A DNA stretch of 64,000 bases from Maritalea mobilis (GTDB lineage: Bacteria > Pseudomonadota > Alphaproteobacteria > Rhodobacterales > Rhodobacteraceae): positions 558,001 to 622,000 of the forward strand of contig NZ_JAHVKE010000001.1 of assembly GCF_019800885.1 (NCBI RefSeq). The letters run 5' to 3'. The translations under genes were made by a program, and so were the position numbers. Each line of letters starts with the position of its first letter. Position 1 is the stretch's first letter. Below, piece after piece: positions 1-64,000 of the stretch. The notes beneath the pieces are model-generated. The model was not told the DNA's origin. It made no database searches and worked only from the letters and a program-made list of their open reading frames with translations.

Positions 1-594
1 ATGACCGAGGCCTTCGAAGAGGCCTTCCCGATGGAGCGGATGACGGCCGATCACATCGCGCAGGTCACCGCCTTCGCCACCGCCGAGCCGGGGCGCAGCA
101 TCATCGAAGGGGAAATCGCCACCCGCCGCGCGTTTCTCGACCCCGCGATCGAGGAAGAGGCGCAGATCCGCTTTCGCGAACGCGCCGAGGCCGGGGACCC
201 GCGACTTGACCTGCTGACCCGGTTCATTTCGGCCAACGCGCTGGTGGAGCGCAACGTGATGGGCGCGCTCAATTCGAACTACGCCTTCTACCGGGGCCTT
301 GTCGATGGCGGCGCCTTCGAGGTGGACCTGCCCGAAGACCTGATGCTGGCCGAGGTCTGGGGGCAGGAGCCCGAGATCCGCGCCGACACGATCGAATGGC
401 TTTATTCCTATCAGTTGGCGGCCTATGACGGCCTGACCGATGGCGACCTTCAGGCCTATATCGCCATGTCCGAGACCGAGGCGGGGCAGGCGCTGAACGC
501 CGCGCTCTTCACGGCCTTCGACGCGATGTTCGACGCCATGAGCTACGACCTTGGCCAGGCGGCGGCGGTCTTCATCGCGGGCGAGGATACCTGA
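1..594 (+). CDS. DUF2059-like protein, 5' end probably outside window
   Basis: The open frame runs from the first base of the window to a TGA and encodes at least 197 residues. It is acidic and mainly alpha-helical, with no signal peptide or membrane segment in the visible part. The helical arrangement and the C-terminal stretch around SETEAGQALNAALFTAFDAM resemble the DUF2059 domain of exported bacterial proteins of unknown function. Those proteins are usually longer and begin with a signal peptide, so the ATG at base 1 is probably internal and the true start lies upstream. It precedes the ribosomal operon in the same direction but is separated from it by 200 bases and a likely promoter. The family call is moderate and no function can be given. 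Confidence 0.55.
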   Translation: MTEAFEEAFPMERMTADHIAQVTAFATAEPGRSIIEGEIATRRAFLDPAIEEEAQIRFRERAEAGDPRLDLLTRFISANALVERNVMGALNSNYAFYRGLVDGGAFEVDLPEDLMLAEVWGQEPEIRADTIEWLYSYQLAAYDGLTDGDLQAYIAMSETEAGQALNAALFTAFDAMFDAMSYDLGQAAAVFIAGEDT

Positions 595-605
595 GCGCGC
601 GGCCC

Positions 606-634
606 TTGACCTGAGGGGACGCTTGCGGCATATG
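606..634 (+). promoter_or_regulatory. possible sigma-70 promoter for rplU-rpmA
   Basis: TTGACC (606-611) is followed after 17 bases by CATATG (629-634). The -35 box matches the consensus at five of six positions and the -10 box is poor. It would leave a leader of about 155 bases before rplU, rich in G/C hairpins, where autogenous control could act. This is inferred from box similarity only. Confidence 0.35.
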
Positions 635-795
635 GCGGCCTCTACCGCCGTCCGGGTTTCGGGCGGCGGGAATCGTTTTCGACATGACGCCCCGACCGGG
701 GCGCGCTGTCCGAGGCGGGGCAGGGGCCACGGTCCGACCCCACGAACACCGGGAAACCGGGGCCACAGGGCGCGGTAGACAAAAGGACCACGCGC

Positions 796-1449
796 ATGTT
801 CGCGGTGATGAAAACCGGCGGCAAGCAGTACAAGGTGAAGGCGGGCGACCGTCTGCGCGTTGAAAAGCTGGCAGCCGATGCGGGCGAAACCGTCCAGTTC
901 AACGATATTCTGATGCTTGGCGGCGACAGCGCCACCGTGGGCAGCCCCACGGTTGAAGGCGCCGCGGTGCAGGCCACCGTTGTCGACCAGATCAAGGGCG
1001 AAAAGCTGATCCACTTCGTGAAGCGCCGCCGCAAGCACTCGTCGAAGCGCACCAAGGGGCATCGCCAGCAGCTGACGCTGGTCGAGATCACCGAGATCCT
1101 CACCTCGGGTGCTGACAAATCAGGCGTGAAAGCCGCCGTCGGCGCAGGCTCGGTCGCAACGACCGCCGGGGCCGCAGCGGCACCCAAGAAGGCCGCCAAG
1201 CCCGCCAAGACAGAGGCCGCACCGGCCGCAGCCGCAGCCGCCGCCGAAGGCGCGGACGATCTCAAGAAACTGTCGGGCGTCGGTCCCGCGCTTGAGAAGA
1301 AGCTGCTCGAAGCGGGTGTGACCAGCTTCGCCCAGATCGCCGCATGGACGCCGGAAGACGTGGCCGCCATGGACGAGAAGCTGTCCTTCAAGGGCCGCAT
1401 CGAGCGTGAGGGCTGGATCGAACAGGCCAAAGAACTGGCCGGCGAATAA
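796..1449 (+). CDS. rplU: 50S ribosomal protein L21 with C-terminal helix-hairpin-helix-like extension
   Basis: Residues 1-103 form a standard L21 ([20 protein letters not shown] at the start, then the basic [17 protein letters not shown] segment). L21 binds 23S rRNA and helps assemble the large subunit. The usual length is about 103 residues; this protein has 217. The extra part is an Ala/Lys/Pro-rich linker (about 125-155) followed by a compact domain (about 158-217) with [20 protein letters not shown], a helix-hairpin-helix-like pattern found in nucleic-acid-binding proteins. Such extensions occur in Rhodobacterales L21 proteins. AAAAGGA before the ATG is a fair ribosome binding site. rpmA follows 12 bases later, the normal rplU-rpmA pair. 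Confidence 0.95.
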
Positions 1450-1461
1450 GGAGAGAGACAC

Positions 1462-1731
1462 ATGGCACATAAAAAAGCAGGTGGCTCCAGCCGTAACGGC
1501 CGCGATTCTGCCGGCCGTCGCCTCGGCATCAAGAAATTCGGTGGCGAAGCTGTCGTCCCGGGCAACATCATCGCGCGCCAGCGTGGCACCAAGTGGCACC
1601 CCGGCCAGGGCGTCGGCATGGGCAAGGATCACACGATCTTCGCCACCGCCGAAGGCCACGTGACCTTTGCCAAGGGCTTCAAGGGCCGCACCTTCATTTC
1701 GGTACTGCCGTCGGCCGAGGCCGCGGAGTAA
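1462..1731 (+). CDS. rpmA: 50S ribosomal protein L27
   Basis: The 89-residue protein begins [20 protein letters not shown], the conserved N-terminus of L27, which reaches toward the peptidyl transferase centre and contacts tRNA. The length is normal and there is no Firmicutes-type N-terminal prepeptide. GGAGAGA lies just before the ATG. It is the second gene of the rplU-rpmA operon, and a G/C hairpin at 1761-1782 probably ends the transcript. Confidence 0.97.
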
Positions 1732-1760
1732 CGCCGAATCCCGAAAGTGAAATTTTCGAG

Positions 1761-1785
1761 GGGCCGGCGGATCAGCCGGCCCTTT
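1761..1785 (+). terminator. probable terminator after rpmA
   Basis: GGGCCGGC (1761-1768), loop GGATCA, GCCGGCCC (1775-1782), then TTT. The eight-base-pair stem is very stable but the T-run is short, so termination may be partial. Confidence 0.55.
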
Positions 1786-1870
1786 CGCATTTCTGTCATT
1801 CCCTTGTGTCACAGGGCCATCATGCCCACCTTTCCCCTGGGGGGAGTGGTTCGGAGGAGGACCGCAGCCC

Positions 1871-2410
1871 ATGAAACAGGATACCATCGTCGTTCAGGCC
1901 GTCATCGAAGCCCCGCGCATGACATTGCGCCCGCTGCGCAGCTCGGATGCGGGCCTTCTGTCGATGTACACCGCCGACAAGCGCGTGGCCGAGATGACGA
2001 CCTCGATCCCGCACCCGTTGCCGCCCGGCTCGACCGAGGCGTTCATCCAACGCGCGCTGGACGCGGAGCGGACGGAGTTCGTCTGGGCGATGGACGCGAC
2101 CGAGTATGGCGGGTCCGAGGTGCTGGGGGTGATTTCGCTGAAGCAGATGGATCGCGGCCAGTCCGAGATCAGCTACTGGGTGGCCCCGGCGATGTGGAAC
2201 ACCGGCTTTGCGTCCGAGGCGGTCAACGCGCTGGTTTCGGCCAATCCGCTGGAGAACAAGACGATCTTCGGCTCGGTTTTCCAGGACAATCCCGGCTCGG
2301 CGCGGGTGTTGACCAATGCAGGCTTCGACTATCTCGGCGATGCCGAGGCCTATTCGGTCGCGCGCCAGGCCAAGGTGCCGACATGGACCTACCTCAAGCG
2401 TTTGGGGTAA
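1871..2410 (+). CDS. GNAT-family N-acetyltransferase (RimJ/RimL type)
   Basis: The 179-residue protein has the layout of RimJ/RimL-like GNAT enzymes. MTLRPLRSSDAGLL begins the fold, ISYWVAPAMWNTGFASEAV corresponds to the acetyl-CoA-binding strand and helix, and DNPGSARVLTNAGFDYLG is the typical C-terminal motif. These enzymes transfer an acetyl group from acetyl-CoA to protein N-termini or small amines; the substrate cannot be read from sequence. GGAGGAGG lies 11 bases before the ATG. The gene sits between rpmA and obgE, a placement I associate with Rhodobacterales, but a role in ribosome modification is only a guess. Confidence 0.8.
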   Translation: MKQDTIVVQAVIEAPRMTLRPLRSSDAGLLSMYTADKRVAEMTTSIPHPLPPGSTEAFIQRALDAERTEFVWAMDATEYGGSEVLGVISLKQMDRGQSEISYWVAPAMWNTGFASEAVNALVSANPLENKTIFGSVFQDNPGSARVLTNAGFDYLGDAEAYSVARQAKVPTWTYLKRLG

Positions 2411-2427
2411 GGGTCAACGGGCGGGAT

Positions 2428-2477
2428 GCGAGGGGCCAGCCCCTCGCGCTCCCCGGAGTTTTTTTGCCAAGATGAAG
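2428..2477 (+). repeat. dispersed G/C-hairpin repeat, copy A
   Basis: A hairpin GCGAGGGGC/GCCCCTCGC is followed by CTCCCCGGAGTTTTTTTGCC and then AAGATGAAG. The same layout recurs at about 20655, 28995 and, in a variant form, at 6012 and 47839. The copy lies between the acetyltransferase and obgE and may act as a terminator or processing site. Confidence 0.7.
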
Positions 2478-2508
2478 GGGAGGCCTTGCGCCTCGACCCG
2501 GTGACCCG

Positions 2509-3546
2509 ATGAAATTTCTCGATCTAGCCAAGGTTTACATCCGCTCGGGCAGCGGCGGCGGTGGGGCGGTCAGCTTTCACCGCGAAAAGTTCGTCGAATA
2601 TGGCGGGCCCGATGGCGGCGATGGCGGGCGCGGCGGCGATGTCTGGGCCGAGGCGGTCGACGGGCTGAACACCCTGATCGATTTCCGCTACCAGCAGCAT
2701 TTCTTCGCCAAGAACGGCACGCCCGGCATGGGCAAGCAGCGCACCGGTGCGGGCGGCGACGATATCGTGCTGCGCGTTCCGGCGGGCACCGAGATCCTCG
2801 AAGAAGACGAGGAAACGGTGATCGCCGACCTTGCCAAGGTGGGCGACCGGGTGTTGCTGGCCAAGGGCGGCAATGGCGGCTTTGGCAACCTGCATTTCAA
2901 GACCGCGACCAACCAGGCCCCGCGCCGCGCGAATCCCGGCCAGCCGGGGGTGGAGCGCACGATCTGGCTGCGGCTGAAGCTGATCGCGGATGTGGGCCTG
3001 TTGGGCCTGCCGAATGCGGGCAAATCGACCTTTCTGGCGGCGACCTCGAACGCGCGGCCCAAGATCGCCGACTATCCCTTTACCACGCTGCATCCGAACC
3101 TGGGCGTCGTGGGTGTCGATGGCGCGGAGTTCGTCGTGGCGGACATCCCCGGCCTGATCGAAGGCGCGCATGAGGGGCGGGGGCTGGGGGACCTGTTCCT
3201 TGGGCATGTGGAGCGCTGCGCGGTCCTCTTGCACCTGATCGACGGCACGTCCGAGGACGTGGTGGCCGATTACCACACGATCATCGAAGAGCTTGAGGCC
3301 TATGGCGGCGGGCTGGCCGAGAAGCCGCGCGTGACGGTGCTCAACAAGATCGACGCGCTGATGGATGAGGAGATCGACGAAAAGCGCGCGGCGCTGCAGG
3401 CCGAAACGGGGGGCGAGGTGATGACCATGTCGGGGGTGGCGCGCACCGGGCTGGTCGAGGTTCTGCGCGTGCTGCGCTCCAAGATCGACGCGGACCGGCT
3501 GCGCATGCGCGCCGACCGCGAGGAGCCCGAGCCGTGGCGGCCCTGA
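2509..3546 (+). CDS. obgE: Obg-family GTPase ObgE/CgtA
   Basis: The 345-residue protein has the glycine-rich Obg fold (about 1-158, starting [19 protein letters not shown]) and a GTPase domain from about 160. [11 protein letters not shown] is the P-loop (about 165-174), DIPGLIEGA is G3 and NKIDAL is G4. Obg proteins bind the large ribosomal subunit and couple its late assembly to GTP and stress signals. The C-terminus is short. Placement after rplU-rpmA is the classic bacterial order. Its last 13 bases overlap proB, suggesting translational coupling. Confidence 0.97.
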
Positions 3547-4667
3547 GCGCCGAGGCGCGCCCCGTGGGCCTGGCGGAGGCGAAACGGCTGGTCGTCAAGA
3601 TCGGCTCGGCCCTGTTGGTGGATCGCGAGACCGGCGCGCTCAAGGCCGATTGGCTGCGCGCGCTGGCGCTGGACGTGGCCATGCTCAAGGCGCGCGGGGT
3701 GGACGTTATCCTTGTCTCCTCCGGCTCCATCGCGTTGGGGCGGGGGGTGCTGGCGCTGGGGCAGGGCGCGCTGTCGCTGGACGAGGCGCAGGCGGCGGCC
3801 GCGGTGGGCCAGATCCGGCTGGCGCGCGCCTATGAAGAAGCGTTCGCGCCCCATGGCATCACCACCGCGCAGATCCTGCTGACGCTGGACGATAGCGGCG
3901 ACCGGCGGCGGTACCTGAACACCCGCGCGACCATGGCGGCCCTTCTGGCGCGGAGCGTCGTCCCGATCGTCAACGAGAACGACACCATCGCCACCGACGA
4001 GATCCGCTACGGCGACAATGACCGCCTGGCGGCGAATGTGGCCGTGATGGCGGGGGCCGATACCTGCGTGCTGCTGTCCGATGTCGATGGCCTTTACACT
4101 GCCAATCCGAACGAGGACCCGAGCGCGCGGCACCTGCCCGTGGTCGAGGCGATCACCCCCGAGATCGAGGCGATGGCCGGCGATGCCGGGTCGGGCCTGT
4201 CGAAAGGCGGGATGAAGACCAAGCTGATGGCCGCGCGCACCGCGACCGGCGCGGGTTGCGCCATGGCGATTGCCGAAGGCCGGGGTTTGCGCCCGCTTTC
4301 CGCGCTGGACGAGGGCGCGCGGTCAACCTGGTTCATCGCGACGCTTGACCCGCAGGCGGCGCGCAAGCGCTGGATCTCGGCCATGAAACCCCGCGGGGTG
4401 CTGCGCCTCGATGCCGGGGCGGCGGCAGCGCTGGGGCGGGGCAAATCGCTGTTGCCCGCGGGCGTCACCGACGTGTCGGGCGATTTCCAGCGCGGCGACC
4501 CGGTGCGGATGGAGGGCCCCGACGGGGCGGCGCTTGGCCTTGGGCTCAGCCGCTACACCGCCAGGGAAGCGCGCGCCATCGCGGGGCGCCGCTCGGACGA
4601 GATCGAGGCGATCCTGGGCTATCCAGCCCGCGCCGCGCTGGTCCATCGCGACGACATGGTTCTCTGA
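3534..4667 (+). CDS. proB: glutamate 5-kinase
   Basis: ProB phosphorylates L-glutamate with ATP, the first step of proline synthesis. The 377-residue protein has the amino-acid-kinase fold: [12 protein letters not shown] near the N-terminus, [32 protein letters not shown] and the [16 protein letters not shown] region. A C-terminal PUA domain (about 285-365) is typical of full-length ProB. The start is a GTG inside the end of obgE, which fits coupled translation. proA follows 48 to 60 bases later, so the two proline enzymes are co-transcribed. The length is normal. Confidence 0.96.
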
Positions 4668-4727
4668 AGCCTTCCTGATCCTGCGAAAACCCCGTATCTT
4701 CACCGCAACCCCGAGATGAGGTTCGCC

Positions 4728-6002
4728 ATGAAAGACCTGCCTGACAGCCAAGAGATCGCCGCCCTGATGGACGAGATCGGCCGCCGCGCGCGTGCTGCGA
4801 GTGCCGAGCTGGCCTTTGCCGCGCCAGAGGCGAAGCGCAGGGCGCTCGAGGTGGCCGCGGCCGAGGTGCGCGCGCGCGAGGGCGAGATCATCGCGGCGAA
4901 TGAAAAGGACATGGCCTTTGGCCGCGACAAGGGCCTCAGCGCGGCGATGATGGACCGGCTGATGCTGGATGCGGGCCGGATCGAGAGCATCGCCAAGGGG
5001 CTGGAGGCCGTGGCCGCGCAGGACGATCCCGTGGGCGCGGTGATGACCGAATGGGACATGGCGTCGGGCCTTCATATCCAGCGGGTGCGCACGCCCCTCG
5101 GCGTGATCGGCGTGATCTACGAGTCCCGCCCCAACGTAACGGCTGATGCAGGCGCGCTGTGCCTGAAATCCGGCAACGCAGTGATCCTGCGCGGCGGCTC
5201 GGAGAGCTTTCATTCCTCCGGCGTGCTGGCCGAGTGCCTGAAGGCGGGCCTGCGCGCCGCCGAGCTGCCCGAGGACGCGGTGCAACTGGTCCCGACCCGC
5301 GACCGCGAGGCGGTGCGCCAGCTTCTGACCATGACCGAGTATGTCGACGTGATCGTGCCGCGTGGCGGCAAGGGCCTTGTCGGCCTGGTGCAGCGCGAGG
5401 CACGGGTGCCGGTCTTTGCCCATCTCGAAGGGATCTGTCACGTCTATCTCGATGCGAGCGCCGACGCGGAGAAGGCGCTGAAGGTGACGCTGAACGCCAA
5501 GACGCGGCGCACGGGCATCTGCGGATCGGCGGAATGCTTGCTGATCCATCGCGACGTGTTGGACACGATCGGGCAGGGCGTGGTGCGCGCCCTGATCGAC
5601 GCCGGGGTCGAGGTGCGCGGCGATGCCGAGTTGCAGAAGATCGAGGGCGTCGTTCCGGCCACCGAGGCGGATTACGGGCGAGAGTTCCTCGACATGATCA
5701 TCGCGGCCAGGGTTGTGGACGATATCGACGCGGCCATTGCCCATATCCGGCGCTATGGCTCGAACCATACCGACAGCATCATCACCGAGGATGACGCGGC
5801 GGCGCAGCGCTTCTTCCAACGGCTCGATTCGGCGATCCTGATGCGCAACGCCTCGACCCAGTTCGCCGATGGCGGCGAGTTCGGCATGGGGGCCGAGATC
5901 GGGATTGCGACCGGCAAGATGCATGCGCGCGGGCCGGTGGGGGCCGAGCAGCTGACCTCGTTCAAGTATCTGGTAACGGGCGACGGCACCGTCCGGCCAT
6001 GA
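4728..6002 (+). CDS. proA: gamma-glutamyl phosphate reductase
   Basis: ProA reduces glutamyl-5-phosphate to glutamate-5-semialdehyde with NADPH, the step after ProB. The protein is 424 residues from this start and has the aldehyde-dehydrogenase fold, including [28 protein letters not shown] and the catalytic cysteine in [14 protein letters not shown] prefer the ATG at 4728 (MKDLPDSQ), which has ATGAGG eight to twelve bases upstream; an in-frame ATG at 4716 would add four residues but has a weaker ribosome site. The next 170 bases hold a hairpin repeat. Confidence 0.96.
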
Positions 6003-6011
6003 TCGCATTGG

Positions 6012-6083
6012 GCCGGCCGGGCAGGGGGGCTCTGCCCCCCGGCCTTGCGGCCTCCCCCCGGCATGTTCGGGGGATAAAGATGC
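6012..6083 (+). repeat. dispersed G/C-hairpin repeat, copy B (variant)
   Basis: GGGGGGCTCTGCCCCCC is followed by a second hairpin GGCCTTGCGGCC, then CCCCCCGGCATGTTCGGGGG and ATAAAGATG. The tail matches the subtype seen at 47839 (GGATAAAGA) rather than the GCCAAGATGAAG subtype. It lies directly after proA. Confidence 0.65.
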
Positions 6084-6170
6084 ATCGGGAAGGGGCCGCG
6101 ACGTCGGCCCTTTTCTCTTGCCGGGGCGGGGTGTTAGATGCGCCGTCCGAGCAACCGAGAGAGGCCCCAG

Positions 6171-7361
6171 ATGAGCGACGATCGCCGCAATACCCGCCCC
6201 GAAACCCTTGTGCGGCGGATGCCGCTGGCCGAGGGCGTCAGCCGCCCCGTGGTCACGCCGATCCAGCCCTCGGTCGTCTATGCCTCGCCCTCGATCGACA
6301 CGCTGCATGCACAATACGAGGGGCGCGAGACGGGCTATACCTACGCCCGCGAAGGCCATCCGAACGCGACGCTTCTGGCGCGCAAGATCGACGCCATGGA
6401 GGGGGCCGAGGGCGGTATCGTCACCGGGTCGGGCATGGCGGCGGTGACAGCGGCGCTGATGGGGCTGATGGGCGCCGGGGATCACGTGGTGGGCGGCAAC
6501 CAGCTTTATGGCCGGTCGCTGCGCCTGATGCACCAGGACCTGGGCCGCTTCGGGATCGCGACCAGCGTGGCCGACCCGACCGATGCCGAGGCCGTGCGCG
6601 CCGCGATCCGCCCCGAGACCAAGATGATCCTGGTCGAGGTCGTGTCGAACCCGACCCTGCGGGTGGCGGACATGGAGGGCATCGCCAAGGTCGCGCGCGA
6701 GGCGGGCGTGCTTCTGGCCGTGGACAACACCTTCACCACGCCGCGCGCCTGGCGGCCCTTCGAGCATGGCGCGGATATCGTGATCCACTCGGTGACGAAG
6801 CTGTTGGCTGGCCATTCCGACGTGACGCTGGGCTATGTCGTGGCCAAGGACGCGGCGCTGCAAAAGGCGATCTACGATTTTGCGGTGACCACCGGGCTGA
6901 CGCCGTCGCCCTATGAATGCTGGCTGGCCGAACGGGGGCTATACACCTTCCCGCTGCGCTATGACCGGGCCGAGGCGAATGCCGCCGCGCTGGCCGATTT
7001 CCTGGCCGGGCACCCCAAGGTCAAACGCGTGCTTTACCCTGGCCGGGACGATCACCCGGATCGCGCACGCGCCAAGGCGCTGTTGGGCGAGCGGACCGGC
7101 AACATGGTCAGCTTCGAGATCGAGGGCGACGAGCGGGCCGCGAACCGCATGGTCGAGGCCGCGCCGCAACTGCCCTTCGCGCCGACGCTGGGGGATGTGG
7201 GCACGACGCTCAGCCACCCGGCAAGCTCCAGCCACCGCGCCCTGACCTCCGAGGCGCGGGCCGAACTGGGCATGAGCGACGGGTTCTTCCGCGTCTCGGT
7301 CGGGATCGAGGAAATCGATCTGCTGATCTCGGATTTCGAGCAGGGGCTGGCCGCCGTTTAA
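6171..7361 (+). CDS. PLP-dependent trans-sulfuration enzyme (cystathionine gamma-synthase / gamma-lyase family)
   Basis: The 396-residue protein is a Cys/Met-metabolism PLP enzyme: YEGRETGYTYAREGHPN, the GSGMAAVTAAL cofactor segment, VDNTFTTPRAWRPFEHGADI, and HSVTKLLAGHSDVTLG with the PLP-binding lysine at about K210. Members make or break cystathionine, or sulfhydrylate O-acetylhomoserine, or cleave methionine; sequence reading alone does not choose among them. metA at 44.3 kb supplies acylated homoserine, so a role in methionine synthesis is reasonable. GAGAGAGG lies before the ATG at 6171; an in-frame start at 6138 is less likely. The gene ends in a four-base tail-to-tail overlap with the next minus-strand gene. 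Confidence 0.88.
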   Translation: MSDDRRNTRPETLVRRMPLAEGVSRPVVTPIQPSVVYASPSIDTLHAQYEGRETGYTYAREGHPNATLLARKIDAMEGAEGGIVTGSGMAAVTAALMGLMGAGDHVVGGNQLYGRSLRLMHQDLGRFGIATSVADPTDAEAVRAAIRPETKMILVEVVSNPTLRVADMEGIAKVAREAGVLLAVDNTFTTPRAWRPFEHGADIVIHSVTKLLAGHSDVTLGYVVAKDAALQKAIYDFAVTTGLTPSPYECWLAERGLYTFPLRYDRAEANAAALADFLAGHPKVKRVLYPGRDDHPDRARAKALLGERTGNMVSFEIEGDERAANRMVEAAPQLPFAPTLGDVGTTLSHPASSSHRALTSEARAELGMSDGFFRVSVGIEEIDLLISDFEQGLAAV

Positions 7362-7768
7362 TCCGGGCAGCGGGTCCATTCGACGACCGATCCATCGCTT
7401 ATGATGGCGATCCCTGCGCGGGTCGCCATCAGCATCACCCGCCCGCCATCGTATTCGACGCCTTCACCGGCGCATTGCGTGTCGAAAAGCATCGCGTCCA
7501 TGCCGCGCACCTCGACCGGGTCGGTGAGGGTGCAGGCGTTCTCCAATCCGATCAACTGGCCGTCGCGGATGCCGAGGCGCCCGCCGATCAGGCCCCATTG
7601 ACCGTCACAGCTGAAATGTGCGGCCTCCGGGGCGGGGGGCAGGTAGGCCCCTTCGAGGCGCGCGAGGAAATCCTCCTGCGCGGAAAGCGGCGTGGCGCAG
7701 AGCGCCAGAGCGAGGGTCAATCGGTGCAGCGCGGCCAAAATTGCATCCTTCCATCCTGTATGAACCAT
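7358..7768 (-). CDS. small secreted four-cysteine protein, paralogue 1
   Basis: The frame encodes up to 136 residues. A hydrophobic segment ending ALCATPLSAQED suggests a signal peptide, so the mature protein is periplasmic or secreted and about 105 residues long. Its C-terminal half is closely similar to the upstream neighbour: both have VRGMDA followed by a strand, C.GE, YD.GR.MLM and W.RC.D near the end. The mature part has four cysteines, which suggests two disulfides. The start is uncertain: the ATG at 7768 puts seven residues before a possible TTG start at 7738, and both overlap the upstream gene. I do not recognise the family and give no function. Confidence 0.6.
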   Translation of the reverse strand: MVHTGWKDAILAALHRLTLALALCATPLSAQEDFLARLEGAYLPPAPEAAHFSCDGQWGLIGGRLGIRDGQLIGLENACTLTDPVEVRGMDAMLFDTQCAGEGVEYDGGRVMLMATRAGIAIISDGSVVEWTRCPD

Positions 7769-8091
7769 AGCCCGTCCTCGGTGGGCATCAGCATCGTGCG
7801 CCCGGCATCATAGGGCGTGCCCGTCTCGCCGGTGCAACTGACATCGTAGAGGATCGCATCCATGCCGCGCACCGGGGTTGCGGTGTGGAAGCGGCAGGTG
7901 AAATTCGCACCGTAATAGGTCTCGCCCTCGAAGCCGACGGGACGACCGCCTTCGGGGGCGGCTGGCGGACAGGGGCTGCCTTGGGGCAGGCCGATGCCGC
8001 CGGCATAGCGCCCGGCAATGCGGTCGGTGAAATTTTCCTGTGCAGTCGCGGGCAGGGCCGCCAGCAGCAAGAGGACCGTCGCGCGGATCAA
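7717..8091 (-). CDS. small secreted four-cysteine protein, paralogue 2
   Basis: The 124-residue protein begins MIRATVLLLLAALPATAQEN, a clear signal peptide with cleavage after ATA-Q or TAQ. The mature part has four cysteines (SPC, FTC, VSC, PRC). From PVRGMDAILYDVSC to FWPRCTD it matches the downstream gene, so the two are tandem duplicates that have diverged in their N-terminal halves. The start ATG overlaps the end of the upstream gene by four bases, so the three genes form one translationally coupled operon facing away from phoR. The family is not recognised; a periplasmic binding or inhibitor-like role would be speculation. Confidence 0.65.
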   Translation of the reverse strand: MIRATVLLLLAALPATAQENFTDRIAGRYAGGIGLPQGSPCPPAAPEGGRPVGFEGETYYGANFTCRFHTATPVRGMDAILYDVSCTGETGTPYDAGRTMLMPTEDGLWFIQDGRMQFWPRCTD

Positions 8092-8510
8092 AGCGAGTGC
8101 AACGGGGTGGAGCCATCCAGCACCACCACGTCGAAATTCAGGTCGGGCGACTGCGCCTCGACCTCGCGCCGGATGAGGTTGGCCGAGGGGAGCTTGTCGA
8201 CCAGCGCAAGGTAACGGCCCCGGTAGGCGCGCTGGCTGAGGTAACGTGCAAGGTCGATGGCGTCGAAAAGTGGCGTCAGAAGCGGCGATAGAACCAGCGC
8301 CGGCGCATCCGGGCCCGAGAAATGCATCGAGTCGAGCTCGTCATACGACGCGCGGGCGATGTAGGAATGGGGTTCGAGCACGTTGCGCGGCAGCAGGTCC
8401 AGCACGTCGGAGGAGAGCGCCACCGCCAACACGCGGCCACCTTGCACATCGCTGGCATGGGCGTCGCGTTGCGTGGATCTGGGACCGGGCTTCTGGCCTG
8501 TGTCTCTCAT
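8088..8510 (-). CDS. unknown protein, possibly a degenerate receiver-like fold
   Basis: The 140-residue protein has a disordered N-terminus (about 1-24, rich in Gly, Arg and Pro) and then an alternating strand/helix pattern: RVLAVALS, SYIARASY, PALVLSPLL, YRGRYLALVD, FDVVVLDG. This resembles a response-regulator receiver fold, but I see no acidic phospho-acceptor triad, so if it is a receiver it is degenerate. No signal peptide or membrane segment is visible. It is the first gene of the three-gene minus-strand operon and is divergent from phoR. The call is weak. Confidence 0.5.
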   Translation of the reverse strand: MRDTGQKPGPRSTQRDAHASDVQGGRVLAVALSSDVLDLLPRNVLEPHSYIARASYDELDSMHFSGPDAPALVLSPLLTPLFDAIDLARYLSQRAYRGRYLALVDKLPSANLIRREVEAQSPDLNFDVVVLDGSTPLHSL

Positions 8511-8820
8511 ACTCGTTCAACCGGAAAACGGCTGTCCCTGCACGGTGTCTGGCACCGCGCGGCCCCGGTTCCGCGGCGGCGAGCGGGGCCGCGCGACACA
8601 GTTGAGTCTAACAATACTTTCGTTTGATAGGAAGTTTTCTTCGCACCCCGATGCGCGTCCGCCGCAGAAATCTGGTCGGTTACTCGCGCGTGCCGCGATC
8701 ATGGGACAAAACCCCGCCACCCTGCGGCGAGCGTTCGCGCCGCGCGGTTGAACACGCGCCGGATTCGGTCCTACTGAAAGCAGGGGGGCCCCCGCCGTTT
8801 TCCAGCATCGGATTTTCCGC
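8511..8820. other. 310-base divergent intergenic region before phoR, with a long hairpin
   Basis: No gene is seen here. An 11-base-pair inverted repeat (CGCGCGGCCCC at 8556-8566 and GGGGCCGCGCG at 8585-8595, loop 18) has no T-run on either strand. Downstream, TTGAGT and GATAGG about 18 bases apart near 8603-8632 could be a weak promoter for phoR. I see no Pho box, so phoR is probably not directly under PhoB. Confidence 0.45.
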
Positions 8821-9903
8821 ATGAGTGACACGCCGCTGAACGACCTGCTCGAATCGGTGCTTGGCGCCGTGCCCGAGCCGATGCTCTATCTCGACGCGAC
8901 GGGGACGGTGGCGGTGACCAACCTCGCGGCCTGCCAGCTGTTCGGCGATTGGATCACGGGGCGCAACTACGCCACGGTGCTGCGGCAGCCGGGCCTTCTG
9001 GGCCGGATCGAGGCGGCTCAATCGGGCGAAAAGGGGGGCGAGTCGCGCTTCGAGTTGCCCGACACCGCCGGTGTGACGCAGTTCCGCGTGCGCATCACGC
9101 CCTTGCCCGTCGGACCGGATCGGTCGCTGCGCGCGAACCGGGTGCCCGTTCTACTGCATTTCACCGACATCACCCACCTGCGCGAGGCCGAGGAGATGCG
9201 CCGCGATTTCGTCGCGAATGTCAGCCACGAGTTGCGCACGCCGCTCACTGCCGTGATGGGGTTCATCGAAACGCTGCGCGGCCCGGCGCGGAGTGACCCG
9301 GCGGCGCAGGACCGGTTCCTGGGGATCATGGAGGCCGAGGCGCGGCGGATGAACAGGCTGGTCTCGGACCTGCTGTCGCTCAGCCGCGTGGAAAGCCAGG
9401 AACGCATGCGCCCGTCGGACGAGGTCGATCTTTCCGCCGTGCTGGACGGGGTGGTGGCCGCGCTGCGCCCCGCGGCGCAGGACTCCGGCAACACGCTGGA
9501 GATCGAGCGCCACGTTCCCGACGGGCAGCGCACGGTGATCCAGGGCGACCGGGACCAGTTGATGCAGGTGTTCCTGAACCTTGCGGAAAACGCGCTGAAA
9601 TACGGGGGGCCGAACAAGCCGGTGACATTGCGCCTCGTGGCCGAGGCGGGCAGCGGCTCGATGAAGGGAACGGTCCTGCGCGTGGACGTGATCGACCGCG
9701 GCGAAGGGATCGAGGCGCGGCACATTCCGCGACTCACCGAGCGATTCTACCGCATCGACACCCACCGCTCGCGCGAGATGGGGGGAACGGGCCTCGGGCT
9801 GGCCATCGTGAAGCATATCGTGAACCGCCATCGCGGTCGGCTGCGGATCAGTTCGGTGGCGGGGCAGGGCAGCACCTTCAGCGCGATTTTTCCCGCTGTT
9901 TGA
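8821..9903 (+). CDS. phoR: phosphate-regulon sensor histidine kinase, soluble form
   Basis: The 360-residue protein has an N-terminal PAS-like domain (about 10-118), a HisKA domain with VSHELRTPLTAVMGF (phospho-accepting H136) and a HATPase_c domain: NLAENALKYGG (N257), DRGEGI and GGTGLGLAIVKH. It would phosphorylate PhoB under phosphate limitation. Assignment as PhoR rests on the adjoining Pho box and pst-phoU-phoB operon. Unlike E. coli PhoR, no N-terminal membrane segment is visible, so the kinase is predicted to be cytosolic and may sense phosphate through contacts with PhoU or the Pst transporter. Upstream GATAGGAAG does not act as its ribosome site, being too far away. Confidence 0.9.
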   Translation: MSDTPLNDLLESVLGAVPEPMLYLDATGTVAVTNLAACQLFGDWITGRNYATVLRQPGLLGRIEAAQSGEKGGESRFELPDTAGVTQFRVRITPLPVGPDRSLRANRVPVLLHFTDITHLREAEEMRRDFVANVSHELRTPLTAVMGFIETLRGPARSDPAAQDRFLGIMEAEARRMNRLVSDLLSLSRVESQERMRPSDEVDLSAVLDGVVAALRPAAQDSGNTLEIERHVPDGQRTVIQGDRDQLMQVFLNLAENALKYGGPNKPVTLRLVAEAGSGSMKGTVLRVDVIDRGEGIEARHIPRLTERFYRIDTHRSREMGGTGLGLAIVKHIVNRHRGRLRISSVAGQGSTFSAIFPAV

Positions 9904-9985
9904 GGCCCCTGTCCCATGTGCTGTGGCAGCAGGTCGCGGGCGAAACCCAAGGCCCGGATGACAATTGACGCAGCGGCAAGGGGCG

Positions 9986-10014
9986 CTGTCATAAAACTGT
10001 TACGCAACTGTCAC
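9986..10014 (+). promoter_or_regulatory. Pho box upstream of pstS
   Basis: CTGTCATAAAACTGTTAC (9986-10003) closely matches the classical PhoB site, two 7-base direct repeats separated by four A/T bases. A third repeat CTGTCAC (10008-10014) follows after GCAA, keeping the 11-base period. PhoB phosphorylated by PhoR would bind here and activate pstS. The site is about 93 bases before the pstS ATG. Confidence 0.9.
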
Positions 10015-10106
10015 AGAAGCGTTGTGCCAGGCCGATAGGTCGCCGCTGAGCGCGCGCAAAAACAGACTGCGCGTTCGCGATGTCTGAAAACCTAGGAGAG
10101 TCATTC

Positions 10107-11132
10107 ATGTCGCTCGTCAAACTTTCTGTCTCGGCTCTGGCCGTGGCCGCCGTGTCCGCCACCGCCGCCGTTGCACAGGGTCGTGACAACGTGCAGATCG
10201 CTGGTTCGTCCACCGTTCTGCCCTACGCCAACATCGTTGCCGAAGCCTTCGGTGCCGAGACCGATTTCGCCACTCCCGTCGTTGAAGGCGGCGGGTCGTC
10301 GACCGGCCGTCGCCTGCTCTGCGAAGGCGTTGGCGAAGGCACCATCGACATCGCCAACTCGTCGAGCCTGATGAAGGACTCCGAGGCCGAAGTCTGCGCC
10401 GCCAACGGCGTGACCCCGATCGAAGTGCGCTTTGGCTATGACGGCATCGTGTTCGCCTCGGACATCAACGGCCCGTCCTTCGCCTTCACCCCGGCCGACT
10501 GGTACATGGCGCTGGCCGCCGAGATCCCGATGGACGGCGAAATGGTCGCCAACCCCAACAGCTCGTGGGCCGATGTCAACGGCGACCTGCCGGATCAGGC
10601 CATCAACGCCTTCATCCCGGGCACCAACCACGGCACCCGCGAAGTCTTTGAAGAGAACGTGATCCTGGCCGGCTGTGAAGCCACCGGCGCGTTCGACGCG
10701 ATGGTCGAAATGGGCATGGACGAAGATGCCGCCGAAGAGGCCTGCATCACGTTGCGCACCGATGGTGCCTCGGTCGACATCGAAGGCGACTACACCCAGA
10801 CGCTGGCCAACCTCGACTCCACGCCCACCGGCATCGGCGTCTTCGGCCTGTCGTTCTACGAGAACAATACCGACCGTCTGCAGGTTGCCACCATGTCGGG
10901 CATCACGCCCTCGACCGAGACCATCGCTTCGGGCGAGTACCCGGTGTCGCGCCCGCTGCAGTTCTACGTCAAGCAGGAGCATATCGGCGTCATCCCCGGC
11001 CTGCTGGAATATGTCGAGTTCTTCATCTCCGACGAGATCGCCGGCCCCGGCGGCCCGCTCTCCGAATATGGCCTCGTGCCTGATCCGGAACTGGCCGCGA
11101 CCCAGGAAATGATTGCCGCGCTCGGCCAGTAA
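10107..11132 (+). CDS. pstS: phosphate ABC transporter substrate-binding protein
   Basis: PstS captures phosphate in the periplasm and delivers it to PstCA. The protein is 341 residues from the ATG at 10107, which has AGGAGAG nine bases upstream; an in-frame codon at 10080 has no such site. A signal peptide ends at AVAQG. The mature protein begins DNVQIAGSSTVLPYANIVAEAF, with the GSSTVLP phosphate-binding loop, and has the later GGGSSTGRRLL, SSSLMKDSEA and GTNHGTREVFE segments typical of the family. It is the first gene of the Pho-box-controlled operon. Confidence 0.95.
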   Translation: MSLVKLSVSALAVAAVSATAAVAQGRDNVQIAGSSTVLPYANIVAEAFGAETDFATPVVEGGGSSTGRRLLCEGVGEGTIDIANSSSLMKDSEAEVCAANGVTPIEVRFGYDGIVFASDINGPSFAFTPADWYMALAAEIPMDGEMVANPNSSWADVNGDLPDQAINAFIPGTNHGTREVFEENVILAGCEATGAFDAMVEMGMDEDAAEEACITLRTDGASVDIEGDYTQTLANLDSTPTGIGVFGLSFYENNTDRLQVATMSGITPSTETIASGEYPVSRPLQFYVKQEHIGVIPGLLEYVEFFISDEIAGPGGPLSEYGLVPDPELAATQEMIAALGQ

Positions 11133-11226
11133 GGCCAACGCCTGAACCCAACGGTGCGGGCGGCCCGGTGCGGCCGCCCGTTTCCGCCAAAACGACCCAC
11201 GGCTCGCCCAGTCCAAAAGGCCCAGC

Positions 11227-12795
11227 ATGTCTGCTCTTCTCACCCTGCCGACCGCTTTGCTGATCGTGTTCATCCTCGCGGCTGTGGGGTTCGTTCTTGG
11301 GCGAAAGCGCGCCATCAGCGCGGCGGGCGGGGACCAATCCTCGCTTCATTCCCTGCCCAAGCAGCATGGCTGGCACGTGGCGCTGGCGACAGCCGCGCCG
11401 GCTTTCGTGCTGATCATTTTCTGGAGCTTCTTCTCGGGGCTGGTGTCGAACATCTATGTCGAAGCGATCGTGCCCGACGATCAACCCGAGCTGCGCCTGC
11501 CGCTGGACCAGCGCGAGGGCCTCTCCGACCGTGAAATCGAGATCCGCATCGAGGGGCGTCGCGATCTGTTCATCGCGAATGTCAAAAGCCTTGCCGTCGC
11601 CATCGACGGCTACATCGCCAACGGCAACGCGACCGAGGCGGAGGTCGGAAACTGGCGTGCCGATCTGGCGCCGTTGCAGGAACGCCTGCGCGCCGATGGG
11701 CAGGTTGTCGGCGCTTCCGTGACGCAAGGCGCGCTGACCCATGCGCTGAGCCTGCGCAGCTTCAACCGGGGTCTGGCCGTGACCGGACCCGCCCTGGCGA
11801 TTGCCCTCTCCGTGATCGGGTTCGCGCTGTCGCTGGCGCTGATCAAGCGCGACTTCCGCGCCCGCATCGCCGTTGAGGGCTGGGCGCGCGGGTTCCTGGT
11901 TTTCGCGTCGACCATGGCGATCCTGACCACCGTCGCGATCCTTTACGCACTGACCGCACCCTCGCTGACCTTCTTCCGCGAATACGGGGTCTTCAACTTC
12001 CTCTTCGGCCTCGAATGGGCTCCGGCGGGCGACGTGGCGGGCGTGCCCGAGGGGCATGATGGCGAATACGAATCCGCGCTCGGCTTCCTGCCGCTGATCT
12101 GGGGCACGCTTTACATCGCCCTTGTCGCGCTGCTGGTTTCCGTGCCCTTGGGCCTCTTCGCCGCGATCTACCTGTCGGAATTCGCCTCGAAACGGGTGCG
12201 TGCCTGGGTCAAACCGGCGCTCGAGATCCTCGCCGGTGTGCCGACCATCGTTTACGGCATCTTCGCGCTGGTCACGATCGGCCCCTTCCTGCAGGCGGTT
12301 GTCGGCTCCACCGTCATGCCGAACACGGTGTCGGTCGTCACCGCCGGGACGGTGATGGGCATGATGCTGGTGCCCTTTGTGTCGTCGCTGTCGGATGACG
12401 TTATCAACGCCGTGCCGCAGGCGATGCGCGATGGCTCGCTCGGGCTGGGCGCCACACCGTCCGAGACCGTTCTACAGGTGATCCTGCCCGCCGCCCTGCC
12501 GGGGATCGTGGGGGCCATCGTCCTCGCCGCCTCGCGCGCCATCGGCGAGACGATGATCGTGGTTCTGGCCGCGGGCGCGCTGTCGAACGTCACGGGGCTG
12601 GAGCCGAACCCGTTCGGCGCGGTGGTCACTGTGACGACGCGCATCGTCGCGGTTCTGACCGGCGAAGGGTCGGGCTTTGACTCCATCGACGTGCTGGCGG
12701 TTTTCGCGCTGGCCTTCACCCTCTTCTTCATCACGCTGGGTCTGAACCTTCTGGCACAGCGCATGGTCGCCAAATACCGGGAGCAGTACGACTAA
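11227..12795 (+). CDS. pstC: phosphate ABC transporter permease PstC
   Basis: The 522-residue inner-membrane protein has N-terminal membrane segments (about 5-24 and 53-73), a soluble loop of about 110 residues, further segments (about 185-205 and 222-245) and the conserved permease core from about 285 to 515. The coupling helix region reads AMRDGSLGLGATPSETVLQVILPAALPGIVGAI, which contacts PstB. The N-terminal part is longer than in E. coli PstC, as is usual in alphaproteobacteria. The stop TAA shares its last A with the pstA ATG, so the two permease genes are translationally coupled. Confidence 0.93.
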   Translation: MSALLTLPTALLIVFILAAVGFVLGRKRAISAAGGDQSSLHSLPKQHGWHVALATAAPAFVLIIFWSFFSGLVSNIYVEAIVPDDQPELRLPLDQREGLSDREIEIRIEGRRDLFIANVKSLAVAIDGYIANGNATEAEVGNWRADLAPLQERLRADGQVVGASVTQGALTHALSLRSFNRGLAVTGPALAIALSVIGFALSLALIKRDFRARIAVEGWARGFLVFASTMAILTTVAILYALTAPSLTFFREYGVFNFLFGLEWAPAGDVAGVPEGHDGEYESALGFLPLIWGTLYIALVALLVSVPLGLFAAIYLSEFASKRVRAWVKPALEILAGVPTIVYGIFALVTIGPFLQAVVGSTVMPNTVSVVTAGTVMGMMLVPFVSSLSDDVINAVPQAMRDGSLGLGATPSETVLQVILPAALPGIVGAIVLAASRAIGETMIVVLAAGALSNVTGLEPNPFGAVVTVTTRIVAVLTGEGSGFDSIDVLAVFALAFTLFFITLGLNLLAQRMVAKYREQYD

Positions 12796-14552
12796 TGACC
12801 GACGCAACTGGTTTCGACGCGCCGATCCCCCCGGCCGCCCGCGTCTCGCTCTACGAGCGGTCGGCGCAGGTCAAGCAGCGCCATCGCAAGGGGGCCGCGC
12901 TGCGCTACCTCGGGGTGGCTGCCATCACGCTGGTGCTGTTCTTCCTCGCCGTTCTGCTGTGGTCGATCTTTTCGCGCGGCATCCCGGCGCTGTTCCAGTA
13001 CCAGGCCGAGATCGAGATCTATTACGACCCCGAGATCCTGAACCCCGATGGCGGGCCCGTGACGCCGGAAGAGATCGGGGATGTCAGCCTGCGTTCCGGG
13101 TTTGAACGCGGCATTTTCCTCATTTCGCTAAAGCGCACGCTGGACAGCGCCGGGATCGACGTGGCGCAGGTCGTCGCGGATCGGTGGATCGAGGAAGCGG
13201 TCGAACGCCTGAGTGCCGCCGGCCTGTCGGGTGGCGCCGAGATCATCGCCGGGGCAGGGGCCCCGTCCGAGGGCGCGCGCCTGTTGGGTCAGACCGGCAA
13301 CACCCTGCGGGCCGCGGCCAGCGCCCTTGGCGGCGACGATCAGGCCGGCGCGGTCGAGGCCCTGGAGACCGCAAGCACGGCGTTGGCCGAGGCCGGGTTC
13401 GCCGAGGCCGCCGCGACCCTCGCCGAGATTGCCGCAACCGCAGGGCAGGGCGCGCTCAGTGACGCCGCCGACGCCTTGACCGCGACCGGCTACCAGCAGG
13501 CGCTGTTCGACGCCGCCGGTTTCCTGCGCCAGCCCGACCAGTTCGATGATGGCGACCTGTCGGCCATCATCTATGCCGCGAACCGGCGCGACGTGCGCGA
13601 CCGTCTTGTTGCCAACCCCGACCTCGTCGGCGAAACCGCGCAAGAGGGCGTTCCGATCGACATCTCGGTGACGCGCTACCTGTCGGGTGAATTGTCGGGC
13701 GAGGGGCAGGCGAACATGCCGCCCGGTTTCAACGAAGCGCAACTCGCCATCGTGGACGAGATGGTGGAGGCGGGCATCATCGACCGCAATTTCCGCTGGA
13801 GCTTCTTCACCAATGTCTATTCGCAGAATGGCGAGGTGGCGGGGATCGGCCCGGCGCTGATGGGCTCGGCCTACATGATGCTGGTGGTGCTGGTCTTCTC
13901 GCTGATCTTCGGGGTGGCCGCGTCGATCTACCTCGAAGAGTTCGCGCCCAAGAACAAGATCACCGATTTCATCGAGATCAATATCGCCAACCTCGCCGCC
14001 GTGCCGTCCATCGTGTTCGGCATCCTTGGCGCGGCGATCCTGTTCACGCTGACGGAACTGGGGTTCGGAAACTCTATCCGGGGCACGGCGTTGCTCGGGG
14101 GGCTGGTCCTGTCGCTGATGACGCTGCCCACCATCGTGATCGCCACCCGTGCCGCGCTCAAGGCCGTGCCGCCCTCGATCCGTGATGCCGCGCTCGGGAT
14201 CGGGGCGTCCAAGGTTCAGACGGTGTTCCACCACGTGCTGCCGCTGGCCGCGCCCGGCATCCTGACCGGGACGATCATCGGCATCGCGCAGGCCCTTGGC
14301 GAAACCGCGCCGCTTCTGCTGATCGGCCTGTCGGTCTCGACCGGTGCCGACATCCTGTCCTCGCCCTTCTCGGGCGGTCTGCTGGAGCAGGCGCAGTCGA
14401 TGCCGACGGTGGTCTACCTCTTTGCCCAGAACGAAGACGCCCCCGTGCGCGAAGGCCTGGCCCAAGCGGCTATCATCGTGATGCTGCTCCTGCTATTTGC
14501 GTTGAACTTCATCGCGATCATTCTACGGCGCCGGTTCGAGCGGAGGTGGTAA
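12795..14552 (+). CDS. pstA: phosphate ABC transporter permease PstA with large extra region
   Basis: The C-terminal core (about 350-580) is a standard PstA permease, with [20 protein letters not shown] as the coupling motif and five to six membrane helices. At 585 residues it is much longer than E. coli PstA (about 296). After the first membrane helix (about 38-60) there is a soluble region to about 350. Within it, about 140-235 is strongly alanine-rich and looks like a helical low-complexity expansion. Alphaproteobacterial PstA proteins do carry an extra N-terminal domain, but this region seems larger than the roughly 430-460 residues I would expect. The function of the extra part is unknown. 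Confidence 0.92.
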
Positions 14553-14556
14553 TCCC

Positions 14557-15369
14557 ATGGAGGATACGGACATGAACGACATGCTGATGACCCGCAACAG
14601 CGTCGGCAGCGAAGACATCAAGATCTCGGCGCGCCATGTGCAGGTCTTTTACGGCGACACGCACGCCATCAAGGACGTGGATGTCGATATCAACGACAAG
14701 ACGGTGACCGCCTTCATCGGCCCGTCGGGCTGTGGCAAGTCGACCTTCCTGCGCTGCCTGAACCGGATGAACGACACGATCGACATCGCCCGCGTCGAGG
14801 GGGAAATCCTGCTCGATGGCGAGGATATCTACGACAAGCGCGTCGATCCGGTGCAGCTGCGCGCCAAGGTGGGCATGGTGTTCCAGAAGCCCAACCCGTT
14901 CCCCAAGTCGATCTATGACAATGTCGCCTATGGCCCCAAGATCCACGGGCTGGCGAAGTCGAAAGGCGAGTTGGACGAGATCGTCGAGAAGTCGCTCCGC
15001 CGAGCCGCCCTCTGGGACGAGGCGAAAGACCGTCTCGACCAGCCGGGCACGGGCCTGTCGGGCGGCCAGCAGCAGCGGCTGTGCATCGCGCGCGCCGTGG
15101 CCACGAACCCCGAGGTCCTGTTGATGGACGAGCCCTGTTCCGCGCTCGACCCGATCGCCACGGCCCAGGTCGAGGAATTGATCGACGAGTTGCGCGAGAA
15201 CTTCTCGGTGGTCATCGTGACCCACTCCATGCAGCAGGCCGCGCGCGTCAGCCAGAAGACCGCGTTCTTCCACCTTGGCAACCTTGTCGAGTTCGACGAC
15301 ACGACCAAGATTTTCAGCAATCCCGAGGACCCGCGCACCGAAAGCTACATCACCGGGCGCATCGGGTAA
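14557..15369 (+). CDS. pstB: phosphate ABC transporter ATP-binding protein
   Basis: PstB hydrolyses ATP to drive phosphate import through PstCA. The protein is 270 residues with Walker [11 protein letters not shown], signature [14 protein letters not shown], Walker [12 protein letters not shown] and the switch histidine in VIVTHSM. Two starts are possible: the ATG at 14557 after GGAGGT, or MNDML at 14572 after GGAGGA; the first is given. It is five bases after pstA, so it is in the same operon and followed by phoU. Confidence 0.96.
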
Positions 15370-15393
15370 TTCACAAGGGCAGGGCGATCAGAC

Positions 15394-16095
15394 ATGCCGA
15401 CTTCAGAACATATCGTCAGCTCCTTCGACCGTGATCTCGAAGGGATTCAAGGCCTCATCATGCGGATGGGCGGCTTGGTCGAAGAAGCGATCTCGGACGC
15501 GGCCAAGGCGCTCGATACGCGCGATGTCGAACTGGCGCAGAAGGTGCGGGCAGGAGATGCCGCCATTGACGCGCTGGACCAGACCATCAACGAAGAAGCG
15601 GCGAACATCATCGCCCGCCGCCAGCCCATCGCACGCGATCTGCGCACCGTGCTGACGGTCTTCCGCATCTCGAACAATCTCGAACGGATCGGTGATTACG
15701 CCAAGAACATCGCGAAACGCTCCGAGGCGATCATCGAGCATCCGCCGGTCGAAGGCACCGGCGCCTCTCTGCGGCGCATGGCGCGCCAGGTCGAGTTGAT
15801 GCTCAAGGACGTGCTGGATGCCTATATCCAGCAGGACGCCGACAAGGCGCAGGACGTCCGCGAGCGCGATATCGAGGTCGACCAGATGTATTCCGCGCTG
15901 TTTCGCGAATACCTGACCTTCATGATGGAAGATCCGCGCAACATCACCACCTGCATGCACCTGCATTTCATGGCCAAGAACATCGAGCGCATGGGCGACC
16001 ACGCGACCTCGATCGCCGAGCAGGTGATGTATCTGGTGACCGGCGAATTGCCCGACGATGAACGGCCCAAGGCCAACGCGGTGCCGATGGCGTAA
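15394..16095 (+). CDS. phoU: phosphate-signalling protein PhoU
   Basis: The 233-residue all-helical protein contains two PhoU repeats (about 15-105 and 120-215). Each has a conserved acidic metal-binding stretch: NNLERIGDYAKNIAK and KNIERMGDHATSIAEQ. PhoU links the Pst transporter to PhoR and keeps the kinase off when phosphate is plentiful. This link matters more here because PhoR seems to lack membrane helices. The gene lies between pstB and phoB in the same direction. Confidence 0.96.
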   Translation: MPTSEHIVSSFDRDLEGIQGLIMRMGGLVEEAISDAAKALDTRDVELAQKVRAGDAAIDALDQTINEEAANIIARRQPIARDLRTVLTVFRISNNLERIGDYAKNIAKRSEAIIEHPPVEGTGASLRRMARQVELMLKDVLDAYIQQDADKAQDVRERDIEVDQMYSALFREYLTFMMEDPRNITTCMHLHFMAKNIERMGDHATSIAEQVMYLVTGELPDDERPKANAVPMA

Positions 16096-16128
16096 CAGGG
16101 CCTCGGGCCCAGGGTAGGAGAGACGACG

Positions 16129-16815
16129 ATGGCTGGCGAACCCACCGTTCTGGTCGTTGAGGACGAACCCGCGCAGCGCGAGGTTCTGGCCTACAACATC
16201 CGCGCCGAAGGCTATGACGTGCTGACAGCCGAGGCCGGCGACGAAGCCCTGACCGTGGTGCGCGAGACGCCGCCCGATGTCATCATCCTCGACTGGATGC
16301 TGCCCAATGTCTCGGGGATCGAGGTGTGCCGCCAGCTCAAGATGGGGACCGACACGGCCGGTATCCCGATCATCATGCTCTCGGCACGCTCCGAGGAAAC
16401 CGACCGCGTCCGCGGGCTCGAGATCGGGGCGGATGACTATGTGACCAAGCCGTATTCCGTCGCCGAATTGCTGGCGCGGCTGCGCACGCAGTTGCGCCGA
16501 ATCCGTCCGGCCGCGGTCGGCGAACGGTTGGAATACGAGGATATCGTCCTCGATATGACCGAACACCGGGTCTACAGGGGAGGGGATGCGCTCAGCCTCG
16601 GGCCGACCGAGTTCCGGCTGCTGACCGCGTTCATGGAACGGCCCGGTCGCGTCTGGAGCCGCGAGCAACTCCTCGACCGCGTGTGGGGGCGCGACATCTA
16701 TGTCGACAGCCGCACGGTGGACGTTCATGTCGGACGTCTGCGCAAGGCGCTGCGGGCAGATGCAGCCGGCGATCCGATCCGAACGGTGCGCGGCGCGGGA
16801 TACGCGCTGGGGTAA
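16129..16815 (+). CDS. phoB: phosphate-regulon response regulator
   Basis: The 228-residue protein is an OmpR-type regulator. The receiver domain (about 1-120) has VLVVEDEPAQ, the phospho-acceptor aspartate in VIILDWMLPNVSG, and ADDYVTKPYS. The winged-helix domain (about 130-228) ends with the recognition segment DSRTVDVHVGRLRKALR. When phosphorylated by PhoR it should bind the Pho box before pstS, so it would activate its own operon. TAGGAGAG precedes the ATG. It is the last gene of the pst operon. Confidence 0.96.
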   Translation: MAGEPTVLVVEDEPAQREVLAYNIRAEGYDVLTAEAGDEALTVVRETPPDVIILDWMLPNVSGIEVCRQLKMGTDTAGIPIIMLSARSEETDRVRGLEIGADDYVTKPYSVAELLARLRTQLRRIRPAAVGERLEYEDIVLDMTEHRVYRGGDALSLGPTEFRLLTAFMERPGRVWSREQLLDRVWGRDIYVDSRTVDVHVGRLRKALRADAAGDPIRTVRGAGYALG

Positions 16816-16856
16816 GCCGAAGACCGGCCGTCGCGACGCGCCCATCCATTTGGCCG

Positions 16857-16870
16857 ATAATCATGATTAT
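16857..16870. promoter_or_regulatory. 14-base perfect A/T-rich palindrome after phoB
   Basis: ATAATCATGATTAT lies in a local A/T-rich patch of the 253-base gap between phoB and aroQ, which otherwise shows no gene. It stands out in this G/C-rich DNA and could be an operator or part of the aroQ promoter region. This is only a suggestion. Confidence 0.3.
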
Positions 16871-17068
16871 GTAAATATTAGGCATGGGCCGAATTGGTGC
16901 GGCGGCGGATGCATTGCCTGAGCTGCACAGCCCAAGCTATTTACTTGAAACGATATTACGCCTGCGTCCTGCGGCCATGGCGAACCCTGTGCCGGTGCCC
17001 CGTTTCTGCTATCGACGCGGCGTCAGCGGTGATTATACTGCAAGATCAAAGGGACAGCGATTTATCTC

Positions 17069-17512
17069 ATGCATTACCTCGTTCTGAACGGGCCAAACCT
17101 GAATCTACTTGGCACGCGAGAGCCCACGATCTACGGCTCGGACACGCTGGCCGATATCGAAGCCACCTGCCATGCCAAGGCCGAGACGCTCGGCGCGACC
17201 CTCGATTTCGCGCAGTCGAACCACGAAGGCAGCCTGGTCGATCATCTGCACGACGCGCGTGGCAAAGCCGATGGCGTGGTTCTGAACGCCGGCGCTTACA
17301 CCCACACCTCGGTCGCGCTGCGCGATGCCATATCGGCGACGGAGCTTCCGGTGATCGAGTTGCACCTCTCCAACACGCATGCGCGCGAGGCGTTTCGGCA
17401 CGTCTCGCTCATCGCGCCGGTCTGTATCGGCGTGATCCAGGGGTTCGGCGCCGCTGGCTATCCGATCGCCCTTGATGCGCTTCACCAGTATCTCGACAGG
17501 ACTCGAAAATGA
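17069..17512 (+). CDS. aroQ: type II 3-dehydroquinate dehydratase
   Basis: AroQ dehydrates 3-dehydroquinate to 3-dehydroshikimate in the shikimate pathway. The 147-residue protein has the family landmarks: [54 protein letters not shown] and the C-terminal [18 protein letters not shown]. Its length is typical. The stop overlaps the start of the LuxR gene by four bases, an odd pairing that implies co-translation of a housekeeping enzyme and a regulator. Confidence 0.96.
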
Positions 17513-18309
17513 AACGGCTGCGCCCTTACCTCGAAATGACCACGGTCGACGACCTTTGGGCGCATCACAGCAAGGTCATGGCCGAGTTTGGGTTTGATCG
17601 TCTGTTCTACGCGTTCAACGCGTTTCGCGGCGCTGGCCTGTACGACAATCCTGAAGATGCCCTGCTACTGACCACCATGCCAACGGATTACGTCGAGGCG
17701 TATGTCGATGGCGGCATGTTCCGCGATGGTGTGATGATGCGGTGGGCCATCGAGAATGTCGGCGTCGCGTCATGGGCGCAGGTCTATGCGCAGATGCAGG
17801 ATCTTCCCTTGACTGACGGCGAGAGAGCCATGCGCGCGCTGAACGAGCGTCACGGCATCGTTGCAGGCTACACGATCAGTTTTCCGATGGCGATCAAGAA
17901 CGCGAATGCCGGGATCGGCATGGCGGTCGAGAAAGGCATGACGCAAGCGGATGCGGATGCGATCTGGGCCGAGCATGGCGACGAAATCGAGATCATCAAC
18001 AACGTCGCGCACCTGTGTATCCTGCAACTTCCGGCGACGGGTCAGCAGCGTCTTTTGACACCGCGGCAGTCCGAGGTCCTGGAACTGGTCGCCGACGGTA
18101 AGACAATGCAGGACATCGCCCTTTTGCTGGAGCGCAACGTGGCGACCGTGGAAAAGCACCTGCGCGGCGCGCGTGATGCCCTTGGCGTCGAGACGACGGC
18201 GCAAGCGGTGCGCAAGGCCTCGATCCTCAACCAGATCTTCCGGCTGGACGGTGCAGGCGGCGATTCCAGCCCGCCGAAGATGCCGGGCACCATCGCCAGG
18301 CGGCGCTGA
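17509..18309 (+). CDS. LuxR-family regulator with autoinducer-binding domain (no luxI in window)
   Basis: The 266-residue protein has an N-terminal autoinducer-binding domain (about 10-165) and a C-terminal LuxR helix-turn-helix (about 182-240, [22 protein letters not shown]). Compared with TraR/LuxR ligand positions, Y65, D73 and W89 appear kept, while the usual tryptophan is Y61 and the proline after the aspartate is glycine (DGV). Loss of these may alter or remove acyl-homoserine-lactone binding. No synthase gene is nearby, so it is a solo LuxR as far as the window shows. It begins inside the aroQ stop codon. Confidence 0.85.
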
Positions 18310-18712
18310 TGACGTCCCTGCCCCATGACAAACTGATGTTTTCTTTCGCGAATTCAGTGAGTTGCGTTGCGTCTTTCGATCAGAATATCAAAAGGTAAGG
18401 ATTCCCTGACTTTCGATATCTCCGGTTCTGACGCAAGGTCACCCCTGTTCCGCGAGTGAAGGCAATTTAGCCTGGAACATTGAGCTTGCGGGGGCGGCAT
18501 AGTCCCGTCCCGAAGTTCAGTCCCGAGGCTGTCCCGCGTCGGGTTGCGAACGCGTTGCCGGTTGTATTGCCACCGGTAGCGCGCTCGTCATTCGGGCCCG
18601 GCGCGCTGTCCCCAAACCCTGCGCCGGGCCCACCCTTTCCCCACGCTGCCGCCCAAAGAAAAAGGGCAGGGTTTGACCCCTGCCCCGTTTCCAATTTCTT
18701 GCGTTCGGGCGA
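18310..18712. other. 403-base intergenic region between the LuxR gene and tsf
   Basis: No gene is seen. The left half is relatively A/T-rich for this genome and holds two CTTTCGAT copies about 40 bases apart. The right end carries the tsf terminator. Short open frames here have no ribosome sites or recognisable features. Confidence 0.5.
18656..18686 (-). terminator. rho-independent terminator of tsf
   Basis: Read on the minus strand, GGGCAGGG and CCCTGCCC (18678-18685 pairing with 18664-18671) form an eight-base-pair stem, followed by TTTTTCTTT. It lies 27 bases after the tsf stop, the expected position for the end of the rpsB-tsf transcript. Confidence 0.85.
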
Positions 18713-19588
18713 TCAGCCCTGAGCGGCCTTGGCCACTTCTTCCGCGAAATTCTCTTCTTTCTTCTCGATGCCTTCACCGACTTCGAGACGGATGAAGCCC
18801 GACAGCGTAACACCGGCTTCTTTCGCGGCGGCGCCGACGGTCAGGTCGGGGTTCACCACGAAGGCCTGGTTCACGAGGGTGACCTCGGCGAGGAACTTCT
18901 TCATACGGCCTTCGATCATCTTCTCGATGACCTGCTCGGGCTTGCCCGATTCGCGCGCGATATCGATCTGAACCTGGCGCTCCTTGTCGACGATGGCCTG
19001 GTCCAGCTCATCCTCGTTCAGGGCGGCGGGGTTCACGGCGGCGACGTGCATCGCGACCTGGCGGGCGAAGGCTTCGTCGTCACCCGAGAAGGCGACCAGA
19101 ACGCCGATCTTGCCCATGCCCTCGCCGGCGGCGTTGTGGATGTAGGACACCACCTTGTCGCCCGAGATCTTGGCCATGCGGCGCACGCTCATGTTCTCGC
19201 CGATCTTGGCGATCTTGTCGGTGAGGGTTTCCTCGACCGTCTTGCCGCCCAGGTCGGCCGCTTTCAGCGCGTCGATGTCATCGGCCTTGAGCGCGGCCTG
19301 CGCGATATCGGCCACCATCGACTGGAACTCGGCGTTCTTGGCGACGAAGTCGGTCTCGGCGTTCACTTCGACGGCCACGGCGGCGCCACCATCGGTCGCG
19401 ACAGCCACCAGGCCCTCGGCCGCGGTGCGGCCAGACTTCTTGGCGGCCTTGGCGAGACCCTTGGTGCGCAGCCAGTCGGTTGCAGCTTCCATGTCGCCAT
19501 CGTTTTCGGTCAGCGCCTTCTTGGCGTCCATCATGCCTGCGCCGGTTGCTTCGCGCAGTTCCTTCACCATTGCAGCGGTAATCGCCAT
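18713..19588 (-). CDS. tsf: translation elongation factor Ts
   Basis: EF-Ts exchanges GDP for GTP on EF-Tu. The 291-residue protein has the N-terminal UBA-like domain ([20 protein letters not shown], with [12 protein letters not shown]), the core motif [11 protein letters not shown] and the repeated dimerisation halves. The length is normal for alphaproteobacteria. A GGAGATCA ribosome site lies upstream on the minus strand. It follows rpsB after 76 bases, the standard rpsB-tsf operon, and ends at a clear terminator. Confidence 0.97.
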
Positions 19589-19617
19589 GGTCTGATCTCC
19601 TGGATTGAAACGGTGGT

Positions 19618-19641
19618 CGGGCCGGGTTCTACCCCGGCCCG
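19618..19641 (-). promoter_or_regulatory. hairpin between rpsB and tsf
   Basis: CGGGCCGGG (19618-19626) pairs with CCCGGCCCG (19633-19641) around a six-base loop, with no T-run. It may be an attenuator or processing site that sets the S2 to EF-Ts ratio. Inference only. Confidence 0.45.
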
Positions 19642-19664
19642 CGTGTCAGGGATGTGACGGCGGC

Positions 19665-20477
19665 TCAGGAGCCGGCGTTTTCCTCGGCCGGGGCCTCTGC
19701 GGCAGGGGCGTCGGCGGCGGCGTCTTCGGCCAACGCTTCTTCGACGCTGCCTTCTTCCAGCGCGCCGAGATCGACACCGGCGGTTTCCAGCTGGGCGCTC
19801 ATGCCGTCCAGCGCCGCGCGGCTGATCAGGTCGCAGTAGAGCGCGATGGCGCGCGCCGCGTCGTCGTTGCCGGGGATGATGTAATCCACACCCTCGGGCG
19901 AGCAGTTGGTGTCGACGACCGCGACGACCGGGATACCCAGCTTCTTGGCTTCGGCGATGGCCAGGTCTTCCTTGTTGACGTCGATCACGAACAGCAGGTC
20001 GGGCAGACCGCCCATTTCGCGGATCCCGCCGAGCGAGGCCTGCAGCTTGACCTGGTCACGCTCCATGCCGAGGCGTTCCTTCTTGGTCAGGCCTTCGAGG
20101 CCCTGCTCCATCTGCTCGTCGATGTGCTTGAGACGCTGGATCGAGTTCGACACCGTCTTCCAGTTGGTAAGCGTGCCGCCCAGCCAACGGTGGTTCATGT
20201 AGTACTGCGCACAACGCTCGGCGGCTTCGGCGACGGGCTTCTGCGCCTGGCGCTTGGTGCCGACGAAGAGGATGCGGCCGCCCTTGGCGACGGTTTCGCG
20301 TACGACGTTGAGCGCCTGGTCCAGCAGCTCGACGGTCTGGGTGAGGTCCAGAATGTGGATGCCGTTGCGGTCACCGTAGATGTACGGTGCCATGCGCGGG
20401 TTCCAGCGTTGGGTCTGGTGGCCGAAGTGAACGCCAGCTTCAAGCAGCTGACGCAAAGAGAAATCAGGAAGCGCCAT
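19665..20477 (-). CDS. rpsB: 30S ribosomal protein S2
   Basis: S2 joins the small subunit late in assembly and holds S1. The protein is 270 residues from the ATG at 20477 ([20 protein letters not shown]) and has [32 protein letters not shown] and the [21 protein letters not shown] motif. The C-terminal 25 residues are an acidic Ala/Glu-rich tail common in this group. An upstream in-frame ATG at 20534 is not supported by conservation. AAGGAC lies before the chosen start. It is the first gene of the minus-strand rpsB-tsf operon, divergent from psuK. Confidence 0.96.
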
Positions 20478-20654
20478 GTCCTTGGTCCTTTCCGGTTTGC
20501 GCCTGGGGCGAAGGATCAGGGGCGGATGCCCCAACCGGTGGACGCACGGGGATGTCTCCCCCGCAGGCCCGCCTTCGCCTGAGTGATGAGCGCGCCTTTA
20601 GGGGGTTTGGCGGGGAATGGCAACCCCCCTGCCCCTTTGCGCGGCTTGGCGGGC

Positions 20655-20720
20655 GGGTGTGGGGGCTCTGCCCCCCGCGCCTTCGGCGCGTCCCCCGGAG
20701 GTTTTTTGGCCAAGATGAAA
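20655..20720 (+). repeat. dispersed G/C-hairpin repeat, copy C
   Basis: GGGGGCTCTGCCCCC is followed by the hairpin CGCGCCTTCGGCGCG, then TCCCCCGGAGGTTTTTTGGC and CAAGATGAAA. It fills the divergent gap between rpsB and psuK and is oriented like the other copies. Confidence 0.75.
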
Positions 20721-20773
20721 AGGGACTCGTTTCGCGATGGACCTGTGCGGGGTGTGCGGTTACCACGGCGCGC

Positions 20774-21667
20774 ATGAGTGCCCGTCCTGATATCCTGTGC
20801 ATCGGCTCCGTCCTGTGGGACGTGATCGGCCGAAGCGACCTGCCGATGGTGGCGGGCAACGACAAGCCCGGCCGCATCACCCGCCTGCCGGGTGGCGTGG
20901 CGCTCAACATCGCGATGACGCTGCGCCGGTTCGACCTGACGCCCGCGCTGATCTCGGTCGTGGGCGACGACCCCGAGGGGCGGGACCTGATGTCGGCCTG
21001 CGGGCGCATGGGGCTGATGACCCAGCATATGCTGGTCGATCCGGACTTGCCGACGGATCGCTACATGGCGATCGAGGCGCAGGGCAACCTGATCGCGGCG
21101 ATTGCCGATGCCCACTCGCTGGAAGCGGCGGGCGCGCGCATCCTCGTGCCGCTGTGGGATGGACGCCTTGGCGCCCCCGAGGCGCCCTGGTCCGGGCCGG
21201 TCGCGGTGGATGGGAACCTGACGGAGGACCTTCTGGCCGAGATCGCTAAAAGCCCGGTCTTCGCCGCCTCCGATCTGCGTCTTGCCCCGGCTTCGCCCGG
21301 CAAGGCGGAACGCTTGCGCCCTCTGATCGGCCATCCGCGCGCCACGCTTTACGTGAACCTCGAAGAGGCCGGGCTGCTGACCGGCACGGTCCATGCCGGG
21401 GCGCAAGCCGCGGCCGAGGCCCTGGTTACAGCCGGTGCGCACCGGGCCCTGGTGACCGAGGGCGGTGACGCCGCGGCCTGTGCAGATGACGCCGGCTGCC
21501 GCCTGTGCACGCCGCCCCGGATAAAGGCACGGCGGGTCACGGGCGCAGGCGACACCTTCATGGCCGCCCATATTGCAGCAGAACTGCGCGGTGCGGGCCG
21601 CGAGGACGCATTGAACCAGGCGGTGCTGGCCGCCGCCGCCTATGTCGCTGGAGAAGACCATGGATGA
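20774..21667 (+). CDS. psuK: PfkB-family sugar kinase, probable pseudouridine kinase
   Basis: The 297-residue protein has the PfkB/ribokinase fold. The N-terminal signature is LPGGVALNIAMTLRRF, and the C-terminal signature is VTGAGDTFMAAHIAAEL with the catalytic aspartate. Alone these show only a sugar or nucleoside kinase. The overlapping psuG downstream makes pseudouridine kinase (pseudouridine to pseudouridine 5'-phosphate) the likely role. The ATG at 20774 (MSARPDILCIGSVLWDVIG) is where family similarity begins, although the frame is open far upstream through the repeat. No dedicated pseudouridine transporter is seen here. Confidence 0.82.
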   Translation: MSARPDILCIGSVLWDVIGRSDLPMVAGNDKPGRITRLPGGVALNIAMTLRRFDLTPALISVVGDDPEGRDLMSACGRMGLMTQHMLVDPDLPTDRYMAIEAQGNLIAAIADAHSLEAAGARILVPLWDGRLGAPEAPWSGPVAVDGNLTEDLLAEIAKSPVFAASDLRLAPASPGKAERLRPLIGHPRATLYVNLEEAGLLTGTVHAGAQAAAEALVTAGAHRALVTEGGDAAACADDAGCRLCTPPRIKARRVTGAGDTFMAAHIAAELRGAGREDALNQAVLAAAAYVAGEDHG

Positions 21668-22568
21668 CGTGATCGTACGATCGGATGAGGTGGCCGCCGC
21701 GCAGGCGGAGGGGCGAGCGGTCGTGGCGCTGGAATCCACGATCATCACCCATGGCATGCCTTATCCGCAGAACCTCGAAACCGCCCGGCGCGTCGAAGCC
21801 GAGGTGCGGGCCAGCGGCGCCGTGCCCGCCACCATCGCCGTGATGGGCGGGCGCATTCGGGTGGGCCTGTCGGACGCAGAGCTGGACGCGCTGGCCCAGG
21901 CCAAGGGCGTGGCCAAGCTGAGCCGGGCGGATCTTGCGGTCTGCCTGGCGCAAGGGGGCGTGGGTGCCACGACCGTGGCCGCGACGATGATCTGCGCCGC
22001 GCGCGCCGGGATCGCGGTTTTTGCCACGGGAGGGATCGGCGGGGTTCACAAGGGCGCAGAGGACAGTTTCGACATCTCCGCCGATTTGCAGGAACTGGCG
22101 CAGACGCCCGTGACGGTGGTTGCCGCCGGGGCGAAGGCGATCCTCGACCTGCCCAAGACGCTCGAAGTGCTGGAAACGCTCGGCGTTCCGGTCATCGCCC
22201 ACGTGCAAGACGCCTTCCCCGCGTTCTGGAGCCGGCAGAGCGGCTTGGCCGCGCCGCTGCGCCTCGACACGCCCGAGGAAATCGCGGCAGCGCATCGTAT
22301 GCGCGGGGCCCTCGGTTTGCCCGGCGGGCAACTGGTGGCGAACCCAATCCCGCTCGAGGCAGAGATCCCGGCCGACAGGCTGGCACCGCTGATCGCGCAG
22401 GCGCAGGCCGAAGCCGATGCGCAGGGCATTGCAGGCAAGGCTGTCACGCCCTTCCTGTTGCAGCGCCTGTTCGAATTGACCGAGGGACAGTCGCTGGAGG
22501 CCAATATCGCCCTCGTTCTGAACAATGCACGGCTTGCGGCGCGCATTGCGCGGGCTCTGTTGGGCTGA
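21660..22568 (+). CDS. psuG: pseudouridine-5'-phosphate glycosidase
   Basis: PsuG splits pseudouridine 5'-phosphate into uracil and ribose 5-phosphate, the second step of pseudouridine breakdown. The 302-residue protein has ALESTIITHGMPYPQNLE, GGVGATTVAATM, the FATGGIGGVHKGAE loop and the later PEEIAAAHRMR region typical of the family. The ATG at 21660 overlaps the psuK stop and has GGAGAAG upstream, inside psuK. The two genes therefore form one catabolic operon, probably for salvage of modified RNA bases. Confidence 0.93.
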   Translation: MDDVIVRSDEVAAAQAEGRAVVALESTIITHGMPYPQNLETARRVEAEVRASGAVPATIAVMGGRIRVGLSDAELDALAQAKGVAKLSRADLAVCLAQGGVGATTVAATMICAARAGIAVFATGGIGGVHKGAEDSFDISADLQELAQTPVTVVAAGAKAILDLPKTLEVLETLGVPVIAHVQDAFPAFWSRQSGLAAPLRLDTPEEIAAAHRMRGALGLPGGQLVANPIPLEAEIPADRLAPLIAQAQAEADAQGIAGKAVTPFLLQRLFELTEGQSLEANIALVLNNARLAARIARALLG

Positions 22569-22665
22569 AAACGAACTGTTCCTGCCCTGCCCCGCATCCG
22601 CGCTTGTGCCGCCCTGCGCCTGTGCCTAGATAACCACTGACGGATTGGACACAGCCCAGACACGC

Positions 22666-23376
22666 ATGCAGCTCCCGCCAACGCCACCACCGCCGAAACG
22701 CGGTTTTCTCGCCTCGCTCCGGTCGAGCTTTCTGACCGGGCTGATCGTGATCACGCCGATTGGCGTGACGATCTGGCTGATCTGGACATTGACGGGGTGG
22801 ATCGACAGCTGGGTGCTGCCCTTCATCCCGCAGGCCTACAACCCGTCGACGCTGATCCGCGAATATACCGGGATCGAGGTGAACATCCGCGGCATCGGCG
22901 TGGTGACCTTCCTGCTGTTCACGATCCTCGTGGGCTGGATCGCCAAGGGTCTGATCGGGCGGTCGCTCATCCTGTGGGCCGAGAGCCTCGTGCTGTCGAT
23001 CCCGCTGATCCGCTCGCTCTACTCGGGGCTGAAACAGATCGTGGAAACCGTGCTGGCGCAGGGACAGCAGAATTTCGACAAGGCCTGCCTCGTGGAATAC
23101 CCGCGCAAGGGGATCTGGGCCATCGCCTTCATCTCGACCACGGCCAAGGGCGAGATCTCGAAACGCCATGGCCCCGAGGAAATGGTTTCGGTCTTTCTGC
23201 CGACGACGCCGAACCCGACCTCCGGCTTTCTGCTCTTCGTGCCGCGCAAGGATGTGACGATCCTCGACATGTCGGTGGAGGATGCCGCGAAACTCGTGAT
23301 CTCGGCGGGGCTCGTCTATCCGAACGACGCCGACACGACCGCCGCGCGAGAGGGCCTGCCCGAGGCCGCGGAATAA
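22666..23376 (+). CDS. DUF502 inner-membrane protein
   Basis: From the ATG at 22666 the protein is 236 residues; an in-frame TTG at 22645 would add seven. Two membrane helices are clear (about 24-45 and 78-98), around FLTGLIVITPIGVTIWLIW and GVVTFLLFTILVGWIAKGL. A soluble C-terminal domain follows, with SIPLIRSLYSGLKQIVETV and PTTPNPTSGFLLFVP, characteristic of DUF502. The molecular function is unknown. It lies about 100 bases after psuG and shortly before the GAF regulator, with no evident link to either. Confidence 0.88.
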   Translation: MQLPPTPPPPKRGFLASLRSSFLTGLIVITPIGVTIWLIWTLTGWIDSWVLPFIPQAYNPSTLIREYTGIEVNIRGIGVVTFLLFTILVGWIAKGLIGRSLILWAESLVLSIPLIRSLYSGLKQIVETVLAQGQQNFDKACLVEYPRKGIWAIAFISTTAKGEISKRHGPEEMVSVFLPTTPNPTSGFLLFVPRKDVTILDMSVEDAAKLVISAGLVYPNDADTTAAREGLPEAAE

Positions 23377-23413
23377 GCGCCTTCCCAAGCTGCGCGGCCA
23401 ACCCTATGGTTGT

Positions 23414-24397
23414 GTGCGGGAGGAAAACGCCATCTCCAGATCTTCAGACCGCCACGCAAGCCGCGTGATCGAAACTGCGTCCAATGCGCAGGCGGCGGCG
23501 CGCTCGCGTCTTGCTGCGTCGTGGCGGCGGTCTCTCGACCATCACGGATTGGACCCGGCGCAGCGGGACGGCGTGAACCGCGTCACCGAGGGCGCACTGG
23601 CCGAACGGCGTGACCGGTCCGAGGCGCTGATGCGCGTGGCGACGCCGCGGCTCGATGCGCTTTATCAACTTGTGGGCAGTTCCGGATGCGGTGTTCTTCT
23701 GACCGATGAAGAAGGGGTCGTGCTGGATATCCGGGCGTCGGATGCCGATGCCGGGGTGTTCGATGACTGGGGGCTTTGGCCCGGCGCGGATTGGTCGGAG
23801 CGTTCCGAAGGCACGAACGGGATCGGCACCTGCCTCGCCGAGAACCGCCGTGTCACCATTCATCGCGACGAGCATTTCCATGCCAGGAACACAGCGATGA
23901 GTTGCATGGACGCGCCGATTTACGGACCGGATGGCAGCATCCTTGGGGCGCTCGACGTGTCTTCGGCGCGGGCCGACCAGACCGAGGGCTTCAACCGGCT
24001 GATCGCGGCGATGGTGGCCCAGACGGCCCGCCAAATCGAAAGCGATGCGTTTCGGACCAGCTTTCGCGATGCGCGTATCCTCGTTGCCGAAGCGCTCGAC
24101 ACCGAGGCGGCGACGCTTCTTGCCATCGACAGCCACGATATCGTCATCGGGGCCACGCGCGGGGCGCGCCGCGCGTTCGGCCTGTCGCAGAGCGGGCCGA
24201 TCTCTCCCGTGCCGGCGGGCGATCTGCTGGGACGCGGCGACGGACCGACCGGCTTCGAGAAAGCCGAACGCGCCGCCGTGATGCGCGCCCTGACCCGCGC
24301 AGGCGGAAACGTGTCCAAGGCCGCGCGCGCCCTCGGGATCGGGCGCGCGACGCTTTATCGGCGGATGAAACGCCTCGGGATCGACGAGACCCGCTAA
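23414..24397 (+). CDS. GAF-domain regulator with Fis-type helix-turn-helix (AcoR-like, no AAA+ domain)
   Basis: The protein is up to 327 residues: a GAF sensor domain (about 65-200, including SSGCGVLLTDEEGVVLD and SERSEGTNGIGTCLAENR) and a C-terminal Fis helix-turn-helix (about 283-325, with GNVSKAARALGIGRATLYRRM). AcoR-type activators normally have a sigma-54 AAA+ domain between them; here there is none, so it cannot act as a classical sigma-54 activator. The start is uncertain: GTG at 23414 is possible, but the best ribosome site (GGGAGGA) lies after it and points to an ATC; GTG at 23467 is another option. The aldehyde dehydrogenase gene follows, with inverted repeats between. Confidence 0.85.
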   Translation: MREENAISRSSDRHASRVIETASNAQAAARSRLAASWRRSLDHHGLDPAQRDGVNRVTEGALAERRDRSEALMRVATPRLDALYQLVGSSGCGVLLTDEEGVVLDIRASDADAGVFDDWGLWPGADWSERSEGTNGIGTCLAENRRVTIHRDEHFHARNTAMSCMDAPIYGPDGSILGALDVSSARADQTEGFNRLIAAMVAQTARQIESDAFRTSFRDARILVAEALDTEAATLLAIDSHDIVIGATRGARRAFGLSQSGPISPVPAGDLLGRGDGPTGFEKAERAAVMRALTRAGGNVSKAARALGIGRATLYRRMKRLGIDETR

Positions 24398-24399
24398 GA

Positions 24400-24436
24400 C
24401 TGTCTCAGTCCTGAGACAGGTGGCGCGATCCACCTG
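24400..24436. promoter_or_regulatory. two overlapping inverted repeats between regulator and ald
   Basis: CTGTCTCAG-TC-CTGAGACAG (24400-24419) is a perfect nine-base-arm dyad. It overlaps a second, CAGGTGG-CGCGAT-CCACCTG (24417-24436). Neither is followed by a T-run, so they look like operators rather than a terminator. The TGTCTCA/TGAGACA dyad is the likely site of the neighbouring Fis-type regulator. It sits about 110 bases before the ald start. Confidence 0.6.
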
Positions 24437-24526
24437 CCCTGCCCCGGCTGACTCCGATCAGACCCTGGCCGGATGCTCTTTCCATCGCCCGGAGGGAGCC
24501 GGGCGTCTGTTTAGGAGGAGGATCTC

Positions 24527-26047
24527 ATGAACGAGATGACCCAGATCGCGGGCACGTACACGTCGCCCTTCAAGACCCGTTACGACAACTTCATCGGAGG
24601 CCGGTTCGTGGCCCCCGTGAATGGCCGGTATTTCGAGAACGTCACGCCGATCACCGGTGCGGTGGTCTGCGAAGTGGCCCGGTCCGATGCCGCGGACGTG
24701 GAGCTGGCGCTGGATGCGGCCCACGCCGCCAAGGACGGCTGGGGCAAAACCAGCCCCGCCGAGCGCGCCAACACGCTTCTGAAAATCGCCGACCGGCTGG
24801 AAGAGAACCTCGAGCTTCTGGCGCAGGCCGAGACATGGGACAACGGCAAGCCGATCCGCGAGACGACCGCCGCCGATATTCCCCTTTCGGTCGATCATTT
24901 CCGCTATTTCGCCGGTGTCCTGCGCGCGCAGGAAGGCACCATGTCGGAAATCGACGCCGATACCGTGGCCTACCATTTCCACGAACCGCTGGGTGTCGTG
25001 GGTCAGATCATTCCGTGGAATTTCTCGATCCTGATGGCGGCATGGAAACTAGCGCCCGCGCTGGCCGCCGGCAATTGCATCGTGCTGAAGCCCGCCGAAC
25101 AGACCCCCGCCGCGATCATGGTGTTGGCCGAGCTGGTCGCCGACCTGCTGCCCGCGGGCGTTCTGAACGTGGTGAACGGCATGGGCCCCGAGGTGGGGGC
25201 ACCGCTGGCCACCAGCCCGCGGATCGCCAAGATCGCCTTCACCGGATCGACCGAAACCGGCCGGATCATCATGAAGGCCGCGACGGAAAACCTGATCCCG
25301 GTGACGCTGGAACTTGGCGGCAAATCCCCCAATATCTTCTTCTCGGACGTGATGGCCGAGGATGACGCCTATCTCGACAAGGCGGTCGAGGGGTTTGTCC
25401 TGTTCGCCTTCAACCAGGGTGAGGTCTGCACCTGCCCCAGCCGCGCATTGATCCAGGAAGACATCTACGAGGAGTTCATTAAGCGCTGCATCGCGCGCGT
25501 CGAGGCGATCAAGCAAGGTGATCCGCGCGATATGGAAACCATGGTCGGGGCGCAGGCCAGCAAGGAACAGCAGGACAAGATCACCTCTTACCTGACCATC
25601 GGCGTCGAGGAAGGGGCCGAAGTTCTGACCGGCGGCGCGGCGGCCCGGTTCAACGGGGAGCTCGCCAACGGCTACTACATTCAGCCGACCATCCTGAAAG
25701 GCCACAACAAGATGCGCGTCTTCCAGGAAGAGATCTTTGGCCCCGTGGTCTCGGTCACGACCTTCAAGGACGAGGAAGAGGCGCTCGCCATCGCCAATGA
25801 CACGATGTACGGCCTCGGCGCCGGCGTCTGGTCGCGCGATGCGAACCGTTGCTACCGCTTTGGCCGCGCCATCGAGGCGGGCCGCGTCTGGGTCAACAAT
25901 TACCACGCCTATCCAGCCCATGCGGCCTTTGGCGGCTACAAGCAATCGGGCATCGGGCGCGAGACCCACAAGATGATGCTGGACCACTACCAGCAGACCA
26001 AGAACATCCTGATGAGCTACAATCCCAACAAGCTCGGCTTCTTCTGA
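24527..26047 (+). CDS. NAD-dependent aldehyde dehydrogenase (AcoD/ExaC type)
   Basis: The 506-residue protein has all aldehyde-dehydrogenase landmarks: [43 protein letters not shown] with the general-base glutamate, and [12 protein letters not shown] with the catalytic cysteine. The C-terminus [19 protein letters not shown] is typical of the AcoD/ExaC branch, which oxidises acetaldehyde and other short aldehydes. TAGGAGGAGG gives a strong ribosome site. The upstream GAF/Fis regulator and dyads suggest induction by an alcohol or aldehyde substrate. Transcription ends at a bidirectional terminator. Confidence 0.94.
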
Positions 26048-26069
26048 GGTCTCCTCCCTCAGGATGTGG

Positions 26070-26095
26070 AAAGGGCGGCCTCCGGGCCGCCCTTT
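26070..26095. terminator. bidirectional terminator between ald and the binding-protein gene
   Basis: AAAGGGCGGCC (26070-26080), loop TCCG, GGCCGCCCTTT (26085-26095). The A/T ends give a T-run on both strands, as suits two convergent genes. Confidence 0.85.
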
Positions 26096-26113
26096 CCTTA
26101 CTGCGTGGCTGAA

Positions 26114-27925
26114 TCAGTCCTCGGCGTACCACCAGACATCGGGCTGCCAGTTGATCCAGTCGCCGTAGATCGGCAGCGTCTCGGGGTAATGCAGGTTCGC
26201 GTCATGGGCGATGCGCGCGATCGGGTTGTACCAGAAGGGCACGACATAGCGCTGCGAGGTCAGGACGCGGTCGAGGGCACGGGTAGCGGCCAGGAAATCC
26301 TCCTGGCTTTCCGAGGTCAGAAGCCGCTCGGTCATGGCGTCGATGGCCGGGTTGCACGCCCCCATCAGGTTGCGCGAGCCTTCGGTCCCGGCCATTTCGC
26401 AACCCCAGTAGAGGCGCTGCTCGTTGCCCGGGCTGAGTGACAGGCCGCGCGCGTAATAGGTCATGTCGAAATCGAAGGCGTCGGTGCGTTCGCGATACTG
26501 CGCCGGGTCGATGGACGAGATCGTGACCGCGATCCCCAACCGCTCCAGTGCCTCGGAATAGATATTGGCGATGGCCTCGTTCTCGGACGAGCCGTTTTGC
26601 AACAGGATCTCGAATGTGAAGGGCTGACCATCGGGGCCGGTCATTACGCCCTCCTGCACGGTATAGCCGGCCTCTTCCATCAGACGCAGCGCCTCGCGGA
26701 TGCCGGCGCGGTTGCGCTCGGACCCGTCCGAAACGGGCAGGCTGTAGCCCTCGATCGCGCCGGGCAGCAGGTCGTCGGCGAAGGGGGCCAGGAATTCGGC
26801 CACCCGGCCCTCGGCAGGACCATGGGACATTCCAAGCGGCGAGTTCGAGAAATACGAGGTGATGCGCGGGGCGACCCCGCCGTTGAGCGTCTGGTTCACG
26901 AATTCGAAGTTGAAGGCCTGGATCATCGCCTCGCGCACGCGCCAGTCGGCGAAATGCGGGCGGCGGGTGTTCATGACAAACCCGATGATGCCAGATGGGC
27001 GTTCATGCGGGACCTCGGACAGCACCACCTCGCCCGATTGCACGCGCGGGAAATCGTAGCGCGTGGCCCAGTCGGCCGCGTTGGTTTCGCGGATGGTGGT
27101 GATGACCCCGCTGGTGAAGGCCTCGAACATGGCGGTGCCATCGGCAAAGAACTCCAGCCGGATCTCGTCGATCACGTTGGTGCCGCGCCGGAACGGCAGC
27201 TCGGCGCCCCAGTAGTCGGGGTTGCGGCGCAGCGAGACGAAGCGCCCGGCCTCGAAATCGTCGATCACGTAGGGCGCGCTGGCGATGGGGATCACGTCGA
27301 GACCGGATTCGGCGAAATCGGTCTCCTGCCATTGTGCGGCTTGCAGGATCGGGCGCAGCCCCATGATCAGGGCAAGCTCGCGGTCGGGTTCGGTGAAGGT
27401 CATCCGCACCGAGCGGTCGCCCGTTTGCTCGATCGAGGCGACGCGGCCCCAAGCGTTGAGGTAACGCGGGTGTCCCTCGGTCCCCAGTGTCTCGTAGGAC
27501 CAGATCACGTCGGCGACGGTGACGGGGCTGCCATCGGAGAACCGCGCCTCGGGGCGCAGGGTGAACTCGACCCACATATGGTCGGGATCGACCTCGACCG
27601 ATTCGGCGAGAAGGCCGTAGAGCGAGAACGGTTCATCGTAACTCCGGCCCATGAGCGATTCGTAGGCGAGAAACCGAAGCTGCCACGGCGTGGAGCCGCG
27701 GCGGATATGCGGGTTGAGACTGTCGAAACTGCCGACCTCGCCGGTGACGATCCGCCCGCCCGTGGGGGCGTCGGGGTTGGCATAGGGAAGATGGCGAAAA
27801 TCGGGCGGCAGCGCGGGCTCGCCATACATCGCAACACCGTGCATTGGTTGGGCTTGCGCGCCTCCGGCAAGGCCAAGCGCCAGGGCCGCCGTGGCCAGGA
27901 TTTTGGTGAAACAATGCAGCGCCAT
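26114..27925 (-). CDS. family-5 extracellular solute-binding protein (peptide, YejA-like)
   Basis: From the ATG at 27925 the protein is 603 residues with a signal peptide ending GGAQAQPMHG. It belongs to SBP family 5, which binds peptides or related solutes for ABC importers. The closest type by pattern is YejA: HLPYANPDAPTGGRIVTGEVGSFDSLNPHI near the N-terminus and the WWYAED end. GGAGGA lies upstream of the chosen start; a longer frame to 28018 lacks support. No permease or ATPase genes are next to it, so it must work with a transporter elsewhere or be a remnant of a larger operon. It converges on ald. Confidence 0.88.
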   Translation of the reverse strand: MALHCFTKILATAALALGLAGGAQAQPMHGVAMYGEPALPPDFRHLPYANPDAPTGGRIVTGEVGSFDSLNPHIRRGSTPWQLRFLAYESLMGRSYDEPFSLYGLLAESVEVDPDHMWVEFTLRPEARFSDGSPVTVADVIWSYETLGTEGHPRYLNAWGRVASIEQTGDRSVRMTFTEPDRELALIMGLRPILQAAQWQETDFAESGLDVIPIASAPYVIDDFEAGRFVSLRRNPDYWGAELPFRRGTNVIDEIRLEFFADGTAMFEAFTSGVITTIRETNAADWATRYDFPRVQSGEVVLSEVPHERPSGIIGFVMNTRRPHFADWRVREAMIQAFNFEFVNQTLNGGVAPRITSYFSNSPLGMSHGPAEGRVAEFLAPFADDLLPGAIEGYSLPVSDGSERNRAGIREALRLMEEAGYTVQEGVMTGPDGQPFTFEILLQNGSSENEAIANIYSEALERLGIAVTISSIDPAQYRERTDAFDFDMTYYARGLSLSPGNEQRLYWGCEMAGTEGSRNLMGACNPAIDAMTERLLTSESQEDFLAATRALDRVLTSQRYVVPFWYNPIARIAHDANLHYPETLPIYGDWINWQPDVWWYAED

Positions 27926-28003
27926 CCGCGAACAATCCTCCGCTTTCCAGTGTTTGCGGGAGTTTGCGGCGTCCCCCGCCCCGGGTCCAGCCAAACATTT
28001 GGG

Positions 28004-28033
28004 TTGGACTCCGGGCATGTCATTGCTTATAAA
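28004..28033 (+). promoter_or_regulatory. promoter of small-RNA candidate 1
   Basis: TTGGAC (28004-28009), 18-base spacer, TATAAA (28028-28033). Both boxes are close to the sigma-70 consensus. The predicted start is near 28040, with no open frame of note downstream before the terminator. Confidence 0.6.
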
Positions 28034-28039
28034 GGTGGC

Positions 28040-28115
28040 ACTGCTCGATAGGTTTCTTGCCTGTATGAAACCTGCCTCAATAACTTAACGCCGGCTTCGT
28101 GCCGGCGTTTTTTTT
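28040..28115 (+). ncRNA. candidate small RNA 1 (about 76 nt)
   Basis: The segment begins about seven bases after a good -10 box. It contains a first hairpin AGGTTTC (28050-28056) / GAAACCT (28067-28073) with a ten-base loop, then a short single-stranded stretch, then a strong terminator. This size and layout match Hfq-dependent small RNAs, in which the single-stranded stretch and T-tail bind Hfq. No plausible reading frame with a ribosome site is present. It lies between the divergent binding-protein gene and the 3-hydroxybutyrate dehydrogenase gene. I do not recognise a named family. Confidence 0.65.
28089..28115 (+). terminator. rho-independent terminator of small-RNA candidate 1
   Basis: CGCCGGC (28089-28095), loop TTCGT, GCCGGCG (28101-28107), then eight T. 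There is no plus-strand protein gene immediately upstream for it to serve, which is the main reason for proposing a small RNA. Confidence 0.9.
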
Positions 28116-28200
28116 GGCCACAGTTTCGCCACATCCCCTGTTTCTTTCGCAGCCGCAGCATTAGCTTGCCTGCAACGGACCATCAGCGGGAGAATTCACC

Positions 28201-28986
28201 ATGGCCATCACCTTCGATCTTTCCGGCAAGACCGCCGTCATCACCGGGTCGAACTCCGGCATCGGGCTCGGGATCGCACGGGAGCTGGCCATGGCGGGGG
28301 CGGACGTGGTTCTGAACTCCTTCACCGACCGCGACGAGGATCACGCCCTGGCCGAAGAGATCGCGAACGTGGCGGGCGTCAAGGCGCGCTACATCAAGGC
28401 CGACATGTCCAAGGGGGCCGAGTGCCGCAAGCTGATCGAAGAGGCCGGCGCCTGCGATATCCTTGTCAATAACGCAGGCATCCAGCATGTCGCCCCCATC
28501 GACGAATTCCCCGAGGAGAAATGGGACGCGATCATCGCGATCAACCTATCCTCGGCCTTTCACACCACTGCGGCTGCGCTGCCCCTGATGCGCAAGGCGG
28601 GCTGGGGCCGCGTGGTCAACATCGCCTCGGCGCATGGCCTGACGGCGAGCCCCTACAAATCGGCCTATATCGCCGCCAAGCACGGGATCGTCGGCCTGAC
28701 CAAGACCACGGCGCTGGAAACCGCGGAAGAGCCGATCACCGCCAACGCGATCTGCCCGGGCTACGTGCTGACCCCGCTGGTCGAGGCGCAGATCCCCGAC
28801 CAGATGAAGGCCCATGACATGGACCGCGACACGGTCGTGCGCGAGGTGATGCTGGCCCGCCAACCTTCAAAGGAATTCGCCACCGTGGAGCAGATGGGCG
28901 GCACCTGCGCCTTCCTGTGCTCGGACGCGGCAGCGCAGATCACCGGCACCACGATCAGCGTGGATGGCGGCTGGACCGCGCTCTGA
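28201..28986 (+). CDS. 3-hydroxybutyrate dehydrogenase (SDR family)
   Basis: The 261-residue short-chain dehydrogenase has the cofactor motif TGSNSGIGLG, NNAGIQHVAPIDEF, and the catalytic Ser-Tyr-Lys set in NIASAHGLTASPYKSAYIAAKHG. The C-terminal CSDAAAQITGTTISVDGGWTAL and the segment LVEAQIPDQMK are typical of D-3-hydroxybutyrate dehydrogenase, which interconverts hydroxybutyrate and acetoacetate with NAD. That reaction serves polyhydroxybutyrate turnover. GGGAGA precedes the ATG. The patatin-like gene follows after a hairpin repeat; if its substrate is a storage lipid or polymer the pair could act together, but that is a guess. Confidence 0.9.
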   Translation: MAITFDLSGKTAVITGSNSGIGLGIARELAMAGADVVLNSFTDRDEDHALAEEIANVAGVKARYIKADMSKGAECRKLIEEAGACDILVNNAGIQHVAPIDEFPEEKWDAIIAINLSSAFHTTAAALPLMRKAGWGRVVNIASAHGLTASPYKSAYIAAKHGIVGLTKTTALETAEEPITANAICPGYVLTPLVEAQIPDQMKAHDMDRDTVVREVMLARQPSKEFATVEQMGGTCAFLCSDAAAQITGTTISVDGGWTAL

Positions 28987-28994
28987 ACGGGGTT

Positions 28995-29055
28995 AGAGGG
29001 GGCTCTGCCCCCGTCGCTGACGCGACTCCCCCGGAGTTTTCTTGCCAAGATGAAG
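28995..29055 (+). repeat. dispersed G/C-hairpin repeat, copy D
   Basis: AGGGGGCTCTGCCCCC is followed by GTCGCTGACGCGAC, then TCCCCCGGAGTTTTCTTGCC and AAGATGAAGG. The repeat tail supplies an in-frame ATG (29050) and the AAGG ribosome site before the patatin start at 29065, so it forms part of that gene's leader. Confidence 0.75.
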
Positions 29056-29064
29056 GACGCGGCC

Positions 29065-30099
29065 ATGGCGCAGGCGAAACCGATCAACCTGGCCTTGCAA
29101 GGCGGGGGCGCGCACGGGGCTTTCACATGGGGCGTGCTGGATCGGCTGCTGGAGGCGCCGGAGATCGAGATCGCGGCGATCACGGGCACGTCGGCCGGGG
29201 CGCTGAACGGGGCGGCGGTAAAGGCCGGGATGGTGCGTGGCGGGCGCGACGCGGCGCGGGAAAACCTTGAATGGCTGTGGGAACAGGTGGGCGCGATCAC
29301 GACGCCCGCGCTGGCCCCGTGGCTCGATGCGATCGCGCCGGTGGCGGTCAGCCGGGCAATTGAAGCCTCGCTGCCCTTTGCCTTCGGCGACGGGATCGCG
29401 CGGCTCGTCAGCCCCTATGATAGCGGCCCCTTCTACATCAACCCGCTGCGGCGCATCGTGGAGCGCTTCCATTTCGACGAGGTCTGCGCCGAGGCGGGGC
29501 CCGCCTTTCACATCTGTGCGACCAATGTGCGCAGCGGCAAGATCCGGGTCTTCTCGGGCGAGGAGATCAGCGCGGACGCGATCCTCGCCTCGGCCTGCCT
29601 GCCGACGCTGTTCCGTGCAGTCGAGATCCCCCACCCCGAAACCGGCGAGATGGAGGCCTATTGGGATGGCGGCTATACCGGCAATCCGGCGCTTTTCCCG
29701 TTGTTCGAGGGCGATCTGCCGGGCGACATCCTTGTCGTGAACATCAACCCGCTGGAGCGCGCCGACCTGCCCGTCAGCGCGCGGGAAATCCAGAACCGCG
29801 TGAACGAGATCAGCTTCAATTCCTCGCTGTTGCGCGAGTTGCGCGCCATCGATTTCGTGCAGCGCCTTTTGGATGACGGCACCCTGCCCCATGGCGCGAT
29901 GAAGCGGCTGCGCATTCACATGATCGCCGATGACGCACTGATGGGGCAGTTGTCGGTGGCGACCAAGCTGGTGGCGACACCGCAGATCCTGCATCAGTTG
30001 CGCGCCGCGGGGCGCGCGGCGGCGGACAGGTTCCTCGACGCGCATCTGGGCGCCATCGGCATCGAGAGCAGCGTCGATCTGCGCGCGATGTTCGGTTGA
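29065..30099 (+). CDS. patatin-like phospholipase
   Basis: The 344-residue protein has the patatin features: oxyanion loop LQGGGAHGAFTWGVL, nucleophile elbow ITGTSAGALNGAA (Ser of GTSAG) and the catalytic aspartate in YWDGGYTGNP. These enzymes hydrolyse acyl esters of lipids. No signal peptide is seen, so it acts in the cytosol or at the inner membrane face. I use the ATG at 29065 (MAQAKPINLA) because AAGG lies eight bases upstream; a start at 29050 in the repeat tail would add five residues. It follows the hydroxybutyrate dehydrogenase in the same direction. Confidence 0.9.
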   Translation: MAQAKPINLALQGGGAHGAFTWGVLDRLLEAPEIEIAAITGTSAGALNGAAVKAGMVRGGRDAARENLEWLWEQVGAITTPALAPWLDAIAPVAVSRAIEASLPFAFGDGIARLVSPYDSGPFYINPLRRIVERFHFDEVCAEAGPAFHICATNVRSGKIRVFSGEEISADAILASACLPTLFRAVEIPHPETGEMEAYWDGGYTGNPALFPLFEGDLPGDILVVNINPLERADLPVSAREIQNRVNEISFNSSLLRELRAIDFVQRLLDDGTLPHGAMKRLRIHMIADDALMGQLSVATKLVATPQILHQLRAAGRAAADRFLDAHLGAIGIESSVDLRAMFG

Positions 30100-30169
30100 C
30101 CGGCCGGAACCGCAGGCACGCCCGGTCGTTTCCTTTCCAACGCACCTGCGAACAGGAAAGGACAAGACA

Positions 30170-30517
30170 ATGCAATGGAGCGATATCCAACAGAACTGGC
30201 GCGCGATGATCCCGGCGATCCAGGGCCGCTGGCCCGACGTGGCCGAGGAGGACCTGATCGCGCTGTCCGGGGACCGTGACGAGGTCATCGCCACCGTTGC
30301 GGGCGCAACCGGAGAGACGCCGGCCGAGATCGGGCGCCAGATGGAGGAATGGCGGCAAGGTCCGATGCCCGCCGATGCCTATGCGGACCCCACCCATGAC
30401 GAGGCCGCGGCGCGCGACTCGGAGCGTTACCTGCCCGATGGAGAGGATGTCTATTCGGGCGATGACCGGTTCGGTGACGATGACGTGGCTGACCGGCCCA
30501 TGGGGCGCCGGGACTGA
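30170..30517 (+). CDS. CsbD-like stress protein
   Basis: The 115-residue protein begins MQWSDIQQNWRAMIPAIQGR, followed by WPDVAEEDLIALSGDRDEVI. The W..IQ..W......I..RW pattern and the following SGDRDE step are those of the CsbD family, small proteins induced by general stress in many bacteria. The C-terminal half is acidic and probably disordered (DGEDVYSGDDRFGDDD). AGGAAAGGACAAGACA before the ATG gives a good ribosome site. The molecular function of CsbD proteins is unknown. Confidence 0.78.
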   Translation: MQWSDIQQNWRAMIPAIQGRWPDVAEEDLIALSGDRDEVIATVAGATGETPAEIGRQMEEWRQGPMPADAYADPTHDEAAARDSERYLPDGEDVYSGDDRFGDDDVADRPMGRRD

Positions 30518-30590
30518 GCGCCAACCTCTCGGGGCGATCTGTGCGGTGGCGCAGGTTGCCTTGACCGAGGCAGCGGCGTAGGCGGGGACC

Positions 30591-32078
30591 ATGACCACGA
30601 CCTGCCCTGCCCCCTTCAACCTGTCGCATTACGTCTTGAGCCAGGCCGAGCGCCTTCCCGACAAGGTTGCACTGGCCGTCCTTGGCCCCGCTCGTGCCGA
30701 ACGCTGGAGCTATGCAAAGCTGGAGCGCGCCGTGCGCGGAACGGCGGGCGGGTTGCTGGCGCAGGGATTTCGGCCCGGCGACAAGCTGCTGCTCAGGTTG
30801 GGCAATACGCCCGAGTTTCCGGTGGCCTTCCTTGGCGCCATCGCCGTGGGAATCGTGCCGGTGCCCACGGCGGCGGGTCTGACGGCAAGCGAAATCACGA
30901 AGTTGGCCGAGGTGATCGCACCTGCAGGCATCCTTGCCGGGGAAGGTATCGCCCTGCCCGAGGGGTTCTCTGGCCCCGTGATCCGCAACCTCGCCCCATT
31001 GATGGCACATGAGCCAGCCGATTACGTGATGGGTGACCCTGACAGGCTCGCCTATCTGGTCTTCACCTCGGGGTCGGGCGGCACGCCCAAGGCGGTGGGC
31101 CATGCCCATCGCGCTATCTGGGCGCGGCGGATGATGCACGAGGGCTGGTACGGCCTGCACGAGGACGACCGCTTGCTGCATGCGGGCGCGTTCAACTGGA
31201 CCTTCACGCTGGGAACCGGGCTGCTGGACCCCTGGTCGGTTGGCGCAACCGCCTTGATCCCCGCACCGGGGGTGGAGCCCGCCGCCCTGCCCCTGCTGCT
31301 CAAGCGGCATGACGCGACGATCCTTGCCGCCGCGCCGGGCATTTTCCGCAAGCTGTTGGCGGGCGACGCGCCGTTGCACCTGCCCAAGCTGCGGCACGGG
31401 CTGAGCGCGGGCGAAAAACTCCCCGAGGCGCTGCGCCAGCGCTGGACCGAGGCGACCGGCACCACGGTGCACGAGGCGCTTGGCATGTCGGAATGTTCCA
31501 CCTTCATCTCGGGCTCACCGGCCCGCCCTGCCCCCGAAGGCTCGCTTGGTTATCCGCAGCCCGGGCGGCGCGTGGCGGTTCTGTCGGAGGACGGCGGCGA
31601 GCTGCCCGAGGGCGAGACCGGCATCCTGGCGATCCATCGCGACGATCCGGGGCTGATGTTGGGATACCAGCGCAGGGATGGGTCACTGGACCTGCCGCTT
31701 GTCGGCGACTGGTTCCTGACGGGCGATCTGGTGGATCGGCAGCCGGACGGATCCTTCCGTTACCACGGGCGGCGCGACGATTTGATCACGGCCGGCGGGT
31801 TCCGCGTCTCGCCGCTGGAGATCGAGGCGGTCTTTCAACACGCACCGGGCGTGCATGATTGTGCGGCACTGGTGCTTACGCCGAAGGCAGACACGACCAT
31901 CGTGGGGCTGGCCTTCGCGGGCGACGCGACGGAAGACGCCCTGCGAGGCTTGGCCGAGGCGCGCCTTGCCCGCTACAAGCAACCGAGGGCCTTCCTCCGA
32001 TTGGACGCCCTGCCCCGCAACCCTAACGGAAAACTCGACCGCCGCGCCTTGAAGGCGCTGGTGGGGGAAGAACGATGA
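30591..32078 (+). CDS. AMP-forming acyl-CoA synthetase
   Basis: The 495-residue enzyme belongs to the adenylate-forming ligases, which activate a carboxylic acid with ATP and load it on CoA. The P-loop-like core is YLVFTSGSGGTPKAVGHAH. The later LTGDLVDRQPDGSFRYHGRRDDLI holds the conserved adenylation aspartate and arginine, and the C-terminal lysine is in RNPNGKLDRRAL. The pattern is nearest to benzoate/medium-chain acyl-CoA ligases, but the acid is not predictable. The stop overlaps the DsbA-like gene by four bases, so the CoA ligase, DsbA-like and MFS genes form one coupled operon. Confidence 0.86.
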   Translation: MTTTCPAPFNLSHYVLSQAERLPDKVALAVLGPARAERWSYAKLERAVRGTAGGLLAQGFRPGDKLLLRLGNTPEFPVAFLGAIAVGIVPVPTAAGLTASEITKLAEVIAPAGILAGEGIALPEGFSGPVIRNLAPLMAHEPADYVMGDPDRLAYLVFTSGSGGTPKAVGHAHRAIWARRMMHEGWYGLHEDDRLLHAGAFNWTFTLGTGLLDPWSVGATALIPAPGVEPAALPLLLKRHDATILAAAPGIFRKLLAGDAPLHLPKLRHGLSAGEKLPEALRQRWTEATGTTVHEALGMSECSTFISGSPARPAPEGSLGYPQPGRRVAVLSEDGGELPEGETGILAIHRDDPGLMLGYQRRDGSLDLPLVGDWFLTGDLVDRQPDGSFRYHGRRDDLITAGGFRVSPLEIEAVFQHAPGVHDCAALVLTPKADTTIVGLAFAGDATEDALRGLAEARLARYKQPRAFLRLDALPRNPNGKLDRRALKALVGEER

Positions 32079-32719
32079 TCAAGCTCGATATCCTGTCCGA
32101 CCCGATCTGCCCGTGGTGTTTCATCGGGTGGAGCAACCTTGCCCGAGCGTTGGAGGCGCGGGCCGATCACCCCTTTGCCATCGAGTGGCATCCCTTCCAA
32201 CTGAACCCGGACATGCCCAAGGGCGGCATGGATCGGCGCAGCTACCTCGAGGCCAAGTTCGGCGGCAAGGAGGGTGCCGTGACAGCCTATCTGCCGGTGG
32301 CGGAGCATGCCGCGAAGGCCGGGCTGGACCTGAATCTCGACCAGATCAAGCGCACGCCCAACACGCTGGACGCGCATCGCCTGATCCATTGGGCCGGGAT
32401 CGAGGGGCGGCAGACCGCAGTCGCAGTGGCGCTGTTCCGGGCCTATTTTCAGGACGGTCTCGATATCGAGGAACCGGGTGTTCTGCGCGCGATTGCCGAG
32501 AAAGCCGAGATGGACGGGGCGATGATGGCGCAGCTTCTGGCCGGAGACGCCGATGCCGACGAGATCCGCGCCCGTGACGCCCATGCGCGGCAAAGGGGCG
32601 TGCAGGCCGTGCCAACCTTCGTCGTGGCGAACACGCATGTCGTGCCGGGGGCGCAGCCCTCCGAGTTGTGGATGCAGGTGATCGACGAACTGGCCGCCGC
32701 ACCCGAGGGCAAGTCATGA
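32075..32719 (+). CDS. DsbA-family thioredoxin-fold oxidoreductase (FrnE-like)
   Basis: The 214-residue protein starts MIKLDILSDPICPWCFIGWS, with the CPWC active site near the N-terminus and no signal peptide, so it is cytosolic. This matches the FrnE/DsbA-like branch, whose roles range from disulfide exchange to 2-hydroxychromene-2-carboxylate isomerisation. Conserved QRGVQAVPTFVVAN holds the cis-proline (VPT). It overlaps the CoA ligase upstream and the MFS gene downstream by four bases each, so a link to the metabolism of the same compound is possible but unproven. Confidence 0.87.
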   Translation: MIKLDILSDPICPWCFIGWSNLARALEARADHPFAIEWHPFQLNPDMPKGGMDRRSYLEAKFGGKEGAVTAYLPVAEHAAKAGLDLNLDQIKRTPNTLDAHRLIHWAGIEGRQTAVAVALFRAYFQDGLDIEEPGVLRAIAEKAEMDGAMMAQLLAGDADADEIRARDAHARQRGVQAVPTFVVANTHVVPGAQPSELWMQVIDELAAAPEGKS

Positions 32720-33954
32720 GCGCGACCACCGACCCGATGGTGCAGGACGAGCGCCGCCGCCTTGGCCGTGTCGAGTTCATCGCCATGATGGGGACGATCT
32801 TTGCGACGGTGGCCTTTTCCATCGACGCCATGCTGCCCGCCCTGCCCGAGATCGCGGAAGACCTGACGCCCGAGGCGGTGAACCGCGCGCAGTTGATCCT
32901 GACGAGTTTCGTTCTCGGCATGGGGCTGGGCACGCTGGTGGTGGGTCCGCTTTCGGACGCGTTGGGCCGCAAGACGGTGATCCTGTTGGGGGCGTTGCTG
33001 TACCTGGCGGGGGCCTTGCTGGCCCTTGTGGCACCAAGCCTCGAATTGATCCTGCTGGCCCGCGTGATCCAGGGGCTCGGCGCCTCCGGCCCCCGCGTCG
33101 TGTCGATCGCGATGATCCGCGATCTCTATTCGGGGCGCGCCATGGCGCAGATCGTGTCCTACGCGATGATGATCTTTACGCTTTTCCCGGCGGTCGCGCC
33201 GCTGATCGGGGCGGCGATCATCGCGGGCTTTGGATGGCGGTCGATCTTCGTGGCCTTCATGGTCTTCTCGGTGGTTTCGGTGTCCTGGGTGATGCTGCGC
33301 CAGCCCGAGACCCTGCCCCGCGAGGCGCGCCGCAAGCTCAGCCTTGGCCAGACATGGCGGGATATGCGCGAGGCGCTGGCGAACCGGCAGATGCAACTGT
33401 CGATCCTCGTGCAGACCTTCGTGTTCGGGGCGTTGTTCGGCACGCTCAGCTCGGTCCAACAGGTGTTTGACCTCACCTATGGTCGGGGGGAGAGTTTTCC
33501 CTTCTGGTTCGCGTTTATCGCGCTTTTGTCCGCCCCGGCCGCGCCGACCAATGCGCGGTTGGTGATTCGGCTTGGCATGCGCCCGATGATCCGCACCGCG
33601 CTGTGGGTTTCGGCGACGTGTTCCTTCGCCGCGGCCATCGTGATCGGCGTGCTGAACCTCGGAGCGGCGGAGTTCTGGATCTACTTCGTGTGGACCGTCA
33701 GCATTTTCGCGTCAGCGGCCTTCACCATCGGCAACCTGAATGCGCTGGCGTTGGAGCCGTTGGGCCATATCGCCGGCACCGCCTCGTCCCTGATGGGGGC
33801 GTTGGCCACCGTCGGCGGTGCATTGGCCGGGGCCGCGCTGGGACAGCTCTACAACGGCACGGCCGTGCCGTTGGCCATTGGCGCAGGCGTGATGCTGACC
33901 TTGGGGGCAGTCGTCATGCGCAACATGCCGCGGGAATTGCCGGGCGGCCTGTAA
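32716..33954 (+). CDS. MFS efflux transporter (Bcr/CflA family)
   Basis: The 412-residue protein has about twelve membrane helices. The loop GPLSDALGRKTVILLGALLY carries the MFS signature between helices 2 and 3, and DAMLPALPEIAEDL in helix 1 is typical of the Bcr/CflA drug-efflux branch. It would export a small molecule using the proton gradient. The ATG overlaps the stop of the DsbA-like gene. The gene ends 21 bases from the convergent DUF2306 gene, with no separate terminator visible. Confidence 0.88.
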   Translation: MSATTDPMVQDERRRLGRVEFIAMMGTIFATVAFSIDAMLPALPEIAEDLTPEAVNRAQLILTSFVLGMGLGTLVVGPLSDALGRKTVILLGALLYLAGALLALVAPSLELILLARVIQGLGASGPRVVSIAMIRDLYSGRAMAQIVSYAMMIFTLFPAVAPLIGAAIIAGFGWRSIFVAFMVFSVVSVSWVMLRQPETLPREARRKLSLGQTWRDMREALANRQMQLSILVQTFVFGALFGTLSSVQQVFDLTYGRGESFPFWFAFIALLSAPAAPTNARLVIRLGMRPMIRTALWVSATCSFAAAIVIGVLNLGAAEFWIYFVWTVSIFASAAFTIGNLNALALEPLGHIAGTASSLMGALATVGGALAGAALGQLYNGTAVPLAIGAGVMLTLGAVVMRNMPRELPGGL

Positions 33955-33975
33955 CGGCGGCCCGACGCGTCTGGC

Positions 33976-34689
33976 TTACTCTGCCGGGGTCGCAATCGCG
34001 GCGCGCTTGGCGTCGCGCGTCTTTTCGTGGTGCCACCACCACAAGACCACCAGCACATTGGGCACCCAGCAGGACCAGCCGATATAGGGAAAGACCACGT
34101 CCTGGTCGAACCAGATCCGCAGGATCGGCAGTTGTAGGCGGAAGCTGACCGCGCCGAAGCTGAGCGCCGCCATCATGATCATCCAGCGCCGGTGCCGTTG
34201 CACGTCACCCGCCAGGATCGCTTGCATCCCGATGGCCAGCGCGGCGAACCAGTTGAACGCCCCAAGCGCAAAGCCCGCCTCGGACCAGAGCGGCCAGCGC
34301 ATGTTGAAACTCACCGGAATGGTCGTCAGCGCCGAGATTGTCACGACCGGCACAAGGAACCAGCCCAGCCACTTGTGGCTCTTCCCGCGGCGACGCCACC
34401 AACGCGACACTTGCAACGGGATCAGGATGACGGCGAGACCGCCGAAGAACATGTGGACAGCCAGCGTCGTGCCCACGTTCTCGATATGGTAGGCGACGTG
34501 GCGTGCGCCCTCGCGGATGCCCTGCTCCACGAATTGCCATGCGGCGACGGAAACGCCGTCGTCCAGCGACGGGAAGAAGCCGTAGTAGAGGCCCGGCGGC
34601 ACGAATTTGAAAGCCGAGAGAGCAGAGAGAAGCGAAAAGAACCAGAAGGCGAACCATCCCGCCTTGGTCCATGCGCTGTTTCGTTCCAT
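33976..34689 (-). CDS. DUF2306 integral membrane protein
   Basis: The 237-residue protein has about six to seven membrane helices, with HMFFGGLAVILIPLQVSRWWRRR and the SHKWLGWFLVPVV segment, plus paired histidines (H..H...) in the style of heme- or metal-binding membrane proteins. The RRGKSHKWLG region and the later DVQRHRRWMIMM are hallmarks of DUF2306. The function is unknown. It is a single gene upstream of nothing obvious and separate from mfd, whose stop lies 71 bases to its right. Confidence 0.8.
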   Translation of the reverse strand: MERNSAWTKAGWFAFWFFSLLSALSAFKFVPPGLYYGFFPSLDDGVSVAAWQFVEQGIREGARHVAYHIENVGTTLAVHMFFGGLAVILIPLQVSRWWRRRGKSHKWLGWFLVPVVTISALTTIPVSFNMRWPLWSEAGFALGAFNWFAALAIGMQAILAGDVQRHRRWMIMMAALSFGAVSFRLQLPILRIWFDQDVVFPYIGWSCWVPNVLVVLWWWHHEKTRDAKRAAIATPAE

Positions 34690-34760
34690 GGAACACCCCT
34701 TTTCACCCTCGCGCGCGAGGGCTGCTTACCGCCGAATGGTTGGCGCTGACAATCCTCTGC

Positions 34761-37700
34761 TCAGCTTTTCTTGGGCGGCGTGGCATATTGGGCAAGATCG
34801 CGCGCAATGGCGAAGGCGCCCTTGATCTTGTCGGCCTCTTTCACCCAGTCGCGGCGCACGACGATCTTGTTATCCTTGACCTTGGCAAGCCCCTTTTGGT
34901 TCTGGATGAAATCCACCAGCCCCTGCGGGTTCGGAAACTTGTTGTCGTGGAATTGCAGGGTCGCGCCCTTCGGCCCGGCATCAAGCTTGGCGATATGAGC
35001 GCGCTTGCACATGGCCTTGATGCGCACCACCAGAAGCAGCGTGTTGACCTCGCGCGGGAGCTTGCCGAAGCGGTCGATCAACTCGGCTGCGAAGCCCTCC
35101 AGATCGACCTTGGTCTCCAACTGGCTGAGGCGACGATAGAGGCCAAGCCGCACATCGAGATCCGGCACGTAATCCTCGGGGATCAGGACCGGCACGCCAA
35201 GGTTGATCTGTGGCGACCATTGGCCATCGTCGCCCGGAAGCCCCTCGGCCTCGCCCGAGCGGATCTTGGAAATCGCCTCTTCCAGCATGGATTGATACAG
35301 CTCGAACCCGACCTCGCGGACGTGGCCGGATTGCTCCTCGCCCACGATATTGCCCGCACCGCGAATATCGAGATCCTGCGACGCGATGGTGAAACCCGCG
35401 CCAAGGCTGTCGAGGCTGCCCAGAACGCGCAGGCGTTTCTCGGCCGATTGGGTCAGCTTGGCGCGCGGCTTGGTGGTCAGGTAGGCATAGGCGCGGGTCT
35501 TGGCGCGGCCCACGCGGCCCCGGATCTGGTAGAGCTGCGCCAGCCCGAACATGTCGGCGCGGTGGATGACCATGGTGTTGGCGGTCGGAATGTCGATGCC
35601 GGATTCCACGATGGTGGTGGCCAGAAGCACGTCGTACTTGCCGTCGTAAAACGCGTTCATGCGGTCGTCGAGCTCGCCCGCCGCCATCTGGCCATGCGCG
35701 GTGACAAAGCTGACCTCGGGCACCTGGTCGGTCAGGAATTCCTCGATCTCGCGCAGGTCCTCGATGCGGGGCACCACGTAGAAGGATTGCCCGCCGCGAT
35801 AATGCTCGCGCAACAGCGCCTCGCGGATCGTCACCGCGTCAAACTCGCTGACATAGGTGCGGATGGCGAGGCGGTCGACCGGCGGCGTGCCGATCAGGCT
35901 GAGGTCGCGCACGCCCGACAACGACATCTGTAGCGTGCGCGGAATCGGCGTGGCCGAGAGCGTCAGGACGTGCACGTCCGAGCGCATCTCCTTCAGCCGT
36001 TCCTTGTGGGTCACGCCAAAGCGCTGTTCCTCGTCGATCACCAGCAGGCCGAGGTTCTTGAACCGGATGTTCTTGGCCAGCAGCGCATGGGTGCCGATGA
36101 CGATATCGACCGAGCCATCGGCCATGCCCTTCTTGGTCTCGCTGGCCTCTTTCTGGCTGACGAAACGCGAAAGTTGCCGCACGTTGATCGGGAAGCCCCG
36201 GAAACGGTCGCGGAAGGTCTTGGCGTGCTGGCGGGCGAGCAGCGTGGTCGGCGCGATCACCGCCACTTGCAGCCCCTGGGCCGCGGCGAGGAACGCCGCG
36301 CGCATCGCCACCTCGGTCTTGCCGAAGCCCACATCGCCCACCACCAGGCGGTCCATCGGACGCCCGCGTTCGAGATCCTCGATCACGTCCGCGATCGCGC
36401 TGAGCTGATCGTCGGTCTCCTCGTACGGAAAGCGGGCGCAAAACGCCTCCCACATGTCGCCGGGCGGTTGCAGCATGGGGGCCGAGCGCAATTCCCGCTC
36501 GGCGGCGATGCGGATGAGCTTGTCCGCGATCTGGCGGATGCGTTCCTTGAGCCGGGCCTTTTTCGCCTGCCATGCCCCACCGCCCAGCTTGTCGAGCAGC
36601 CCTTCTTCATGGCCGTAGCGCGAGAGAAGCTCGATATTCTCCACCGGCAGGAACAAGCGATCACCACCGGCATATTCCAGCGCAAGGCATTCATGCGGCG
36701 CGCCCATCGCGGTGATGGTTTCAAGTCCGTTATAGCGGCCAACCCCGTGATCGACATGAACGACCAGGTCGCCGGGCGACAGCGTTTGCGCCTCGGTCAG
36801 ATAGTTCTCGGCCTTGCGCGTCTTGCGGCGTGGACGGATCAACCGGTCGCCCAACACGTCCTGTTCCGAGATGACGGTCAGGCCCGCCCCGGTGAAACCC
36901 TGTTCCAGCGGCCAGACGGCCAAATGCACACCGCCGGTGGAGGAGCCAGAAAAACTCGAGTTTTTCTGGCCGGAAAACTCGAGTTTTCCGCCCCCTATGT
37001 CACGGGCATCGTTGATCTCGACGGTATCGGTGATGTCTTGGTCTTCAAGCAGGCCTTTGAGGCGCTCGCGCGCGCCCTCGGACCAACTGGCGATGACTAC
37101 GGCGCCATCTTCACGTTTTGAGCGAACATGATCTGCCAGCGCACCGAAAAGGCTGATATTTTCGTTCTGCCGCTCGGGCGCAAAATCGCGACCCGCCCGT
37201 CCGCCTGCGTCGATGACGCCGGGGCCCGGCGCTTGCGACAGCGGCGACAGCTGCACCACACGATGCCCGGCAATGGCCGCCCGCCACGCGTCATCCGAAA
37301 GGTAGAGCTGATCGGGCGGCACCGGTTTATAGACCGTGTCCAGCCGCCCCTTCTGGGTCAGCGCCGTTTTACGGGTGTCATACTGGTCGGCGATCGACTC
37401 CCACCGCGCCAGCCGTTGAGGGGTCGATTGATCGTCCAGCGTGACGGCGGCATCCGGCAGGTAGTCGAAAAGTGTTTCCAGCCGCTCGTGGAAGAACGGC
37501 AACCAATGCTCGACGCCCTGATGCTTGCGGCCCGCGCTGACCGCCTCGTACAGCGGATCGTCCGTGCCGGCGGCGCCGAACTCGATCCGGTAATTCTGCC
37601 GAAACCGCGTGATGGAGGCCTCGTCGAGGATCACCTCGGAGACCGGGGCAAGCTCGATCCGCTCTAGCTTTTCGGTGGTGCGCTGGCTGACCGGATCGAA

Positions 37701-38264
37701 GCGGCGGGCGCCGTCAAGCGTGTCCCCGAAGAGGTCGAGGCGCACCGGCGCGTCCTCTCCCGGGGGCCAGACGTCGATGATGCCGCCGCGCACGGCATAG
37801 TCGCCGGGCTCTGTCACCGTGGGGGCCTGGACGAAACCCATGCGCACGAAAAAGTCTTTCAGAGCCGCTTCGTCGATCCGTCCGCCGACGGTCGCTGCGA
37901 AGGCCGAGTTCCGCAAAAGGTCGCGCGGCGGGATATACTGCATCGCCGCGTTGAGCGTCGTGAGCAGGATGAAGTCGCCCAGGATCGCCCCCGCCGCCAG
38001 CGCCGCAAGCGTTGCCATGCGCTGCGCCGAGATGTCGGGATTGGGGGACACTCGGTCATATGGCAGGCAATCCCAGCCGGGAAAGCGCAGAACGGGGACC
38101 GTCGGGTCGAAAAAGGCGAGCGCGGTCGCCATCGCCTCGGCGCGCTTGTCATCGCGGGCGATGTGCAGCACGGGGCCGTCGCGCCGCGCCAATTCGCGCA
38201 GCAGAAGCGTGGCGTCGAAGCCCTCGGGCGCGCCGCCGGCAAGGATGTGATCAGGCTGACTCAT
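34761..38264 (-). CDS. mfd: transcription-repair coupling factor Mfd, with palindromic insertion
   Basis: Mfd removes RNA polymerase stalled at DNA damage and recruits UvrA. The 1167-residue protein has the UvrB-like N-terminal region, the RNA-polymerase-interaction domain, an SF2 translocase with GDVGFGKTEVA (about 645-655) and DEEQRFG (about 743-749), and the C-terminal domain. Length is normal for the family. At residues about 425-441 (GGKLEFSGQKNSSFSGSS) the sequence appears to be an insertion absent from related Mfd proteins as I know them; the underlying DNA (36945-36990) is two back-to-back perfect palindromes. The frame is kept open through it. The first part, before the insertion, is otherwise ordinary. 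Confidence 0.95.
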   Translation of the reverse strand: MSQPDHILAGGAPEGFDATLLLRELARRDGPVLHIARDDKRAEAMATALAFFDPTVPVLRFPGWDCLPYDRVSPNPDISAQRMATLAALAAGAILGDFILLTTLNAAMQYIPPRDLLRNSAFAATVGGRIDEAALKDFFVRMGFVQAPTVTEPGDYAVRGGIIDVWPPGEDAPVRLDLFGDTLDGARRFDPVSQRTTEKLERIELAPVSEVILDEASITRFRQNYRIEFGAAGTDDPLYEAVSAGRKHQGVEHWLPFFHERLETLFDYLPDAAVTLDDQSTPQRLARWESIADQYDTRKTALTQKGRLDTVYKPVPPDQLYLSDDAWRAAIAGHRVVQLSPLSQAPGPGVIDAGGRAGRDFAPERQNENISLFGALADHVRSKREDGAVVIASWSEGARERLKGLLEDQDITDTVEINDARDIGGGKLEFSGQKNSSFSGSSTGGVHLAVWPLEQGFTGAGLTVISEQDVLGDRLIRPRRKTRKAENYLTEAQTLSPGDLVVHVDHGVGRYNGLETITAMGAPHECLALEYAGGDRLFLPVENIELLSRYGHEEGLLDKLGGGAWQAKKARLKERIRQIADKLIRIAAERELRSAPMLQPPGDMWEAFCARFPYEETDDQLSAIADVIEDLERGRPMDRLVVGDVGFGKTEVAMRAAFLAAAQGLQVAVIAPTTLLARQHAKTFRDRFRGFPINVRQLSRFVSQKEASETKKGMADGSVDIVIGTHALLAKNIRFKNLGLLVIDEEQRFGVTHKERLKEMRSDVHVLTLSATPIPRTLQMSLSGVRDLSLIGTPPVDRLAIRTYVSEFDAVTIREALLREHYRGGQSFYVVPRIEDLREIEEFLTDQVPEVSFVTAHGQMAAGELDDRMNAFYDGKYDVLLATTIVESGIDIPTANTMVIHRADMFGLAQLYQIRGRVGRAKTRAYAYLTTKPRAKLTQSAEKRLRVLGSLDSLGAGFTIASQDLDIRGAGNIVGEEQSGHVREVGFELYQSMLEEAISKIRSGEAEGLPGDDGQWSPQINLGVPVLIPEDYVPDLDVRLGLYRRLSQLETKVDLEGFAAELIDRFGKLPREVNTLLLVVRIKAMCKRAHIAKLDAGPKGATLQFHDNKFPNPQGLVDFIQNQKGLAKVKDNKIVVRRDWVKEADKIKGAFAIARDLAQYATPPKKS
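36945..36990. repeat. two adjacent perfect palindromes inside mfd
   Basis: A 26-base perfect palindrome (36945-36970) abuts a 20-base perfect palindrome (36971-36990). Both share the core AAAACTCGAGTTTT. Their DNA encodes an 18-residue Gly/Ser-rich stretch in Mfd. The low-G/C core is unlike the surrounding codons, which suggests a small mobile or repetitive palindromic element inserted in frame. No other copy of the core occurs in the window. Confidence 0.8.
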
Positions 38265-38317
38265 GGCGCGCGAGACCTACGCCGCGAGCGTGGGAAGTCA
38301 AGCACCTGTCCCGACCC

Positions 38318-38854
38318 TCAGCCGAGCGGGCCGACGGTGACGTTGGTGTACATGCCCCAGAACGCGGTGAGAAAGATGAAGAGCACGCCCAGCATCTGCA
38401 CCTTGATCCGATGGGAACGAAGCACGCCGGAGACGTCCTGGTAGCCGCTGGCCTGCAATCGACGTGCCGTCGCGACCAGGAGCGCCCCGACAAGAAACGC
38501 GGGGAAGATCAGCAGGAAGATGGCCTGGCAGAACTCCACCCGGTAGGCCCATCCCGTGATCGCCAGCCCGGTCGACAGGAAGGCGGCAAAACCCAGCATG
38601 ACCGGCCCGGAGACCGCAGTCACGGCGAGCAGGCGTTCGCTGTTGATCTCGACCAGCGCCTGCATGTCCTGGGCCGCCCGCTCATCTCCGCGGCGGGCGC
38701 GATTGACGATGTGATAGGGCACCCCGAGGGTCCAATGCGACAGGGTCGACCACATGATCGCAAGCACGATCCAGTACCAAAGGTTCGAAAACGACCTGAG
38801 GTCGATCACTTCTGTCACAAGGTCGAGAAAATCCACGCGGATGCGTCCGTTCAC
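38318..38854 (-). CDS. conserved four-helix membrane protein, unknown function
   Basis: From the GTG at 38854 (VNGRIRVDFLDL) the protein is 178 residues; a GTG at 38836 gives 172 and an ATG at 38998 a much longer form whose extra part is not membrane-like. Four hydrophobic helices are seen, around NLWYWIVLAIMWSTLSHW, VSGPVMLGFAAFLSTGLAI, AIFLLIFPAFLVGALLVA and LGVLFIFLTAFWGMYT. I recall Rhodobacterales proteins like this, some automatically labelled component of the SufBCD complex, but I see no basis for that name. It is divergent from hemB. Confidence 0.65.
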   Translation of the reverse strand: MNGRIRVDFLDLVTEVIDLRSFSNLWYWIVLAIMWSTLSHWTLGVPYHIVNRARRGDERAAQDMQALVEINSERLLAVTAVSGPVMLGFAAFLSTGLAITGWAYRVEFCQAIFLLIFPAFLVGALLVATARRLQASGYQDVSGVLRSHRIKVQMLGVLFIFLTAFWGMYTNVTVGPLG

Positions 38855-39009
38855 TGCTGGCTGCCGATTTGGCGCGCACCATAGGCGCGGGGTTTGCGGG
38901 ACGCCAGCGACGAAAATGCCGCTCCGCGCGCTTTGCCGCCTTGAAGCCACACCCCTTGGCATGGCACCGATTTGCGCAACGCCAAGACGAGAAAACAAGG
39001 ACGCACGCC

Positions 39010-40008
39010 ATGAGTGCCAACCAGGCCCCCTTCCCCGCCACCCGCTTCCGCCGCACCCGCGCCAGCGCGTCGCTGCGCAACCTCGTGCGCGAGACCGAGA
39101 TCAGCGTGAATGACCTGATCTGGCCGATCTTCGTGCGCGATGGCGAGGGCGTGGAAGAACCGGTGGTCTCGATGCCCGGCGTGATCCGTCGCAGCGTCGA
39201 CAAGATCGTCGAGGCCGCGCGCGAAGCCCACAGTCTCGGCATCCCGGCCATCTGCCTGTTTCCCTACACGGATCCGTCCTTGAAAACCGAGCTTTGCGAA
39301 GAGGCCTGGAACCCCGACAACCTGTCGAACCGCGCGATCCGCGCGATCAAGGACGCGGTGCCCGAGCTTGCGGTGATGACCGATATCGCGCTCGACCCCT
39401 ACAATGCCAACGGCCATGACGGCATCGTGCGCGACGGGGTCATCGTGAATGACGAAACGGTCGAAGCACTGGTGAAGATGGCGCTGGCGCAGGCCGAGGC
39501 CGGGGCGGACATCCTTGGGCCGTCAGACATGATGGACGGGCGCATCGGGGCGATGCGCAGCGCGCTCGAGGCCGAGGGGCATGTGAACGTCACGATCATG
39601 TCCTATGCCGCGAAATTCGCCAGCGCCTATTACGGGCCGTTCCGCGACGCGGTGGGCGCTTCGGGCGCGTTGAAGGGCGACAAGAAGACCTACCAGATCG
39701 ACCCCGCCAACCGGGCCGAGGCGCTGCGTTGCGTCGAGCGTGACCTCTCCGAGGGCGCGGACATGGTCATGGTCAAACCCGGTCAGCCCTATCTCGACAT
39801 GGTGCGCGAGGTGAAGGACCGCTTCGGCGCCCCGACCTACGCCTACCAGGTGTCCGGCGAGTACGCGATGATCGAGGCCGCCGCGCAGAACGGCTGGATC
39901 GATGGTGAGAAGGTCATGCTGGAAAGCCTGATGTGTTTCCGTCGCGCGGGCTGCGACGGGGTGTTGACCTATTTCGCGCCGCGTGTGGCGAAACTGCTGA
40001 ACGGCTAG
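39010..40008 (+). CDS. hemB: delta-aminolevulinic acid dehydratase (porphobilinogen synthase)
   Basis: HemB joins two 5-aminolevulinate molecules into porphobilinogen, the second common step of tetrapyrrole synthesis. From the ATG at 39010 the protein is 332 residues: MPGVIRRSVDKIVEAAREA, ILGPSDMMDGRIGAMRSAL, the Schiff-base lysines in GDKKTYQ and MVMVKPG, and AYQVSGEYAMIEAAAQNGW. AAGGA lies before the ATG. The frame is open upstream of 39010 but not conserved there. It is expressed as a single gene by the look of the spacing. Confidence 0.96.
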   Translation: MSANQAPFPATRFRRTRASASLRNLVRETEISVNDLIWPIFVRDGEGVEEPVVSMPGVIRRSVDKIVEAAREAHSLGIPAICLFPYTDPSLKTELCEEAWNPDNLSNRAIRAIKDAVPELAVMTDIALDPYNANGHDGIVRDGVIVNDETVEALVKMALAQAEAGADILGPSDMMDGRIGAMRSALEAEGHVNVTIMSYAAKFASAYYGPFRDAVGASGALKGDKKTYQIDPANRAEALRCVERDLSEGADMVMVKPGQPYLDMVREVKDRFGAPTYAYQVSGEYAMIEAAAQNGWIDGEKVMLESLMCFRRAGCDGVLTYFAPRVAKLLNG

Positions 40009-40045
40009 GTCTGGTCGGATGCGCTAGCTGTAGCGGTCTGATCGG

Positions 40046-40098
40046 CGGAAACCCGCATGGCTTGTGGTATTGATGGATGACAGGCGTCGGAAACCCGC
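40046..40098. repeat. 11-base direct repeat after hemB
   Basis: CGGAAACCCGC occurs at 40046-40056 and 40088-40098, same orientation, 42 bases apart (about four turns of DNA), in the gap before the SYLF lipoprotein gene. It could be a paired binding site. Confidence 0.35.
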
Positions 40099-40200
40099 GT
40101 AGTCTATCGCTGGAACCTTGCGCAGATGACGCGAGGCTGAATTGAGGCATCCCGTCCGCCGACATCCGGCCGGACCACAGGACAAAGGGCAGATTGACCC

Positions 40201-40758
40201 ATGAGCAGCACCACGCGCAGGAATTTCGTGATTGGCGGGGCCTCGATCCCGCTTCTGGCCGCATGCGGCAACGGGCTGAACAGCCAGGGCAGCCAGCGTA
40301 TCGACGCCCGCGTCGATAGCGCCATCGAGTTCATGTATAGCGAGGTGCCCGGCACCCGCGAACTGGCCCGCGACGCCGCGGGCATGCTGGTCATGCCGCT
40401 GGTGACCGAGGCGGGCTTCGGCTTTGGCGGCAGCTACGGGCGCGGCGCGCTGCGGATCAACGGCGCGACCGTCGATTACTACTCGGCCACCTCGGGCAGC
40501 TTCGGGTTGCAGATCGGCGCGCAGCAATACGCGCACACCCTCTTTTTCATGACCGAGGACGCGTTGCGCGAGTTCCGCTACTCGACCGGTTGGTCGGCGG
40601 GCGCGGATGTGCGCTATGCTGTCAACAGCGAGGGCGCGACCCTTGGGGTGGACACCACCACCCTGCTCGATCCGGTGATCGCGGTGATCTACGGACAGGC
40701 CGGCCTGATCGTGGGCGCCACACTCGAAGGCACCCGCTACGCCCGCATCCTTCCGTAA
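40201..40758 (+). CDS. SYLF (Ysc84-like) lipid-binding lipoprotein
   Basis: The 185-residue protein begins with a Tat-like TRRNFVIGG and a lipobox LLAAC (lipidated cysteine about 22), so it is a probable lipoprotein. The mature region (GMLVMPLVTEAGFGFGGSYGRGALRING, then IGAQQYAHTLFFM and the end of the domain VGATLEGTRY) matches the SYLF/Ysc84 lipid-binding domain. Bacterial members have no firm function. The TRRNF pattern may indicate Tat export. It lies between hemB and the penicillin acylase gene on the same strand. Confidence 0.82.
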   Translation: MSSTTRRNFVIGGASIPLLAACGNGLNSQGSQRIDARVDSAIEFMYSEVPGTRELARDAAGMLVMPLVTEAGFGFGGSYGRGALRINGATVDYYSATSGSFGLQIGAQQYAHTLFFMTEDALREFRYSTGWSAGADVRYAVNSEGATLGVDTTTLLDPVIAVIYGQAGLIVGATLEGTRYARILP

Positions 40759-40838
40759 CGTCCGTTTGTCAGCACTGCGCTTTGCATTCGCGTCTCTGAC
40801 CGGCTAGATGGCGCGGTAGGTTTCCGCCCCGAGGTTTC

Positions 40839-43310
40839 ATGCCCGTCATCCTGCGCTGGCTAGTGCGACTGGTGTCGATCGCGATCGCGCTGAGCGTGGC
40901 CGCGATTGCAGTTGTCTGGTGGATTGCGGGGCGCTCGATCCCCGAGTACGACGCCGACTGGCAGGTCGACGGGCTGACCGGCCCGGTCGAGATCGTGCGC
41001 AACACCTCGGCCATCCCGCATATCTTCGGAGAAACCGACGAGGACGTGTTCTATGGCCTCGGTTTTGCCCATGCGCAGGACCGGTTGTGGCAGATGCTGA
41101 TGGTCCGGCGCACCGTGCAGGGCCGCTTGTCCGAGCTGTTCGGGCGGCCCACGGTGCAGATCGATGACCTGATGCGGCGGCTGGATCTTTACGGTCACGC
41201 GCGCCGCTCGGTCGAGGCGCTGGAGCCGCAGACCATTTCCGAGTTACAGGCTTATTCCGACGGCGTGAACGCGTGGATCCGGCTGGTCGGGTCCGAAGCC
41301 CTTGGTCGCGGCGCGCCCGAACTGTTCCTGTTCGAACCGGAAATCGCACCGTGGCGTCCCGCCGACAGCGTCGCGGTCAGCTTTGCCATGGCCTTGCAAC
41401 TGGCCACCCATCACGAGGAAGAAGTGCTGCGCGCCCGCGCGGCGCTGGCGCTGGACGACCCGGAACGTTTGGCCGACCTGCTGCCGGATGCCCCGGGCAC
41501 GGGCGCGACCGAACTGGCCGATTACGCAAGTCTTTTCGATGCGCCGCTGCCGCGCTACGCGCAGAGCCTTTCTCCCCCGCGCCATCCGCTGCATCCCAAC
41601 TATCTCGGCCGGGGGCGCGGCGGGGCGTCGAACATCTTTGCCGCCACGCCCGAACGATCGGCCGCGGGCGGTGCGCTTCTGGCCAATGATCCGCATCTGG
41701 AACTGACGGCCCCCTCGCCCTGGTATCTTGCCCGGCTGGAGCTTTCGACCGGCGGCGTGATCGGGGGGACCATCCCCGGCATGCCCATGGTGGTCGCCGG
41801 TCGCAGCGAGACCTTGGCCTGGGGCATCACCAACGCCTATCTCGACGACATGGACCTGCATGTCGAGGAACTGAACCCCGACAACCCGCAGGAGTACCGC
41901 ACGCCGGAGGGTTGGGCACCCTTCGAGACGCGCCGCTCGATCATCGAGATCGCGGACGAGACACCGATCACCATCACCTTGCGCAATACCGAAAACGGGC
42001 CGGTCATCCCCGGCACCCATTTCGACATCGCGACCGTGACGCCGCCGGGCCATGTCATGAGCCTGAGCTGGACGGCCCTGACCGACGAGAACACCTCGAT
42101 CCAGACGGGCCTGCGCCTGATGCGCGCCCAGACCATCGAAGAGGCCTTTGCCGCGGGCGAGGATTTCGTCGCGCCGGCGCAGAACCTGATGGTGGCCAGC
42201 GCCGACGGGCGCATCGGCATGCAGGTGATCGGCCACATCCCGTGGCGCATGACGGGCCACCAGACGCAGGCACGCATGCCCTCCCCGGGGTGGGAGCCCG
42301 ACAACCGCTGGCAAGGCATCACGCAGTATTTCGCCAACCCCACCTTCATCGACCCCGAGGGCGGTGTCCTCGGCAACACCAACAACAAGTCGGTGGATCG
42401 CGATTTCCCGCTCCATATCAGCTTCGACTGGGGCGACACGCAGCGCATCACGCGGCTGACGCGGCTGATGCGGGATCGGCAGGTGCATACCCGCGACAGT
42501 TTCATCGAGGCGCAGCTTGACGCGGTCTCGGCGGCGGCGCGCAACATCCTGCCCCTCGTCGCACGGGACCTGTGGTTCACAGGCGAAACCGCCCCCGCCG
42601 GAACGCCAGAACGCCGACGCCAGCGCGCGCTGGAGCTTCTGGCCGATTGGGACGGCGAGATGAACGAACACCTGCCCGAGCCGCTGATCTACGCAAGCTG
42701 GATGCGACACCTGCAACAGCGCCTGATCCGCGACGAGATCGGCCCGCTGGCCGACGAATTCTGGCAGCTTGAGCCGGTCTTCATCGAACGCGTGTTCCGG
42801 GACGTGAACGGCGCAGCGGTCTGGTGCGACGTGGGCCCCTCGACCGCGACCGAGACCTGTACCGACATCGCGCGGCTGGCGCTGGACGACGCCTTGCAGG
42901 AACTGTCCGAGGCCTATGGCGAAGACCTCGAAAGCTGGCGCTGGGGCGCTGCGCACGAGGCGCATCACGATCACCCGGTCTTGGGCGACACGCGGCTGTT
43001 TTCGTGGATCGTGAACATTCGCCAGCCCACCTCGGGCGGGGATTTCACGCTGCAACGTGGGGCCACCCTTGGCGACGGGCCAACGCCCTACGCCAACATG
43101 CACGCGGCTGGCTATCGCGGCGTCTATGATTTCGCCGATCCCGAAAGCTCGGTCTTCATCATCTCCACGGGCCAGTCCGGCCACCCGTTGAGCCGTCACT
43201 ACGACGATCTGGGCGAGTTGTGGCGGCGCGGCGAATACGTGCCCATGACGCTCGACCCCGACCTGGCGCGCGCGGGCAACCTCGGGATCACGACCCTGAC
43301 CCCGCGCTGA
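40839..43310 (+). CDS. penicillin acylase family protein
   Basis: The 823-residue N-terminal-nucleophile hydrolase has an N-terminal membrane segment or signal anchor (about 10-28). The nucleophile serine is about S264 in GRGGASNIFAA, where autoproteolysis would give alpha and beta chains. Later HLELTAPSPWYLARL and RSETLAWGITNAYLDDMDLHVE are typical. Enzymes of this family hydrolyse amides such as penicillin G or acyl-homoserine lactones; which applies here is unknown. An AHL-acylase role would be of interest given the solo LuxR at 17.5 kb. CGAGG precedes the ATG. Confidence 0.92.
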   Translation: MPVILRWLVRLVSIAIALSVAAIAVVWWIAGRSIPEYDADWQVDGLTGPVEIVRNTSAIPHIFGETDEDVFYGLGFAHAQDRLWQMLMVRRTVQGRLSELFGRPTVQIDDLMRRLDLYGHARRSVEALEPQTISELQAYSDGVNAWIRLVGSEALGRGAPELFLFEPEIAPWRPADSVAVSFAMALQLATHHEEEVLRARAALALDDPERLADLLPDAPGTGATELADYASLFDAPLPRYAQSLSPPRHPLHPNYLGRGRGGASNIFAATPERSAAGGALLANDPHLELTAPSPWYLARLELSTGGVIGGTIPGMPMVVAGRSETLAWGITNAYLDDMDLHVEELNPDNPQEYRTPEGWAPFETRRSIIEIADETPITITLRNTENGPVIPGTHFDIATVTPPGHVMSLSWTALTDENTSIQTGLRLMRAQTIEEAFAAGEDFVAPAQNLMVASADGRIGMQVIGHIPWRMTGHQTQARMPSPGWEPDNRWQGITQYFANPTFIDPEGGVLGNTNNKSVDRDFPLHISFDWGDTQRITRLTRLMRDRQVHTRDSFIEAQLDAVSAAARNILPLVARDLWFTGETAPAGTPERRRQRALELLADWDGEMNEHLPEPLIYASWMRHLQQRLIRDEIGPLADEFWQLEPVFIERVFRDVNGAAVWCDVGPSTATETCTDIARLALDDALQELSEAYGEDLESWRWGAAHEAHHDHPVLGDTRLFSWIVNIRQPTSGGDFTLQRGATLGDGPTPYANMHAAGYRGVYDFADPESSVFIISTGQSGHPLSRHYDDLGELWRRGEYVPMTLDPDLARAGNLGITTLTPR

Positions 43311-43416
43311 CACCCTATGCCGTGTCACTTGGACCGGCTGGGAAAACGCCCCTTCCCGGTCTCGCGTGGCTGCGCTAGGAAACGGGGCGCTTGTTCATCC
43401 CATCAAGGTGTCGTCC

Positions 43417-44295
43417 ATGCCCCTTCTCTATGACAGCCCCGAGGCGTGGCTTGCGTCGCCCGAAAAACGTTTGTCGGTTTTTGGCATGTCGGGGCTTGGG
43501 AAAACGCGGCTGGCCAGCCTGCTGCGCGACCATGGCGACTGGTTCCACTACTCGATCGATTACCGCATCGGCACCGCCTATATGGGTGAGCACATCACAG
43601 ACAACCTCAAGCGGCAGGCCATGCAGGTGCCGTTCCTGGCGGACCTGCTGCGCTCGGATTCGATCTATATCGGCTCCAACATCCGCTTCGATAACCTTGC
43701 GCCTCTCTCGACCTATCTCGGCAAGCCGGGTGATCCGGCCAAGGGCGGCTTGCCCTTCGATGAATACATGCGCCGGCAGGACCTGCACCGCCGGGCCGAG
43801 ATCAACGCGCTGCTGGATACGCCCGCCTTCATCGCCCGCGCCCATGACCTCTATGGCTACCCGCATTTCGTGAACGATACCGGCGGGTCGATCTGCGAGG
43901 TGGTGGACCCGGCCAACCCGAAGGACGAGGTGCTCTGCGCGCTTTCGCAACATACGCTTCTGGTCTGGATCGAGGGCACCGAGGCCCATACCGAGGAACT
44001 GATCCGCCGCTTCGACCGTGCGCCGAAACCGATGTATTACCAACCCACCTTCCTGCGCGCGGAATGGGCCAGCTACCTTGACCAGAGCGGCCAGTCGCCC
44101 CAGACGGTCGACCCCGACGCCTTCGTGCGGTTCGCCTATGCCCGCGCCCTGGCCCACCGCGCGCCGCTCTATGCCGCGATGGCGCGCCACTGGGGCGTCA
44201 GCGTCACCGCGGCCGAGGTCGAAAGCGTGCGTGACGCCGCGGATGCCGAGGCGATGGTCGCCGCCGCCCTTGGACGCCGCGCCGCAAGCGCCTAG
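43417..44295 (+). CDS. P-loop ATPase of unknown function
   Basis: From the ATG at 43417 the protein is 292 residues. The only clear motif is the Walker A loop GMSGLGKT (about 23-30) directly after LSVFGM. Further on, [43 protein letters not shown] and [16 protein letters not shown] look like conserved segments of a small-kinase-like ATPase seen in alphaproteobacteria. No substrate can be named. It is 35 bases before the metA GTG, in the same direction, so they may be co-transcribed. Confidence 0.72.
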
Positions 44296-44330
44296 ATCAA
44301 GCCCCCCGGACCTATCGGAGAGTTCAGCCC

Positions 44331-45290
44331 GTGCCCATTCGCCTGCCCACCAGCCTGCCCGCCTTCTCGATCCTGAAGGACGAGGGCGTGATGGTCATGG
44401 GCCGGCGCGCCGCCGACAAGCAGGACATTCGCCCGCTGCGCATCGCGCTTCTCAACCTGATGCCCAAGAAGATCCAGACCGAGACGCAATTCGCCCGGCT
44501 GATCGGCGCGACGCCTCTGCAGGTCGAGTTCTCGCTGATCCGCATGACCGATCACGAGACCCGCAACACCGCGCCGGAACACATGGAGGAGTTCTACCGC
44601 CCCTTCCGCGACGTCGAGGCCACGGGCGAGAAATTCGACGGGCTGATCATCACCGGCGCCCCGATCGAGCATCTGCCCTTCGAAGAGGTCACCTACTGGG
44701 ACGAGCTGACCCGCGTCTTCGAGTGGACCCAGACCCATGTGCATTCCACCTTCGGCGTCTGCTGGGGCGGGATGGCGATGATCCACTACTTCCACGGCGT
44801 GAAGAAACATCTGCTGCCGCGAAAGCTCTTCGGGTGCTACCGGCACCAGAACCTTGCCCCAGACAGCCCCTATCTGCGCGGCTTCTCGGATGATTTCGTG
44901 ATGCCCGTCAGCCGCTGGACCGAGATGCGCCGCGACGAGATCGAGGCCGCTGGCCTGCCCGTGCTGCTGCATTCGGACGCCGTGGGTACGGGCCTCGTGG
45001 AGGACCCCGACCGCCGCGCGCTATATGTCTTCAACCATCTCGAATACGATAGCGGCACGCTGAACGAGGAATACCAGCGCGACCTTGCCGGCGCGCAGGT
45101 CGATGGCGCCGAGATCCAGCTGCCGGTGAATTATTTCCCCGATGATGATCCCGCGCGCCGCCCGCCGAACCGCTGGCGCAGCCAGGCGCATCTGCTCTAC
45201 GGCAACTGGATTTCCGAGGTGTACCTGACCACCCCCTTCGAGATCGAACGGATCGGCACGGCCAGCACGGACTGGCGCAAGGGCGAATGA
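44331..45290 (+). CDS. metA: homoserine O-acyltransferase, predicted acetyl-CoA specific
   Basis: MetA acylates L-homoserine as the committed step of methionine synthesis. The 319-residue protein has [30 protein letters not shown], the nucleophile in [10 protein letters not shown] (C144) and the catalytic pair in NHLEY (H236/E238). At the position that matches Gly111 of E. coli MetA it has glutamate ([13 protein letters not shown]113). Published work on MetA shows glycine there favours succinyl-CoA and glutamate favours acetyl-CoA. The start is GTG. The stop overlaps the next gene by four bases. Confidence 0.93.
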
Positions 45291-46234
45291 AGCTCTTTCT
45301 CCTCCTGCTTGGCCTTATAGTGTTTTCTGTCGCGCTGACCCTCTGGAAAGCGGCGCGGCACGAACGCCTCTCCGAGGAACATTGGCCACCCGAGGGGGAA
45401 TTCCTGACGATCGGCGGGCATCGCGTGCACTATGTCCTGCGCGGCAGCGGTCCCGACCTCGTCCTGATCCACGGAGCAAGCGGAAACACCCGTGATTTCA
45501 CCTTCGCGATGGTGGACCGGCTGGCCGAGCGCTACCGCGTGATCGTCTTCGACCGGCCAGGGCTTGGCTACACGGACCGGATCAACCGCATCGGCGCGAC
45601 GCTGCGCCAACAGGCGGACCTGCTGGTGCGCGCGGCGACCGAACTCGGCGCCGAGCGGCCTTTGGTCTTCGGCCATTCCTATGGTGGATCGGTCGCGCTG
45701 GCCTGGGCGGTGCATCATCCCGAGCGGCTTTCGGGGCTGACCCTGTCTGCGGCGGCCTCGAACCCCTGGAGCACCGGCCTCGGCACCTATTACACCGTGC
45801 TGTCGCACCCCATCGGGCAATCGCTGGTGATCCCTGCGCTCACGGCCTGGGTGCCCGACCGCGTGGTCGACGATACGATCGACAGCGTCTTCCTGCCCGA
45901 CATGGCGCCTGAGGGATACCACACCCATATCGGTGCGGGACTGACGCTGCGCCGCGTGTCGATGCGGGCCAATGCCATGCAGCGCGCCAAGCTTCTGGAG
46001 GAAATCAAGGCGCAGGTCCCGCGCTATGGCGAGATCGCCGTTCCGGTCGAGATCATCCACGGCGACGCGGACGAGACCGTGCCGCTCAGGGTGCATTCGA
46101 TCCCGCTGTCGCAGCAGATCGCCGGCGCCAACCTCACCGTGCTCGACGGGATCGGTCACATGCCCCACCATGCCGTGCCCGAAGCGACCGACGCCGCCAT
46201 CGACCGCACCACGTCCCGCGCCGGATTGCGCTGA
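45287..46234 (+). CDS. alpha/beta-hydrolase
   Basis: The 315-residue protein has an N-terminal membrane or signal segment (about 2-18, [17 protein letters not shown]), the fold motif [12 protein letters not shown], the nucleophile elbow [11 protein letters not shown] (Ser) and the late histidine in GIGHMPHH. The hydrolysed bond is not predictable. Its ATG overlaps the metA stop, so it is translated with metA, yet no methionine-pathway role is known for such a protein. An acid in HGDADETVP supplies the third catalytic residue. Confidence 0.85.
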
Positions 46235-46288
46235 GCGGCCCCGCCGCCTAATGTGACGCCTCATAACATGACGGCAAAGGCAGGCCAG

Positions 46289-47179
46289 ATGAGCAAACCC
46301 TTCGATGGCGCGATCACCCGGTTCTACAAGGAAGATGCGCCCGAAAGCGTGCGAAAGGCGATCAAATCCGCCAAGAAGGACACGATCCTCGACCCCGGCT
46401 ACCCTTATCCCGAACGGATGGACAAGAAGGAGTACGAGGGTCAACTCGCCGCGCTTCAGATCGAGCTGGTGAAATTCCACGCCTGGGTGCGCGACACGGG
46501 CGAACGCATTGCCGTGGTCTTCGAAGGGCGCGACGCCGCCGGCAAGGGCGGGTCCATCAAGCGCGTGCGCGAAAACCTCAACCCGCGGGTGGCCGGCGTC
46601 GTGGCCTTGCAGAAACCGACCGAGCGCGAGGCCAGCCAATGGTACTTCCAGCGCTACGTGCACCACCTGCCCGCCGCCGGCGAGATCCGGCTCTTCGACC
46701 GCAGCTGGTACAATCGCGGCGTGGTCGAGCATGTCTTCGGCTTCTGCGCGCCCGAGCAGCGGCAGGCCTTTTTCCGCCAATTGCCCGATTTCGAGCATAT
46801 GCTGGTGCGCGACGGCGTACGCCTGACGAAACTCTGGCTGAACGTGGGCCGCGCCGAGCAACTCCGCCGGTTCCTCGACCGCGAGAATGACCCGCTGAAA
46901 CAGTGGAAACTCAGCTGGATCGATGTCGAAGGCCTCAAGAAATGGGATGCCTATTCGGACGCGATCGGCGAAACGCTGGCGCTTGGCCACACGGCCCATG
47001 CGCCCTGGACGGTGATCCGCGCCGATGACAAGCGCCGCGCGCGGCTGGCCGTGATCCGGGCGATCCTGTCGGGCATGGATTATCCGGGCAAGGATGACGC
47101 GCTGGTCGGCAAGCCCGACCCCATGATCTGCGGCGGCCCCGAGATGTGGGCCGATCACTCCGCGCCGAACGGCGACTGA
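46289..47179 (+). CDS. ppk2: polyphosphate kinase 2
   Basis: PPK2 moves phosphate between polyphosphate and nucleotides, usually making GTP or ATP from polyphosphate. The 296-residue protein (from the ATG at 46289, where GGCAGG lies upstream) has Walker [16 protein letters not shown], the lid RVYHL-like region [11 protein letters not shown] and Walker [16 protein letters not shown]. Its length and single domain suggest a class I enzyme. An upstream in-frame GTG at 46253 is less likely. It fits a genome that also has a full phosphate-starvation system. A TetR gene follows four bases later. Confidence 0.92.
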
Positions 47180-47183
47180 GCGC

Positions 47184-47801
47184 ATGTCAAAACGCGGCTA
47201 TCACCACGGCAACCTCAAGCAGGCGCTGGTCGACGCGGCCCTGCGCCTGATCGAAGAAAAAGGCCCGACCGGCTTCACCCTGTCGGAGGCGGCGAAGAAT
47301 GCCGGCGTGACGCCCGCCGCGGTCTACCGTCATTTCGAGGGGCGCGAGGACCTGATCGCGGAATGCGCGCGGCAGGGGCACGCGATCTTCTCGGACCTGA
47401 TGGAACATGCGTTCAACGGCGGCCAACCCTCCGCGCTTGCGGCCTTCGAGGCGACGGGGCGCGCCTATCTCGCCTTCGCGCGGCGCTACCCGGGCCACTA
47501 CATGGCCATGTTCGAAAGCGGCACCTCGGCCAACGCGACGCCCGAACTGGCGGCGGCCGCCAGCCGCTCGCGCGCAGTCCTCGAACGCGCGGCCGAGGCC
47601 TTGAGCGAGCAGCTGCCGGTTGAAAAACGCCCGCCGCCGACGATGTTCTCCTCCCATATCTGGGCGATGAGCCACGGCGTGGTGGAACTCTTCGCGCGCG
47701 GACGGCCCGGGGCAAACACCCCCTTCCCGCCCGAGGACCTGCTGGAAGCGGGGATCGGAATCTACCTGCGCGGTCTCGGCCTGATCCCGCCCGACCGCTG
47801 A
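47184..47801 (+). CDS. TetR-family transcriptional regulator
   Basis: The 205-residue protein has the N-terminal TetR helix-turn-helix (about 9-55, with FTLSEAAKNAGVTPAAVYRHF) and a C-terminal ligand domain with the WHG-type segment (HIWAMSHGVVELF). It probably represses a nearby or distant gene until a ligand binds; the partner is not evident. It begins four bases after the ppk2 stop, so it may be co-expressed with ppk2. Confidence 0.9.
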   Translation: MSKRGYHHGNLKQALVDAALRLIEEKGPTGFTLSEAAKNAGVTPAAVYRHFEGREDLIAECARQGHAIFSDLMEHAFNGGQPSALAAFEATGRAYLAFARRYPGHYMAMFESGTSANATPELAAAASRSRAVLERAAEALSEQLPVEKRPPPTMFSSHIWAMSHGVVELFARGRPGANTPFPPEDLLEAGIGIYLRGLGLIPPDR

Positions 47802-47838
47802 ATCCAATGGGATTCGTCGCGCTAACGCGCGCCGACCC

Positions 47839-47896
47839 GTGCGAGGGGGCTGTCTGCCCCCTCGCGCTCCCCCGAGCATATTTCCCCGGATAAAGA
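47839..47896 (+). repeat. dispersed G/C-hairpin repeat, copy E (variant)
   Basis: GCGAGGGGGCTGTCTGCCCC, a hairpin, is followed by CTCGCGCTCCCCCGAGCATA, TTTCCCC and GGATAAAGA. It matches the B subtype at 6012. It lies in the gap after tetR, which shows no other gene. Confidence 0.65.
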
Positions 47897-48039
47897 AACA
47901 AGCACGATCCCGCCCCGATCTTTATCCTTCAAATATGCACCGGCGCGAAGCGTCAAGGCGCGGGCGATCGCCTCCGCAGGAGGCGTGAGGCCGCTCCTCC
48001 ACCGGGCGACGGCGAAGCCGGCGCAATCCCTGCGCAGGC

Positions 48040-51000
48040 CTACTCGGCGGCCTCTGCCAAGGGCGCCCCGCCCGCGCGAAGAAGCGCAAGCAGATCTTCC
48101 CGTTGCCGCGCCGCCTTCTCGGCATTGGCCTCTTTCACCGGGCCGAAGCCACGGATCTGCAAGGGCAGGTCGGCCAGCGCCACGAGGGCATCCATCGTCT
48201 CGGACCGCGCCTCGGGGATGAAGGCCGCCATGTCGCGCTCGTATTGCTTGATCAGGCGGCGCTCCATCCGGCGCTCTGCGCTGTAGCCGAAGAGGTCCAG
48301 CGGCGTGCCGCGCAAGCGCTTCATTCTCGCAAGCAGCGGATAGGCCGACTCGATCCATGGGCCGAAGGCCCGTTTCTTCGGGCGGCCATTGGCGTCCGTC
48401 CCGGGGATCAGCGGCGGGGCAAGGTGGTATTTCAGCGTGAACTCGCCCTCGAATTCCTCCCGCGCCTTTTCCGCCGTCTGCAAATGCAGCCGCGCCACCT
48501 CGTATTCATCCTTGTAGGACAGGAGCTTGTGGTAGCCCTTCGCAACAGCCTCCTTGAGGCGCGGATCGTCGATCCCGTCGACCATCTTGCGGTAGCGTTT
48601 CGCAAGCCGCGGCCCCTGGTAGTCGGTCAGATGCGCCTCGCGGAATGCGATTTTCTCGTCGAGGGATTTCGGCAGCTCGATCACGTCCGACCGCGTCAGC
48701 CGCTCGGCGGCATCGGGGTTCACAACCGCCCACCGCCCCATCTCGAAGGCCTGGAGGTTCGTCTGAACGGCGGCGCCGTTCAGCTCGATGGCCGCGCGGA
48801 TCGCGTCGTGGCTGAGCGGCACAAGGCCCATCTGCCACGCCGCGCCGAAGGTCATCATGTTGGAATAGATCGAGTCGCCCAAAAGCGCCTTGGCCAGGTC
48901 CGTCGCATCGAAAAGCGCGAGGCGATCCTGCAACCGTGCGCCGATCGCCGTTTTCAGGTCCTCTCCGGGGATGCGGAACTCGGGGTCTCGGGTGAAGGCG
49001 CCGGTGATGATCTCGTGGCTGTTCACGGCGGCGCCGGTCTGGCCCGTGCGCATGGCCGACAATGTCTTGGCGCCCCCGGTCACCACCAGGTCGCCGCCGA
49101 TCACGGCATGGGCCTCGCCCGCGCCGATGCGGATGGCGCTGATATCCTCGCGGCGGTTCGCAAGCCGCAGGTGGATCCAGACGGCACCCCCCTTCTGCGC
49201 AAGGCCTGCCATCTCGATCATGCCGGCCCCCTTGCCGTCGATCTGGGCGGCCTGCGCCATGACGGCCCCGATGGTGACGACGCCCGTGCCGCCCACGCCG
49301 GTGACCAGCACGTTATGGGTGCCGTCAATGGCAGGCAGCGTCGGGTCCGGCAGGCCCGACAGATCGACCTCGGCCGTTGCCTGCTTGCGGATCTTGCCGC
49401 CCTCGACCGTGACGAAGCTGGGGCAGAAGCCCTTGAGGCAGGAAAAATCCTTGTTGCAACTCGACTGGTCGATGGCGCGCTTGCGGCCAAGCTCGGTCTC
49501 CACCGGCACGATCGAGACGCAGTTCGACTGCACCCCGCAATCGCCGCAGCCCTCGCAGACATCGGTGTTGATGAAGACGCGGCGATCCGGGTCGGGGAAG
49601 GTGCCGCGTTTGCGGCGGCGGCGCTTCTCGGCGGCGCAGGTCTGGACGTAGATGATGACCGAGACGCCCTTCAGCGTCTGGTATTTCTCCTGCACGGTCA
49701 TCAGGTCGTCGCGTTCGTGCCGCTCGCACCCCTTGGGGAAGAGCGAGAAATCGATCTCTTCCTTCGGGTCATAGATCAGCGCGATGTGCTCGACACCCAT
49801 CGCCTGCACTTCATGCGCGATGCGGGCCGGGTCGAGATCGCCCTCGTTATGCTGCCCGCCCGTCATGGCAACAGCATCGTTGAAGAGGACCTTGTAGGTG
49901 ATGTTGGTCCCCGCCGCGACAGCCGCGCGAATGGCGAGGATGCCCGAGTGGTTGTAGGTGCCCTCGCCGAGGTTCTGGAACACGTGATCGCGGGTCGAGA
50001 ACGGCGCCTCTCCCACCCAGTTCACGCCTTCGCCGCCCATATGGGTATAGGCCTCGGTGTTGCGGTCCATCCATTTGACCATGAAGTGACAGCCGATGCC
50101 GGCCCCGCCGCGCGCATCCTCGGGCACGCGGGTCGAGGTATTGTGCGGACAGCCCGAGCAGAACCACGGTGTGCGCTGCGCAAGGTCAGGCGTGTTGGAG
50201 GCGCGCATCGCCTCCTCGACCTTGGACATGCCGGCGCGGATGCGGTCGGTCTCGCGCCCCTCCTCGATCAGGATATGACCGAGTTTCAACGCGATATCGC
50301 CGGGGTCGAGCGCAAAGTGGGTGGGAAAGAGTACCTCTCCATCCCCGCCCTTCCGGTAGCCATAGACGCGGCGGCCGCGGCGGTCGTCGAAGATCGCCTC
50401 CTTGACCTGCACCTCGATCAACTTGCGCTTTTCCTCGACCACAACGATCAGGTCGAGGCCTTCGGCCCAATCGCGCAGCGATTTCATGTCCATCGGCCAG
50501 GTCTGCCCCACCTTGTAGGTCGTGATGCCAAGGCGTTTGGCCTCCTGCGCATCGATCCCCAGGGCGGACAGCGCCGACATCAGGTCGAGCCAGTTCTTGC
50601 CCGCCGCCACAAGGCCGATCTTTGCCCCCGGCTTGCCCCAGACCCGCTTGTCGATGCCATTTGCGCGGGCAAAGGCCTCGGCGGCATAGCGTTTGTGCGC
50701 GACGAGCCGTTCTTCCTGCGGAACCCAGTGGTCGCCGAGGCGGATGTTCACCCCGCCCTCTGGCATGTCGAACTCGGGCAGGACAAAGGACATCCGGTCG
50801 GGGCGGCCATCGATCACCGCCGTAGCCTCGACCGTGTCCTTCATGGTCTTGAGGCCAACCCAGACACCGGCAAACCGCGACAGCGCGTAGCCGTAATGCC
50901 CGAAATCGAGGATCTCCTGCACGCCCGCCGGCGACAGGACGGGCATATGCGCATCGACCAGCGCCCAGTCGGACTGGTGGCAGGTGGTCGAGGATTCGCC

Positions 51001-51447
51001 GGTGTGATCGTCCCCCATCGCCATCAGAACGCCACCATGCGGCGAGGTGCCTGCCATATTGACGTGGCGCATGACATCGCCCGACCGGTCCACGCCCGGC
51101 CCCTTGCCATACCAAAGGCCGAAGACGCCGTCGTATTTCCCCTCGCCGCGCAGCTCGGCGGTCTGGCTGCCCCACAAAGCGGTCGCGGCCAGATCCTCGT
51201 TCAGACCGGGCTGAAATACGATGTCGGCGTCCGTCAGCTGTTTGCCTGCGCGCATCATCTGCAAGTCGACCGCCCCGAGGGGCGATCCGCGATAGCCGGT
51301 GACAAGACCAGCCGTGTTCAGCCCCGCGGCACGGTCCCGCGCCTTTTGTGCCAGCATCAGGCGCACCAGCGCCTGCGTGCCGTTCAGAAGGACGGGTGAT
51401 TTCGTTAGGTCGAACCGGTCCGAAAGGGAAACCTGTTGCAAACCCAT
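48040..51447 (-). CDS. fused indolepyruvate:ferredoxin oxidoreductase (IorAB type)
   Basis: The 1135-residue protein combines both subunits. The N-terminal and middle region (about 1-600) carries the 2-oxoacid oxidoreductase domains, with the thiamine-binding pattern CSGCPHNTS (about 430) and PCGDGV-like GIGCH. Iron-sulfur clusters follow at about 630-675 (TDVCEGCGDCGVQSNC, then CNKDFSCLKGFCP). The C-terminal part (about 715-1100) is the gamma-type subunit with VLVTGVGGTGVVTIG. It converts aryl-pyruvates to acyl-CoA in aromatic amino acid breakdown. GGGAGGTGCCCC precedes the ATG. A divergent LysR gene and a promoter dyad suggest direct control. Confidence 0.9.
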   Translation of the reverse strand: MGLQQVSLSDRFDLTKSPVLLNGTQALVRLMLAQKARDRAAGLNTAGLVTGYRGSPLGAVDLQMMRAGKQLTDADIVFQPGLNEDLAATALWGSQTAELRGEGKYDGVFGLWYGKGPGVDRSGDVMRHVNMAGTSPHGGVLMAMGDDHTGESSTTCHQSDWALVDAHMPVLSPAGVQEILDFGHYGYALSRFAGVWVGLKTMKDTVEATAVIDGRPDRMSFVLPEFDMPEGGVNIRLGDHWVPQEERLVAHKRYAAEAFARANGIDKRVWGKPGAKIGLVAAGKNWLDLMSALSALGIDAQEAKRLGITTYKVGQTWPMDMKSLRDWAEGLDLIVVVEEKRKLIEVQVKEAIFDDRRGRRVYGYRKGGDGEVLFPTHFALDPGDIALKLGHILIEEGRETDRIRAGMSKVEEAMRASNTPDLAQRTPWFCSGCPHNTSTRVPEDARGGAGIGCHFMVKWMDRNTEAYTHMGGEGVNWVGEAPFSTRDHVFQNLGEGTYNHSGILAIRAAVAAGTNITYKVLFNDAVAMTGGQHNEGDLDPARIAHEVQAMGVEHIALIYDPKEEIDFSLFPKGCERHERDDLMTVQEKYQTLKGVSVIIYVQTCAAEKRRRRKRGTFPDPDRRVFINTDVCEGCGDCGVQSNCVSIVPVETELGRKRAIDQSSCNKDFSCLKGFCPSFVTVEGGKIRKQATAEVDLSGLPDPTLPAIDGTHNVLVTGVGGTGVVTIGAVMAQAAQIDGKGAGMIEMAGLAQKGGAVWIHLRLANRREDISAIRIGAGEAHAVIGGDLVVTGGAKTLSAMRTGQTGAAVNSHEIITGAFTRDPEFRIPGEDLKTAIGARLQDRLALFDATDLAKALLGDSIYSNMMTFGAAWQMGLVPLSHDAIRAAIELNGAAVQTNLQAFEMGRWAVVNPDAAERLTRSDVIELPKSLDEKIAFREAHLTDYQGPRLAKRYRKMVDGIDDPRLKEAVAKGYHKLLSYKDEYEVARLHLQTAEKAREEFEGEFTLKYHLAPPLIPGTDANGRPKKRAFGPWIESAYPLLARMKRLRGTPLDLFGYSAERRMERRLIKQYERDMAAFIPEARSETMDALVALADLPLQIRGFGPVKEANAEKAARQREDLLALLRAGGAPLAEAAE

Positions 51448-51488
51448 GGGGCACCTCCCTTGCCAGCTGGGGCTTTCGCGATAAATGC

Positions 51489-51517
51489 ATTATAGGTCAA
51501 AAATGCTGACCTGAAAA
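51489..51517 (-). promoter_or_regulatory. promoter of the indolepyruvate oxidoreductase gene with an internal T-N11-A dyad
   Basis: On the minus strand TTTTCA (51512-51517) and a perfect TATAAT (51489-51494) are 17 bases apart. The spacer contains AGGTCA-N7-TGACCT (51494-51512), which also has the T-N11-A layout of LysR-type boxes. A protein bound here would cover both promoter boxes, so repression is likely. Confidence 0.65.
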
Positions 51518-51650
51518 CCATTTTCATGCGGTCTGCACTCAATGGTGTACAAAAGACGACTGAATTTTGGGCAAAGGCGCTTTTGCCTTTGAACGCGCTT
51601 TCAGTCCCGCATATCTGGTATGCGCAAATGTAATGCCGAGGATTTGAAAC

Positions 51651-52565
51651 GTGGATTGGGACAAGCTGCGCATCTTTCACGCCGTTGCCGACGCGGGCAG
51701 CCTGACTCATGCGGGTGACACCCTGCACCTGAGCCAATCCGCAGTCAGCCGACAGATTCGCGCGCTGGAAGAAGGGCTGAACACGACGCTCTTTCACCGC
51801 CACGCACGGGGTCTGATCCTGACGGAACAGGGCGAACTCCTGTTCGACGCGACGCGCCACATGACGAAAAGGCTGGAGGCCGCCGCCGCCCGAATCCGCG
51901 ACAGCGAGGAAGAGGTCTTCGGCGAATTGCGGGTGACCACCACGATCGGATTCGGGTCGCTCTGGCTCGCCCCGCGCCTGCCCGCGCTTTACGAGAAGTA
52001 TCCGGACCTGAAAATCGACCTGATGCTGGAAGAGCGCGTGCTGGACCTGCCCATGCGCGAGGCCGATGTGGCGATCCGCATGAAAGAGCCGAGCCAGGCC
52101 GACCTGATCCGCCGCAAGCTGATGGCGATCAACATGCGCCTCTACGCGTCGCCGCGGTATCTGGAACAACACGGCACACCGCAATCGCTGGAAGATCTGA
52201 GCGAACACCGCCTGATCAGCCAGAACGCGAATTCCGCGCAGGTATCGTCGGGCGCGGTGCTGGTGCGTGAACTGATGAGCTACGACGTCGGTAGCCATCT
52301 GACCGTGAACAACTATTTCGGGGTGTTGCAGGGGGTAATCCACGACCTCGGCATCGGGGTTTTGCCCGACTACCTCACGCAGGATTTCCCCGAGATCGTG
52401 CGCGTCCTGCCGGACGTGGAGTCGAACGAAGTGCCCGTTTTCCTCGCCTATCCCGAGGAGTTGCGCCACTCCAAACGGATCGAGGCGTTCCGGGAATTCG
52501 TCACCGAAGAGGTGATCGCGCATCGCCGTCGGCTGAAGGAGGCCGCTGCCGGGGAACCCGCCTGA
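51651..52565 (+). CDS. LysR-family transcriptional regulator
   Basis: The 304-residue protein starts at a GTG as MDWDKLRIFHAVADAGSLTH, with the LysR helix-turn-helix at about 15-60 (AGDTLHLSQSAVSRQIRALE) and an effector-binding domain (about 90-295). It is divergent from the indolepyruvate oxidoreductase gene, 203 bases apart, the usual layout for a LysR regulator and its target. The T-N11-A dyad at 51494-51512 is its probable site. The effector is unknown; an aryl-pyruvate or aromatic amino acid would fit. Confidence 0.9.
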   Translation: MDWDKLRIFHAVADAGSLTHAGDTLHLSQSAVSRQIRALEEGLNTTLFHRHARGLILTEQGELLFDATRHMTKRLEAAAARIRDSEEEVFGELRVTTTIGFGSLWLAPRLPALYEKYPDLKIDLMLEERVLDLPMREADVAIRMKEPSQADLIRRKLMAINMRLYASPRYLEQHGTPQSLEDLSEHRLISQNANSAQVSSGAVLVRELMSYDVGSHLTVNNYFGVLQGVIHDLGIGVLPDYLTQDFPEIVRVLPDVESNEVPVFLAYPEELRHSKRIEAFREFVTEEVIAHRRRLKEAAAGEPA

Positions 52566-52657
52566 GTGCAACCCCGCACAGGCCGAGCCCTCTACCCTTG
52601 GCTGTGTGCTATGCGCCACATTCATACCCGGATTGCGGCGGCGCGGCACGAAACGGC

Positions 52658-52686
52658 TTGATCGATTCCAATGTGCTGACTATTTC
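52658..52686 (+). promoter_or_regulatory. promoter of small-RNA candidate 2
   Basis: TTGATC (52658-52663), 17-base spacer, TATTTC (52681-52686). The boxes are fair and the spacing is ideal. The predicted start is near 52693. Confidence 0.5.
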
Positions 52687-52692
52687 AGCATC

Positions 52693-52770
52693 AATGGAGC
52701 GGCGCAGGCAACTGCCCCTTCATTACCTCCCTGTTGGACTTTGGCCGAGATTCGTCTCGGCCTTTTTTTT
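52693..52770 (+). ncRNA. candidate small RNA 2 (about 78 nt), anti-ribosome-binding-site motif
   Basis: After a short 5' part it holds a mini-hairpin GCAG-GCAA-CTGC, a single-stranded C/U-rich stretch CCCCTTCATTACCTCCCTGT and a perfect terminator. ACCTCCCT (52725-52732) is complementary to a strong ribosome binding site, as in alphaproteobacterial small RNAs of the ar14/suhB and CcsR types, which it resembles in my memory. It lies after the LysR gene and before an acetyltransferase gene; the reading frame extending through it upstream of 52792 has no ribosome site. Confidence 0.6.
52743..52770 (+). terminator. rho-independent terminator of small-RNA candidate 2
   Basis: GGCCGAGA (52743-52750), TTCG tetraloop, TCTCGGCC (52755-52762), then eight T. 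It lies 178 bases after the LysR stop, too far to be its natural terminator, but could end both. Confidence 0.9.
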
Positions 52771-52791
52771 GGCGTCTGGTCAGATACGGGG

Positions 52792-53286
52792 ATGCGCATG
52801 ACCGCCCAGCACATCGTTTCGGTAGTGGAAACAAACCCGTCTGATTTCGAGGATTGGTTGGGTCTTCATGGGCTGTTGAGCGATAGCTTCGCCTATATGA
52901 ACGGTCGAATCGACCCGCCCTCGTCCCTCCTGCGGCTGACGCCTGACGGGTTGGAACAGAAAAGCCGGACCGAAGACCTGTATTTGATCCGCGATGGCGG
53001 GGCGCCGGTGGCCTGCGCGTTCGGCACGATCGCAGGTGAATGCTACTACCTCGGGAAACTCGCCGTTGCCGCGTCGCAGCGAGGTCAGGGCCTCGCGCGC
53101 GAGATCATCGAGGCTGCGGCGCAGACAGCACGCAAACGCGGGCTGAGGCGACTCGAGCTGCAGACGCGGGTCGAGTTGCGCGAAAATCACCGGACATTCC
53201 GCCGCCTCGGCTTCACCTTGGTCGGCGCCAGCGCGCACACGGGGTATGACCATGCCACGTCCCTGACCTTTCGGCGCAGGGTTTAG
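52792..53286 (+). CDS. GNAT-family N-acetyltransferase
   Basis: From the ATG at 52792 (MRMTAQHIV) the protein is 164 residues; the next ATG, 52798, is also possible. The GNAT core is seen in AGECYYLGKLAVAASQRGQG (motif A with the acetyl-CoA pyrophosphate loop RGQGLA), followed by LQTRVELRENHRTFRRLGF. The substrate is unknown. The frame is open upstream into the small-RNA candidate, but conservation begins near here. It precedes purL by 63 bases and may be co-transcribed. Confidence 0.82.
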   Translation: MRMTAQHIVSVVETNPSDFEDWLGLHGLLSDSFAYMNGRIDPPSSLLRLTPDGLEQKSRTEDLYLIRDGGAPVACAFGTIAGECYYLGKLAVAASQRGQGLAREIIEAAAQTARKRGLRRLELQTRVELRENHRTFRRLGFTLVGASAHTGYDHATSLTFRRRV

Positions 53287-53349
53287 GCAATGCAGACCCT
53301 TTCCCCTGCGCGCGCCCTGCCCTAAAGACAGGCCAACCGGAGGGGACAG

Positions 53350-55509
<2,160 letters not shown>

Positions 55510-55605
55510 CGCTTGGATCGGTGGAAAGGGGCGCGCGCACGGCTTGCGTGTGCCATTCCACGTGCTTACATTTTTCTCAACGACACGTCCGGGGGAACGA
55601 CTGAC

Positions 55606-55842
55606 ATGGCGATCACCGCCCATGAAATCGAAACGATGATCCGTGAACAATTTCCGGATGCGAAAATCACCGTGCATGGCGACGATGGCCAGCATTTCGC
55701 GGCGCAGGTGATCGACGAAAGCTTCCGCGGCATGAACCGGGTGCAACAGCAACGCGCCGTCTATGCCGCGCTCAAGGGCAAGATGGACGGCAGCCAGGGG
55801 GAGTTGCACGCGCTGGCCCTGACCACGAAAGCCCCGGAATGA
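55606..55842 (+). CDS. BolA-family protein
   Basis: The 78-residue protein has the BolA fold: HEIETMIREQFPDAKITVHG, then the conserved HFAAQVIDESFRGMNRVQQQ with histidine and the FRG.. segment. BolA proteins pair with monothiol glutaredoxins to bind an iron-sulfur cluster and sense iron or cluster status. The Grx4 gene lies 12 bases downstream, so the partners are co-expressed. The start is the ATG at 55606. The next gene adds a membrane anchor to the glutaredoxin. Confidence 0.93.
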   Translation: MAITAHEIETMIREQFPDAKITVHGDDGQHFAAQVIDESFRGMNRVQQQRAVYAALKGKMDGSQGELHALALTTKAPE

Positions 55843-55854
55843 GGTCTCTATCGC

Positions 55855-56493
55855 ATGGATGCGCGACTGCTCGCCGCGATAATCCTGTCCCCCTTCATCA
55901 TCGTGTTTTTCTACGCGGTGTTTCACGAATTGAGGCGCTACAGGTCTGAGGGCCGATCGCAATATGGCCTGACCTTCAACGAGGAAACAGGAACGAGCCA
56001 TGTGGGAACGCTCGCCGAAGACGAAAGCGGCTTCGATCCCGAAACCTTCGATCCCAACGACTACAACGACCCAGACATCGCCTCTAGCGACCCAAGCCCA
56101 CCAACCGACGCAGAACAGGACCCAACCATGACAGACGATGCACAAACCCGGATCAAGGACACCGTGACCGCGAATGACGTTGTCCTGTTCATGAAGGGCA
56201 GCAAGGAAATGCCGCAATGCGGGTTCTCCAGCCGCGTGGCGGGCGTGCTGAACTACATGGGCGTGACCTACCAGGACGTGAACGTACTGGCCGACGAGGA
56301 CATCCGCCAGGGCATCAAGGATTATTCCGACTGGCCCACCATTCCGCAGCTCTACGTGAAGGGCGAATTCGTCGGCGGCTGCGATATCGTGACCGAGATG
56401 ACGCTGTCGGGCGAACTGGACCAGCTGTTCGACGACAAGGGCGTCAGCTACGACAAGGACGCCGCCGAGAAAATCCGCGAAGCCAACGCCTGA
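55855..56493 (+). CDS. grxD: monothiol glutaredoxin Grx4 with N-terminal membrane-anchor extension
   Basis: The single open frame encodes 212 residues. The C-terminal part (about 92-212, starting [11 protein letters not shown] at the ATG at 56128) is a typical Grx4 with the CGFS active site in [15 protein letters not shown] and [19 protein letters not shown]. The N-terminal part has one membrane helix ([25 protein letters not shown], about 4-28) and an acidic, proline-rich linker with repeated DP/DPN motifs. Either the protein is a membrane-anchored Grx4, or two normally separate genes have lost the stop codon between them, or the Grx4 is translated from its own start; AGGA lies upstream of 56128. 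BolA is the likely partner. Confidence 0.85.
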
Positions 56494-56500
56494 TCGCGCG

Positions 56501-57001
56501 ATGCTGCTCTGGGGTCTTCTCGCGCTTCTGGTGCCGGCCCTGGCCTACATGACTGTGACACGACCGGCCGCCCTCTACCTGGGGGCGGCTTCTTTCTGGC
56601 TGGTGTTCGGGTTGGGCGTGAAGGCCTTTGCCACGCAACTGTCGCATGGGGCGCTTGGCGAGGATGGCATGTTCCAGGACATCTACTACGTCGTGACCGA
56701 CCGCCGCCCTCTGATCATCGCAGCTGTGATGGGCGGGTTCGGCGCCGCGATCTGGGCCGCGACGGCGATTTTTCAGGCCAACGCCCGCACCCTCGCGTGG
56801 CTGTTCGGCGCCAGCTACGCGGGCGTCCTCGTCTTTCTCTACGGTGCGCCGCTTCTGTTGACCGATCTCGGCCCACCGCGCCTTGACCTCGAGGCGACGG
56901 CGGCCTCGCGGATCTCAGTGCTGATGGGGTATGCCGGGGCGACGCTCTTTGCCTTGGGCGTCGGCGGGTCGATCCTGTCGCTCCGCCCCCGCAGCCGCTA
57001 A
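56501..57001 (+). CDS. five-helix membrane protein, unknown function
   Basis: The 166-residue protein has about five membrane helices (about 1-19, 24-44, 69-90, 94-122 and 137-158). The only soluble stretch is the loop around [24 protein letters not shown]. It starts seven bases after the glutaredoxin stop, in the bolA-grx operon, which suggests a common task at the membrane. The family is not recognised. Its last bases overlap the der stop by four, tail to tail. Confidence 0.65.
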
Positions 57002-58461
57002 CCCTTTTTCTTCGTCGCGCCCGACCGGACGTGTTTCGACAGCCGCGAGGGCGTCGATTTCTTGCGGTCCTTGTAGGGGTTCTGATCCGCCTGGCTCCGC
57101 ATCCAGAGGCGAATGGGCGTGCCGGGCATGTCGAAATCCTCGCGGAGGCCGTTGATCAGGTAGCGCGAATAGCTTTCCGGCAGCTTGTCGGGATGCGAGC
57201 ACATCACGACAAAGCCCGGGGGCCGCGTCTTGGCCTGGGTCATGTAGCGCAGCTTGATCCGCTTACCGCCGGGGGCGGGCGGCGGGTGCGCCTCGGTCAT
57301 GGCGGTCAGCCAACGGTTCAGGCGCGCGGTCGAAACGCGGCGGTTCCACGTGTCATAGGCCTTGAGGATCGCGGCATTGAGCCGGTCCAGCCCCCGGCCC
57401 GTCTTGGCCGAGACGGTGACCAGCGGCGCACCCTTGAGCTGCGGCAGCAGACGCTCGAACCCCGCACGCAGGTCGCGCAGTTTTTCCTGCTTCTCCTCTT
57501 CGAGGTCCCACTTGTTCACTGCAACCACGACAGCGCGGCCTTCGCGCTCGGCCAGATCGGCGATGCGCAGGTCCTGCGTCTCGAAGGGGATCGCGGCATC
57601 GAGCAGCACGACGACCACCTCGGCGAATTTCACGGCGCGCAGCCCGTCCGCGACGGAAAGCTTTTCAAGCTTTTCCTGCACCTTGGCCTTCTTGCGCATG
57701 CCGGCGGTGTCGAAGATGCGCATATGCGTGCCGTCCCATTGGAAGGGAACGGCGATGGAGTCGCGGGTGATCCCGGCCTCGGGACCCGTCAGAAGGCGGT
57801 CCTCGCCGATGATGCGATTGATGAGGGTGGACTTGCCCGCGTTGGGGCGGCCCACGACGGCGATCTGAAGCGGGCGCTTGGCCGTGATCGGGCGCGGGCC
57901 GTCGCCCTCCCCGTCATCGTCCTCGACATCGATGTCGGTCTCGGCCTCTTCCGCGCGTTCCTCGGCCGCCTCGACCATCGGGGCAAGCCGGGTGGCCAAT
58001 TCGGCCAGCCCCTCGCCATGCTCGGCCGACAGGGCCAGCGGCTCGCCCAGCCCCAGTTCCCAGGCCTCGATCAGGCCGGCTTCGGCGGCGCGGCCCTCGG
58101 CCTTGTTGGCGGCCAGGATCACCGGCTTGCCCGAGCGGCGCAGGATATCCGCAAAGAGCGTGTCGTTCGGCGTGATCCCGGCGCGGGCGTCGATCAGGAA
58201 CAGGCAGGCATCGGCCATCTCGACCGCGCGCTCGGACAGGCGGCGCATCCGGCCCTGAAGGCTGTCGTCAGTCGCATCCTCGAGCCCTGCCGTGTCGATC
58301 ACGGTAAAGCGCAGATCGCCAAGCCGCGCAGCACCTTCGCGCAGGTCACGGGTCACGCCGGGCTGGTCATCGACAAGCGCAAGGCGCTTGCCCACGAGGC
58401 GGTTGAACAGGGTCGACTTGCCCACATTGGGCCGACCGACGATGGCGAGGGTGAAGCTCAT
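56998..58461 (-). CDS. der: ribosome-associated GTPase Der (EngA)
   Basis: Der has two GTPase domains in tandem and helps assemble the large ribosomal subunit. From the ATG at 58461 the protein is 487 residues: first P-loop GRPNVGKST at about 8-16 ([19 protein letters not shown]), second GRPNAGKST at about 204-212, NKWDLEEE as G4 of the second domain, and the C-terminal KH-like domain after 380. An acidic linker ([19 protein letters not shown]) separates the domains. Longer in-frame starts upstream are not supported. Confidence 0.96.
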
Positions 58462-58535
58462 GACGCTCTCTCGAATATCCGAAGGGGCGCGTTTATCGGA
58501 AAGCGCGCGCCTTGGAAATCCCCTACCCGCGCAGC

Positions 58536-58994
58536 CTACCCTTTGCCAAGCCGCCTGAGCGTCGTTTCGATCGCATTGGCAAATGCGCTGCGGTCGGATT
58601 TTGAAAAAGGCTTGGGGCCGCCCATGGTCATCCCCTCCAGCCCGCCGCGCAGATCGGCCATCAGGTCGCGCGTGGCCAGTTTCGAGCCGATATTGCGGGC
58701 ATCGAGCGCCTCGCCCCTTGGCGTCAGCACCAGCGCCCCCGCCTCGATCGCGCGCGCGGCCAGCGGGATATCGGCGGTGATGACCAGCGCACCGGGCGCG
58801 GCGGCCTCGGCGATCAGGTCGTCCGCCGCGTCGAAGGCCTCCCCCGCCATGGTCATGGAAATCAGCGGATGATCGGGGTGACGCAGGTATTGCGCCGCGA
58901 ACAGACGCACCGGCAGCTTGTGGCGATAGGCGGCGGCATAGATCTCTTCCTTCACCGGGCAGGCATCGGCATCGACGAGGATCTGGGCAGTCAT
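58536..58994 (-). CDS. yaiI: YaiI/YqxD family (DUF188) protein
   Basis: The 152-residue protein begins [20 protein letters not shown], the family signature, with acidic residues typical of a PIN-like fold. The rest has [28 protein letters not shown] and the C-terminal [16 protein letters not shown] nuclease-like role has been suggested for the family but is not established. Its ATG overlaps the stop of the preceding gene by four bases. Confidence 0.9.
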
Positions 58995-60031
58995 GACGGG
59001 AAGAACCCTTCCATGAAGGGGACGTCGACCCGCGCACCAGAGCGTTCGGTCAGGGTCAGTGTCCCGCCGGTGATCGAAAGCGCCGCGATCTCGACCCAGC
59101 CGGGCGGGCGCGGCAGCGACAGCATCGCGTGGCGGATGACATGGCGCGACCCGAGCGACAGGGTCGTGGGCACCCCAAGCGCGGTCAGCCGGTTCTCGGC
59201 CATCGCGGCCCGCAGGCCCATGGTGCCGTTTGCGATCCCGTCCTCGATCCCGATCACACCCGTATGGCGCCCGTTCCACGGCGCGAAATCGCGCCCGCCG
59301 TTGGAGATCCAGAGCATCGTGACGGGCAGAACCCGGGCCTCCTTGATGACGATGAGCATGTCGTCCTCGGCCTGCCGGATCAGAGCGGTCCATCCCAGTT
59401 TTGCCCCCCGCGCCTCGACGAGGATGGCGAAATCCTCGACCCGGTGACGCGCCGGGTAATGGTGCAGGTCCCACTGGCTGCCATCCTCGCAATCGAGGTG
59501 AAGATCGCCCCGCAACTGGTTCAGGGACCACAGGTTATGGCCGGGATATTGCGCGACTGGATCGGTGAGAGCGGCGCGTTTCGGAGAAAACGACAGTCGC
59601 CCGCCCTCTGCCATGCGGCTCATCGGGTGATGGGCCAGCGTCACCTCGCCCGCGCCGCCCTCGACCACGTGGGTTTGCAGTAAGGCCGACTCGACCAGTT
59701 GCACGCGCTTGGTGATCTCGGCGCTCCGCGGCCGGGCCTTGAGGCGCAGGGTCGCATGAGCCACGTCGTGGTCCAGCACATCCCATTCGGAATTGGCGGT
59801 CAGACCGTGGGGTGGATCGCCCGCGACATCATCCTTGCCAAAGGGCAGGCAGAAAAAGTCGCCAGCAAGACGACGGTTCACAAGGGGCAAGCTTTCATCG
59901 CCCTGAACCTCGGGGTCATCACGCCAGGACGCCGCATGGAGCGGACGGCGCGCGCCCACCTGCCACGACGGAATATTGCCGACCGACGGGTCGATCAGCG
60001 CCGTCGCATCGGCATGGGCCAGCCGGATCAT
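58991..60031 (-). CDS. unknown protein, possibly of mutarotase-like fold
   Basis: From the ATG at 60031 the protein is 346 residues, rich in beta-strand-like segments, with no signal peptide. The early [30 protein letters not shown] and later [18 protein letters not shown] resemble aldose-1-epimerase-like proteins, whose active site has histidines and acids in such positions. No residue can be assigned with confidence. It overlaps the aldolase stop and the yaiI start by two to four bases, so the three are co-translated; a role in sugar or sugar-acid metabolism is likely if the fold call is right. Confidence 0.6.
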
Positions 60032-60789
60032 GCGGGCGCGGCGGCCTTCTTCAGCGCGGCGGCCAGAATGGACGCGTCGGACCCGACCCCGAGGAAGGTC
60101 ACGCCCCATTCCACCATCTGTGCCTCGGCGTCATCGCCGAACACGATGATACCGGGGGATTTTCCGGCGTCCCGGATCACGCCGATCCCGCGTTGGATCT
60201 CGGCCCAAAGCTCGGGCGCATCCAGCGCGTCGCGATAGCCCATGTCGGCGCCAAGGTCGGCAGGTCCGATGAACACGCCGTCGACACCATCGACGGCGGC
60301 TATCCCTTCCAGATCGGCCATGGCCGCACGGCTCTCCGCCTGCACAAGGATGCAGATTTCGTCATTCGCGCTGGCGGCATAATCGGGGATGTTGCCATAG
60401 GCGCCGGCGCGCGCCACGGCGGCGCCCATCCCGCGCACCCCATCGGGCGGGTAACGGCAGGCGCGCACAACCGCCTCGGCCTCGGCCACCGAGTTCACCA
60501 TCGGCACCAGGACGGTCTGCACGCCCAGGTCAAGCGCCTGTTTCAGGATCCAATCCTCGGCCACCGGCACGCGAAGAACGGCGTTGGTGCCCGTGTTTTC
60601 CAGCGCGATCAACTGGTTGCGGATGCCTGCGGGGTCCCACGGCCCGTGCTCGCCATCGATCAGGCACCAGTCGAAGCCGGCGCGTCCGGCGATTTCGGCC
60701 GTCAGCGGGCTGTCGAGATTCAGCCATAGACCGCGTTGCAACTGGCCCGCCGCAAGCGCGCCTTTCAAGTCGTTTCTGGGTGCCGGCAT
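60028..60789 (-). CDS. HpcH/HpaI-family aldolase
   Basis: The 253-residue protein has the class II pyruvate aldolase pattern: FDWCLIDGEHGPWDPAGIRN, RVPVAEDWILKQALDLGVQTVLVPMV with metal-binding acids, YPPDGVRGMGAAVARAGAYG and VDGVFIGPADLGADMGY. Family members split 4-hydroxy-2-oxo acids to pyruvate and an aldehyde in aromatic or sugar-acid breakdown. The substrate is unknown. It is the first of three overlapping minus-strand genes (aldolase, mutarotase-like, yaiI). Confidence 0.9.
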   Translation of the reverse strand: MPAPRNDLKGALAAGQLQRGLWLNLDSPLTAEIAGRAGFDWCLIDGEHGPWDPAGIRNQLIALENTGTNAVLRVPVAEDWILKQALDLGVQTVLVPMVNSVAEAEAVVRACRYPPDGVRGMGAAVARAGAYGNIPDYAASANDEICILVQAESRAAMADLEGIAAVDGVDGVFIGPADLGADMGYRDALDAPELWAEIQRGIGVIRDAGKSPGIIVFGDDAEAQMVEWGVTFLGVGSDASILAAALKKAAAPA

Positions 60790-60810
60790 ATGTCCCTCCC
60801 TGCCCGTTTC

Positions 60811-62040
60811 CTACAATGCGCCGCCCGTGACGTCGCGATACCAGGCCCGGATCGCGGCGCGCTCCTCGTCCTCGATGAAGGACAGGTTGCCGGGCGGCAT
60901 GGCGTGGGTCACGCCCGCCTGCAGGTAGATGTCGCGGGCATGGGACGCGATCCGGGCCTCGCTGTCCAGCATGACGCCGCGCGGGGCCACAGCGATGCCG
61001 GGCCAAAAGACCTCCTCGGCGTGGCACATCGAACAGCGGCTGAGCACGATATCGGCGACCTGGGTGAAGCCGTCATGCGCGGCGAAGCGTTCAAAGGCGG
61101 GGTTCAAGGCGGCCTCGTCCTCCGCCTGATCGGCCAAGGGCAGAACCGACAGCCACACGATCACGGCAAAGATCGCCGCCGTCGCCCCCCAGGTCCACCA
61201 GCGATAGCCGCCGCGGGCATGCATCGTGTTGAAGAAATGCCGGATCGTCACGCCCATCAGGAACACCAGCGACGCGATCAGCCAGTTGAACTCGGACGCG
61301 AAGGCCAGCGGATAGTGATTTGACAACATGAGGAAAATCACCGGCAGCGTCAGGTAGTTGTTATGCGTGCTGCGCAGCTTCGCGATCTTGCCGTATTTCG
61401 GGTCCGGCGTGCGCCCGGCCTTGAGGTCGGCGACGACGATCTTCTGGTTCGGGATGATGATCATGGCCACGTTGGCCGTCATGATGGTCGCCGTGAAGGC
61501 CCCCAGATGCAGCAAGGCCGCCCGTCCCGAGAAAACCTGCGTGTACCCCCAGGCCATCGCCACCAGCAGCGCGAACAGCAAGAGCATCAGGATTGTCGGG
61601 CTGTCCCCGAGCTTCGATTTGCACAGCAGGTCATAGATGATCCAGCCGATGGTCAGCGACAGGGCCGAGATCAGGATCGCCTGCCATGGTGCAAGCTCCC
61701 TCACCGTCCAGTCGATGAGGTAAAGCTCGGCCCCGACCCAGTAGAGCAACACCAGCAGCGCAAAACCGGACAGCCATGTCCAGTAGCTCTCCCATTTGAA
61801 CCAGGTCAGGTGCTCGGGCATCTGCGACGGGGCGACCATGTATTTCTGGATGTGGTAAAACCCGCCACCATGGACCTGCCATTCCTCGCCATCGGCGCCG
61901 CTGGCCGGTTTCGGATCCCGTCTCAGCCCCAGGTCGAGCGCGATGAAATAGAAACTCGACCCGATCCACGCGATCGCAGTGATGACATGCAGCCAGCGGA
62001 CCGCGAATTCGGCCCAGTGCAGCAGGATGGTGGTGTCCAT
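60811..62040 (-). CDS. puuD: urate hydroxylase PuuD with C-terminal cytochrome c domain
   Basis: PuuD oxidises urate to 5-hydroxyisourate at the membrane, passing electrons to a cytochrome. From the ATG at 62040 the protein is 409 residues, with eight or so membrane helices (about 10-300) and a C-terminal cytochrome c domain whose heme motif is CSMCH (LSRCSMCHAEEVFW, with AMPPGNLSF supplying the methionine). AAGGGACAGTC precedes the ATG. It is divergent from the allantoicase gene. Together they degrade urate toward glyoxylate and ammonia. Confidence 0.93.
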   Translation of the reverse strand: MDTTILLHWAEFAVRWLHVITAIAWIGSSFYFIALDLGLRRDPKPASGADGEEWQVHGGGFYHIQKYMVAPSQMPEHLTWFKWESYWTWLSGFALLVLLYWVGAELYLIDWTVRELAPWQAILISALSLTIGWIIYDLLCKSKLGDSPTILMLLLFALLVAMAWGYTQVFSGRAALLHLGAFTATIMTANVAMIIIPNQKIVVADLKAGRTPDPKYGKIAKLRSTHNNYLTLPVIFLMLSNHYPLAFASEFNWLIASLVFLMGVTIRHFFNTMHARGGYRWWTWGATAAIFAVIVWLSVLPLADQAEDEAALNPAFERFAAHDGFTQVADIVLSRCSMCHAEEVFWPGIAVAPRGVMLDSEARIASHARDIYLQAGVTHAMPPGNLSFIEDEERAAIRAWYRDVTGGAL

Positions 62041-62288
62041 GACTGTCCCTTCGCCCCGCGCCTCGGGCACGGGTTTGTTCGTTTTGCAGGCATTTCGGAC
62101 AAAAGCCGGGCGCTCCGCAAGGCCATGCGCGATGGAAACCGACAGCGCCCCTTGCCCTTTCCATGAAAACGGGCTTATTCGGCGGGCATCTGCTTCAATC
62201 GCGGGCACTTGACGCATCGGCGCGCGCCCGGGGCTTTTTCGCTCCGACGACGCGCCTGCGCTTGCCCCTTGCGCCAACCGGACCCGAC

Positions 62289-63308
62289 ATGACCAGCATC
62301 GAGAGCTTGAACCCCGACATCCCGCTTTTCGCCCGCACCGGGATCAACCTGGCCTCGGCGGGCCTTGGCGCACGGGCGATCTGGGCCACGAACCAGTTCT
62401 TCGCCCCGCTGGAGCGCATGTTGCAGGACAGCGACCCGGTCTTCATCGACGGCAAGTTCGACGATCACGGCAAGTGGATGGATGGCTGGGAAACGCAGCG
62501 CCGCCGTGACGGGGGCCATGACATGGCCATCGTCAAGCTGGCCGGTGCGGGACGGATCATCGGCTTTGACGTGGACACGAGCCATTTCACCGGCAACTAC
62601 GCGCCCGCCTGCAAGGTCGAGGCCTGTTCCTTCAAGGGCGAGAGGCCGCCGGAAGACCAGCGTTGGGTGACGATCCTGCCGCACAAGCCGCTCGGCGCGT
62701 CGGCGCATCACTATTTCAAATGCGACAGTTTCGAAAGCTGGACCCATCTGCGCGTGCATATCTATCCCGATGGCGGCATCGCGCGGCTGCGGGTCTACGG
62801 CGTGCCGGAACTGGATCATGCCAATGCAAAAGGCGAGATCGACCTCGCCGCGGCCCTGAATGGCGGCCGCATCCTCGGGTTTTCCGACGCGCATTACGGC
62901 GATTACAACCGCCTGCTGGCGCCGGGGCGTGGCATCAACATGGGCGATGGCTGGGAAACGCGCCGCCGGCGCGAACCGGGTTATGACTGGATGATCATCG
63001 CGCTTGGCGCACGGGGCGAGGTTGAGAAATGCGTCATCGATACCGCGCATTTCAAAGGCAACTACCCCGACAGCGCCTCGATCCAGGCCGCCGATCTGCG
63101 CAATTTCGGTGATGGGCTGACCGACGCGCTGATCACCGACTCGATGTTCTGGAAAGATCTCTTGCCCCAGCAAAAGCTGAGCGCGGATGCCGAGCATGCC
63201 TTCCGGGACGAGTTGATCAAACTGGGCCCCGTAACCCATGTGCGGTTCAACATCTTCCCCGATGGCGGCGTGTCTCGCTTGCGCCTCTTTGGCACCACCG
63301 CCCCCTGA
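62289..63308 (+). CDS. alc: allantoicase
   Basis: Allantoicase hydrolyses allantoate to ureidoglycolate and urea. From the ATG at 62289 the protein is 339 residues, with two similar beta-jelly-roll halves. Each half contains a DGWETRRRR-like segment: WMDGWETQRRRDGGHDMAIV and NMGDGWETRRRREPGYDWMI, and each later has FKGNYP or FTGNYA. This internal repeat is diagnostic. It is divergent from puuD with 248 bases between, so purine catabolism seems clustered here. No other urate-pathway enzyme is in the window. Confidence 0.94.
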   Translation: MTSIESLNPDIPLFARTGINLASAGLGARAIWATNQFFAPLERMLQDSDPVFIDGKFDDHGKWMDGWETQRRRDGGHDMAIVKLAGAGRIIGFDVDTSHFTGNYAPACKVEACSFKGERPPEDQRWVTILPHKPLGASAHHYFKCDSFESWTHLRVHIYPDGGIARLRVYGVPELDHANAKGEIDLAAALNGGRILGFSDAHYGDYNRLLAPGRGINMGDGWETRRRREPGYDWMIIALGARGEVEKCVIDTAHFKGNYPDSASIQAADLRNFGDGLTDALITDSMFWKDLLPQQKLSADAEHAFRDELIKLGPVTHVRFNIFPDGGVSRLRLFGTTAP

Positions 63309-63353
63309 ACGGGCGCAGTTTTCTGCAACCCTAGGGCGACTTATGGCCTGTTC

Positions 63354-63372
63354 CGGTCAGTTTTTCTGACCG
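63354..63372. promoter_or_regulatory. inverted repeat before the TRAP gene
   Basis: CGGTCAG (63354-63360), five-T loop, CTGACCG (63366-63372). It lies between the allantoicase stop and the TRAP gene, about 100 bases before the ATG. There is no T-run after it on the plus strand, so it may be a repressor site. Confidence 0.45.
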
Positions 63373-63472
63373 AACCGGCGAATTCACCCTTGGCATCGGC
63401 CAATCGGCTTGTCTAACCTTTCTCCCAAGCGGCCCGCGGGAGTGACGGAGCCGCGTCCTATGGGAGGATATA

Positions 63473-64000
63473 ATGAAACATCTTGCGACAACCGCCATCG
63501 GGGCGGTTCTTTCCGTATCTTTCGTCGGCGAAGCGCTCGCCACTGAATGGAACGTGTCGGTTTGGGGCCAGCGCCGCGCCTTTACCGAGCATATCCATTA
63601 CCTCGCCGATGCCGTGGCCGAGGCCACCGATGGCGAGTTCACCATGAACATCAGCTATGGTGGCCTGTCGAACAACCGCGAGAACCTCGACGGGATCTCG
63701 ATCGGCGCGTTCGAGATGGCCCAGTTCTGCGCCGGTTACCACCCGGACAAGAACCGCGCGATCACCGTGCTTGAGCTGCCCTTCATGGACGTGCGCAACC
63801 TCGACGAAGAAGTCGCGGTCAGCCATGCCGTCTACGCCCACCCCGCCGTGGCCGAGGAAATGGCCCAGTGGAACGCGCGCATGCTGATGACCAGCCCGAT
63901 GCCGCAATACAACCTCGTCGGCACTGGCGAGCCGCGCGACGAGATCGCCGAGATGGACGGCATGCGCGTGCGCGCCACCGGCGGCCTGGGCGAACTGTTC
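63473..64000 (+). CDS. TRAP transporter substrate-binding protein (DctP type), 3' end outside window
   Basis: The frame runs open to the end of the window (176 codons visible). It starts at the ATG at 63473 after a strong GGGAGGA. A signal peptide ending at GEALA is followed by TEWNVSVWGQRRAFTEHIHYLADAVAEAT, then GGLSNNRENLDGISIGAFEMAQFCAGYHP, the usual DctP layout of binding proteins. The protein would bind a carboxylate or similar solute for import by DctQM. Its closeness to puuD and allantoicase suggests a purine-breakdown intermediate, but the ligand cannot be read from sequence. Confidence 0.85.
   Translation, partial: MKHLATTAIGAVLSVSFVGEALATEWNVSVWGQRRAFTEHIHYLADAVAEATDGEFTMNISYGGLSNNRENLDGISIGAFEMAQFCAGYHPDKNRAITVLELPFMDVRNLDEEVAVSHAVYAHPAVAEEMAQWNARMLMTSPMPQYNLVGTGEPRDEIAEMDGMRVRATGGLGELF

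Follow-up and report, generated by a model that had tools for sequence, protein, structure and literature searches.

Why should a gene for a DNA repair factor carry two perfect palindromes, back to back and within its reading frame? The question arises from the window, a stretch of 64,000 nucleotides from Maritalea mobilis (genome G000), in which an open reading frame at 34761-38264 on the minus strand hosts such an insert. This frame is mfd, encoding the transcription-repair coupling factor of 1167 aa; its product has the Pfam domains TRCF, CarD_TRCF_RID, UvrB_inter, DEAD and Helicase_C and matches the PDB Mfd chains 6x26 and 2eyq (E about 5e-243). In the reading order of mfd, the first hairpin is a 20-bp perfect palindrome, CGGAAAACTCGAGTTTTCCG (36971-36990, minus strand, codons 425-432), and the second a 26-bp perfect palindrome, GCCAGAAAAACTCGAGTTTTTCTGGC (36945-36970, minus strand, codons 432-440), with centres 23 nt apart. 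Each is its own reverse complement, and together they fill codons 425-440 (GGKLEFSGQKNSSFSG) with no stop codon. A first-pass annotation had described a 26-base and a 20-base perfect palindrome side by side, and both are there; it was also right that the stretch is in frame and stop-free, but its count of about 18 residues (425-441) has to be corrected to about 16. The A/T-richness that it remarked on is borne out by a G+C content of 48% in 36945-36990 against 65% in the window. The core AAAACTCGAGTTTT, with up to two mismatches allowed, occurs twice in the window (shuffled mean 0.01), and the RNA of 36935-37000 is predicted to fold into two hairpins with an outer G/C closing helix (z -5.5). 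The whole double-hairpin array (36944-36994, minus strand) gives the best match listed for G000 to our covariance model of the double hairpin, R1, at 70.9 bits; it is itself one of the 39 doubles (alignment A2) from which R1 was built. The insert stands before the RID domain (residues 495-550), in a stretch that aligns poorly with Mfd chain 6x26, and may form a surface loop. Elsewhere in the window, a G+C-rich perfect palindrome of 22 bp, CAACGGCACGGCCGTGCCGTTG, lies at 33852-33873, outside the array family, and a perfect 13-bp inverted repeat with a 4-nt loop, GGAAAGGGCGGCC / GGCCGCCCTTTCC, at 26068-26097 is possibly a terminator.

Relative to outgroups, the palindromic stretch is an insertion. 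With 41 genomes giving a match, 30 Mfd loci were fetched, and as one is the window's own, 29 others were examined. Five of them carry the insert, intact or eroded, 23 are without it and one has an unrelated insert. Conservation of these residues thus does not extend to every close relative, in line with the insertion proposed by the first-pass annotation. Loci from further genera (n=24) account for all 23 without the insert and for the unrelated one (L052). The sister species G001, a congener, shares the first palindrome in perfect form; in the second, its centre is CCCGGG where G000 has CTCGAG, and one stem position is mismatched. At the same place, G003 has two other perfect palindromes, CCGGATTTGCCGGCAAATCCGG for the first and CGGAAAAGCCGGCTTTTCCG for the second, G002 shows the pair of G003 in a decayed state, and G004, of the same genus as G000, and G015 have an eroded insert only. 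Between G000 and G001, 1 of 32 stem positions differs in mfd compared with 22 of 91 in the flanks, figures that include coding constraint. An eroded insert at the same place in the sister genus g12 suggests that the insertion probably predates the split of the two genera; since then the copy would have decayed in certain species, while elsewhere its stems and centres changed. It is best read as an old, tolerated, in-frame passenger.

The palindromes belong to a dispersed family. The 16-mer GAAAACTCGAGTTTTC has 14 exact copies in the G000 genome and none in its reversed control, and a 14-mer version has 19, an abundance that answers the genome search proposed with the first-pass annotation. Other palindromes with different stems flank the 14 copies side by side, and identical cores recur at unrelated loci. 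Counting every perfect palindrome whose arms measure at least 10, there are 12 in 400 kb of G000 (1.2 expected) and 3 in 400 kb of G001 (1.0 expected), whose hairpins are more often imperfect at the centre. With at most 150 candidates scored per genome, R1 matches on both strands number at least 68 in G000, 57 in G001, 12 in G002, 57 in G003, 59 in G015 and 77 in G388, and at least one (E 0.03) in G004. The 68 matches on two strands correspond to an estimated 34 or so arrays in G000, 31 of which were examined. Across the family, at least 39 of 394 genomes and 38 of 393 genera, G000 and G003 included, have a match with E of 0.001 or less, a lower bound given that 15 candidates were scored per genome. 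In twenty regions around such matches, drawn from 12 of these genomes, the architecture is the same, whereas the stems and often the centres are different. The exact 18-mer is present in 44 named stretches, of which 34 belong to Roseicyclus, Roseibacterium or other members of the Rhodobacteraceae or Rhodobacterales, and R1 matches all 34; the remaining ten, from gut Bacteroidales, clostridia, Sutterella, Pseudomonas and Thermococcus, were left out of the R1 search, and an array scan found weak, unrelated pairs in only two of them.

The first 14 arrays were seeded by a single 16-mer, and because the arrays behind R1 were selected as perfect palindromes, its counts of decayed arrays and of other types are too low. 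In a generic search for perfect hairpins in tandem, 800 kb of G000 yielded 13 (controls 0, 2 and 0; 8 at R1 sites) and 800 kb of G001 yielded 12 (controls 1, 2 and 4; 9 at R1 sites). From G002, 400 kb yielded 5 (controls 2, 0 and 2), of which three are in our judgement triple arrays that have TTGCAA centres and belong to a different type; 100 kb of G004 yielded none (controls 1, 0 and 0). That G004, a member of the same genus, is practically without arrays of the R1 type indicates that the element is dispensable.

Most arrays consist of two to four non-identical perfect hairpins, with stems of about 7-10 bp around a central 4-5 nt, and span about 46-80 bp. Over 118 distinct arrays with 298 hairpins, the spacing is exactly 23 nt in 129 of 180 cases, and 2068 of 2086 stem cells are Watson-Crick pairs (6 G-U, 5 A-C, 7 other), a count from a detection that favours perfect stems. 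The palindrome runs through to the centre, the central 4 nt being self-complementary, in 219 of 274 even-centred hairpins; another 24 hairpins have odd centres. Each genome has its typical centres: CTCGAG in G000, GCCGGC and CTCGAG in G003, CGCGCG in G022 and TTGCAA in G002. Stem classes such as GGAAAAC and GTTTTCC are found in both orders, and the edges of 109 arrays are G-rich on the left and C-rich on the right. Neighbours within an array tend to differ, with one same-stem pair in 58 in G000 against 8.7 after shuffling (reached in 1 of 2000 shuffles), an avoidance that is weaker in G388 (3/38 vs 6.7) and R. persicicum (4/26 vs 7.3). RNA folds of four other arrays gave z from -2.3 to -5.1. 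Matching between loops of one array was considered and rejected, the loops of G000 matching less within arrays (15/58) than between them (1006/2643), and an outer closing helix found weak backing, with a helix of at least 6 in 11 of 117 arrays against 5.1 when right flanks were shuffled among arrays. At L173, L174 and L175 in G157 and at L168 and L169 in G022, two arrays lie within a few tens of nt of each other, and the odd centres of G157, TGCGA and TCGCA, are reverse complements of each other.

The location of the arrays is as regular as their build. According to a gene caller that uses hexamers and was trained on 800 kb, the 31 arrays of G000 comprise 20 in co-directional gaps, 10 in convergent gaps, none in divergent gaps and one in a coding sequence, in a genome with 540 co-directional, 113 convergent and 113 divergent junctions. 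If all gene ends were equally likely, 8.9 of the 30 non-coding arrays would be convergent (226 of 766 stop ends, the 113 convergent junctions being counted twice). Of these 30, 25 begin no more than 15 nt from a stop codon, compared with 11% at random when a 43-nt block is put into gaps. For all groups together the figure is 87 of 112 arrays; the other 8 of 120 sites are two divergent ones (L239 and L087) and six called as coding. In some cases (L192, L226, L227) one array fills a convergent-stop gap entirely. The reading of the mfd palindromes as a small element within genes thus needs qualification, as coding copies are exceptions and the usual home is just behind a stop codon.

Orthologous sites reveal how the arrays evolve. 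In 800 kb each of G000 and G001 there are nine array sites, eight of them orthologous. The flank of site 65816 in G000 can be aligned on one side only, and site 3007555 of G001 is missing in G000, where about 50 bp lie between the aligned flanks instead of about 107. Over seven orthologous arrays with 16 hairpins, the two species differ at 5 of 256 stem positions (2.0%), 128 of 624 flank positions (20.5%), 17 of 64 central-four positions (27%) and 6 of 25 spacer positions. This count excludes site 729953, where the stem order differs between the two, and treats the G+C-rich first hairpin of site 412612 as flank; it is 5/224 for stems and 112/538 for flanks when site 412612 is left out, and much the same also without mfd. 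Stem differences lie far below those of the flanks and centres evolve about as fast as flanks, which indicates that stems, unlike centres, are strongly constrained. At greater distances, the stems found at a given gene end change as a whole; examples are the 59333 gene (G000, G001, G003 and G388) and the 425274 gene (G000, G001, G003 and G015), in each case behind the gene. Among the eight gene ends compared, those at 141649, 412612 and 729953 have arrays in G000 and G001 only, two have TTGCAA-type arrays of their own in G002, and none has an array in G004. At L114:12585-12612 (G000:C1:412585), the hairpin is G+C-rich and 28 bp long, whereas G001 has the A/T-rich GCGGAAAACacctGTTTTCCGC in its place; one unit may have been replaced by a different stem.

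A second housekeeping gene has taken up such a copy. In G015, queG (TIGR00276) contains a 51-nt in-frame insert that is lacking in all 11 other genomes, with a few extra residues at the site in G002, G003 and G014. For one of its hairpins, queG and mfd use the same frame, giving GKLQFS in queG and GKLEFS in mfd, in a family whose copies are mostly non-coding. From its distribution, the queG copy is an insertion independent of that in mfd, and this supports the first-pass annotation's proposal of a mobile, tolerated palindromic element, the movement itself being inferred. As read in mfd and queG, the hairpins contain no stop codon, and a copy within a gene may persist as a short Gly/Ser/Lys-rich stretch if its length fits. 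The six sites called as coding are L123 and L215, both mfd, L153, which is queG, L167, where the array forms the 3' end of the pdxA reading frame in G303, and L278 and L279 (site 425274), whose coding labels are gene-caller errors.

REP and BIME elements share many of these properties, being hairpins of 20-40 bp, often paired, that lie near 3' ends and between convergent genes and are sometimes intragenic and in frame; the account in PMC3733652 places REPs at 3' ends and includes heterodimers and copies inside repair genes. All 30 non-coding G000 arrays have the REP location, downstream of genes between co-directional or convergent frames. Mfd agrees with the frequent presence of intragenic REPs in repair genes, whereas queG is not a repair gene and only 1 of 31 G000 arrays is intragenic. 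Proximity to stop codons is more pronounced here, most arrays lying within the 15 nt that 446 of 4072 E. coli REPs attain, as given in PMC12306157. The CGTC REPs, which PMC3733652 describes as typical of alphaproteobacteria and reported across all their orders, have stems of 8-9 bp, loops of 4-5 nt, A-T pairs in the first and second stem positions and no known transposase. Our arrays differ in that the foot pair in A2 is C-G or G-C in 71 of 78 stems and the next G-C in 77 of 78. The GTAG/CGTC tag is likewise wanting: of 120 array rows, 7 have a tag word no more than 6 nt from the edge, CGTC/GACG around single stems occurs in 51 of 298 hairpins, a chance level (shuffled 46), and GTAG/CTAC in 2 of 298 (shuffled 9.9). 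Whereas G-T pairs are frequent in REP stems, they are all but missing here, with the caveat of detection given above, and the arrays are further set apart by palindromes that are mostly perfect up to the centre, a fixed 23-nt pitch and two to four units. RAYT was rejected as the mobiliser, the transposase profile PF01797 matching none of 19 genomes and 5 of 14 controls, including E. coli and Caulobacter. Since both defining marks, tag and RAYT, were looked for and not found, we do not file the arrays as REPs. Phage carriage was rejected as well, the 18-mer occurring in no viral contig, and no target-site duplication was seen.

Three other kinds of known element invite comparison. Rickettsia palindromic elements (RPEs) resemble the mfd copy in being palindromic inserts that a conserved alphaproteobacterial gene carries in frame, but they measure about 105-150 bp, have terminal inverted repeats and form long stem-loops (PMC2229807, PMC10969869), whereas the arrays, 46 bp in mfd, consist of separate short hairpins and are usually found outside genes. 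RPEs also encode a conserved peptide, and for the arrays the related observation is the frame shared by GKLEFS and GKLQFS. The double-hairpin elements of mitochondria are nearest in shape; like the mitochondrial GC clusters, for which PMC4478555 describes mobility and merging or shuffling of units, they are short dispersed hairpin elements of organelle genomes, and the comparison made here is one of shape. Intrinsic (Rho-independent) terminators also place hairpins just after genes, but theirs are followed by a T tract, while the arrays have several A/T-rich stems and dispersed copies with shared cores; TTTT within 12 nt after the array occurs in none of 64 co-directional rows, and TTT in 5. 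Rfam gave no match in the window at gathering score, and, over five array loci at E of 1 or less, nothing at the arrays and one weak match away from them. Among the matches listed in open PubMed Central texts (titles and abstract starts), no description of such arrays in Rhodobacteraceae was found, and the word 'Rhodobacter' is absent from the main text of PMC3733652, whose figures or supplements may hold a Rhodobacterales entry. With that reservation, the arrays are seemingly an undescribed REP-like hairpin family of a new type.

Some further hairpins were observed in these genomes. Those at L191:15757 and L121:556 (G000:C1:135757 and 540556) resemble each other: both are tandem and rich in G+C, have a tcgat loop and follow AAATATGCA. 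At gathering score, Rfam matched nothing in L191 and, in L121, only a tRNA elsewhere. At L280 (G388:C1:1472900-1474100), direct repeats CGTCGCCagaGGCGACG and a GGGGGC..GCCCCC hairpin lie behind a gene that bears an array in G000, and a G+C-rich tandem hairpin ending in TCCGGGGCgctGCCCCGGAccccggagtt is common to G000:C1:154615 and G001:C1:2365237.

What, then, is the feature in mfd? We consider it probable that it is one copy of a short, non-autonomous, REP-like family that spreads to new sites and acts at mRNA 3' ends. New copies would arise at new sites through some enzyme and would mostly be retained 0-15 nt behind a stop codon. REPs near stop codons are reported to form a barrier to 3'-5' exonucleases. 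By analogy, an array at an mRNA 3' end would be such a barrier, and it may also act as a brake on the terminating ribosome, as REPs within 15 nt of the stop reduce translation (PMC12306157). REP-like behaviour as outlined in PMC3733652 and the closeness to stops discussed in PMC12306157 make a 3'-end RNA role with occasional spread the most likely reading. Some observations sit poorly with it. G-U pairs are no commoner than A-C pairs (6 vs 5 of 2086), which is not what a function in RNA alone predicts, and the mfd hairpins of G000 and G003 are perfect far from any stop codon, which a 3'-end function leaves unexplained. Against the reading also stand the missing T run, the lack of RAYT matches, of a target-site duplication and of viral contigs with the 18-mer, and the near absence of such arrays from G004. 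The lack of a G-U preference, the symmetric centres and the persistence in mfd therefore keep maintenance at the DNA level a candidate.

Such upkeep, independent of transcription, could come from a hairpin- or cruciform-recognising enzyme or from replication template switching that copies one arm to the other, stop-adjacent sites being merely harmless; it would keep palindromes perfect and turn over stem and centre together. Wobble or one-sided changes are indeed nearly absent, and the central 4 nt are mostly self-complementary where a hairpin loop needs no such symmetry. Palindrome-to-palindrome changes occur as well (CTCGAG/CCCGGG at mfd and 127073, CTATAG/CGCGCG at 141649), and the mfd hairpins are perfect in the array-bearing G000 and G003, with one mismatch in G001, and eroded in G002 and G004. 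However, several centres lost their symmetry between G000 and G001 (GCCGGC to GCCTGC, CTGCAG to CTGCCG, CTCGAG to CTCGCG, CCCGAG or CTTCAG), so perfecting is not general, and G015 is rich in arrays yet has an eroded mfd insert. Shared centres also owe something to common descent, the counted arrays were detected as palindromes in the first place, and the closeness to stops is too tight for mere tolerance. On balance we hold this alternative for rather doubtful. Its stronger form is a little more doubtful still: a lineage-specific process of the Rhodobacteraceae that makes and maintains perfect hairpin arrays in DNA wherever they are located, and that would account for the joint change of stem and centre, the genome-favoured centres, the differing neighbours, the 23-nt pitch and the decay where the process is lost (G004). 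If true, the arrays would represent a novel sort of repeat, templated by structure and either mobile or self-correcting.

It is similarly unlikely that the arrays are bidirectional transcription terminators evolved in place at gene ends. Conserved stems, arrays that occupy a whole convergent-stop gap and the terminator-like score of the first L192 hairpin with the T tract of the second would suit such a role, but a terminator scan found one site against 0.5 in shuffles, with none at mfd, and no T run follows the last hairpin. Moreover, identical cores at unrelated loci require copying, and copies inside mfd and queG cannot terminate those genes. A DNA-binding protein with dyad sites in a fixed 23-bp phase would explain why the spacing stays at 22-24 nt even where stem lengths differ (G002) and why centres are typical of G000, G003, G022 and G002. 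We nevertheless regard it as very improbable, because arm sequences vary freely while remaining symmetric, centres evolve at the speed of flanks, and some genomes have odd, non-palindromic centres such as those of G157. That the mfd palindromes are a chance local feature is scarcely conceivable; the dispersed 16-mer copies, set against the empty reversed control, refute it, together with the recurrence of the core and the common architecture of 118 arrays.

In summary, the family to which the mfd insert belongs is a seemingly unrecorded REP-like class, present in many genera of one bacterial family and lacking both tag and RAYT. The copies in mfd and queG are clean cases of in-frame capture by housekeeping genes. 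Orthologous sites with frozen stems and drifting centres would allow the maintenance of REPs at the level of DNA to be separated from that at the level of RNA.
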